DNA of 35,506 nt, from contig JAJUGB010000010.1 in NCBI GenBank assembly GCA_029268595.1, forward strand, positions 1 to 35,506, written 5' to 3'. Shown in pieces: positions 1 through 35,506 of the stretch (the first letter of the stretch is position 1; each line of letters opens with the position of its first letter). A program made the position numbers and the translations under genes. The notes under the pieces are model-generated. The model saw only the letters and a program-made list of their open reading frames with translations. It ran no database searches and was not told where the DNA came from. The DNA comes from Alcaligenaceae bacterium. Its GTDB lineage: Bacteria > Pseudomonadota > Gammaproteobacteria > Burkholderiales > Burkholderiaceae_B.

Positions 1-331
1 AGACCGCGCCTATGAGAAATGCCAGAATGGCCCCGGTAATGATGGCGACCGGCCATGAAATCCACGCCGAATCAATGCCGTGGTGCATGAGGATTCCTAC
101 GGCATAGGCGCCGGCTCCGAAGTAGGCGGCGTGCCCCAGGCTTACCATGCCCCCGTACCCCAATATCAGGTTGAGGCTGGATGCGGCCAGGCCAAAAATG
201 AGCAGTCGAGTGACGAAGCCAATATAGAAATCCAGGCCCATGAGGGTAGCGATGGGCGGGAAGGCGATAAGCAAGACCAGAGCAAGGCCGATCCAGCTGG
301 CGGACAGTCGAAGATGCATGCTGCTTGTCAT
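1..331 (-). CDS. livM: Branched-chain amino acid ABC transporter permease LivM (N-terminal part, cut by window edge)
   Basis: This is the first 110 codons of an inner-membrane permease of the LivHM type, which forms the translocation channel for branched-chain amino acids, amides or related compounds. It reads from ATG at 331 and stays open to base 1. Residues about 12-31 form a hydrophobic segment. It is followed by the family-typical stretch SLNLILGYGGMVSLGHAAYF, and further hydrophobic helices run to the edge. It starts 3 bp after the livH stop, so the two are co-transcribed and probably translationally coupled. The missing C-terminal two thirds lies outside the window. Family assignment is secure. 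The substrate cannot be read from the sequence. Confidence 0.9.
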   Translation of the reverse strand, partial: MTSSMHLRLSASWIGLALVLLIAFPPIATLMGLDFYIGFVTRLLIFGLAASSLNLILGYGGMVSLGHAAYFGAGAYAVGILMHHGIDSAWISWPVAIITGAILAFLIGAV

Positions 332-334
332 GGC

Positions 335-1255
335 TTAGCCTCTAGCGGGGAACAGGCCTTCTGGCTTCAGGAACAGGACTCCGGCCATGAGGACGTAAAT
401 AAGAATGGAGGCAAGAGCAGGCCCCAGACTGGACGCTACTTCCGTTGGCAGGACGTGGCGTAAAAGCAAAGGCAAGAGCGTACGGCTGACCGTGTCTACC
501 CCGCCAATAAGCAGCGCGCCGATCAAGGCGCCGCGTATGGAGCCAATGCCGCCTACCACAATAACTACAAAGGCGAGGATCAGTATGCTTTCACCCATGC
601 CGACCTGTACGGACAATATGGCGCCCAACAAGGAGCCCGCTATGGCGCAAAGCGCCGCGCCGACTGCAAAGATGAAGGTGAATACCAGTTTGATGTTCGC
701 CCCCATGGCAGTTGCCATTTCGCGGTTCGATGCGCCCGCCCGGACCACCATGCCAAGCCGGGTTTTACTGACCAGCAAATACAGGAGCCCAGCCACGAGA
801 AGGCCGACAACAATGATAAATAGGCGGAAGGACGAATACGAAAAGCCTGCCCATAGTTCTATGGGTTGGGCAAAGATGGCCGGGGTGTCCAGACGGAGTG
901 GTTGCTCGCCCCAGATCATGCTGGCGGCCTCGTTGAAAATAAGGATTAGCGCAAAGGTGGCCAATACTTGCGACATGTGATTACGCTGATACAGACGGCG
1001 AAACACAAGGATTTCCAATATGGCGCCAAGGACCATGGTGGCCACTATAGCCAGGCCCAGCCCCATCCAGAACGAGCCGGTATGCAAAGTGAATGTGGCG
1101 GCAAAATAGGCGCCGGCCATATACAACGAGCCGTGCGCCAGATTGATGAAATCCATGATGCCGAAGATGAGGGTCAGCCCCGCAGCCAGCAAAAACAGCA
1201 TTAGACCGAACTGGAGCCCATTCAGTATGAGCTCCAACAGCAGGGTTGCCTCCAT
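335..1255 (-). CDS. livH: Branched-chain amino acid ABC transporter permease LivH
   Basis: A 306-residue polytopic inner-membrane permease and partner of LivM. The N-terminus (LILNGLQFGLMLFLLAAGLT, then GIMDFINLAHGSLYMAGAY) is the classic LivH signature, and about eight hydrophobic helices follow. The length is normal for the family. The start at 1255 has GGAG six bases upstream on the minus strand. No periplasmic binding protein gene (livK) precedes it: the upstream neighbour is a divergent arsenate reductase at 1388, leaving 132 bp for promoters of both. The matching ATPase genes for this copy are not visible here. Substrate specificity is unknown. Confidence 0.93.
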   Translation of the reverse strand: MEATLLLELILNGLQFGLMLFLLAAGLTLIFGIMDFINLAHGSLYMAGAYFAATFTLHTGSFWMGLGLAIVATMVLGAILEILVFRRLYQRNHMSQVLATFALILIFNEAASMIWGEQPLRLDTPAIFAQPIELWAGFSYSSFRLFIIVVGLLVAGLLYLLVSKTRLGMVVRAGASNREMATAMGANIKLVFTFIFAVGAALCAIAGSLLGAILSVQVGMGESILILAFVVIVVGGIGSIRGALIGALLIGGVDTVSRTLLPLLLRHVLPTEVASSLGPALASILIYVLMAGVLFLKPEGLFPARG

Positions 1256-1387
1256 CTATGTCTCCACTTTGTGTTTAGAGGTTTGTAGTACAGGGTTGTC
1301 GCTGTAGCAAGACAGGAAATACCTTATAGTTTTATCGGATCGACGGCTCCGAAGTCGTTTTTTTGTATTGATGCTCTTGAGGTTCAC
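1256..1387. promoter_or_regulatory. Divergent intergenic region between livH and arsC
   Basis: These 132 AT-richer bases separate two divergently read genes, so each must have its control region here. A TATAGT hexamer at 1325-1330 reads toward arsC, but I could not pair it with a convincing -35 box at 16-19 bp. The arsC ribosome-binding site is GAGG at about 1379-1382. No ArsR-type or MerR-type dyad is evident. The short minus ORF that crosses this region has no supporting features. Confidence 0.4.
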
Positions 1388-1729
1388 ATGAAGATCTATC
1401 ACAACCCGCGTTGCGGAACGTCTCGTACCACCTTGCAATTACTCGAAGAGCGCGGCCATAAGCCCGAGGTCATCGAATATTTGAAGACGCCGCCTACTCG
1501 CGAAGAGTTAGTGCAACTCATTCGCGATTCGGGTTTGACGGTGCGGCAAATCATACGCAGCAAAGAACCGATTTATCAAGAACTAGGCTTGGACGATTTG
1601 TCGCTTGATGACGACGCGCTGATCGATGCGATCGTCGCGCACCCCATCCTTATGAACCGCCCCATTGTGGTTACGGATAAAGGCACCCGCTTGTGCCGGC
1701 CAGCGACGGAAGTGGAAGCGATCTTATAA
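1388..1729 (+). CDS. arsC: Glutaredoxin-dependent arsenate reductase (ArsC family, YfgD-like possible)
   Basis: A 113-residue cytosolic thioredoxin-fold protein of the ArsC family, which reduces arsenate to arsenite using glutathione and glutaredoxin. The nucleophile motif HNPRCGTSR places the catalytic cysteine at C9. The three anion-binding arginines of E. coli ArsC (R60, R94, R107 around C12) have exact counterparts at R57, R91 and R104 with constant offset, so the active site is intact. The start is backed by GAGG seven bases upstream. No arsR, arsB or acr3 lies nearby, so this is a lone reductase. YfgD-type ArsC paralogues with uncertain physiological substrate look alike, hence some doubt about an arsenic role. 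It is followed at 59 bp by a toxin-antitoxin pair. Confidence 0.85.
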   Translation: MKIYHNPRCGTSRTTLQLLEERGHKPEVIEYLKTPPTREELVQLIRDSGLTVRQIIRSKEPIYQELGLDDLSLDDDALIDAIVAHPILMNRPIVVTDKGTRLCRPATEVEAIL

Positions 1730-1737
1730 AAGGCGAG

Positions 1738-1767
1738 CTGGACTTATCCAGAAGTGGAGCGTAAAAT
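1738..1767 (+). promoter_or_regulatory. Candidate promoter with small dyad upstream of the Xre/RES module
   Basis: A CTGGAC -35-like hexamer (1738-1743), an 18-bp spacer and a TAAAAT -10-like hexamer (1762-1767) lie just ahead of the antitoxin start at 1789. A short inverted repeat CTGGA/TCCAG (1738-1742 and 1747-1751) overlaps the -35. It could be the antitoxin's autoregulatory operator, which is usual for such modules. The strong Shine-Dalgarno AAAGGAG lies between promoter and ATG. The assignment is by eye and unproven. Confidence 0.4.
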
Positions 1768-1788
1768 GTCCACAAAAGGAGTAAGACC

Positions 1789-2223
1789 ATGCACGCTTAT
1801 GCCTATCCGATCAGCCGCTTCGAACCCACGCCGCCTGTCGATCTCAACGATAGGGCGCAGCGTAAGCGGCTGTCGAAGTCCGCTTTGCAAGGCTTCTTCA
1901 AGCTGGCCCAGGCATGGAAACTTCGAGACGAAGAAGCGTGCAATCTTCTGGGCGGCGTTTCTAGCAGCGCCTTCTACGAATGGAAGAAGAAGCCCGATCG
2001 CGTCCTTGACGCCGACCGCATTACGCGGGTTTCTTATCTTCTAGGCATCTATAAGGCACTGCATATACTGTACGGCGAGACACTCGCAGACAAATGGATC
2101 AAGCTTCCCAACCGCAACCGCATTTTCAATGGGCAAACGCCCCTCGATTACCTTCAGCAGGGCGGCATGCCCGCCATGCACACCTTGCGCCAATTGCTCG
2201 ATGCCCGGCGTGGCGGCGTCTAG
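1789..2223 (+). CDS. Xre/MbcA/ParS-type antitoxin (DUF2384 toxin-binding domain)
   Basis: A 144-residue predicted antitoxin of the Xre-MbcA-ParS family. The N-terminal half (residues about 25-90) is a helix-turn-helix-like region containing AWKLRDEEACNLLGG and SSAFYEWKK. The C-terminal half carries the DUF2384 pattern (YLLGIYKALHILYG, then RNRIFNGQTPLDYLQQGG), which in solved family members wraps around and blocks the RES toxin. The AAAGGAG ribosome site directly upstream fixes the start. The stop is followed within a few bases by the RES gene, the standard antitoxin-toxin order. It is expected to repress its own promoter. The family call is firm. The DNA site is a guess. Confidence 0.88.
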   Translation: MHAYAYPISRFEPTPPVDLNDRAQRKRLSKSALQGFFKLAQAWKLRDEEACNLLGGVSSSAFYEWKKKPDRVLDADRITRVSYLLGIYKALHILYGETLADKWIKLPNRNRIFNGQTPLDYLQQGGMPAMHTLRQLLDARRGGV

Positions 2224-2230
2224 CACTTCA

Positions 2231-2911
2231 ATGCCGCCGTTAAGCCTGGTCCGTCAACTGGATACGGTTCGTCTGCTTCCCTCGCGTTTTGCCAATACTG
2301 AAGACTCAGTACTCGCTCCACTGGCGGAAAACGAGGCGGAACTCAGCGATTTATTCGAATTGGACAATGCCACCAACCAACGCTTGCTCGCCGAGCAGGG
2401 CGGCGCTCCAGGAATCGGGATTGACGAACTGGTTTTCGGAGTGCCCGACTTTCGTATCATTAATGCGGCTTTTACTTATCCGCGACCAGAGGGTAGCCGC
2501 TTCAATTTGGGCGACAGAGGCGCCTGGTACTGCGCGTTCGATACAGAGACGGCCCTTGCCGAGGTCATCTTCCACAAAACCGTCGAATACGCCGAAATCG
2601 ACTATTTCCACGACAGCGTCTCCTATCAAGCTTTGCTGGCCGATTTCAGCGCTCAGTTTCACGACTTGCGTCTGCATACCCATGACGAATGTCTTGATCC
2701 CCGCAGTTATGTGGCGTCCCAGGCTCTGGCTCAGCAGCTGCTCGATCTGGGTTCGGTCGGCGTCGTGTACCCGGCAGTCAGGCTCGCGGGTGGCACCAAC
2801 ATCGCTTGCTTCCGTCCCGCAGTGGTCGGCAACGTAAGGCGCGGAGCGGCCTATCAGTTGACTTGGAACGGCAGTCCAACTCCCCTGGTCGAACCCCATT
2901 CCCGCCCTTGA
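2231..2911 (+). CDS. RES-domain toxin (NAD-targeting), partner of the Xre antitoxin
   Basis: A 226-residue RES-family protein. Known RES toxins (MbcT, ParT, Res) degrade or phosphorolyse NAD+ or ADP-ribosylate targets and arrest growth. The RES core runs from about residue 70 to 205: the arginine-containing stretch EGSRFNLGDRGAWYCAFD, the glutamate of ALAEVIFH, and the conserved serine region near DPRSYVASQALAQQL. I chose ATG 2231, which follows the antitoxin stop by 7 bp. In-frame starts at 2201 (ATG) and 2210 (GTG) would overlap the antitoxin, and none has a clear Shine-Dalgarno, so coupled translation is likely. Its TGA stop lies inside the -35 box of the copA promoter, leaving no room for a separate terminator. 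Confidence 0.87.
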   Translation: MPPLSLVRQLDTVRLLPSRFANTEDSVLAPLAENEAELSDLFELDNATNQRLLAEQGGAPGIGIDELVFGVPDFRIINAAFTYPRPEGSRFNLGDRGAWYCAFDTETALAEVIFHKTVEYAEIDYFHDSVSYQALLADFSAQFHDLRLHTHDECLDPRSYVASQALAQQLLDLGSVGVVYPAVRLAGGTNIACFRPAVVGNVRRGAAYQLTWNGSPTPLVEPHSRP

Positions 2912-2938
2912 CCTTAACATCGTGGCAAGGTTTATAGT
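2908..2938 (+). promoter_or_regulatory. CueR-type promoter/operator of copA
   Basis: TTGACC (-35, 2908-2913) and TATAGT (-10, 2933-2938) are separated by 19 bp, the over-long spacer diagnostic of MerR-family activation. The spacer region carries the dyad ACCTT...AAGGT (2911-2931) that contains TGGCAAGGT, matching CueR boxes. The same core recurs in front of copZ at 5499-5519. CueR-Cu(I) should twist this promoter open to express copA. The RES stop codon (2909-2911) overlaps the -35. Confidence 0.87.
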
Positions 2939-2982
2939 GGACATAGCGTCGCCCACTGGCGAACTTTATAGCTAGGAACACT

Positions 2983-5265
2983 ATGGACACGGTAATTTCC
3001 AACCTCAGAACCTCTCAGCAGACTTCAACCGTTACCTTGTCAGTTGAAGGCATGACTTGCGCCTCCTGCGTGGGCCGTGTAGAGCGCGCACTGCGGGCAG
3101 TGCCCGGCGTCGCTCAAGCTACGGTCAATTTGGCCACGCAAAAGGCGGAGGTGGTTTTTGATGGGGCGGCCCATCCCGAGAGCGCCGTGCAGGCAGTAGA
3201 AAAAGTGGGCTATGAAGCGCAGCTTCTACAAGACCGAGCGGCAGAAGATTCACTGAGTAAACGGCAAGAGCTTGAGGCGGTCACCTTGAGGCGCCACCTT
3301 TGGCAGGCTACGGCATTAACGCTGCCAGTCTTTCTCGTGGAAATGGGCGGGCACCTGGTGCCGGCCTTGCACCACTTCATCGACGCGACCATAGGCACAC
3401 GGGCCAGCTGGGTTCTGCAGTTTGTTCTGACCACACTTGTGCTGGTGGGCCCAGGCCGCGCGTTCTTTACTCGAGGCATTCCGGCTCTTTTGCGCGGCGC
3501 CCCGGACATGAACTCTTTGGTAGCCGTGGGCGCCGGCGCCGCCTATTTATATTCGCTCGTCGCTACTTTTATTCCGGGCGTTTTGCCGCCAGATACCGTT
3601 CATGTGTATTACGAGGCGGCAGCTGTCATCACGACCCTGATTCTATTCGGACGCTATCTTGAGGCCCGTGCAAAAGGGCGGACTTCCGAGGCTATACGCC
3701 ACCTGGTTACGCTGCAGCCCAAAACCGCTTCAGTAAGGCGCAATGGTAAAGCCCGGCAGGTCGACATAGCAGAGGTTCGGGTCGGCGACTTGTTAGAGGT
3801 CAAGCCGGGCGAACGGATCCCTGTGGACGGGGAAGTGGTGGAGGGCGATAGCACCGTCGACGAGTCCATGGTTACGGGCGAACCAATACCCGTTTCCAAG
3901 ACTGCCGGGGCGGCTGTGGTCGGAGGTACCGTGAATCAAAAGGGGGCCCTTGTGTTCCGCGCCACGCAGGTGGGACAAGACACTGTGCTGTCGCAAATCA
4001 TCAAGATGGTTGAACAGGCCCAGACGGGGAAACTGCCTATACAGACCCTCGTCGATAAAGTGACACTGTGGTTTGTGCCGGCCGTTATGGCGGTGGCCAC
4101 CCTGACTTGTTTGATCTGGCTTGTTTTCGGGCCGGAGCCGGCGCTTACCTTCGCTCTGGTCAATGCGGTTGCGGTTCTCATCATCGCATGCCCATGCGCG
4201 ATGGGCCTGGCTACTCCCACTTCCATTATGGTTGGAACTGGCCGCGGCGCCCAGATGGGGGTGTTCTTTCGCAAAGGGGAAGCCCTGCAGCAACTATCCT
4301 CCGCACGAGTCATCGGTGTGGACAAGACGGGTACGCTTACATTGGGAAGGCCGGAACTGACCGACCTGATTCTTAGCCTGCCTGAAGAACGCGACGAGAT
4401 TTTTCCGCTGATTGTGGGGGCCGAGGCGCCGTCGGAGCACCATATTGCCAGCGCATTGGTGCGCGCCGCACACGACCAGGGCATAGAGGTGCCGAGGGCC
4501 GAGCGGTTTCAGTCAATCACCGGTTTGGGGGTTGAGGCGCAGGTTAACGGCCATCGTGTCTGGGTGGGTTCAGGACGCTTCATGCAACAAATGGGCGTGA
4601 AAGTTGAAACGCTATCCGCGGTTGCCGAGCGGCTGGGCGACGAGGGCAAATCCCCTGTGTACGCAGCCGTCGATGGCCGTCTTGCAGGCGTGTTTGCGGT
4701 TTCCGACCCAATCAAGCCCTCTACGCCAGCCGCAATCTCGGCGTTAAAGACCATGGGTTTCAAGGTCGCGATGATTACTGGAGACAATCGCCGTACCGGC
4801 GAGGCGATTGCTCGCAAGCTGGGCATTGATGAAGTCCTTGCAGAAGTACTGCCTGACGCCAAGGTAGAGGCGGTCAAGCGCTTGCGGCACGAACACGGCC
4901 CCGTAGCCTTTGTGGGTGATGGCATTAACGATGCTCCCGCTTTGGCCGAGGCCGATGTAGGGCTGGCTATTGGTACGGGTACCGACATTGCCATAGAGGC
5001 TGCAGATGTAGTCCTGATGTCGGGAGACCTGGCCGGGGTTCCCAATGCCATCGCACTATCGAGGGCCACCTTGCGCAATATACGCCAGAACCTGTTCTGG
5101 GCGTTCGCTTACAACGTGGCCTTGATTCCCGTGGCGGCTGGTGCTTTATATCCGGCTTACGGACTCTTGCTCTCGCCCGTTTTTGCCGCCGGCGCAATGG
5201 CGCTTTCCAGTGTGTTCGTTCTTGCCAATGCCCTGCGGCTGCGGCGCTTCAAACCGGCGCTTTAG
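2983..5265 (+). CDS. copA: Copper-exporting P1B-type ATPase CopA
   Basis: A 760-residue inner-membrane pump that exports Cu(I) from the cytosol using ATP. It has one N-terminal heavy-metal-associated domain (GMTCASC, metal cysteines C26 and C29) followed by the P1B core: the TGE actuator loop (298-300), the membrane metal site CPC (403-405), the phosphorylated D447 in DKTGTLT, the GDGIND hinge (645-650), and late-helix motifs YN (about 710-711) and MALSS (739-743) typical of Cu(I) pumps. The ATP-domain dipeptide usually HP is HH here (H486-H487). The start has AGGA close upstream and a CueR promoter 45 bp before it. The stop overlaps the convergent copZ stop by four bases. Function is secure. 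The HP-to-HH change is unusual. Confidence 0.95.
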
Positions 5266-5459
5266 TCGGGGACAGGGGTATAGCCGGCCTGCGCAATGGC
5301 TTCACTGACGGTGCGGGCATCGGCTTGTGTCTGGACCCGCACTGTGTGCTGCTCGAGCTCTATCTCAACTTTTGAGTCGGGGGCGGCCTCTTTGATGGCC
5401 CGTGTGACAGCACCTACACAGTGGTTGCACGTCATATCTTCGACTTTGAATTGCAGCAT
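5262..5459 (-). CDS. copZ: CopZ-like copper chaperone (single HMA domain)
   Basis: A 65-residue protein consisting of a single ferredoxin-like heavy-metal-associated domain with the metal-binding motif MTCNHC (C11, C14) and the expected beta-alpha-beta pattern ending in AGYTPV. Such proteins carry Cu(I) in the cytosol and hand it to CopA's HMA domain. The gene faces copA and their stop codons overlap (5262-5265). It is read from its own CueR-type promoter at 5492-5522. The acidic patch around EIELEQ may help docking (inference). A mercury- or zinc-binding role is possible, but the context argues for copper. Confidence 0.92.
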
Positions 5460-5491
5460 GGTGTTGCTCCGAATCAGAAAAAGGTACGCTT

Positions 5492-5522
5492 ACGATACAC
5501 CTTGCCATTGTGGCAAGGTCAA
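5492..5522 (-). promoter_or_regulatory. CueR-type promoter/operator of copZ, shared divergent region with cueR
   Basis: On the minus strand TTGACC (complement of 5517-5522) and TATCGT (complement of 5492-5497) flank a 19-bp spacer. The operator is a perfect 9-bp-arm palindrome, ACCTTGCCA-TTG-TGGCAAGGT at 5499-5519, stronger than the copA copy. It lies between divergent copZ and cueR, so CueR bound here probably activates copZ and also limits its own expression (known for MerR-family regulators; inferred here). Confidence 0.88.
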
Positions 5523-5537
5523 TACTTGAAAGACGCC

Positions 5538-5990
5538 ATGGCAAGCATGAATATTGGCAAGGCAGCAGGCGCCTCGGGCCTGTCGGCAAAAATGATACGC
5601 TACTACGAAAGCATCGGCCTCATTGCACCCATGGCCAGAAGCTCTTCGGGCTACAGGTTGTACTCGCCCGCCGATGTTCAGACTTTACGATTCATAAAAA
5701 GGGCGCGTGATCTGGGCTTTTCCCTGGAGCGCATCCAGCTTCTGGTCGGGTTATGGAATGACAAGCAGCGTAAAAGCCAAGATGTGAAGCGGTTGGCCAG
5801 ACAGCACATCAAAGAGCTCGACCAGGACATCGCCAAACTGCAAAGCATACGCTCGCAGCTACAGCATCTGGCCGATTGCTGCCAAGGCGACAGCCGGCCC
5901 GATTGCCCCATTCTCGATGACCTTTCCAGTGCAATGGCTCTTCCCGATCCTCCCCGTGCGCCGGTTTCGACTTCGTCATCGGCCGATTAA
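5538..5990 (+). CDS. cueR: CueR, Cu(I)-responsive MerR-family activator
   Basis: A 150-residue MerR-family dimeric regulator. The N-terminal winged helix-turn-helix contains MNIGKAAG, KMIRYYESIGLI and GYRLYS. A long dimerisation helix follows. The C-terminal metal loop is CCQGDSRPDCPI, whose C-x7-C spacing equals that of C112 and C120 in E. coli CueR, so Cu(I)/Ag(I)/Au(I) sensing is expected. I take ATG 5538; ATG 5547 is equally plausible and closer to the usual CueR start. Longer upstream readings would run through the operator and copZ, so I reject them. Two sites in this window match its operator (copA and copZ). A glutathionyl-hydroquinone reductase starts 15 bp downstream and may be co-transcribed. 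Confidence 0.92.
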   Translation: MASMNIGKAAGASGLSAKMIRYYESIGLIAPMARSSSGYRLYSPADVQTLRFIKRARDLGFSLERIQLLVGLWNDKQRKSQDVKRLARQHIKELDQDIAKLQSIRSQLQHLADCCQGDSRPDCPILDDLSSAMALPDPPRAPVSTSSSAD

Positions 5991-6005
5991 TAAAGAAGGC
6001 AGACA

Positions 6006-7001
6006 ATGGGCTTACTTATTGAAGGTCAATGGAGTGACCAGTGGTACGACACGAAATCGACGGGCGGCAAGTTCGTTCGAACTGAGGCGCAGTTCAGAAA
6101 TTGGGTTACCCCCGATGGCGCTCCGGGCCCTTCGGGGGCTGCGGGTTTCAAGGCCGAACCGGGCCGCTACCATCTTTATGTATCCTTGGCCTGCCCGTGG
6201 GCGCACCGAACTCTTATCTTCCGCAAACTGAAGGGCCTGGAAGACATGGTGGGGCTATCGGTGGTCAATCCCTATATGGGGCGACAGGGCTGGGCCTTTG
6301 AACCGGCCGAAGGCGTTGTGCCGGACCATGTAAATCAAGCCCGTTATGTGCATCAGCTGTATACGCTGACGGAGCCGCAATATACCGGTCGCGTCACTAT
6401 TCCCATACTCTGGGACACAGAGCGCCGGGTCATTGTCAGCAACGAGTCGTCCGAAATTATCCGTATGTTCAACAGCGCATTTGACGGTGTGGGGGCTCAG
6501 CCGGGCGACTACTACCCGGTCGATCTTCGAGCTCAAATTGACGAGATCAACCAATTCGTCTACACGCGAATCAATAACGGCGTGTACAAAGCCGGTTTCG
6601 CCACTACACAAGAAGCTTATGAAGAAGCTGTGACCGATTTGTTCGAGGCACTCGAGAAGGTCGAGCGGCGCTTGCTTAAGCAACGTTATCTGACGGGCTC
6701 GCGTCTTACAGAAGCCGACTGGCGGCTTTTCACGACGCTGGTGCGATTCGATCCGGTCTATGTGGGGCACTTTAAGTGCAACATCAAGCGACTGGTCGAT
6801 TTTCCGGCACTATGGGGTTTTACTCGCGAGCTGTACCAGCACCCCGGGGTAGCGGAGACGGTGAATTTCTCGCATATCAAGCAGCACTACTATCGGAGTC
6901 ACCCCACCATCAATCCCAGCGGGGTCGTTCCAGTTGGGCCGATCCTGGATTGGAACGCCCCCCACCAGCGGGAAGTCGTACAGGCCAAGGCCACGGTGTA
7001 G
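6006..7001 (+). CDS. Glutathionyl-hydroquinone reductase (YqjG/Xi-class glutathione transferase)
   Basis: A 331-residue cytosolic enzyme of the Xi class of glutathione transferases, which reductively removes glutathione from S-glutathionyl-hydroquinones. The hallmark catalytic motif CPWAHR is present with C63 as nucleophile. The family stretches NPYMGRQGW-like, GRVTIPILWDT, SNESSEIIRMFN and a C-terminal all-helical GST domain (about 160-300, including LTEADWRLFTTLVRFD) follow in order. The length is normal. GAAGG precedes the ATG and the gene begins 15 bp after cueR, suggesting read-through transcription. Copper stress oxidises quinols and glutathione, so a role beside the copper genes is reasonable, but that link is inference. 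Confidence 0.92.
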   Translation: MGLLIEGQWSDQWYDTKSTGGKFVRTEAQFRNWVTPDGAPGPSGAAGFKAEPGRYHLYVSLACPWAHRTLIFRKLKGLEDMVGLSVVNPYMGRQGWAFEPAEGVVPDHVNQARYVHQLYTLTEPQYTGRVTIPILWDTERRVIVSNESSEIIRMFNSAFDGVGAQPGDYYPVDLRAQIDEINQFVYTRINNGVYKAGFATTQEAYEEAVTDLFEALEKVERRLLKQRYLTGSRLTEADWRLFTTLVRFDPVYVGHFKCNIKRLVDFPALWGFTRELYQHPGVAETVNFSHIKQHYYRSHPTINPSGVVPVGPILDWNAPHQREVVQAKATV

Positions 7002-7074
7002 CGGTCACGCCAACAGCGGGCGCAGACGGCACACGGATTGCTTCCTCCTGTTTTGTCTTTCAGCAGGAGCATCC

Positions 7075-8838
7075 ATGGAAACTGTCTCGGATTTCATGTT
7101 GACTCGCTTGTCCGAGTGGGGAATCAAGCGAGTCTTCGGTTACCCTGGAGACGGAATCAACGGCCTCATGGGCGCATTCGCTCGCACTGCTGCGCCCATG
7201 GAGTTTGTGCAGGTGCGGCACGAGGAAATGGCCGCGTTCATGGCCTGCGCGCATGCAAAATTCACCGGACAGGTCGGGGTCTGCTTGGCGACTTCCGGCC
7301 CGGGCGCCATACACTTGTTGAACGGTCTGTACGATGCGCGGCTAGACCATCAGCCGGTAGTCGCGATAGTTGGGCAGCAGGCACGTTCAGCCATTGGGGG
7401 CGATTACCAGCAGGAAGTCGATCTGGCGAATCTGTTCAAGGACGTCGCCCGGGACTTCGTTCACGTTGCCAACAGCCCAACACAAGTTCGACATCTGATT
7501 GACCGCGCCATGCGAATTGCCATGGAGCGCCGCACTGTGACGGCCATTATTGTTCCAAACGACGTGCAGGACTTGCCCGCTGTGCCGGTGCCGCCTCGCG
7601 AACATGGCACAGTTCGGACCGGCATCGGATATACCCACCATGCCAACGTACCAGATGCGGCCGGACTGTCGCATGCGGCAGATATCATCAATAGCGGTGA
7701 ACGTCCGGCCATCCTGGTCGGCGCGGGTGCTCTACACGCCACCACAGAAATCATGCGGATTGCCGAACTCACTGGTGCAGGGGTGGCGAAAGCGCTTCTT
7801 GGGAAGGCGGCGGTGTCCGATGAGTTGCCCTATGTTACTGGCGCCATCGGTCTGTTGGGCACGCAGCCGAGCTGGCAGATGATGAATGAGTGTGACCGTC
7901 TGCTGATGGTCGGCACGTCTTTCCCTTACGGAGAGTTCCTGCCGCCCGAAGGCAAAGCGCGCGCGGTGCAGATCGATCGTGACGGCCGTAAGCTGAACCT
8001 GCGCTACCCGGTCGAAGTGGGACTGGTTGGCGATAGCAAAGCCACCCTGCAGGCGCTGATTCCCTTCCTGGAGCAAAAACATAACGCCAGCTGGCGCAAG
8101 CGTATTGAGGATAACGTTGCCGACTGGTGGAAGAAGATGGAAGCCCGGGCAATGATTGAGGGGAAGCCGGTGAACCCTCAACGAGTCTTCTGGGAGCTGT
8201 CTCCTCGTTTGCCCGATAACAGCATCGTCACATGCGATTCGGGGTCGGCCGCTAACTGGTTTGCCCGAGACATCAAAATGCGTCCCGGCATGATGGCATC
8301 CTTGTCGGGTGGGCTGGCCACCATGGGTTGCGGTGTTCCGTATGCGCTTGCCGCAAAACTGGCCTATCCCGATCGTCCGGTATTTGCGCTGGTGGGGGAC
8401 GGTGCGATGCAGATGAACGGCATCAACGAGCTCATCACTATCGCCGATACATGGACTCACTGGAGCTCGCCGACTTTGGTCGTCGCCGTTTTGCATAACG
8501 GAGATTTGAACCAGGTGACCTGGGAGCAGCGCGCAGCCGGCGACCCGCGCTTCGAAGATTCACAACTGCTGCCTGAATTCGATTATGCTGGGTATGCCGA
8601 GTTGCTTGGTCTGCGCGGGGTCAAAGTCACTTCCACGGCCCAAGTAGTGCCCGCCTGGGAGGCGGCAATGCATGCTGATCGGCCGGTTGTTCTTGAAATC
8701 ATTACCGACCCAGAAATCCCGCCGGTGCCGCCGCATGTGCCGTTCAAGCAGGCCACCGCCTATCTTCAATCGTTGCGTCGCGACTCAGCTCGGTCTGCGG
8801 TTCTGCGAGCAACCATACAGCAATGGTGGGCACGATGA
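7075..8838 (+). CDS. Thiamine diphosphate-dependent enzyme, pyruvate oxidase (PoxB)-like
   Basis: A 587-residue enzyme with the three-domain architecture of the acetolactate synthase/pyruvate oxidase family. The Pyr domain has the cofactor-activating glutamate in RHEEMAAF (E50) and the substrate-side stretch CLATSGPGAIHLLNGLYDAR. The central Rossmann-like domain (about 190-330) contains RPAILVGAGA. The C-terminal PP domain has the Mg-ThDP motif GDGAM about residues 441-445 plus the HNGDLNQVTWEQR loop. PoxB oxidises pyruvate to acetate and CO2 and passes electrons to quinone at the membrane. Which 2-oxo acid this one uses cannot be read. AGCAGGAGC precedes ATG 7075; the longer upstream reading is spurious. 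Expression in stationary phase or stress would fit its neighbours (inference). Confidence 0.85.
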   Translation: METVSDFMLTRLSEWGIKRVFGYPGDGINGLMGAFARTAAPMEFVQVRHEEMAAFMACAHAKFTGQVGVCLATSGPGAIHLLNGLYDARLDHQPVVAIVGQQARSAIGGDYQQEVDLANLFKDVARDFVHVANSPTQVRHLIDRAMRIAMERRTVTAIIVPNDVQDLPAVPVPPREHGTVRTGIGYTHHANVPDAAGLSHAADIINSGERPAILVGAGALHATTEIMRIAELTGAGVAKALLGKAAVSDELPYVTGAIGLLGTQPSWQMMNECDRLLMVGTSFPYGEFLPPEGKARAVQIDRDGRKLNLRYPVEVGLVGDSKATLQALIPFLEQKHNASWRKRIEDNVADWWKKMEARAMIEGKPVNPQRVFWELSPRLPDNSIVTCDSGSAANWFARDIKMRPGMMASLSGGLATMGCGVPYALAAKLAYPDRPVFALVGDGAMQMNGINELITIADTWTHWSSPTLVVAVLHNGDLNQVTWEQRAAGDPRFEDSQLLPEFDYAGYAELLGLRGVKVTSTAQVVPAWEAAMHADRPVVLEIITDPEIPPVPPHVPFKQATAYLQSLRRDSARSAVLRATIQQWWAR

Positions 8839-9029
8839 AACCGTTCAAGAAAGTCGCGCAATCTTGTGTTGATTCCAGCCGAAAGCGCTTGTCCGCGCGG
8901 CGGCCCTGGCCCTTTTATGCGGCAGCGGCCAGACCTAACGCCGGCGCCACCCTGGCAAGCTCCCATGTGAAGAATGCGCCGCTGTGCGTCCCCACGATGG
9001 CGGCGCCTTGTATTAGCGAGAAATCATAG
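8835..9029 (+). CDS. Possible 64-codon ORF overlapping the ThDP-enzyme stop
   Basis: The ORF starts with an ATGA overlap on the previous gene's stop (ATG 8835, TGA 8836-8838), the arrangement seen elsewhere in this window for coupled genes. It ends shortly before the next small gene at 9039. The product would be basic and cysteine-containing (MKPFKKVAQSC...), with no motif, signal peptide or membrane helix that I recognise. It could be a real coupled peptide or just the leader before the 9039 gene. Support is only the overlap. Confidence 0.22.
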   Translation: MKPFKKVAQSCVDSSRKRLSARRPWPFYAAAARPNAGATLASSHVKNAPLCVPTMAAPCISEKS

Positions 9030-9038
9030 GAGTCCGGC

Positions 9039-9293
9039 ATGACACGAAGTAGTTCCAGTAGCTCGGCCGACGCGGCAAGAGGCAACAACTCAAACAACCC
9101 GGGCGGTGCCCCAGACCACACATCGCCCGATTCGCCAAATCAAAATCCACGACAAACACCGGAGCGAAATCCGCGTCCGCCTGACAGCATTCCCAACCTC
9201 ATCCCGGGGGTCGATCCCCAACAGACGCCCGGGATAGACCATGTACCCGCCGAGAATGATCAACCAGGCTCAACCCAGGAGAACAGCGTATGA
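9039..9293 (+). CDS. Small disordered proline/asparagine-rich protein, unknown function
   Basis: An 84-residue product dominated by Ser, Asn, Pro, Gln, Asp and Gly with no hydrophobic core. It has a serine run at the start, then PNQNPRQTPERNPRPPDS and a PNLIPGVDPQQTPGIDHVP segment, so it is almost certainly intrinsically disordered. An AGGAG site sits about seven bases before ATG 9039. Its stop overlaps the start of the next gene as GTATGA, implying coupled translation with the DUF883 protein and supporting that it is real. I do not recognise a family. It resembles bacterial hydrophilin-like stress proteins in composition only. Confidence 0.6.
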   Translation: MTRSSSSSSADAARGNNSNNPGGAPDHTSPDSPNQNPRQTPERNPRPPDSIPNLIPGVDPQQTPGIDHVPAENDQPGSTQENSV

Positions 9294-9649
9294 ACAACGA
9301 TTATATGAATGACGATATGGGCACCGACACAGGTAGCCGTCCCTCGCAAAGCGAAGTCAAGGCCAGCATGCAGCAGTTGATTGCCAGTGCCGAAGAGTTG
9401 CTGCGCACAACCGCCAGCTATAGCGGCGCCGAGATTGAGGCGGCCCGCGGTCGCTTGAAGCAGCAAATGGAAGTGGCCCAAGAGCAAATGGGCAACTACC
9501 GCGAGGTCGTCAAGGACAAATACCACGAGATGTGCGAACGGACCGAAGAATGTGTGCGCGAGCATCCCTGGAAGGCCTTGGGGGTGGCAGCATTAATTGG
9601 TCTGATCATCGGCAAGAGCATGGGGATGAAGGAGTCCCGCCGATACTAA
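9290..9649 (+). CDS. DUF883/ElaB-YqjD-like C-tail-anchored helical protein
   Basis: A 119-residue protein with the DUF883 layout. An acidic N-terminus precedes a long amphipathic helix (about 20-90) rich in Glu, Gln and Lys. Then comes the signature REHPWKALGVAALIGLIIG, a single transmembrane segment at about 94-108, and a short basic tail. E. coli relatives ElaB and YqjD are inner-membrane proteins induced by RpoS that associate with ribosomes in stationary phase. It overlaps the preceding disordered gene by ATGA and is followed by a strong terminator at 9704-9731, so the small-gene transcript ends here. The family call is confident; the molecular role is not established. Confidence 0.85.
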   Translation: MNNDYMNDDMGTDTGSRPSQSEVKASMQQLIASAEELLRTTASYSGAEIEAARGRLKQQMEVAQEQMGNYREVVKDKYHEMCERTEECVREHPWKALGVAALIGLIIGKSMGMKESRRY

Positions 9650-9703
9650 GCGCCTCTGAAGTTGGTAAAGCAGTGGTTGGCTTTGCCACACGCGGTCTGC
9701 ATT

Positions 9704-9731
9704 AAAAAGCGGGGAGGTTTCCCCGCTTTTT
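9704..9731. terminator. Bidirectional intrinsic terminator between DUF883 and BON genes
   Basis: A perfect 11-bp stem (AAAAAGCGGGG at 9704-9714 pairing with CCCCGCTTTTT at 9721-9731) with a 6-base loop. The A-tract on one side and T-tract on the other serve both strands, matching its position between convergent genes. Confidence 0.93.
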
Positions 9732-9748
9732 TGGTTGATTACCTGAGC

Positions 9749-10075
9749 CTATTTCGGGTTGGCTGGCCGGATCCGCATATCGTTTCGCACTTCCTTCACG
9801 CCTTCCACACTTCGGGCCGCTTGCACGGCTCGGTTGGCGGCCGCTTCTGAATCGGCAAACCCACTCAGCTGCACCACGCCTTCAAACACTTCGACCTGAA
9901 TGGTAGAGGAGCGCAAGTCCGGAGCGGTTACTAGCGCCTCTTTAACACTCGCTTCCGTCACTTTGTCGTTTGCATATTGGGCGGTGCTGCGTCGACCGTC
10001 TTGAGCCGCGCATGCTGAAAGCGCTCCGGCCAAGACGAGAATGCCTATGTGTTTGCATAGGGTGGACATCTGCAT
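9749..10075 (-). CDS. BON-domain lipoprotein (OsmY-like periplasmic/outer-membrane stress protein)
   Basis: A 108-residue exported lipoprotein. Residues 1-22 form a signal peptide with lipobox LSAC (modified cysteine C22). One BON domain follows, with VTEASVKEALVTAPDL, the strand pattern around VEVFEGVVQLSGFAD and the closing VEGVKEVRNDMRI. BON domains bind membranes or phospholipids and occur in osmotic-stress proteins such as OsmY and DolP. The start at 10075 is fixed by AAGGAG; the longer reading further upstream would run through the divergent promoter region. It is divergent from the small disordered genes beginning at 10213. Confidence 0.87.
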   Translation of the reverse strand: MQMSTLCKHIGILVLAGALSACAAQDGRRSTAQYANDKVTEASVKEALVTAPDLRSSTIQVEVFEGVVQLSGFADSEAAANRAVQAARSVEGVKEVRNDMRIRPANPK

Positions 10076-10212
10076 ATGGACTCCTTGTGATAGCGCCTGC
10101 CGATTGCAGGCAAGCGGGTCAAAGCAAGAGCTGTGCCCGTTTGGTGGGCGAGTCGCTCCGGGCACGAGGCTTGCACAGATTAGCCACGGAGTACTTATGT
10201 GAGGAAAGCGGT

Positions 10213-10587
10213 ATGAGCAAAGCGCCCGATTCGAAAGATCGGCCCAAGAAACCGGCCGAGGAACACGCCACTCGTAAAAGTGGGCGATGGGGCGCTGAGG
10301 AGCCGTCGTATGGCCGTGCCCCGCCAGCACCGTACGAGAAAGTGGCCAAGCGCCCTAATCCCGAGGGCCCGGAGTATGAACAGGGCGGCGCATACCCCGG
10401 CGGCGACTATCCGGATGGGCCTCGCACCGATGCCGCGCCCCCCAACCCGGGGCGTGAGGCCTTGGACGCGGGACCGTTGGATGCTCGGCCCAATGTAACC
10501 GAGAAGGAAGACAATCATGGATCCAGTACACGACAAGAAGACAGGGCAAAACCAGGAAGAGGAGCGACGCAAGAAGACGGAAGGTAA
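10213..10587 (+). CDS. Small disordered charged protein, unknown function
   Basis: A 124-residue product, very rich in Pro, Gly, Glu, Arg and Lys and almost free of hydrophobic runs (for example PKKPAEEHATRKSGRWGAEE and GGAYPGGDYPDGP), hence predicted disordered. GAGGAAAG precedes ATG 10213, and this start removes an implausible N-terminal extension. A second small ORF begins inside its 3' end at 10517 in another frame. No recognised domain is seen. Its place between a BON lipoprotein and NHEJ genes suggests a stress or desiccation setting (inference only). Confidence 0.55.
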   Translation: MSKAPDSKDRPKKPAEEHATRKSGRWGAEEPSYGRAPPAPYEKVAKRPNPEGPEYEQGGAYPGGDYPDGPRTDAAPPNPGREALDAGPLDARPNVTEKEDNHGSSTRQEDRAKPGRGATQEDGR

Positions 10588-10741
10588 GGAAACTGAACAT
10601 GGTCGAACGGTTGCAAACCGTCCGGCAGACCCGAACCGTCTCGCATCCAAAGGGAATTTCCCGCCAGGAGTAGACGCGGACGAAGTTCGCGACCCCGGGC
10701 GCATGGACAACGAGCTGGAACGCCCCGAGGACGAAAAATAA
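10517..10741 (+). CDS. Small highly charged disordered protein, unknown function
   Basis: A 74-residue hydrophilic protein (for example DKKTGQNQEEERRKKTEGKE) ending in an acidic ELERPEDEK tail. About half of its residues are charged and it has no cysteine, tryptophan or membrane segment. It starts at ATG 10517 after GAAGGAAG and overlaps the end of the 10213 gene by 71 bp in a different frame. It ends close to the ligD terminator. Composition resembles hydrophilins, which protect proteins on drying, but no family is recognised. Either this ORF or the overlapping tail of the previous one could be the selected frame; the Glu/Lys-rich composition favours both being genuine. Confidence 0.5.
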   Translation: MDPVHDKKTGQNQEEERRKKTEGKETEHGRTVANRPADPNRLASKGNFPPGVDADEVRDPGRMDNELERPEDEK

Positions 10742-10760
10742 TTGCCCTGATTTCTCGGGC
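10733..10760 (-). terminator. Probable intrinsic terminator after ligD
   Basis: Read on the minus strand, GCCCGA-GAAA-TC(A)GGGC forms a short stem with a GAAA tetraloop and one bulge. It is followed by AATTATTTTTC, a U-rich run. It lies 18 bases beyond the ligD stop and would close the long minus-strand transcript. The run overlaps the 3' end of the convergent small ORF. Confidence 0.5.
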
Positions 10761-10777
10761 TGGCGCAACGAAGACTA

Positions 10778-13399
10778 CTAATCTTTAAAGGCGTCAATCA
10801 TCGCCTTTTTCAAGGTCTTCCGTTGGCCCGCATAGCCCTCCCAAGGATCTGGACGGGAAGTGTAGAAGCGCAAGACGTTTCTCAAATTGAATAAGTCGCT
10901 TCTCAAATCCTGGTCGGGGCTTAAATCTTCCCACGATAGCGGCACTGATACAGGTGCACCTTGGCGAGCGCGCAGCGAAAACGCACTAACCGCCGTAGCG
11001 CCATTGCCATTGCGTAAATAATCGACGAAGATCCGGTCCTTGCGCCGAGCCTTGGACACCGTTGCGGTGAATCGATCCGGCATTAAGCTCGCCAAGTGCG
11101 AAGCGAGGCCACGCGCAAAGGCCTTGACCGTGTCCCAATCATGGGTGGCTCGAAGCGGAGCCACCAAATGCAGGCCCTTTCCACCCGTCGTCTTAAGAAA
11201 AGGTGTGAGGCCGGTTTCTTGCATCAAGGTTCGGGCCAGCAGGGCCGCCTCCACAATGGTTTTCCAGCTTACATTCGGGTCCGGGTCCAGGTCCAGTGTG
11301 ATGCGGTCGGGTCTGTCTATTTTTGGCATGCGGGAGCCCCAGGTGTGGAATTCAATCACACCGCGCTGGGCCAGCGCTGCTGCTCCCAAAGGGTCTGTGA
11401 TGATGACGTCGCCCTCGTCCCGTGAGACTCCTTCCGGCAAAGAGCCTGGCAAGTGCTTTTGAAAGAAGCACGTGGACTGTGTACCGTCAGGGCAGCGGAG
11501 CAGGGCGATATGGCGACCCTCAAGGTGGGGAAACATGAGATCAGCCACGGCTTCGTAGTACTCGACCACCTCACGCTTGGTAATATCCGGTGCACGAAAG
11601 ACCAGGCGCTTCGGGTGGCTAACTCTCGTACTTCCAACGAGCGGGCCGTCGTTTCTGGACGCGACATGCGATGGGTCGACGATAGAGGTCCGTTCGGCGT
11701 CTTTGCTTCCCGCCTCGGTCTTCGATTTTGCGGTCTTTTTGCCCGTGGTCGGTGGTGGTTCGGAGGCGGACTCGGGCACAACGTCGCTCGGCGGCTTGTC
11801 TTCGCGCAAGCCTCTAAAAGAAGCTTGTCGCAGCAATTTTTCTTCAGTCCACCCTGCGTACTCGACGTCAACGACCAGTTCAGGTTGAACCCATTGAATG
11901 ACTTCCGATTTACTGCTTCGGCTAAAGCGGCCTTTTCCGCTGGGCAGCGACTCAAACGGGCTCTCATCGATATGGCGTGTCTTCAACAAATCGTGAATGC
12001 TTTTGAGCGTGGCTGTTGAAAAGCCGGTGCCAACCCGCCCCGTATACCGCAGTTGCTTGCCTTCCCATAAGCCAAGTAGCAATGAGCCGAAATGAGAGCG
12101 AGAGCCGGATCCCGACGTGTATCCGCCCACAACAAACTCCTGCCTGGGGCGACATTTCAGTTTCAGCCAGTTCATATTGCGCCCGGCCGCATACGGCGCG
12201 TCGAGCTTCTTGCACAACAAGCCCTCCAGGCTCAGTCGACAGGCTTCCGTCCAGGCGGCGTTGCCTTCAGTCGCATCAGCAACTGGCAGGCGTTGTGTGA
12301 GCATAATGGGCGCGTCGGGCGGCACTTCTGCCAGCACTGTCTCGAGCAGCGCTTGACGTTCTGCCAGCGAGCGGCGCCGCAAGTCGTGTCCATTCCAGAA
12401 AAGCAGGTCAAAGGCGACGAAGACGAGGTGTTCGGCCTTGCCATCAAGAGCTTGTTGCAGCGCCTGGAAATTCGATACCCCATGCTCGTCAAAAGATACT
12501 ACTTCGCCATCCATCCACCCGTTGCCAAGTTTCAACTGACTGATACCATGGGCCAACTTGGACATCCGTGTGGTCCAGTCATTGTCGTTGCGGCTAAGCA
12601 AAACCACGTTGTCATTTTCTAGCCGGCAAAGAATTCGGTACCCATCGTATTTCACCTCGTACGACCAGTCTCCGCCGACTGGCGGGCGGCTGACAAGCGT
12701 CGCCAACTGCGGGCTGAGGCTTTGTGGCAGCCGCGCCTTGCCCCTTTTCTTCAAGATATTCTCGTCGAAGGCAGTATCGGCCGAAACCTCGGCAGCAGAA
12801 ACGTCCTCTGCAGACGAGGAGCCGTTCCCCGGCGAAGAACCTGTCTTTTTCTTTGCTTTCGGCTTGTCCTTGGCTGCCTTGATTGGCTCCTTTTCGGCGT
12901 CATAACCCGGAACGGCAAATTCGTCTTCGAGCTTTCGGAGCAGCCACTGATTATCTTCTTTGCTTGTCCTGAGCAACACCCAGGCGCCACCGAGCCGTCC
13001 TCCGCGTAGCCAGAAATGCAGGTGGCCCTTGGCAAGAGCCTTCACTGGGTCCCCCTTCGGCTCCCACTGGCCAGCATCCCAAATGTCGACATGGCCGGCC
13101 CCATACTGCCCGGCAGGAATATCGCCCTCGAAACCGCCGTACTCAATGGGATGATCTTCGACGTGGACTGCCAGCCGCTTGACCGAAGGGTCCATTGAAG
13201 GCCCCTTGGGAACCGCCCAGCTCACAAGAACCCCATTCAGTTCCAGTCGGAAGTCGTAGTGCAGTCGCCTGGCTTCGTGCCTTTGGATGACGTAGGTGAG
13301 TACTTGATCGTCTCTGACACCAGACTGTTCGGACCCGGACGGCTCGGAGGTCACATCAAAGCGACGCTTATTTCGATATTCTTTTAAGCTTGTATTCAA
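10778..13399 (-). CDS. ligD: ATP-dependent DNA ligase D (LigD: phosphoesterase-ligase-polymerase)
   Basis: An 873-residue three-activity enzyme of bacterial non-homologous end joining. Domain order is PE, LIG, POL. The 3'-phosphoesterase (about 35-160) has HEARRLHYDFRLE with H41, D49, R51 and later H83. A low-complexity linker (165-220) follows. The ligase has adenylated K250 in KYDGYR, EGLLCKKLDAPY, and an OB fold ending near SFRGLREDKP. A second linker precedes the primase-like polymerase (about 590-850), with catalytic D703 and D705 in LDLDPDP and D793 in FVDYLRN. The start codon is TTG, supported by GGAGG five bases upstream and no usable ATG. It lies 12 bp after ku and would be recruited to ends by Ku. 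All three active sites look intact. Confidence 0.96.
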   Translation of the reverse strand: MNTSLKEYRNKRRFDVTSEPSGSEQSGVRDDQVLTYVIQRHEARRLHYDFRLELNGVLVSWAVPKGPSMDPSVKRLAVHVEDHPIEYGGFEGDIPAGQYGAGHVDIWDAGQWEPKGDPVKALAKGHLHFWLRGGRLGGAWVLLRTSKEDNQWLLRKLEDEFAVPGYDAEKEPIKAAKDKPKAKKKTGSSPGNGSSSAEDVSAAEVSADTAFDENILKKRGKARLPQSLSPQLATLVSRPPVGGDWSYEVKYDGYRILCRLENDNVVLLSRNDNDWTTRMSKLAHGISQLKLGNGWMDGEVVSFDEHGVSNFQALQQALDGKAEHLVFVAFDLLFWNGHDLRRRSLAERQALLETVLAEVPPDAPIMLTQRLPVADATEGNAAWTEACRLSLEGLLCKKLDAPYAAGRNMNWLKLKCRPRQEFVVGGYTSGSGSRSHFGSLLLGLWEGKQLRYTGRVGTGFSTATLKSIHDLLKTRHIDESPFESLPSGKGRFSRSSKSEVIQWVQPELVVDVEYAGWTEEKLLRQASFRGLREDKPPSDVVPESASEPPPTTGKKTAKSKTEAGSKDAERTSIVDPSHVASRNDGPLVGSTRVSHPKRLVFRAPDITKREVVEYYEAVADLMFPHLEGRHIALLRCPDGTQSTCFFQKHLPGSLPEGVSRDEGDVIITDPLGAAALAQRGVIEFHTWGSRMPKIDRPDRITLDLDPDPNVSWKTIVEAALLARTLMQETGLTPFLKTTGGKGLHLVAPLRATHDWDTVKAFARGLASHLASLMPDRFTATVSKARRKDRIFVDYLRNGNGATAVSAFSLRARQGAPVSVPLSWEDLSPDQDLRSDLFNLRNVLRFYTSRPDPWEGYAGQRKTLKKAMIDAFKD

Positions 13400-13411
13400 G
13401 CGGCCCTCCGA

Positions 13412-14410
13412 TCAGCCGGTCTTGCGCCGGCCACCGGTGGAAGAATTGCTCGCCGTCTTTCGTGCCGTAGAACTGCGTGTGGACTTGGTGGCGGCCTTGC
13501 TCTTCGTAGCGGCAGTGCTACTACTACGCGCGGACTTTGCTCCGCTGCTCTTCTTTGCAGCCGTAGCCGTCTTGCGAGTGGCTGATTTAGGACTGGAGCT
13601 GGTCTTAGAGGACCCGCTACGCTCCTCAATGCTGCGTTTCAGCATGGACATCAGATCGATGACCTTGGCCGGTGCACGGCCCTCGGAATCGGGATCCGGC
13701 TCTTCCAAGGTATGGGTTTTTCCTGCCTCGATTTTGTCTTCTATGGTTCGCAATAGATCTTCCCGATACTCGTCCTTGTACTGTTCGGGGTCCCAGTCCT
13801 GGGTCATGTCTTCTACAAGGCGGGTCGCCATTTGCAGTTCGCGCTTGGCCGGAGCGTGTTCGCCTTTGCCTTCCGGGAGGTTCAGATCACCGATGTCGCG
13901 AATCTCGTTTGCATAGCGCATGGTCACCATAAGCAAGACGTCGTCCAAAGGCATAAGGGCGGCAAGGTGTTGTTTGGTGTGCAAGACCACTGAGGCAATG
14001 GCTAACAAGCCGCTGTCCCTGAGCACTTCGCGAAACAGGACATAGCCTTTTTCGCCCCGTCTATCTGGCGCAAGGTAATAGGGGGTATCAAAGTAATAGA
14101 TGGGGACCTGGTCCCGGTCAACGAAATTCAGGACATCTATGGTTTGCGTCGCGGCAACGTTGGCGCGGCGAAAGTCCTCGTCGTTGAGAAAAACGTAATC
14201 GCCTTTCTCGTATTGGTAACCCTTGACGATGTTCTCGGCTTCAATGGGTTTGCCTGTCCTCTTGTTGATTCTTTGGTAGCCCACCGGCGAGTTGTCACGC
14301 TTGTCTATCCAGTCGAAATCCAGGCGCTGGGACTGCGTTGCCGGGTGGACCACAATGGGGACGTTAACCAAGCCAAACGATATGGCGCCTTTCCAGATGG
14401 TGCGCGGCAT
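13412..14410 (-). CDS. ku: Ku, DNA double-strand-break end-binding protein
   Basis: A 332-residue bacterial Ku homodimer subunit that threads onto broken DNA ends and recruits LigD. The core starts with the diagnostic MPRTIWKGAISFGLVNVPI and runs to about residue 263 (includes ENIVKGYQYEKGDYVFL and LLMVTMRYANEIRD). From about 264 to the end is a repetitive Lys/Ser/Ala/Thr tail resembling histone H1 or PaKATA repeats, known in other bacterial Ku proteins to add DNA binding. AGGAG precedes the ATG by six bases. It lies 42 bp after topoisomerase IB and 12 bp before ligD, on one transcript. Confidence 0.96.
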   Translation of the reverse strand: MPRTIWKGAISFGLVNVPIVVHPATQSQRLDFDWIDKRDNSPVGYQRINKRTGKPIEAENIVKGYQYEKGDYVFLNDEDFRRANVAATQTIDVLNFVDRDQVPIYYFDTPYYLAPDRRGEKGYVLFREVLRDSGLLAIASVVLHTKQHLAALMPLDDVLLMVTMRYANEIRDIGDLNLPEGKGEHAPAKRELQMATRLVEDMTQDWDPEQYKDEYREDLLRTIEDKIEAGKTHTLEEPDPDSEGRAPAKVIDLMSMLKRSIEERSGSSKTSSSPKSATRKTATAAKKSSGAKSARSSSTAATKSKAATKSTRSSTARKTASNSSTGGRRKTG

Positions 14411-14452
14411 GATGGACTCCTGCGTTTACCTGGAGCGAAGCAAAAGGCGTAC

Positions 14453-15499
14453 CTACTGAGGAAGTGGGGCCGTAGTCGACTTTCTTTTGCGCCTGCGTTG
14501 CGCCTTGAGAAAGGCGAGGAAGCGCCGTTCCGCGGAACGAAGCTCACTGGGCGCGCGAGTTTCGACGGGTGCAGGAAGTGTCCCGTCTAAATACGCTTCT
14601 ATTACGGAGGGATGGATATAGCATGCGCGGCACACGGCCGGGGTGTTGTTCAAGCGCTTGGCCACTTGCTTGACCACTTCGACCACCGCTTTCTGACGAT
14701 TGTTGGCGTCAGCGTAATCCTTCTGCAGAGACGAGAAGGCATAGACTGAACCGGCCCAAGTCCTGTAGTCCTTGGCGCTAAAGTCGCCACCTGTCACTTT
14801 TTTCAAGTAGTTGTTGACCGAATGAGAGGTGACGGCATGCAGGCGGCCATCGCTGCCTCGGTAGTTGAAAAGCTGCTGGCCCGGCAACTCCATGCAGCGC
14901 TTTACGATACGAGCCAGCCTGGCGTCCCGTACCGTTACATCGTGCCGAACGCCACTTTTGCCCCGAAAGCATAAGCGCAGTTCGTTGCCCGATACTTTGG
15001 CATGACGCCGCTTCAGGGTGGTGAGGCCATAGGATTGATTTTCGAGGGCATATTGCCGCGTGCCGATGCGGATGTGGGTGACTTCAAGAAGGCGGACCAC
15101 CACGGCAACCACCTTGTCGGCATCCAGCCGACGGCGGGTGAGGTTTTGACGTACAGCGCGACGTATCCGCGGCAGGGCTTGTCCAAATTCCAGCAAACTT
15201 TCGTATTTGTTTTGGCCGCGCTGCTGCGCCCAGGCCGGATGATAGCGATACTGTTTGCGCCCCCGGGCATCTCTACCCGTGGCCTGCAAATGGCCGTTGG
15301 GGTCTGGGCAGATCCAGACGTCTCGGTACGCGGGCGGAATGGCCAGCGCCTTGATGCGCTTTAAAGTGGCCGGGTCTGTGATACGGCGCCGGCTGGCATC
15401 GTAATAACAAAAGCCCGATGCGGTCCGCCGCCGGCGTATGCCCGGCTGCACATCACTCACATAGCGCAGCTCGTCGCACTCAGGCAAAACCTCGGGCAC
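14453..15499 (-). CDS. DNA topoisomerase IB (poxvirus-type)
   Basis: A 348-residue type IB topoisomerase, which relaxes supercoils through a 3'-phosphotyrosine intermediate. The N-terminal DNA-clamp region includes the RDARGRKQYRYHPAW stretch. The catalytic domain holds THIRIGTRQYALEN with the family arginine, GKSG, DYRTWAG, and the nucleophile Y294 in CRACYIHPSVIEAY. A basic tail rich in RRRKRKS closes it. The start appears to be GTG at 15499 with only a weak ribosome site. It follows a 60-codon ORF by 5 bp, so coupled translation is likely. Bacterial TopIB genes are often beside stress genes. A direct role in end joining is possible but unproven. Confidence 0.94.
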   Translation of the reverse strand: MPEVLPECDELRYVSDVQPGIRRRRTASGFCYYDASRRRITDPATLKRIKALAIPPAYRDVWICPDPNGHLQATGRDARGRKQYRYHPAWAQQRGQNKYESLLEFGQALPRIRRAVRQNLTRRRLDADKVVAVVVRLLEVTHIRIGTRQYALENQSYGLTTLKRRHAKVSGNELRLCFRGKSGVRHDVTVRDARLARIVKRCMELPGQQLFNYRGSDGRLHAVTSHSVNNYLKKVTGGDFSAKDYRTWAGSVYAFSSLQKDYADANNRQKAVVEVVKQVAKRLNNTPAVCRACYIHPSVIEAYLDGTLPAPVETRAPSELRSAERRFLAFLKAQRRRKRKSTTAPLPQ

Positions 15500-15504
15500 C
15501 GACT

Positions 15505-15687
15505 TTACGGGCGATGACCGGCGTTTCCCTTTGGGCGCGTCTGCTGGTCACGGCCCGTCCCGACCTGAGTGGGGTGGCCTTCTTTTTTGCTCCGGTTCTG
15601 ATGACTGCCATGGCTGCGCTGTTCCTCGCGGGACGTGTCGTCACGCTGCGCATCCGATTGACCTTTGTCTTTGTCTTGCTTGCTCAT
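15505..15687 (-). CDS. Very hydrophilic 60-residue protein between ybhN-like and topIB
   Basis: The ORF sits exactly between two real genes. Its ATG overlaps the stop of the YbhN-like gene (ATGA at 15687-15684), and its TAA is 5 bp before the topoisomerase start. The product is Lys, Arg, Asp, Gln, Ser and His rich (MSKQDKDKGQSDAQRDD...) with no hydrophobic stretch, so it is probably disordered. No family is recognised. Position and perfect coupling argue it is translated, at least to carry ribosomes into the topoisomerase gene. It could also be a small nucleic-acid-binding peptide. Confidence 0.5.
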   Translation of the reverse strand: MSKQDKDKGQSDAQRDDTSREEQRSHGSHQNRSKKEGHPTQVGTGRDQQTRPKGNAGHRP

Positions 15688-16727
15688 GTTCCTTGCTCCT
15701 TGCTGCTAAGGCGGGGTGATACGGAACCGCGGGGTTCCTCTTGGTGTTCCTCTTCGTCGTCGTCCGCCAGGGAGGGGCTGCCTTCCCGACGGAAATGCGC
15801 TTCGAAGCCGAGGTAAGCCACCAGCGCGATGGATAGCGGTACGAGTCCGTAGACGACTCGGTACATTAATACGGAGGCCAGCACTTGATGTGCCGGTATT
15901 TGTCCGGCCAGCGAAGCGGTGAAAATGGCTTCGGTAACGCCCAATCCGCCGGGAATATGGGCAATGACGGCAGCGATACTGCAAAAAAGCAGGATGCTCA
16001 AAACAACAAAGTAATCGGCACGGCCTTCAAGCAGTAAATAGATGATGCCCGCCATAATGGTCCAGGAGACCATGGCCATCCCGCTTTGCAGCAAGGCGAC
16101 CTTGCCGCTGGGCAGATCGATCGTCTGCCCTCGAAATGTCCAGCTACGACGCTTGGAGAATGTACAAAAGCCGAGGTAACTGGCGGCCGCTAGAAACATG
16201 CACAGCCCCACGAACTGCAGCAAGTTGCGGCCAATATCCCAAGTGCCCGGCAAGGGAATCACGTCTGCCATAAAGATCATCCCTGCCAGCCAGCCATAGC
16301 CGAGCCAGTTGGTAGCGGTGCTGAACAGGACGATGCGGGCCGCCTGGGCGCGCGCCAGGCCAAGCCGACGATACAACCGTAGGCGAACGGCAACCCCACC
16401 GACCAACACCCCCAGGTTTGTGTTCATAGCGTAACTGATCAGCGCCACGGCGACGACTTTCGGAGTGGGTAGCTGGTGACCGGTGTAGTGTCGGGCAAGG
16501 AGGTCGAAGCTGGAATAGGCGAGATACGCTCCGCAGGCCATGGCGAAGGCCAACACCAGAGTAGGTCCGTTGATATTGCGAGTTGCTTCGAGCACGGCCA
16601 TCCAGTCGAGGCGCCGCGCCAGATTGAATAGCAGCACGACTACAGCGACGATGACGATGCCGGTTGTTACCCGCATCACCAGTGACCACCACGAGCGCTT
16701 TGACCCTACTGTCGAAGGAGCCGTCAT
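15684..16727 (-). CDS. YbhN-like integral membrane protein (LPG_synthase_TM / flippase-fold, UPF0104)
   Basis: A 347-residue inner-membrane protein with seven or eight predicted helices. It has family landmarks ALISYAMNTNLG, the GGVAVRLRLYRR loop, and AHIPGGLGVTEAIF near the end of the membrane domain. This is the transmembrane fold of lysyl-phosphatidylglycerol synthase without the catalytic domain, thought to move lipids across the bilayer. An acidic cytosolic tail (DDDEEEHQEE) ends it. The start overlaps the clsB stop by one base (TAATG). The gene order phosphodiesterase, cardiolipin synthase, this protein is that of E. coli ybhP-clsB-ybhN, which supports a role with newly made phospholipids (inference). 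Confidence 0.88.
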   Translation of the reverse strand: MTAPSTVGSKRSWWSLVMRVTTGIVIVAVVVLLFNLARRLDWMAVLEATRNINGPTLVLAFAMACGAYLAYSSFDLLARHYTGHQLPTPKVVAVALISYAMNTNLGVLVGGVAVRLRLYRRLGLARAQAARIVLFSTATNWLGYGWLAGMIFMADVIPLPGTWDIGRNLLQFVGLCMFLAAASYLGFCTFSKRRSWTFRGQTIDLPSGKVALLQSGMAMVSWTIMAGIIYLLLEGRADYFVVLSILLFCSIAAVIAHIPGGLGVTEAIFTASLAGQIPAHQVLASVLMYRVVYGLVPLSIALVAYLGFEAHFRREGSPSLADDDEEEHQEEPRGSVSPRLSSKEQGT

Positions 16728-17947
16728 TACACTGTCTCCTCTTGGCCGGGTTCAGGGACATGGGTCGCAAGGTCGGTGGGCTGTATGGATTGCAGCCGGC
16801 CCTTATGTGCAGGCAAGCTGCCGGCCCAACGCGGTACACGTCTAAGCACATGAAAAACCACGACCCCGGTCCAGAACCGGCGCAACTTGCTGCCCGAGCG
16901 ATGCTTTAAGGACACCTTGCGGCAATGGTTGGCAATAAGAGTCTCGAGGTTCTCGCACAGCTGCTTCGCAAAAGTCCGATCGTGAATGATGACATTGGCC
17001 TCAAGGTTCAGAGCCAGACTGAATGGGTCCAGATTGCTTGATCCGACTGTGGACCACACAGAGTCAATGCAGGCCACCTTGCCATGCAAAGGTCGGTCGC
17101 AATACTCGTACACCTGTACCCCGTTATCAGTCAGATAGTCGTACAACATACTGGCCGCCAGCTGAGCGACTCGCATGTCAGGTTCGCCCTGAAGGATCAA
17201 GCGAACGCGCACACCGCGCCGTGCCGCTGCGACCAGATCATGCAGCAAGCGGTATCCAGGAAAGAAATACGCATTGGCTATCAAGATATCGCGCTGGGCA
17301 CGACGTATGGCAGACCTGTAGGCCCGTTCAATGCCCGTGGGGTGCTCGTCGTTGTCTCGCAAAATAAGCATGCCGCTCGCGTCCCCCGACGGTTGCGCGC
17401 TGCGCGTTGCACTTCGACGCCACCACCTGGCAGGCCTCACTTCCTTCAAGGCCTTCCGGGCGAATTCGGTGATGTCCGTGACCAAGGGGCCGCGTATCCG
17501 TACGGCGTAGTCCTGCTTGGCAGTGGGGCCGAAATCGCCCAGATGGTCAGCAGAAAAGTTGATGCCCCCAACAAAGGCCACTTGACCGTCTACGGTGACG
17601 ATCTTGCGATGCATGCGGCGAAACAGGTTGACGCGAAAACCGAGAATTCGGGGACGGGGGTCGTATACGTGAAAGCGGACGCCCGCATCGAGCAGGCCTT
17701 GAATGAACTCAGGCGGAAGCGTATCGGTTCCATAGCCGTCCACCGTAACGTCGACTTGAACTCCGCGCCGGCCCGCCCGACTCAACGTTTCGCGCAGGGC
17801 CCGTCCGACTTTGTCATCGAAGAGTATGAAAGTTTCGATAATGACTTCGTCGCGCGCTCCATCAATGGCTTTGAACACGGCGGGAAAGTACTCCTCGCCA
17901 TTTTCAAGCAGTTCGAATTCATTGTCCTGACGCCAGACCCAACTCAT
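16727..17947 (-). CDS. clsB: Cardiolipin synthase B-like phospholipase D enzyme
   Basis: A 406-residue member of the phospholipase D superfamily with two HKD motifs: H113-x-K115 with D120 ([10 protein letters not shown]), followed by GGINFS; and H288-x-K290 with D295 (LHGKVACID), followed by GSSNLDPFS. It lacks the N-terminal membrane helices of ClsA, as ClsB does. ClsB joins phosphatidyl groups to make cardiolipin at the inner membrane. ATG 17947 overlaps the ybhP-like stop by four bases (ATGA) with GGAG eight bases upstream; the longer reading from 18025 would sit inside the upstream gene and is rejected. A basic amphipathic C-terminus may bind membrane. Confidence 0.91.
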
Positions 17948-18711
17948 ATGCTGATCTCCGCCGCTAATGGAAGGTGGTCCGATAACCTGGACCACGGGCG
18001 CCCCGATAAAGCCACCGGCTTGCATGCCTTCGCGTTACGTACATAGATGCGGTCCAGACGCAAGAGTGGCCACGTGGCGGGAAATGTCTTGGCCGGGCGG
18101 CCGTTCTCGGCTTGAAACACTTCTACAACCCCGCATTCGCGCAATGACCGGTTGGCCTGCAAGCGCCAATCGTTGAAGTCGCCGGCGATGATCACCGGGT
18201 CGTCCTCCGGAATGTGCCGCGAGACCAGCCGGCATAATCGTTTCATCTGCTCATGCCGGTGCCACTCGCGCAATCCCAGGTGCACGCATATGGTGTGAAG
18301 AGTCACTCCGGTGCCTGGCGGCCGGACAATGCAGTGCAGCATGCCTCTCGCTTCGTGCCGACTGACGGTCACGTCGTGATTTTTGTAAGCCTCGATAGGG
18401 TACTTGGAAAGTACGGCATTGCCGTGATGACCCGCCGGATAAACTGCGTTGCGGCCATATGCGAAATCGGACCAGATGGTGTCGGCCAGGAACTCGTAAT
18501 GTGACACGTGGGGCCACCCCTTGAGTCGTGCGGCATGACGCCTGTGTTCGCCCAAAACCTCCTGCAGGAAGACTATATCTGGCCCCGTATTGCGTACCGC
18601 ATCACGAAGTTCGTGAAGAATGAAGCGGCGATTGAAGGTGGTGAATCCTTTGTGTGCGTTGACAGTCAATACCTTTAGAGTCAGCGGAGACGCAGACGAG
18701 GCAGCCGACAT
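17944..18711 (-). CDS. YbhP-like endonuclease/exonuclease/phosphatase-family hydrolase
   Basis: A 255-residue metal-dependent hydrolase of the EEP superfamily (fold shared by DNase I, ExoIII, inositol phosphatases and sphingomyelinases). Visible motifs in order are TVNAHKG, VFLQEV with the metal-binding Glu, HLGL, GDFNDW with catalytic Asp and Asn, and the terminal SDHLP with Asp-His. The ATG at 18711 follows GGAG by six bases. It is the first gene of the ybhP-clsB-ybhN-like trio and overlaps clsB. The substrate is unknown. Context favours a phospholipid headgroup or diester, though a nuclease role cannot be excluded given the downstream repair genes. Confidence 0.88.
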
Positions 18712-18773
18712 TCAGAACTCCATATTAAAGATATTGGGCTCATGGCAAATTCCATACCTGCGACACGAACTGC

Positions 18774-19544
18774 TTAAGCAACGTGCTGCTGCCGAGCCAC
18801 GCGCCCGGTCACCCTTGCACCAACCACCATTTCCGTAATCCAGTTGACGAGGATACTGGTGTACGCCTGCTGAGCCGCCTTGCTCGTCAACGCGTGGTCT
18901 GCGTCATCAAGAATGCGATGCGTGAGCGAGTGCGTGTCTTGAAACGCTGCCCGATAGTTCATGATGGTTGAATGCGGGATGAAATCGTCATGCTCGGCCT
19001 CAACCAACAGGACGTCGCCCCTGAATGCTCGGCACGCCGCCAGGGCCCGATTCTCATCGGGCGCTATGCGGGAGAGGCGGTAAGCGGTGAGCGCCTCGCG
19101 GTTCAACTGTCGCTTGGGCAGCATCCACTCGTCGTCGCGGTACAAGGCGGGCACATGTAAGGCGAGCCATTGCACCGACCGCAGTTGCGTCAAGATGGCA
19201 GCCAGGTAGCCTCCGTAGCTGCTTCCCACCACAGCTACTGCTGATGAATCGATGGCCGGATGAGATACCAGGCAGTCGTATGCCGCCATGACGTCGCGCA
19301 AGTTATCCTCACGCGACACTTTGGTCTGTTGTTCCGAGGTGGCTGCATGGCCGCGTAGGTCGAACGTCAGGCACACGCATCCCAGACCGGCGATGCCCCG
19401 CGCCCGCACCAGATCAAAGCGCTGGCTGCCTCCCCATCCATGCACAAACAGTACCCCAGGCACCTTGTTATGGGGCTCGAGAAATGTTCCCGCTATGCGT
19501 TGTCCCTCGACTGAAATGAACGTGGTTTCACTACGAGTCGCCAT
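18774..19544 (-). CDS. Alpha/beta hydrolase (dienelactone-hydrolase/peptidase-S9-like)
   Basis: A 256-residue cytosolic alpha/beta hydrolase. The oxyanion region is LFVHGWGGSQRFD. The nucleophile elbow is GSSYGG, the acid lies in VEAEHDDFIPH and the histidine in LDDADHAL, so the Ser-Asp-His triad is complete. No signal peptide is present. I take ATG 19544; a GTG at 19559 is also in frame. The start overlaps the end of the DUF3182 gene by 14 bp, so the two are coupled. Sixty-two bases separate it from the ybhP-like gene downstream. Ester or peptide substrates are equally possible. Confidence 0.87.
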   Translation of the reverse strand: MATRSETTFISVEGQRIAGTFLEPHNKVPGVLFVHGWGGSQRFDLVRARGIAGLGCVCLTFDLRGHAATSEQQTKVSREDNLRDVMAAYDCLVSHPAIDSSAVAVVGSSYGGYLAAILTQLRSVQWLALHVPALYRDDEWMLPKRQLNREALTAYRLSRIAPDENRALAACRAFRGDVLLVEAEHDDFIPHSTIMNYRAAFQDTHSLTHRILDDADHALTSKAAQQAYTSILVNWITEMVVGARVTGRVARQQHVA

Positions 19545-20679
19545 AGAAAGAAATCCCACCGTACTTAGTGATAAAACCGGTTTCCGTGTCCTCTCCGCGG
19601 AAGATCAGTTGTGTGTCGGGCGGAGGCGGCTGATGGGCTCCATACCTCTCGCAGGTAAAGGCGCGAACCGACTTGAGCTCCCGCGCACTTTGAAAAGCCT
19701 CGAGTGCGCAAGCCTCCGCCATGCTTGCACCGCCGGCGCGCCAAGACTGTTCCAGCACGCCGGCGCGTGTTCTTCCCTTTGAATCCCGACCTTGTGCGAT
19801 GTCGTAGTTACGACGGGACGCGTACAAGCCGGGATAGCAGGCCATTGCTGCTCGATCATAAATAAGCGCCAACTGCACGGCCCGCCTCTCGTCTTCTTGC
19901 AGATTCAGTTGCAACAACGCTTCAAAATCGCCGCGGGCAAAGAAGAGTTCCGATCCGCCATAGACCAACTGCCCGGCGTTGTCCGGTGTCAGGCTCTGCG
20001 TGCCGACATAGGTCGCAATGAGGTTCGCGACGTTCACCCGCCCGACGCTGAAGGTTTTGACGTCTTCCAGATGCTCTTCGAGTACCAGGCCGCATTCGGT
20101 CAGATCAACCCGATTCAGAGCCTCCAACCCCGCCTCGAGATCAGGAAGGTCATCCACCAATGTCTGGCCGCGGCCGCCCGAGGCGCGAACCGGCTTGATG
20201 CGTATAGGCCCCTCGCGGAGCAACAACGCGCCCGCGCGACGTGCGTCTTCCATGGAAAAGACCGTGTAGCCGCGCAACACAGCGCGCTCGACCTTTCTAT
20301 GGAAATCGCGGGACCATCCTTCCGGAGCTGCCGCCGTCGGCTCCAGCAAACCGTGAGTGATCGCCTTGGTTGCAACAAAGCTGTAGGGCACGACGCCGCC
20401 GAATAGGTCGTCGTCAGTATGAATATCGGTCAACTGCGTTTCGCCTGCTTGACGGCCGCCCGTGACCAAAGTGCGAGAAGGCACGTAATAGACGGCGTCT
20501 ACCGTCGCTCGCATGGCCGGCTCGTAGTTGGCCAGGAACTCGGTTCCCAGAAGGCGGGCCAGACGTCGGGCCAGGCACTGCTGCGAGACGACTTCGTGAA
20601 GAGGTGCATTGTCCCTATACGGAAAAGCCGCCGTCACCCGCGCTACGCTTTTCCGCCGCGATAGACTGGTGTCAGTCAT
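19531..20679 (-). CDS. DUF3182-family ATP-grasp-like protein
   Basis: A 382-residue protein that I recognise as the DUF3182 family common in Burkholderiales. The central part looks like an ATP-grasp fold: IRIKPVRASGGRGQTLVDD resembles the nucleotide-binding lysine and glycine loop, and LVLEEHLEDVKTFSVGRVNV resembles the metal-binding strand region. ATP-grasp enzymes ligate a carboxylate to an amine, but the substrates here are unknown. ATG 20679 has CGGAG upstream; the longer reading is not needed. It is the first gene of the long minus-strand run ending at ligD, and the alpha/beta hydrolase overlaps its end, suggesting make-and-break partners (inference). Confidence 0.8.
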   Translation of the reverse strand: MTDTSLSRRKSVARVTAAFPYRDNAPLHEVVSQQCLARRLARLLGTEFLANYEPAMRATVDAVYYVPSRTLVTGGRQAGETQLTDIHTDDDLFGGVVPYSFVATKAITHGLLEPTAAAPEGWSRDFHRKVERAVLRGYTVFSMEDARRAGALLLREGPIRIKPVRASGGRGQTLVDDLPDLEAGLEALNRVDLTECGLVLEEHLEDVKTFSVGRVNVANLIATYVGTQSLTPDNAGQLVYGGSELFFARGDFEALLQLNLQEDERRAVQLALIYDRAAMACYPGLYASRRNYDIAQGRDSKGRTRAGVLEQSWRAGGASMAEACALEAFQSARELKSVRAFTCERYGAHQPPPPDTQLIFRGEDTETGFITKYGGISFYGDS

Positions 20680-21087
20680 GATGTGGCATCTCCGTGACCA
20701 TGTTTGCCGGCAACTCGCAACCGCCGTGCCCAACTAGTTCTCGGGTATGGAAATTGCTAAAGCACTCGACTTATAGAACAAGAACATAAGCAGGAGAAGC
20801 ACATGAAACAATCAAGACGCGGCGCGCTGGCCTCTGCCATGGAGGAGCCTGCAGGCGTTCGCGACCCGAGTACACAAGCTTTACGAAGCGTGGCGCGCTG
20901 GCCAAGGGGACGCGCCGCCCTGTCCCCGGCTCACTTGGTGGCGGGGTGCGCATGGCTGAAGGTAAGACGTTGGAAGAAAGCGTTGGTGCTCTGAAGGGAC
21001 GAGTAGCGCAGGCAACCTGCCCACTGATCTCAACCATTCCTGTCAGGGCGCAGGAGTGTCAAGAGAAATTGGAGAAGGAGTGACCGG
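20680..21087. other. 407-bp region before cioA with only doubtful short ORFs
   Basis: This divergent gap must hold promoters for both the DUF3182 run and cioAB, but I could not place convincing -35/-10 pairs or an FNR/ANR box. Three overlapping short readings exist. One is ATG 20803-20994 (63 codons) behind AGGAGAAGCAC. One is an open +1 frame without ATG that contains RVHKLYEAWRAGQGDAPP and stops at about 20958. One is ATG 20952-21083 (43 codons, MAEGKTLEESVGALKGRV...) ending 4 bp before cioA. The middle frame looks the most protein-like and lacks a start, so this may be a decayed small gene or a leader. Confidence 0.35.
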
Positions 21088-22509
21088 ATGACTTTCGATG
21101 CGCTGATTCTCTCGCGAATCCTCTTCGGCTTCACCATCTCCTTTCATATCCTGTTTCCTGCCATTACCATAGGACTGGCCAGTTATCTCGTTGTTCTGGA
21201 GTTGTGCTGGTTACGGACCCACAACACCGTCTATCGCGATCTCTATCATTTCTGGATGCGAATCTTTGCCGTTAATTTCGGCATGGGTGTCGTGTCCGGT
21301 GTCGTGATGGCCTATCAGATTGGCACGCATTGGAGTCGGTTCTCCGATTTTGCCGGAGGTGTGACCGGTCCTTTGCTTACCTATGAGGTATTGACGGCGT
21401 TCTTCCTGGAGGCGGGCTTTCTGGGTGTCATGTTGTTCGGCTGGAAGCGCGTCGGTAACGGTCTGCATTTTTTCGCCACATTGATGGTGGCCCTGGGTAC
21501 CTTGCTGTCGGCCACGTGGATACTGGCATCAAATAGCTGGATGCAGACTCCCCAAGGCTACGAAATTGTTAACGGACAGGTTGTGCCGGTGGATTGGCTG
21601 GCGGTTATTTTCAACCCGTCTTTTCCGTACCGACTCGTGCACATGAGCTTGGCGGCCTTCCTGGCCACCGCGCTTCTCGTGGCCGCATCGGCGGCGTGGC
21701 ACATGCTTCGTGGGAACAGCAGCCCACTGGTGCGCAAGATGATGGTCATGGCGCTGGGATTTCTGCTTTTCGTGGCTCCTATCCAGGCGGTCGTGGGCGA
21801 CCTGCACGGTTTGAACACGATGAAGCATCAGCCAGCTAAACTCGCTGCCATCGAGGGGCATTGGGAAAACGAACCGGGTGCGGGCGTACCATTTACTCTC
21901 GTTGCCTTGCCCGACATGGAAGAGGAGAGGAACCGGTACGCTATTGAGATACCTCGCCTGGGCAGCTTGATCCTGACCCATAGTTGGGACGGCCAATTCC
22001 CGGGCCTGAAAGAATTTCCTCCCGAGGACAGGCCCAACGCCACGGTGGTATTCTGGACCTTTCGGATCATGGTGGCCCTGGGTCTGCTGATGATCGTGCA
22101 GGGCATCTGGGGGCTGGTGGCCTGGCGCCGTCGTGGTATTGAGCGGTCGAGGGGCTTGCTGAGGTTCTCGGTCTGGATGGGACCAGCAGGTTTGCTTGCC
22201 CTGCTTATGGGCTGGTTTACCACTGAAATTGGCCGTCAGCCCTGGGTAGTGTATGGACTCATGCGTACTGCGGACGGCGTCACCCCGCACAGCGCCGGAG
22301 AAGTCGGCTTGACGCTGTTTTTGTTTGTCGTCATCTATTTTGTCGTGTTCGGAGCCGGCATCGTCTACATATTGCGGCTGATTCGAAAGGGGCCGCAAGC
22401 GGACGAGGGCGCTCACGCCATTCCCGGCGGGCCTGGCGAACGCAGGACTCCGGCTCGCCCGCTCTCGGCCGCCCCAAGCCGTCAAGGCGTCAGTACGGCT
22501 TCACGTTGA
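21088..22509 (+). CDS. cioA: Cytochrome bd-type quinol oxidase subunit I, cyanide-insensitive (CioA) subtype
   Basis: A 473-residue, about nine-helix inner-membrane subunit that oxidises quinol and carries the three hemes. H20 (heme b595 ligand), E100 and E108 match E. coli H19, E99 and E107 with constant offset. A histidine near 185 and M328 (FRIM) would be the b558 ligands. M328 comes about 65 residues earlier than E. coli M393, showing the short Q-loop of the Cio subtype, as does the GRQPWVVYGLMRT signature. AGGAG precedes the start. Cio oxidases are proton-non-pumping and resistant to cyanide and NO. The product is part of a three-gene operon with subunit II and DUF2474. Confidence 0.94.
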   Translation: MTFDALILSRILFGFTISFHILFPAITIGLASYLVVLELCWLRTHNTVYRDLYHFWMRIFAVNFGMGVVSGVVMAYQIGTHWSRFSDFAGGVTGPLLTYEVLTAFFLEAGFLGVMLFGWKRVGNGLHFFATLMVALGTLLSATWILASNSWMQTPQGYEIVNGQVVPVDWLAVIFNPSFPYRLVHMSLAAFLATALLVAASAAWHMLRGNSSPLVRKMMVMALGFLLFVAPIQAVVGDLHGLNTMKHQPAKLAAIEGHWENEPGAGVPFTLVALPDMEEERNRYAIEIPRLGSLILTHSWDGQFPGLKEFPPEDRPNATVVFWTFRIMVALGLLMIVQGIWGLVAWRRRGIERSRGLLRFSVWMGPAGLLALLMGWFTTEIGRQPWVVYGLMRTADGVTPHSAGEVGLTLFLFVVIYFVVFGAGIVYILRLIRKGPQADEGAHAIPGGPGERRTPARPLSAAPSRQGVSTASR

Positions 22510-22520
22510 GGACGCTTACC

Positions 22521-23528
22521 ATGGGCTTTGATCTTGCTTTTGTGTGGGCCGTTATTATTCTTTTCGGCGTCCTCATGTACGTCATCATGGACGGGTTCGA
22601 TCTGGGTATCGGAATACTCTACCCGTTCTTCCCCGAACAGCACGACAGGGACGTCATGATGAACACGGTGGCGCCCGTTTGGGACGGCAACGAAACCTGG
22701 TTGGTTTTGGGTGGGGCGGGGCTGTTCGCCGCCTTTCCCCTCGCGTATTCGGTGATCTTGCACGCGCTGACTTTGCCGCTGATTTTCATGTTGCTGGGCC
22801 TGATTTTCAGGGGCGTGGCTTTCGAGTTTCGCTACAAGGCCGAAGACGCGGCCCGCCATTGGTGGGATAAGGCGTTTATCTTTGGTTCTGTCAGTGCTAC
22901 GTTCTTCCAGGGAGTGACTCTGGGCGCGTTCATCGAGGGTTTCCCCGTCGAAAACCGCATGTTTGTCGGTGGATCGCTAGACTGGATAGCACCTTTTCCT
23001 CTGTTTACCGGCGCCGGCCTGGTAGTGGCATACGCTTTATTGGGATGCACCTGGCTTATTGCCAAGACCGACGGTATTCTCCAACAGCGCATGCGGACAG
23101 TAGCCAGGCCGCTTATTTTTATTCTGCTCGCCGTTATCGTCGTTATCAGCATTTGGACGCCCCTGGCTCATAGTTCCATCGCGCAACGCTGGTTCAGCTT
23201 TCCCAACATTTTATGGTTTTCACCGGTGCCGGTGCTGGTGGCGGCTACAACGTGGGCCCTCTTGCAGTCGTTGAAGCGCGAGACGCACAGTTTGCCGTTT
23301 GTACTGACGCTTGTGCTGATTTTTCTCGGATACACCGGCCTTGGAATCAGCATATGGCCCAATGTCATCCCCCCTGACATTTCGATATGGGAAGCGTCCG
23401 GGCCGCCGCAAAGCCAAGGTTTCACACTTGTCGGCGCTTTGTTTATTATTCCGATAATACTTGCCTACACGGCTTGGTCTTATTATGTGTTTAGAGGCAA
23501 AGTGCGCGCCGGCGAAAACTTCTACTGA
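22521..23528 (+). CDS. cioB: Cytochrome bd-type quinol oxidase subunit II (CioB)
   Basis: A 335-residue, eight- or nine-helix structural partner of CioA. It begins with MGFDLAFVWAVIILFGVLMY and then has MDGFDLGIG, the PVWDGNETWLV loop and FRGVAFEFRYK, all diagnostic of CydB/CioB. ATG 22521 has GAGG upstream; an in-frame TTG at 22506 is less likely. It begins 11 bp after cioA. Its stop codon overlaps the ATG of the small DUF2474 gene. Confidence 0.95.
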   Translation: MGFDLAFVWAVIILFGVLMYVIMDGFDLGIGILYPFFPEQHDRDVMMNTVAPVWDGNETWLVLGGAGLFAAFPLAYSVILHALTLPLIFMLLGLIFRGVAFEFRYKAEDAARHWWDKAFIFGSVSATFFQGVTLGAFIEGFPVENRMFVGGSLDWIAPFPLFTGAGLVVAYALLGCTWLIAKTDGILQQRMRTVARPLIFILLAVIVVISIWTPLAHSSIAQRWFSFPNILWFSPVPVLVAATTWALLQSLKRETHSLPFVLTLVLIFLGYTGLGISIWPNVIPPDISIWEASGPPQSQGFTLVGALFIIPIILAYTAWSYYVFRGKVRAGENFY

Positions 23529-23686
23529 TGCAATTGAAACCTGACGCCACTTCCTCCAACCCGCCGCGAGGCCGCCTATGGCTACGCCGGATTGCCTGGT
23601 TGGCGGTCTTTTGGTTAGGCGGTGTCGCCGCCGTCGGCCTGCTAGCCTACGGCTTGCGGTTCATCGTGAATATTGCTGGCGCTTAA
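23528..23686 (+). CDS. DUF2474 small membrane protein, CioC-like third subunit candidate
   Basis: A 52-codon gene starting with an ATGA overlap on the cioB stop (ATG 23528-23530). The product has a basic N-terminus (PRGRLWLRRIAW) and one transmembrane helix (about 22-42, WLAVFWLGGVAAVGLLAYG). This is the DUF2474 pattern, a family repeatedly found right after cioAB, by analogy to CydX/CydH small subunits of bd oxidases. It probably sits in the membrane beside CioAB and stabilises the complex or heme site. Recognition rests on pattern memory plus position. Confidence 0.82.
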   Translation: MQLKPDATSSNPPRGRLWLRRIAWLAVFWLGGVAAVGLLAYGLRFIVNIAGA

Positions 23687-23721
23687 TGTCTGGCACTTGC
23701 ATACCCACTCTTATAAGTGCA

Positions 23722-23746
23722 CTAAATGCCATATTTGGTCATTTAG
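23722..23746. promoter_or_regulatory. 25-bp dyad upstream of the sigma-54 activator gene
   Basis: CTAAATG (23722-23728) and CATTTAG (23740-23746) form perfect 7-base arms around an 11-base AT-rich centre. It lies 27 bp before the activator ATG at 23773. A second inverted pair GCACTT...AAGTGC lies just upstream. Symmetry and location suggest an operator, perhaps for autoregulation by the Fis-type DNA-binding domain (inference). Confidence 0.5.
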
Positions 23747-23772
23747 GCGTATAACCTCGCCACACTCTCAAC

Positions 23773-24726
23773 ATGCTCAATACAACGAAGTCTCTTGGTC
23801 ATTCCCCAGCGGCGCATGAATTGGGGCGCGCCATTGTCAAGGCAGCGCCTACTGACGCCAGTGTATTGCTCGTCGGAGAAAGCGGCACCGGTAAGGAGGT
23901 CGTTGCCCGAGCCATACACGAGCGCAGCAACCGCAAGGACGCTCCTTTCGTCGCGGTCAATTGCGGCGCTATTACACCCTCGCTGGCCGAAAGCGAACTT
24001 TTCGGCCACGAAAAGGGCAGTTTTACAGGCGCCTCCATGACCACTGCCGGCTGTTTTGAGCGCTCGCACCTGGGCACACTGTTTTTAGACGAAGTCACAG
24101 AAATGCCTTTGTCCATGCAGGTGCAACTATTAAGGGTGCTCGAAAACGGTACGTATCACCGGGTCGGGGGCACCGAAGAGCTGAAGGTCGATGTGCGCAT
24201 CATCGCTGCCACCAACCGAGATCCCAAAGAAGCTGTGGAAAGCGGTCGATTTCGCTCAGACCTCTTGTACCGCCTCGCCGTGTTCCCCATCAGGGTACCG
24301 CCCCTGCGTGAGCGCAAAGCCGACATCTCTTATCTGGCGCAGCGCTTCCTGGACGAGCTCAACGAGCAAGAAAACACCAAGAAGCGGTTTGCACCGCAGA
24401 GCATCGCCCGGCTCGAAAGCTCAAGCTGGCCCGGTAATGTGCGCGAGCTGAAAAACACGGTGACGCGCGCTTTTATTCTTTCAGAAGACGAAGTCGATAT
24501 TGCCGCGCCCGGAGCGCCTGCGATCAGCGCACCCGAAGTCCAGCAAGGCGTATTGAAAATTGCGGTGGGAACGCCGCTTACGGAGGCCCAGCGCGCCATC
24601 ATTATGGCGACTCTGGATCATTTCTCGGGCGATAAGCGTCGCACAGCTCTTGCCTTGGGTATTAGTCCCAAAACGCTATATAACCGCCTGGAAGAGTTTC
24701 GTAAGCACGGCTATGTCGGTGCCTGA
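23773..24726 (+). CDS. Orphan sigma-54-dependent activator lacking a sensor domain (PspF-like architecture)
   Basis: A 317-residue bacterial enhancer-binding protein. The AAA+ domain begins near residue 8. Walker A is GESGTGKE (35-42), the sigma-54-contacting loop reads GSFTGA (82-87; usual GAFTGA), and Walker B is about GTLFLDEV (101-108). The arginine-finger region is RFRSDLLYRL and SSWPGNVREL precedes the linker. A Fis-type helix-turn-helix (DKRRTALALGISPKTLYNRL) ends it. There is no N-terminal receiver, GAF or PAS domain, so control must come from a separate partner or from expression level. It begins 86 bp after DUF2474. No -24/-12 promoter for an adjacent target was found, so its regulon is unknown. 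Confidence 0.9.
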   Translation: MLNTTKSLGHSPAAHELGRAIVKAAPTDASVLLVGESGTGKEVVARAIHERSNRKDAPFVAVNCGAITPSLAESELFGHEKGSFTGASMTTAGCFERSHLGTLFLDEVTEMPLSMQVQLLRVLENGTYHRVGGTEELKVDVRIIAATNRDPKEAVESGRFRSDLLYRLAVFPIRVPPLRERKADISYLAQRFLDELNEQENTKKRFAPQSIARLESSSWPGNVRELKNTVTRAFILSEDEVDIAAPGAPAISAPEVQQGVLKIAVGTPLTEAQRAIIMATLDHFSGDKRRTALALGISPKTLYNRLEEFRKHGYVGA

Positions 24727-24818
24727 CAAGAATAATGCTTCAGAGCCCCTAGCCTTGGAGCCGTTTTTCGAACAGAACGCGGGCATCGATTGCTGGCTGA
24801 AGTGTAATATCGACTGAC

Positions 24819-24845
24819 CGCCGCCCTGTCGTGATCAGGGCGGCG
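24819..24845. terminator. GC-rich hairpin between convergent activator and yeiH-like genes
   Basis: A perfect 10-bp stem (CGCCGCCCTG at 24819-24828, CAGGGCGGCG at 24836-24845) with a 7-base loop. No clear U-run follows on either strand, so it is a plausible but not canonical terminator for both converging transcripts. Confidence 0.5.
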
Positions 24846-24853
24846 CGCTTGGC

Positions 24854-25918
24854 CTATAGCCAGTTCAAAACCACCTTATTCACGCCATAGCCTGCAAACA
24901 GCAAACAGGCAAACAACATGGCCGCAAGCAAAAGGGGCCTGGCTCCCGCCTGCCTCACCGCAGCAACGTGGGTACGTAAGCCTAACGCCGCCATGGCCAT
25001 GGCCAAGAGCAGGGTATCCAACTGGATCAGCCAATTGGTCAGGGCGGCAGGCAGCCACTGAGTTGAGTTGATGGCGCTAGCCGCAATAAACAAAACGGCA
25101 AACCAGGGAATGACGACCTTGGCCTTAGAGTTGCCGGATCCACCCGTTCGCGCCAGCCCCGCCGAAAGCAGTAACAAAAACGGGGCCAACATCATGACGC
25201 GCAACATCTTTTCGATGACGGCTGTGGACTCGGCTACATCACTGACCGCCTTGCCGGCTGCCACAACCTGAGCGACTTCGTGCACCGTAGAACCGACAAA
25301 CACACCAAACTGATGCTCGTTGAACCCTAAATAGGGGAATAGCAGGGGATACAAAAACATGGAGACGGTGCCAAAAACGACCACTGTCGCCACGGCCACC
25401 GTCACTTTATGCGACTCGCCCTTGACCACGGGGTTTGTGGCCACCACTGCCGCCGCGCCGCATATCGCGCTTCCCGCACCAATCAACATGGCAGTCTCGC
25501 GGTCCAGTCCCAGTAAGCGCGTACCGAGCACCAGTGCCAAGGCAAACACCAGTGCCACCATAACTGCCGCGATGACGATGCCGGCCAGGCCAATATCGGC
25601 GATCTCCTGAAAAGTAATGCGGAATCCGAAAAGTATGATGCCGGCACGCAGCAAAATGCCTTTGGAGAAATCGACCCCTGGGGAGGTGTAAGGGGCGAGT
25701 GCCGGGAAAACGGTGTTGCCCAACAGCATGCCAAGAACAATGGCCAGCGTTAATGCGCTTAGACCGCTTCCTTGCAGTACCGGCAGGCTCGACAGCCATA
25801 TCGATGCGCCGGCGACAATTCCTACCAACGCCAGTCCCAGCCACCATGGCGGTTGGCGTAACACACTGAGATGACGACCGGGAATTGATGCGACGTGATT
25901 CATTACTGACTTATCCAT
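24854..25918 (-). CDS. YeiH-family putative exporter (UPF0324)
   Basis: A 354-residue inner-membrane protein with about ten helices of the YeiH family, annotated elsewhere as putative sulfate exporters on weak evidence. Recognisable segments are LTLAIVLGMLLGNTVFP, GVDFSKGILLRAGIILFGFR, the GSAICGAAAVVATNPVV motif and GSTVHEVAQVVAAG. I start at ATG 25918; ATG 25903 with GGATAAG upstream is equally possible, and the longest reading overlaps the divergent regulator and is rejected. It is divergent from a LysR gene 73 bp away, the arrangement of E. coli yeiH and yeiE. The real substrate is uncertain. Confidence 0.88.
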   Translation of the reverse strand: MDKSVMNHVASIPGRHLSVLRQPPWWLGLALVGIVAGASIWLSSLPVLQGSGLSALTLAIVLGMLLGNTVFPALAPYTSPGVDFSKGILLRAGIILFGFRITFQEIADIGLAGIVIAAVMVALVFALALVLGTRLLGLDRETAMLIGAGSAICGAAAVVATNPVVKGESHKVTVAVATVVVFGTVSMFLYPLLFPYLGFNEHQFGVFVGSTVHEVAQVVAAGKAVSDVAESTAVIEKMLRVMMLAPFLLLLSAGLARTGGSGNSKAKVVIPWFAVLFIAASAINSTQWLPAALTNWLIQLDTLLLAMAMAALGLRTHVAAVRQAGARPLLLAAMLFACLLFAGYGVNKVVLNWL

Positions 25919-25991
25919 TTCAGCGAGGACTTTAACTCCGGTAGTAATATGAGTCCAACAGCTTTTTTTCTTGAATCCATGAGTTAAATTC

Positions 25992-26915
25992 ATGCCGCTC
26001 AATCTGCATCTTCTGCGCTTGTTCTTCGAGGTGGCGAATCACGGGAGTTTTTCCAGAGCGGCCGACGCCTTGTTCATCAGTCAGTCGGCTACGTCGAAGG
26101 GAGTGCGTCAGTTAGAGAATCAGCTCGGACTTCCTCTGATAGACCGGAGCCCTAAAGCACGCTCTGAGCGCGGCCTACGCCTTACCCCGGAGGGTCAGGC
26201 CCTATACGAGCACGCCCGGGGCATCTTCGCGCTTGAACGAGCGGCGGTGGACGATATGCAGGAGCGCCTTGGTCTGCTGCGCGGGTCCGTCACGCTCGGA
26301 GCCAGTACCACGGTGGCCGCCTACTGGCTTCCCCCGTACTTGGCCGCTTTTGCGAGGCAGTTTCCCCACATCGACCTTCACCTTAATGTGGGGAACACGC
26401 ATCGCATCAGCCAAGGCTTGCTGGACTGTAAAGTGGACCTTGCTGTGGTGGAAGGGGCCGTGGAGCTCGAAGGGGTCGAATCGGAGTACTGGCGTAGTGA
26501 CGGACTGGTCATTGTGGCGCCCAATACCGCCGATCTTGGCAACTGCAGGGCGGACGCCGAGCGATTGAGTGCGCATACCTGGTTGTTGCGTGAACCAGGC
26601 TCAGGCACGCGAGAGGCGGCCGAGCGGCTTTTGGAAGAGCAGCGTCTGAAGCCTGATCGCTGCATCGAACTGGGTAGTAATGAAGGCATCGCCCACTGCG
26701 TTGCGTTGGGCATGGGAGTGGCGCTCTTGCCGAGGGTAGTGGTTCAAGACTTGCTAGCGCTAGGCAAATTAAAGACAGTTGCCACTAGTGGCGATCAGGA
26801 ATTCCAGCGTCCATTGTTTCGTCTGAGACGCGCCCGACGTCCGCTGTCGCCGGCCGCCCAGGCATTGTGTCAATTACTTGATGACAAGGACTTTGCTGGA
26901 CGAGGCGCAAGGTAG
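25992..26915 (+). CDS. LysR-family regulator (YeiE/CysB-like), divergent from yeiH-like gene
   Basis: A 307-residue LysR-type transcription factor. The N-terminal winged helix contains LRLFFEVANHGSFSRAADAL, SQSATSKGVRQLENQLG and LTPEGQALYEHA. The periplasmic-binding-like effector domain (about 92-300) contains LGASTTVAAYWLPPYLAAF and GMGVALLPRVVV. It likely controls the divergent exporter from the 73-bp shared region, as LysR proteins usually do, and its ligand may be a sulfur compound by analogy with YeiE (inference). It is followed at 12 bp by a ZIP transporter that may share the transcript. Confidence 0.92.
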   Translation: MPLNLHLLRLFFEVANHGSFSRAADALFISQSATSKGVRQLENQLGLPLIDRSPKARSERGLRLTPEGQALYEHARGIFALERAAVDDMQERLGLLRGSVTLGASTTVAAYWLPPYLAAFARQFPHIDLHLNVGNTHRISQGLLDCKVDLAVVEGAVELEGVESEYWRSDGLVIVAPNTADLGNCRADAERLSAHTWLLREPGSGTREAAERLLEEQRLKPDRCIELGSNEGIAHCVALGMGVALLPRVVVQDLLALGKLKTVATSGDQEFQRPLFRLRRARRPLSPAAQALCQLLDDKDFAGRGAR

Positions 26916-26927
26916 AGAGCAGACCAG

Positions 26928-27881
26928 ATGGCAGTCGAAAGCCAACGCGTAAACCGGGGCATCATGAATAAGTCAACAACCTCTGCACAAAAGGGCTTTT
27001 ACCCGTGGAACTTTCGTCCACGCCCCGTCCACATTCTTGTAACGGGCCTGCTCATTACGGGACTCACCCTTTTTCTGCATAGGCTGTATCTGGGACTGAG
27101 CGCAAACGACGAGACGGTGACCGGGGCCTTGCTTGGCGGCGCAGCTGCCGCTGCGGCCACAGCAATAGGAACGCTGCCCATGCTGTACGCCCGGCCCCTG
27201 TCGCAACGGGTAGTAGACAGCTTGCTTGGCTTTGGCGCCGGGGTGATGCTGGCGGCCAGCTCCTTCTCGCTCATCCTGCCGGCGCTGACGGTGGCGCGCG
27301 ACCAAGGAGCTGGGGGGTGGGGTGCAGGCGGCATAGTGGGTCTGGGCATCCTGCTCGGTGCTGCGGCATTGTTCGCCCTGGATCGCTCACTGCCTCATGA
27401 ACATTTCGTAAAAGGGGTCGAAGGCGCTCGAAACAGGGCGGTGAAGAGGGCATGGCTGTTTGTTCTGGCGATTACCTTGCACAACTTCCCAGAAGGTCTG
27501 GCCATAGGGGTCGGCTTTGCGGGGCCGGATAAGCTGGGGGCGCAATCGCTTGCCTTAGGCATTTCCATTCAAGACATTCCCGAAGGCATGGTGGTCGCTG
27601 TCGCCCTGCGGGCCGCCGGTTACACGCGCGCCGTGTCCGCCGGGATCGGCGTGCTGACGGGTTTGATTGAGCCGCTTGCGGCGGTGATTGGCGTCTTTAT
27701 CCTGGCGATCTCAAGCGCCTTGTTGCCATGGGGGCTTGCGGTCGCGGCCGGCGCCATGCTCTTTGTGATCAGCCACGAAATAATTCCGGAGTCACATCGC
27801 CAAGGTCACGAGTCGTTCGCCACGGGCGGGCTGATTCTTGGCTTTGTATTGATGATGTTACTGGATACCGCCTTGGGTTAG
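26928..27881 (+). CDS. ZIP-family divalent metal transporter (GufA-like)
   Basis: A 317-residue inner-membrane ZIP permease with an N-terminal extra hydrophobic helix (about 32-52) and the eight-helix core. The metal-site helices are intact: HNFPEGLAIGVG in TM4 and QDIPEGMVVAVAL in TM5, with FGAGVMLAASSFSLILP in TM2 and SHEIIPESHR near the end. Expected cargo is Zn(II), Mn(II) or Fe(II). ATG 26928 is used; ATG 26964 preceded by GGGG is possible. It lies 12 bp after the lysR gene and converges on cbpM, with both stop codons in one hairpin. Confidence 0.9.
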   Translation: MAVESQRVNRGIMNKSTTSAQKGFYPWNFRPRPVHILVTGLLITGLTLFLHRLYLGLSANDETVTGALLGGAAAAAATAIGTLPMLYARPLSQRVVDSLLGFGAGVMLAASSFSLILPALTVARDQGAGGWGAGGIVGLGILLGAAALFALDRSLPHEHFVKGVEGARNRAVKRAWLFVLAITLHNFPEGLAIGVGFAGPDKLGAQSLALGISIQDIPEGMVVAVALRAAGYTRAVSAGIGVLTGLIEPLAAVIGVFILAISSALLPWGLAVAAGAMLFVISHEIIPESHRQGHESFATGGLILGFVLMMLLDTALG

Positions 27882-27897
27882 GGCGCAACGGCCTAAC
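27877..27897. terminator. Small hairpin carrying both stop codons of convergent genes
   Basis: GTTAGG (27877-27882) pairs with CCTAAC (27892-27897) across a 9-base loop. The ZIP stop TAG (27879-27881) lies in one arm and the cbpM stop (complement of CTA 27893-27895) in the other. The stem is short with no U-run, so it is a weak terminator at most. Confidence 0.35.
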
Positions 27898-28225
27898 GGG
27901 GTCTGGGCGATGTGGTCAATCGCGCCCGCATCTGCGCTAATTGTGCTTCCAGCCCCTCGATGCGGTTAAGCAAGCTTAAGGCCAGGGCCAGCCCCTGGGC
28001 GTCAAGATCGAAGTCATCGCGCAGGCGACGTGCACGACGCGCCACCACAATGCATTCTGTATGGAAGTAATACCGGCCAGGATCCTGCCTGGTCGGTTGT
28101 ATCACACCAACTTCGACAAGGTCGCGCAATTCGGCTTCGGTTAATCCGGACACCTCCAGCACGTGTTCAAACGAACAAAGGTCGCTGGCATTGAGCCATA
28201 CCGCTTCTGTGTATTGGGCCATCAT
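27893..28225 (-). CDS. cbpM: Chaperone modulator CbpM
   Basis: A 110-residue MerR-HTH-like protein without a MerR sensor. In E. coli CbpM binds the J-domain of CbpA and blocks its DnaK stimulation and DNA binding. Features include [52 protein letters not shown] and a leucine-rich coiled-coil-like C-terminus ([19 protein letters not shown]). Its ATG overlaps the cbpA stop (ATGA, 28225-28222), ensuring matched output of the pair. The assignment by synteny and motifs is firm. Confidence 0.92.
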
Positions 28226-29160
28226 CGAACTCCTTTCAGGTGCGACCGCGGATCGAATCGCGACACCTTGGCCAATTGTTCAAATAAAGAGCGTTCCTCC
28301 GCGTTCAGCGTCGCTGGAACGACGATTTGAACCACGGCGAACTGATCCCCTTGTGGGCCGTTCACTCCGGTGGGCAGACCTCGTCCGGCCAAACGCAATT
28401 TCCTGCCATCAACCGTGCCAGCCGGTATCTGCATTTCAACCATTCCGCCCAAGGTAGGGACCTGGACGGTGGCCCCTAAGGCCGCCTCCCAAGGAGCCAG
28501 CGGCAAATCCATGTACACATCGTGTCCGCTTACACGATAGAGTGAGTGAGGGCGGACGCGCAACACTACATAGAGGTCGCCATTGGGACCGCCTTGAAGT
28601 CCAGGTCCTCCCTTGGCGGGCAAACGCAAGCGTTGACCTTCCGTTGCGCCTCTCGGGACCTGTATGCGATAGGTCTTCGCTGTTCGCCGCAACATGCCCT
28701 GCGCGTCGGGTTCTGGAACGTGTACGGTGAGGTCGGTTTCGGCTCCGGAGTAAAGCTGCTCTAAGGTGACTGGCAACTCTACTTCAAAATCCTGCCCCCG
28801 CTGGCTAAAGGCGGACCGAGACCCGCCACCCCGCCGGGCACCAAATGCAGCCAATAAGTCGGCCAGGTCCATATCGCTCAGGTCCATGTCCTGGTCGTGG
28901 AAGTAGTGCTGCCACTGCCCGGGCGGTACGAACTCTTCGTTTTGCCGATGGCTTCCCAGCGCGTCGTACGCAGCGCGCTTTTCGGGATCTTTCAGCGTTG
29001 CATAAGCCTCCGCAATTTCCTTGAATTTTGTCTCTGCCTCTGCGTCTTTTGAAATGTCGGGGTGGTACTGGTGAGCCAGCTTGCGATAGGCCTTTTTTAT
29101 GTCGGCCTCGCTGGCGTCACGTTCTACACCCAGAACCTTGTAATAGTCGACATATTTCAT
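28222..29160 (-). CDS. cbpA: CbpA, DnaJ-type co-chaperone
   Basis: A 312-residue type II J-protein. The J-domain (1-70) has [12 protein letters not shown] and the DnaK-activating HPD at 33-35. A G/F-like linker with an acidic [17 protein letters not shown] stretch follows. Two C-terminal substrate-binding beta domains contain [31 protein letters not shown] and [12 protein letters not shown]. There is no zinc finger. It works with DnaK in the cytosol and nucleoid under stress. A candidate RpoH promoter lies 48-77 bp upstream and cbpM overlaps its end. Confidence 0.94.
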
Positions 29161-29207
29161 TCCGACTCCGATGCTTGCCAGTTATAGGTATGCGGGTTGC
29201 TCGGTCA

Positions 29208-29237
29208 GCTAGGGGTCTGGCGCAGTAATCAAACAAG
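29208..29237 (-). promoter_or_regulatory. Candidate heat-shock (RpoH) promoter of cbpA-cbpM
   Basis: On the minus strand CTTGTTT (complement of 29231-29237) is followed after 15 bp by CCCCTAGC (complement of 29208-29215). This resembles the RpoH consensus of CTTGAAA and CCCCATnT at about this spacing. It lies the right distance from the cbpA ATG for a short leader. The match is good at CTTG and CCCC only. Confidence 0.4.
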
Positions 29238-29269
29238 CACAGGCCCCGACTCTTTTATTGGAGCCCCTA

Positions 29270-29599
29270 ATGGTATACGCAGAGTATCAATCATGCATCG
29301 AGGCCTGTTACGACTGCGCGGCGGCCTGCGATTACTGTGCCAGCGCCTGCCTTCGTGAAGAGAACGTCGAAGAGATGGCCGCGTGCATCAAACTGGACAT
29401 GGACTGTGCACAGATATGCCGGCTCGCTGCAAGTTTCATGGCGCGCGGCAGCGAGTATGCTGCTCCTTTATGTCAGGTTTGTGCTGAAATTTGCCGCGCC
29501 TGCGCCGCTGAATGTGCTCGGCACTCGCACGCCCATTGTCAGCGATGCGCGCAGGCGTGCCGACGATGTGCAGACGAATGCGCGCGCATGGCGGCCTGA
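29270..29599 (+). CDS. Cysteine-rich four-helix copper-binding/storage protein (DUF326, Csp-like)
   Basis: A 109-residue protein with 19 cysteines, most in CxxxC or CxxC steps along helices (for example CIEACYDCAAACDYCASAC and CQRCAQACRRCADEC). This is the pattern of the copper storage proteins Csp1/Csp3, whose four-helix bundle packs many Cu(I) ions through inward-facing thiols. It has no signal peptide, so it is cytosolic and Csp3-like. ATG 29270 follows GGAG by eight bases; the in-frame TTG at 29258 lacks that support. It is divergent from cbpA. No CueR-type box was found upstream, unlike copA and copZ. Zinc or another thiophilic metal is an alternative. Confidence 0.87.
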   Translation: MVYAEYQSCIEACYDCAAACDYCASACLREENVEEMAACIKLDMDCAQICRLAASFMARGSEYAAPLCQVCAEICRACAAECARHSHAHCQRCAQACRRCADECARMAA

Positions 29600-29609
29600 A
29601 ACCAGCCAC

Positions 29610-29984
29610 CTAGTCAGCATTGAAGGCAATGGTGCTTAACAGAGCCAGGGCGGGTTGTCGTGTATCCAGGCGCGTGTGCTGTACCACTATGGGATGGCTG
29701 GATTCGATGACGCTCGCATAGGGAGTGTCCAGCGGAATAGGTTCCGGGTCTTTCAGGTCGTTGAAGCGCAGATGGACCGTGCGGCGGGCGGGTACAGTAA
29801 CGTGATAGGGTCCCGCCGGCTCGCGGTCGGTAAAATAAATGGTGATGGTCACCTTGGCATCCTGGGTACCTGTATTCAGAAGGCAAGCGGTCTCATGGCT
29901 TAAGAATCGGGGGTCGTCTCCATTCGTGCTTTGGGCCGGAATATATCCTTCCGGTATAGCCCAATAACGGTGTCCTATGGGCAT
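29610..29984 (-). CDS. Homologue of Anabaena sensory rhodopsin transducer (ASRT family)
   Basis: A 124-residue soluble protein that I recognise as the ASRT family. It begins with YWAIPEGYIP, then FLSHETACLLNTG, VTITIYFTDREPAGPY, TVPARRTVHLRFNDL, ASVIESSHPIVVQHTRLD and ends ALLSTIAF. The length is nearly that of Anabaena ASRT (about 125). ASRT is a tetrameric beta-rich protein that binds a microbial rhodopsin, and its fold has been likened to carbohydrate-binding proteins. No rhodopsin lies in this window. AGGAG fixes the start. It is the last gene of a GH15-SDR-ASRT run, which suggests a rhodopsin-independent, perhaps sugar-related role (inference). Confidence 0.88.
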   Translation of the reverse strand: MPIGHRYWAIPEGYIPAQSTNGDDPRFLSHETACLLNTGTQDAKVTITIYFTDREPAGPYHVTVPARRTVHLRFNDLKDPEPIPLDTPYASVIESSHPIVVQHTRLDTRQPALALLSTIAFNAD

Positions 29985-30015
29985 TGCGGTCTCCTGTATA
30001 GCGGTTATCGAGTGA

Positions 30016-31023
30016 CTAACGCCGGCGGGCGACGGACCATATCATCGCAGCGGCCGCCAGACTGGCGGGCACTACCCAGGCTCGGTTCTGCACCAGCCAG
30101 AGGGCCGCACTAAAGTTGCGGGCCTCTTCATCAAATCGCCCGTGTGCGCCCATATCGCCAGGTAGCGCTTCAAACAGGTTGTCCGGCCTGTCTCCGGGAT
30201 CGGGCTGCGCGCGTACCTGCTGGCCGCTATAACCCGTCATGGCCAGGTAGCGGTCTGCCAGTCCGGGCGCCAGCTTTTGTGCCCACAACGCGAGCAGGGT
30301 GGGCGCTCCGACCGAGACCTGACGTCTTTTGTGGCGACTCGCCCATTCGATGGCACGTGCTGCCACCTCGGGTTGAAAGATGGGCGGGACCGGCTGGGGT
30401 CGGTGATCCATATGGTTGCGGGCCCAACTGAATTGTGGGGTGTTCACCGCTGGCAGCTGTACTTCGGTCAGTCGAATCTTGCTGCCTTCGTGCAGCAACT
30501 CGGACCGTATGGAGTCGGTAAACCCCTTGATTGCGTGTTTCGCACCGCAGTAAGCTGACTGTAAAGGGATGCTGCGATATGCCAGTGCGGAGCTGACTTG
30601 TACTACCACGCCGTGGTTGCGCGGACGCATGCGCTTCAAAGCCGCCATGGTTCCGTATACATAGCCGAGGTAAGTAACGGCGGTCACCCGATGAAACTCT
30701 TCGGGTCTCAACTCGCTGAAGCGGGAGAATACGGTGACCATGGCATTGTTCACCCATACGTCAATGGGCCCGAGCTCCTGCTCGACTTTGGCAGCCGCCG
30801 CCTCAACGGCTTCCGGGTCGGACATATCTACGGACACTGTGCAGGCTTTGCCGCCCAAATCGAGCACTTCTTGATAAGCCGCGTCTAAACCGTCTTTCCC
30901 GCGCGCCAGCAAGCCGATATGGTCCCCTCGTCGAGCAAACTCCCGCACCACAGCGCGACCCACGCCGGCCGATGCACCGGTCACGACCACGACACGCGAA
31001 GAGGAATTCTGGCGAATCTTCAT
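30016..31023 (-). CDS. Short-chain dehydrogenase/reductase with C-terminal membrane anchor
   Basis: A 335-residue classical SDR. The Rossmann cofactor motif is TGASAGVG (15-22), with NNA at about 92-94. The catalytic set is S145, Y158 and K162 in VSSALAYRSIPLQSAYCGAK. After the about 250-residue core it has an extension ending in a hydrophobic WVVPASLAAAAMIWSVARRR segment that should anchor it in the inner membrane. The arginine after the nucleotide-binding strand (ARGKDGL) favours NADP(H). GGAG six bases upstream sets ATG 31023. It lies between a GH15 enzyme (72 bp) and the ASRT homologue (31 bp) on one strand. The substrate is unknown. Confidence 0.9.
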   Translation of the reverse strand: MKIRQNSSSRVVVVTGASAGVGRAVVREFARRGDHIGLLARGKDGLDAAYQEVLDLGGKACTVSVDMSDPEAVEAAAAKVEQELGPIDVWVNNAMVTVFSRFSELRPEEFHRVTAVTYLGYVYGTMAALKRMRPRNHGVVVQVSSALAYRSIPLQSAYCGAKHAIKGFTDSIRSELLHEGSKIRLTEVQLPAVNTPQFSWARNHMDHRPQPVPPIFQPEVAARAIEWASRHKRRQVSVGAPTLLALWAQKLAPGLADRYLAMTGYSGQQVRAQPDPGDRPDNLFEALPGDMGAHGRFDEEARNFSAALWLVQNRAWVVPASLAAAAMIWSVARRR

Positions 31024-31095
31024 TGAGTGCTCCAAAAAAGTTAAAGACATGCATGCATATAGAAGAGGCTCGAAGCGCCCGGAATACGCGGCACG

Positions 31096-32922
31096 TCATG
31101 CGCTCCTCGAAAACGGATGAGAGGCTGGCATTTCCCCCTGCTGCGTTAATTCGCTTGCTTCAGCTTCATCTTTAGCAAGAAGGCGAGCGGTGTTCACCAT
31201 GGCGACATGTGTCAGCGCTTGCGGAAAATTTCCCAACATTCTTCCCTCCGAAGGGTCGTACTCTTCAGAAAACAGACCCACATCGTTGCGCAGCGTCAAT
31301 AAGCGTTCGAAGAGTTTGCGGGCCTCGTCACGGCGGCCCATCAATAAGAGCGCATCGGCCAACCAGAACGAACATGGGAGGAAAGCTCCTTCCCCGGGAG
31401 GCAGGTCATCGACATGCGCGTCATGTGCGTAGCGCAGCAGTAAACCGTCAATGGCAAGTTCTTTCCGTATGGCTTCCACAGTGTTTACGAACCGGGCGTC
31501 ATCAGGTGGCAGGAAGCCGATTTGCGGCATCAGTAGCAGGCTGGCATCAAGATGTTCTGAGTCATAGGACTGGGTGAATGCGCGCCTGTCCGGGTGATAG
31601 CCGCGTACGCATACTTGCTGGTGTATTTGATCACGGGTTGCAATCCAATCATCTACGGGCCCCTCGAGGTTGTATGTCTGGGCGTCTTTGATGGCCCGGT
31701 CAAAGGCGAGCCATGCCATCACCTTTGAATGGGTGAAATGCCGTCTTTCGCCCCGCACTTCCCAAATACCTTCATCAGGTTCGTCCCAATGATCGGACAG
31801 GTAGCTGAGCAAATTCACTTGAATGTCCCACGCTTCGGGTTCGGGATCGAGCCCCGACCTGCGTGACAGGTGCAAGGTATCCATGAGCTCGCCGTACACA
31901 TCCAACTGCCGCTGATTGGCTGCCGCATTACCGATGCGCACCGGCACAGCGCCAAAGTAGCCGGGCAGCCACGGAACCTCGAACTCTTGCCAAAGTCGTT
32001 CGCCTCGAATGCCGTAGACGATTTTCACATCTTGTGGTCCGCCGGCTGCCCGTTGCAGCCATTCGCGCCATGCCACGGCCTCGTTTCGATAACCGCTAAG
32101 CAGTAGAGCGTTCAGGGTAAAGGCAGCATCGCGCAACCAGCAGTATCGGTAATCCCAATTGCGAGGGCCTCGCCACTGTTCGGGCAGGGAGGTCGTCGGT
32201 GCCGCAACGATTCCGCCCGTCGGCTTGAATATCAGCGCTTTGAGCGTGATCAAAGATCGTTGCACCGCTTCGCCCCATTCACCGCCAAAAAGGCATCGCC
32301 CGGACCAGTCGTTCCAATAGCGTAAGGTGGTATCCAGGGCCTGACGGGGATCAAGTCTGGGCGGAGGCGGCTCATATGAATAGTGGTAGCCCAAGGTGAA
32401 GGTGATCTGCTCTCCTGCCTTTATCTGAAAGCGGGCCGTCGTATTCGTATCGTCGCCCTGCAAGGGGACATCGCTGTGCAACTCCATGGCATGCGGCCCT
32501 GTCGTCGCGACGCGCGAATGACGCTGATTGCGCACCCAGGGGACCACCGCGCCGAAGTCAAAGCGGACGATGAGCTCCATGTACATGTTGACCACCCCTT
32601 GGACGCCACGAACGATTCGAACCACGTCCTGTCGCTTGTCGAAGGGCGGCATGAAGTCAATAACCGTGACTTTGCCGGTGTTCGTCGTGAAGTGGGTTTC
32701 TAGAACCAGGGTCGGCCCGCAGTAACCGCGTGAGCTTTCAAGGGCGCCCCCTTCAGGGGCAACCAACCAGCGACCGTGCTCCGGCCTTCCCAATAGAGCA
32801 GAAAAGCATGCGCCGGAATCAAAATGGGGCACGCATAGCCAATCTATAGAGCCATCGCGTCCAATCAGGGCTGCTGTGTAGCCGTCTCCGATAAGGGCGT
32901 AATCCTCGATAGGTAGTGGCAT
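31096..32922 (-). CDS. Glycoside hydrolase family 15 protein (trehalase/glucoamylase-like)
   Basis: A 608-residue enzyme of family GH15. The N-terminal beta-sandwich (about 1-210) begins with IEDYALIGDGYTAALIGRDG and SIDWLCVPHFDS. The catalytic (alpha/alpha)6 barrel has NWDYRYCWLRDAAFTLNALL, the acid glutamate region DEGIWEVRG and the base region LFSEEYDPSEGRMLGNFPQA. Bacterial members are trehalases or glucoamylases/glucodextranases acting on alpha-glucosides. With no signal peptide it is cytosolic, which suits trehalose or maltodextrin turnover after osmotic stress. ATG 32922 has GGAG close upstream. It probably leads the operon with the SDR and ASRT genes. Confidence 0.92.
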   Translation of the reverse strand: MPLPIEDYALIGDGYTAALIGRDGSIDWLCVPHFDSGACFSALLGRPEHGRWLVAPEGGALESSRGYCGPTLVLETHFTTNTGKVTVIDFMPPFDKRQDVVRIVRGVQGVVNMYMELIVRFDFGAVVPWVRNQRHSRVATTGPHAMELHSDVPLQGDDTNTTARFQIKAGEQITFTLGYHYSYEPPPPRLDPRQALDTTLRYWNDWSGRCLFGGEWGEAVQRSLITLKALIFKPTGGIVAAPTTSLPEQWRGPRNWDYRYCWLRDAAFTLNALLLSGYRNEAVAWREWLQRAAGGPQDVKIVYGIRGERLWQEFEVPWLPGYFGAVPVRIGNAAANQRQLDVYGELMDTLHLSRRSGLDPEPEAWDIQVNLLSYLSDHWDEPDEGIWEVRGERRHFTHSKVMAWLAFDRAIKDAQTYNLEGPVDDWIATRDQIHQQVCVRGYHPDRRAFTQSYDSEHLDASLLLMPQIGFLPPDDARFVNTVEAIRKELAIDGLLLRYAHDAHVDDLPPGEGAFLPCSFWLADALLLMGRRDEARKLFERLLTLRNDVGLFSEEYDPSEGRMLGNFPQALTHVAMVNTARLLAKDEAEASELTQQGEMPASHPFSRSA

Positions 32923-33121
32923 GGCGCTCCAAAGGCATGAGTAAGGGCACCGCTGATGCCAATAACGTCAGCGGTCTCCTGCTTCAGCAACCGCTGTGCC
33001 CTGTGGCCCTATCAAAACTACCTAGCCATGGGCCGCCGCACACATTGGGCAGTGCTCTCCGTTGACCCACCCCACCATGCAGACCTTTTCCGAATCACCT
33101 ATATGGATTGATCCATATCGG
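32923..33121. promoter_or_regulatory. Intergenic region upstream of GH15 gene and downstream of creatininase-family gene
   Basis: These 199 bp should carry the promoter of the GH15-SDR-ASRT run. They contain a CCGCTGA/TCAGCGG hairpin (32950-32956 and 32968-32974), which would lie in the GH15 leader, and an 18-bp perfect palindrome at 33101-33118. No clear -35/-10 pair was found. A minus ORF that crosses from here into the creatininase gene in another frame is a shadow. Confidence 0.4.
33101..33118. promoter_or_regulatory. 18-bp perfect palindrome, candidate operator
   Basis: ATATGGAT (33101-33108) and ATCCATAT (33111-33118) are perfect inverted arms with a TG centre, placed 3 bp beyond the creatininase-family stop and about 180 bp upstream of the GH15 start. 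There is no U-run, so an operator is more likely than a terminator. Confidence 0.4.
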
Positions 33122-34012
33122 TCATGACTTTCTCGATCTCTGGAGCCGATCGAGTATGGCCTGGGCGGCCCGCTGCGCCGTCGCCTCCAACGCCTGCATC
33201 CCTTCTTCAACGCTGGCCGCGGCGGGATCGCCGAAATACCCTTGCGGGGTCTTGGCTCGGGCGTGTTCGAAGCCTTTACGCCATTCTGCCAGGTCGTCTG
33301 GGCCATACTGAGTGGAAGGCAAGGATGACCGTACTTGCTCGTTTACCAGCTGGGGACAACTACACATCATCATTGAGGTTTCCCACCGGCCGGCGTGGAC
33401 GTCCAGATAGGTTTCATCGTCGCTGTCGCCGACTCCCGGTCCTGAAGGAGAGGAAGCCAAAGCCTGGAACGCCGACCGTAGCCGGGTCGGCGGCAGGCAG
33501 GCATGTGGATCGTCCAGTGCAATGCCAAGGCGCATCAGCAGGGCGGCATCTGCAACGAAACTGATGTCCAGGCCACTTCGTTGCGCTCCCAACTGAATCC
33601 CCTCGTGGATAGTCAAGTTGTGCAGGCGGTCCCCGTGGCCCGAAAAACAAAATATCTGCTTGAATCCGTCGGACCGGAAGCTTTCAAATATGTCGGACAT
33701 CAGTTCCTTCATGATTTCGGGGCGCACTTTGTACGATGAGGGAAAGCTTCCGGACACCACATTAATGCCCCAGTAGTACGGCGGCACGATCAATGCCTGG
33801 ACGTCGTGCTCGTCCAGTATCTGCTTGACTCGCCGTAGCTGGGCTTGCGGGATGTACACATCGGTGCCGGTGGGTAGATGCGGGCCGTGTTGCTCGATCA
33901 CGCCAAAGGCCCAAAGCAGAATCGCTCCGGATTGAGCGGCTGCCTCTACATCAAACCAGGTCATCTCGGCAATCGTGTCCTGGAATATGTCTCGTGTGGC
34001 GGTATGAATCAT
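33122..34012 (-). CDS. Creatininase-family amidohydrolase
   Basis: A 296-residue metal-dependent hydrolase of the creatininase/formamidase superfamily. Metal ligands line up with Pseudomonas creatininase E34, H36, D45 and H120 at constant offset: E40, H42 and D51 in GVIEQHGPHLPTGTD, and H126 in SGHGD. The ligand equivalent to E122 is D128, a conservative but unusual change. A later DVHAGRWETSMMM matches the HAG-ETS motif. ATG 34012 is chosen because everything upstream lacks family similarity; a TTG at 34024 is possible. It follows livF by 52 bp, so it probably hydrolyses the cyclic amide or amide taken up by that transporter (inference). Confidence 0.87.
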   Translation of the reverse strand: MIHTATRDIFQDTIAEMTWFDVEAAAQSGAILLWAFGVIEQHGPHLPTGTDVYIPQAQLRRVKQILDEHDVQALIVPPYYWGINVVSGSFPSSYKVRPEIMKELMSDIFESFRSDGFKQIFCFSGHGDRLHNLTIHEGIQLGAQRSGLDISFVADAALLMRLGIALDDPHACLPPTRLRSAFQALASSPSGPGVGDSDDETYLDVHAGRWETSMMMCSCPQLVNEQVRSSLPSTQYGPDDLAEWRKGFEHARAKTPQGYFGDPAAASVEEGMQALEATAQRAAQAILDRLQRSRKS

Positions 34013-34064
34013 TTTGATGTCCAAGTGTGGAAAGAGGGGAGGCCGCTCTCGGTAACCACTGCAA

Positions 34065-34769
34065 CTACTCGATCTGACCCACCCCGATGAAACGCTCCAG
34101 GGTGCCGGCGTCCTGCGCCAGTGCATGACTCTCCTCCGCATGCACGATTCTTCCCTGGTCAAGAATAATGGCTTGGGTCGTCATGGCCAATGCGACAATG
34201 GGATGTTGCTCGACCACAATGCAGGTCAAGCCGCTTTCGCGCGTCATTCGGCCCACAGTCTGGGTCAGCTCCTCGACGATAATGGGTGCCAGCCCCTCCA
34301 TCGGCTCGTCCAGCAAGAGCAGGCGAGGGTTGATCATCAGCGCCCGTGCTATCGCCAGCATTTGCTGCTCGCCACCCGACAGCTGCGAGCCCAGGTTTTG
34401 CCGGCGCTCGTACAGACGAGGAAAAAGGCCGTAGACAGATTCAAGCGTCCAGGGCCCTTTGCGCTGTACGACAGTCAAGTTTTGTTCCACGGTCAGCGAG
34501 CCAAAGGGATGACGCTCTTGAGGCACCCAGCCGAGTCCGCAATGGGCCCGCTGCACTGGGTTGAGGCGCGTAATGGGTTTGCCATCGAAAAAGATTTCGC
34601 CCGAGAACACACGGGTCAAACCCATGAGAGTTTCCAGCAACGTAGTTTTGCCCGCGCCGTTGCGTCCCAGAATTGCCAGGTTTTGACCTTCTACAATAGA
34701 TAAGGACACCCCATGCAATGCGACGGCGTCCCCGTGACCGGCAACCAGATGCTGGACATCAAGCAACAT
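34065..34769 (-). CDS. livF: Branched-chain amino acid ABC transporter ATPase LivF
   Basis: A 234-residue cytosolic ATPase subunit with Walker A GRNGAGKT, Q-loop WVPQERHPFGSLTV, signature LSGGEQQMLAIARAL, Walker B LLLLDEP and the LivF-typical EGLAPIIVEEL. The switch histidine is in VVEQHP. ATG 34769 with GGGG upstream overlaps the livG stop by 11 bp; the longer reading is out of family. Two different ATPases, LivG and LivF, power one permease pair. The creatininase-family gene follows. Confidence 0.95.
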   Translation of the reverse strand: MLLDVQHLVAGHGDAVALHGVSLSIVEGQNLAILGRNGAGKTTLLETLMGLTRVFSGEIFFDGKPITRLNPVQRAHCGLGWVPQERHPFGSLTVEQNLTVVQRKGPWTLESVYGLFPRLYERRQNLGSQLSGGEQQMLAIARALMINPRLLLLDEPMEGLAPIIVEELTQTVGRMTRESGLTCIVVEQHPIVALAMTTQAIILDQGRIVHAEESHALAQDAGTLERFIGVGQIE

Positions 34770-35502
34770 GTTGGTGCCCCAGGTAAACATCACGAACCCG
34801 GGAATCCGCCGCGATTTCCTGCGGACTTCCCTGAGTGAGCACCGCGCCGGACACCATGACTGTAATCTGCCTGGCAAAGTGAAACACCAGTCGCATATCG
34901 TGTTCGACCAGCAGTATCGCCAGATCGCCGGGCAGGGAGTCAATCAGATTGAAAAGCCTGTCGCTGGCGTTCTGAGGCACACCCGCTGCTGGTTCATCGA
35001 GTAAAAGCACTTTAGGCCTGGAGGCCAGGGCCAGGGCCACCTCCAAGAGCCGTTGCAGGCCGTAGGGAAGCTCTCGCGTTATTCGGTCCGCCGAGGTGGC
35101 AAGGCCGACTGAATCCAACAACTGAGCCGCCTCGTCCCCGATTTGTCGCCCAAGATCACGGACCTTGAAAAAGCGCAAAGCGTGGCCTTCGCGCTGGGCG
35201 ATAGCTAGGGCGACGGCCTCGAGCGGCGTCATATCGAGAAAGAGAGAGTTGATCTGATAAGTGCGAGCCAGCCCGAGCCGTGCCCGCTTGTAGGTAGGAA
35301 GACGCACGATGTCGAAGCCGTCGAGCAAAATGCGTCCGGAGTTTGGCCTGAGAGGACCTGTAAGAAGGTTGATTAGAGTAGTTTTGCCCGCGCCATTGGG
35401 ACCAATAAGCGCGTGGCGGTCGCCCGGCGCAAGCTTTAGATTCACGTTACGGGTGACTTCCAGAGAGCCAAATCGCAGATTGAGTCCTTGCACTTCAAGC
35501 AT
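34759..35502 (-). CDS. livG: Branched-chain amino acid ABC transporter ATPase LivG
   Basis: A 247-residue ATPase subunit. It has Walker A GPNGAGKT, the LivG stretch GLARTYQINSLFLDMTPLE, signature LPYGLQRLLEVALALA (usual LSYG-x-QR, with P and L changes here), Walker B VLLLDEPAAG and the switch histidine in VEHDM. It begins 4 bp from the window edge. On the minus strand the bases GGCGATGCTTGA could hold the overlapping stop of an upstream gene, probably livM, so it is most likely the third or later gene of an operon that continues outside the window. Confidence 0.95.
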   Translation of the reverse strand: MLEVQGLNLRFGSLEVTRNVNLKLAPGDRHALIGPNGAGKTTLINLLTGPLRPNSGRILLDGFDIVRLPTYKRARLGLARTYQINSLFLDMTPLEAVALAIAQREGHALRFFKVRDLGRQIGDEAAQLLDSVGLATSADRITRELPYGLQRLLEVALALASRPKVLLLDEPAAGVPQNASDRLFNLIDSLPGDLAILLVEHDMRLVFHFARQITVMVSGAVLTQGSPQEIAADSRVRDVYLGHQHVA

Positions 35503-35506
35503 CGCC

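Follow-up and report, generated by a model that had tools for sequence, protein, structure and literature searches.

The function of the Anabaena sensory rhodopsin transducer (ASRT) has been a question ever since the protein was named after its rhodopsin partner. The question arises again in a 35,506-nucleotide stretch of DNA from an Alcaligenaceae bacterium (contig JAJUGB010000010.1; the whole stretch is called the window below), where an ASRT gene closes a minus-strand run behind genes for two enzymes:

31096 to 32922, minus strand: GH15 alpha-glucoside hydrolase with a trehalase-like N-domain (PF00723, TREH_N)
30016 to 31023, with an alternative upstream start at 31050, minus strand: SDR oxidoreductase of the PRK07109 subfamily (NF005495)
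29610 to 29984, minus strand: ASRT (PF07100), 124 aa, with a profile match, the motif SHETACLLN and an AGGAG ribosome site

What might such a protein do here? ASRT has been proposed, on the strength of gene context and an ethanediol in the 1NC7 structure, to be a sugar-binding sensor (De Souza, Iyer and Aravind, 2009; PMC2739507), and the same paper noted orthologues without a rhodopsin and named amylases, pyruvate oxidase, a sugar-acid dehydratase/racemase and an FAD oxidoreductase as neighbours. The sugar-sensor reading is thus mostly in print. What we add to the main text of that paper is the GH15-SDR-ASRT trio, the pairing and exclusion of neighbour modules, GH15-SDR sets that lack ASRT, and a stress-gene setting.

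The identity of the protein is clear. Residues 3-121 align with positions 1-118 of the 119 in PF07100 (182.2 bits; cut-off 25), so that the full-length homology claimed in the first-pass annotation stands, and AGGAG precedes the ATG. In phmmer, the protein matched both the Anabaena transducer (2ii7; E 1e-49) and Thermotoga TM1070 (1nc7; E 4e-17). A structure model (pLDDT 91.2) is a beta-sandwich with no helix-turn-helix and has the ASRAH fold, with Z scores of 19.1 to 1nc7 and 16.8 to 2ii7. Outside the ASRT family the fold search returned GH32 (Z 6.7) and several carbohydrate-binding modules (Z 5-6.5), matches that may reflect no more than a common arrangement; nothing there stood out, and such an absence is uninformative. 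ASRT is tetrameric in published structures. The single-domain window protein carries the solo ASRAH signature (W8 and S29-H30-E31-T-A-C34-L-L-N37, that is, SHExxCxxN), and H30, E31, C34, N37, R68, H71, R73, Q102, R105 and D107 are near-invariant polar residues across 82 ASRT sequences. The His and Cys of this motif contact ethanediol in 1NC7 (PMC2739507), and no ligand has been demonstrated for any ASRT in the literature covered. A phage collection searched for ASRT gave no match.

Among known systems, the window protein most resembles the solo ASRT/ASRAH proteins (PMC2739507), being a stand-alone SHExxCxxN domain with no rhodopsin, in a probable operon with carbohydrate enzymes. It is homologous over its full length to the transducer in the Anabaena ASR-ASRT pair (rhodopsin, 1xio) and shares its fold, but differs in having GH15 and SDR partners and no rhodopsin that we could find. 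Thermotoga TM1070, likewise an ASRT without a rhodopsin, adjoins sugar genes (isomerase, aldolase, kinase; PMC2739507), although it is only 36% identical and lies in a different sugar operon. The first-pass annotation saw no rhodopsin in the window, and a profile search of the bacterium's own genome also found none; as this genome is about 91% complete, the absence is unproved. Although 14 control genomes gave no match either, the search itself works, since it found rhodopsins in 15 of 268 genomes of the host's taxonomic family (14 above the curated cut-off). Across the other ASRT genomes searched, which took in 50 of the 69 ASRT loci on genomic contigs, a rhodopsin was linked to ASRT in only 1/50. 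In the cyanobacterium Spirirestis, a rhodopsin-ASRT-LLM-GDE run places the rhodopsin pair amid sugar enzymes.

The coordinates confirm ASRT as the third gene of the same-strand run, 31 bp after the SDR. The GH15-SDR gap is 45 bp from the listed SDR start at 31050 and 72 bp from the inner start at 31023; GGAGCACTCAATG favours the inner start and hence the 72 bp first proposed. Because of this spacing, the three genes probably form one transcription unit. Between 29100 and 33300 there were no sigma-70-like sites against 2.5 expected from shuffles, which is weak evidence, and an Rfam scan of the window gave nothing at gathering score. The GH15 enzyme scores 274.9 bits against PF00723 (cut-off 22) and 68 bits against TREH_N, domains that it shares with the trehalase, isomaltose glucohydrolase and glucoamylase group, and it has a profile match to isomaltose glucohydrolase 5z3a (41.5 bits). 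E388 and E553, which we take to be the catalytic acids, are invariant across 10 aligned ASRT-linked GH15s, including that of the window. The description 'trehalase/glucoamylase-like' thus holds as a family label. The enzyme nevertheless falls far below both trehalase equivalog cut-offs (TreH1, 380 of 820 bits; TreH2, 326 of 1000 bits). The SDR scores 476.6 bits against NF005495/PRK07109 (cut-off 264). Its supposed membrane anchor is weak in the window copy, where the best 19-residue Kyte-Doolittle mean, at the C-terminus, is 1.36; across 13 relatives of the cluster, the C-terminal values span 0.27 to 2.59.

The trio also occurs outside this strain, and with a linked rhodopsin in only one of the 50 other ASRT genomes, neither of the findings named beforehand as refuting the first-pass reading was obtained. 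ASRT is present in 10 of the 268 genomes of the host's taxonomic family, and in 5 of these 10 (4/6 genera) a GH15 gene lies within 8 kb, for which the rough chance is 6e-10 if genomes are treated as independent. The order GH15-SDR-ASRT itself recurs in one family genome besides that of the window. GH15 anywhere in the genome was found in 9/10 ASRT genomes versus 74/258 others (P 1e-4).

More widely, we tabulated 84 ASRT loci, sorted by hand from record titles and genus codes into 58 groups at genus level or coarser; of 79 plasmid records that carry ASRT, 5 were included, one of them (L094) unannotated and from the same species as another locus (L089). Neighbours were counted by profile searches in all frames, with profiles made from neighbour clusters of the same loci. 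Within 4 kb of ASRT, an alpha-glucoside enzyme was found at 37 loci (25 groups), an oxidoreductase (SDR, LLM, ADH or lactone-oxidase type) at 35 (27 groups), and at least one of 11 sugar-related families at 58 (43 groups); GH15 accounted for 11 of the 84 loci, the window included. Several families were concentrated near ASRT rather than far from it (GH13, 23 loci vs 1; GH15, 11 vs 1; LLM, 17 vs 1; FAD/FeS, 11 vs 0), whereas at 4 kb the near/far ratio showed little enrichment for MR_MLE (1.5) and none for TPP (1.0). A TPP enzyme of a family that adjoins ASRT in other loci is also encoded in the window, some 21 kb from ASRT:

6934 to 8838, plus strand: PRK08273 TPP enzyme (994.8 bits; cut-off 724)

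Within the host's taxonomic family, the distribution of PRK08273 does not follow that of ASRT: it is over the cut-off in 3/10 ASRT genomes versus 64/258 others. None of the 11 families lay within 4 kb at 26 of the 84 loci, including an acidobacterial clade and rhodopsin-less Nostocales; some of these 26 loci are clipped by contig ends, and one (L053) has LLM and GH13 just beyond 4 kb.

The partners of ASRT do not combine freely. Of the 10 LLM groups, 9 also have GH13 (P 2e-7), and of the 10 GH15 groups, 7 also have SDR or ADH (P 0.004). No case joins LLM to SDR or ADH (P 0.02), or GH13 to GH15 (P 0.08), although the P values for these exclusions are weak and uncorrected. The partners look like interchangeable modules: GH13 with LLM, GH15 with SDR or ADH, and sugar-acid enzymes. 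As the glycosidase varies among loci (GH13, GH15, GDE) and many loci have none, the ligand is more likely to be a shared monosaccharide or aldonate than either trehalose or maltose, the sugars suggested at first. Trehalose as the evident substrate of the window GH15 is also unsupported, given the missed equivalog cut-offs and the lack of an OtsA-type trehalose synthase match in the own genome, a search that covers the OtsA-type route only.

Comparable enzyme sets occur without ASRT as well. We examined 20 hand-picked stretches of about 8 kb around GH15 genes unlinked to ASRT (3 of them from two genomes with ASRT elsewhere), and in 10 a GH15-SDR neighbourhood was present; in 8 of these 10, the SDR scored only 261-270 bits against the profile of ASRT-linked SDRs, so these pairs may hold another SDR subfamily. 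One genome (G105) carries a TPP-MR_MLE-GMC-SDR-GH15 run with no ASRT. Since such runs exist, ASRT looks auxiliary. On the ASRT tree, GH15 labels are nearly as scattered as shuffled ones (9 changes; mean 10.5; 48/500 as low), and on a GH15 tree that also holds unlinked copies, the ASRT-linked GH15s do not form one clade (6 changes; shuffled mean 8.7; 12/500 as low). The ASRT tree was built without two broken or partial sequences (L078 and L079), and the Anabaena rhodopsin label was taken from print. It is a short tree whose root lies on a single long branch, and it does not distinguish gain of the rhodopsin from its loss.

The reading that we prefer, though we would put it at somewhat under an even chance, is that ASRT is an auxiliary binder of a monosaccharide or aldonate that adjusts the linked GH15 and SDR enzymes, or their expression, without rhodopsin. 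GH15 would free glucose from an intracellular alpha-glucoside, and the SDR would then oxidise the sugar or a derivative; in both cases the family is established and the substrate is presumed. ASRT, a small beta-sandwich, may take the resulting monosaccharide or aldonate in its conserved His/Cys pocket, and the ligand-bound form would adjust the enzymes or their expression. The protein would be auxiliary in that comparable enzyme sets run without it, and in other bacteria it appears to be joined to several interchangeable alpha-glucosidase/oxidoreductase sets. The recurrence of these groupings in many bacteria fits the older proposal that the ASRT family belongs to sugar metabolism and not to light sensing, and the simplest reading of the rhodopsin coupling in cyanobacteria is that it was added later. 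As for the earlier suggestion of an ancestral, light-independent role, the family does often occur in a light-independent sugar setting, but with such a tree 'ancestral' is unproved.

A different and unlikely explanation is that the three genes each serve stress survival separately, sharing an island and its stress control but not working directly together. The window hints at a stress-survival setting through three genes, given here as context only:

10778 to 13399, minus strand: LigD, non-homologous end joining
13412 to 14410, minus strand: Ku
14453 to 15499, minus strand: DNA topoisomerase IB

The window further encodes a protein resembling phospholipase D and a pair resembling DnaJ/CbpA and CbpM. 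In one further genome (G129, locus L088), Ku-LigD lies about 0.7 kb upstream of GH15-SDR-ASRT, and Ku is present in 10/10 ASRT genomes of the host's taxonomic family versus 102/258 others (P 1e-4; by genera, 6/6 versus 23/43 overall, P 0.017), a link that may nevertheless stem from genome size. Among 13 alphaproteobacterial loci, 4 have an EcfG-type promoter (GGAAC-N16/17-CGTT) before a cassette gene, against 0.37 expected, although the promoter distance range was fixed after a first look at the data; the 70 other loci have none, which chance would yield as well (0.37 expected). A Sphingomonas study lists genes for Ku, topoisomerase IB and 'glycosidases' as EcfG-dependent (PMC6599016). EcfG is an alphaproteobacterial factor, so this has no direct bearing on the window. 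Furthermore, the pairing of modules exceeds what a shared island would give.

Less probable still, ASRT could itself be a pathway enzyme, such as an aldose mutarotase or an aldonolactonase, acting between glycosidase and dehydrogenase, with H30, E31, C34, H71, R73, R105 and D107 as its proposed active site. The conservation of these polar residues is enzyme-like, and ASRT occurs in isomerase-aldolase-kinase and monosaccharide ABC operons (PMC2739507) that seem akin to mutarotase settings. Thermotoga maritima has ASRT and no rhaM match, but it does match the RbsD/FucU and GalM families. In the genome of the window there is no GalM, rhaM or RbsD/FucU match, and GalM is missing from 9/12 genomes with GH15-linked ASRT versus 9/29 other ASRT genomes searched (P 0.016, uncorrected and with kinship uncontrolled). 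Against this, SMP-30-type (SGL) family matches occur in 34 of 41 ASRT genomes, the own genome included, and at about 3 and 7 kb from ASRT in two g31 genomes. Similar enzyme sets also operate without ASRT, and binding to DNA and to rhodopsin has been reported for the Anabaena protein. A broader version, in which ASRT is no transducer at all but a small mutarotase- or lactonase-like sugar enzyme or an enzyme-tuning subunit of interchangeable alpha-glucoside oxidation pathways, captured by rhodopsin in some cyanobacteria, is a long shot.

It is similarly improbable that ASRT works on its own operon as a DNA-binding regulator or a DNA-bending protein, the role claimed for its Anabaena homologue. 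That homologue binds and loops DNA (KD 1.7 uM; PMC8660804), and two of its contact residues, R109 and Q110, are present in the window protein and each in 69/82 sequences. Against this, the third, N113, is N in 41/82 and L in the window; the Anabaena study describes a weak dependence on sequence, with a random sequence looped more strongly; and the window model offers no helix-turn-helix.

The interchangeable sugar partners, the Spirirestis run and the minimal GH15-SDR-ASRT unit make the function of ASRT testable with three proteins. If ASRT binds a sugar or sugar acid and alters GH15 or SDR activity, then in Anabaena a metabolic protein would have been put to secondary use in light sensing. 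And if the sugar-enzyme or tuning-subunit version were true, light would control, through the ASR-ASRT pair, the oxidation of sugar or glycogen by the LLM oxidoreductase and glycogen-debranching-like enzyme of the same run, and the 'sensory rhodopsin' would be a light switch on carbohydrate metabolism.

Among the 268 genomes of the window's family, ASRT, a homologue of the Anabaena sensory rhodopsin transducer (PF07100), recurs beside GH15 and SDR genes, and the grouping is not local to the window, where it comprises three minus-strand genes:
31096-32922, minus strand, GH15 enzyme with a trehalase-like N-terminal domain
30016-31023, minus strand, SDR of the PRK07109 subfamily (alternative start 31050)
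29610-29984, minus strand, ASRT of 124 residues, with a whole-length PF07100 match (182 bits) and a phmmer match to Anabaena ASRT
The first-pass annotation had described a full-length ASRT here, behind the other two genes with gaps of 72 and 31 bp; protein and order were both borne out, and the gaps hold for the SDR start at 31023, the one with a ribosome site. Convergent with ASRT and 10 bp from it lies a small Cys-rich DUF326 protein (29258-29599) whose likeness to Csp1 is weak (37.7 bits, where the cut-off is 100).

In the family, ASRT is present in 10 genomes and GH15 in 83, and GH15 occurs somewhere in nine of the 10 ASRT genomes versus 74 of the 258 others. In five of the 10, representing four of six genera and including the window, ASRT and GH15 are no more than 8 kb apart (rough chance 6e-10, genomes treated as independent); the other five have no GH15 near ASRT. 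The order is GH15-SDR-ASRT in G129, where the SDR and ASRT frames overlap by 4 bp, so the trio is not private to the window's strain. It is SDR-ASRT-GH15 in G226, ASRT-GH15 in G225 and GH15-TPP enzyme-MR_MLE dehydratase-FAD/FeS oxidase-SDR-ASRT in G123.

Across bacteria, we collected 84 ASRT loci (69 genome contigs, nine from the family, five plasmid stretches and the window), sorted them into 58 hand-set groups and counted neighbour families, named from representatives, within 4 kb. These were GH13 (23 loci), LLM oxidoreductase (17), SDR (14), GH15, FAD/FeS oxidase, MR_MLE and PRK08273-type TPP enzymes (11 each), lactone oxidase (5), GT20 and glucose-dehydrogenase-like ADH (4 each) and a glycogen-debranching-like enzyme (3); 26 of the 84 loci had none of these 11 families within that distance. 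The near/far ratio was even for the TPP enzyme (1.0) and nearly even for MR_MLE (1.5), in part because these genes sit further out in longer runs. LLM tended to accompany GH13, and SDR or ADH to accompany GH15. Two combinations were never seen within 4 kb: LLM together with SDR or ADH, and GH13 together with GH15. The place of FAD/FeS is taken in Nitrobacter and L014 by a GMC oxidoreductase with a gluconate 2-dehydrogenase subunit 3. We read these sets, whose chemistry is inferred from family names, as alternative routes of alpha-glucoside release and stepwise sugar oxidation, and ASRT as an accessory common to them.

Several loci differ in setting. In L095, a conjugative IncFIB/IncFII plasmid of Klebsiella pneumoniae, a mobile element carries a sugar cassette: ASRT adjoins an MFS sugar porter, an SDR, an MR_MLE enzyme and a GntR regulator, between Tn3 transposase and repA genes. 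The Acidobacteriota loci L069-L075 form a divergent clade in a setting unlike the others, most with PIG-L deacetylase, xylose-isomerase-like TIM barrel and SpoIIE-GAF genes close by. Two ASRT paralogues, one of each pair very divergent, flank a lactone-oxidase-like FAD enzyme in L042, L045 and L089 and lie downstream of one in L047.

The enzymes also occur without ASRT. Twenty GH15 stretches of the family, each of about 8 kb and away from ASRT, all lacked it, and in 10 an SDR adjoined on the same strand; eight of these SDRs reached no more than 261-270 bits with the profile of the ASRT-linked SDRs, a score that may place them in another subfamily. In G105, a genome with no ASRT match, the run TPP enzyme-MR_MLE-unassigned stretch-GMC-SDR-GH15 lies on one strand. 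Such sets argue for an optional, auxiliary role of ASRT and against an obligatory step. Unlike the families, gene order, recurrence, failure to find a rhodopsin and optional nature of ASRT, all shown by the data, the mechanism is inferred: the three genes would share one transcript, GH15 would free glucose, the SDR would carry out oxidation, and ASRT would bind a monosaccharide or aldonate and act on the enzymes themselves or on how they are expressed.

Membership of a stress island, and no more, is one rival account of ASRT. The window holds the following further genes:
10778-15499, same-strand run of LigD, Ku and topoisomerase IB
6934-8838, PRK08273 TPP enzyme, 21 kb from ASRT
elsewhere, a phospholipase-D-like protein, an LPG-synthase-like membrane protein and a DnaJ/CbpA-like and CbpM-like pair, both below NCBIfam cut-offs
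The PRK08273 family adjoins ASRT in other genomes, and the two showed no co-distribution in the window's family. In G129 some 0.7 kb separates the trio from Ku-LigD upstream of it, and two Nitrospira loci have LigD within 4 kb of ASRT. With genome size uncontrolled, Ku is present in 10/10 family ASRT genomes versus 102/258 others (P 1e-4) and in 6/6 ASRT genera versus 23/43 overall (P 0.017). The EcfG general-stress consensus GGAAC-N16/17-CGTT, as given in PMC7083833 and PMC3892343, lies just upstream of a same-strand gene of the ASRT cassette at four of 13 alphaproteobacterial loci (L040:3289, L046:3286, L065:4438 and L067:239), with about 0.37 expected (P 6e-4, uncorrected, the distance window having been fixed after a first scan). 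None of the 70 other loci had it, a weak control because chance alone would give 0.37 there too. Given the uncontrolled Ku statistics and this weak control, a stress or starvation role is a lead rather than a result.

A second rival, action by DNA binding, draws on the three contacts reported for Anabaena ASRT in the consulted part of PMC8660804: R109 and Q110 are each conserved in 69 of 82 ASRTs, but N113 in only 41, and it is absent from the window's protein. Across the same alignment W8, P16, S29 and N37 never vary, and H30, E31, C34, R68, H71, R73, Q102, R105 and D107 reach at least 95%; in 1NC7, De Souza et al. (2009; PMC2739507) placed the H and C of the SHExxCxxN signature in a ligand pocket. 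The AlphaFold model of the window's ASRT matches 1nc7, Thermotoga TM1070 (Z 19.1, 1.3 A over 115), and 2ii7, Anabaena ASRT (Z 16.8, 1.6 A over 102); the next matches, GH32 (Z 6.7) and CBMs (Z 5-6.5), are not significant by themselves. That ASRT is itself an enzyme is a third conceivable account.

The central sugar-sensor idea is already in the main text of De Souza et al. (2009; PMC2739507), which proposed ASRT as an intracellular sugar sensor and described rhodopsin-less orthologues and amylase, pyruvate-oxidase, sugar-acid and FAD enzyme neighbours; a 2011 xenorhodopsin paper also held that ASRT is not confined to photosensing. Beyond that main text, our analysis adds GH15-SDR linkage in several genera, the module pairing and exclusion, the ASRT-free versions and a run in Spirirestis rafaelensis (L035):
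L035:5186-9662, one strand, ASR-like rhodopsin, ASRT, LLM oxidoreductase and glycogen-debranching-like gene
We found no mention of this run in PMC2739507 or in the consulted parts of PMC3198991, PMC8660804 and PMC12282138, weak evidence that it is so far unreported.

The first-pass annotation had noted no rhodopsin in the window, and none was found in the rest of its genome (3.14 Mb, about 91% complete). The same search gave matches in 15 of the 268 family genomes, 14 over the cut-off, and none of the 15 is among the 10 with ASRT. Of 50 other ASRT genomes searched (from 69), only Spirirestis had a rhodopsin, one beside ASRT and a second on another contig. The linked gene is closest to ASR 1xio (491 bits) and overlaps ASRT by 4 bp, and the LLM oxidoreductase of the run scores over the TIGR03885 cut-off. 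In an ASRT tree built by a quick method from 121 columns and rooted on one long branch, SH-aLRT support is 94 for grouping the Spirirestis and Anabaena proteins with Nostocales ASRTs from genomes without a rhodopsin match, and 86 for grouping them with GH13-linked cyanobacterial ASRTs. Repeated loss of rhodopsin, rather than late gain, could also give this pattern, but its easiest reading is that rhodopsin was a late addition to a protein that already had sugar enzymes as its neighbours.
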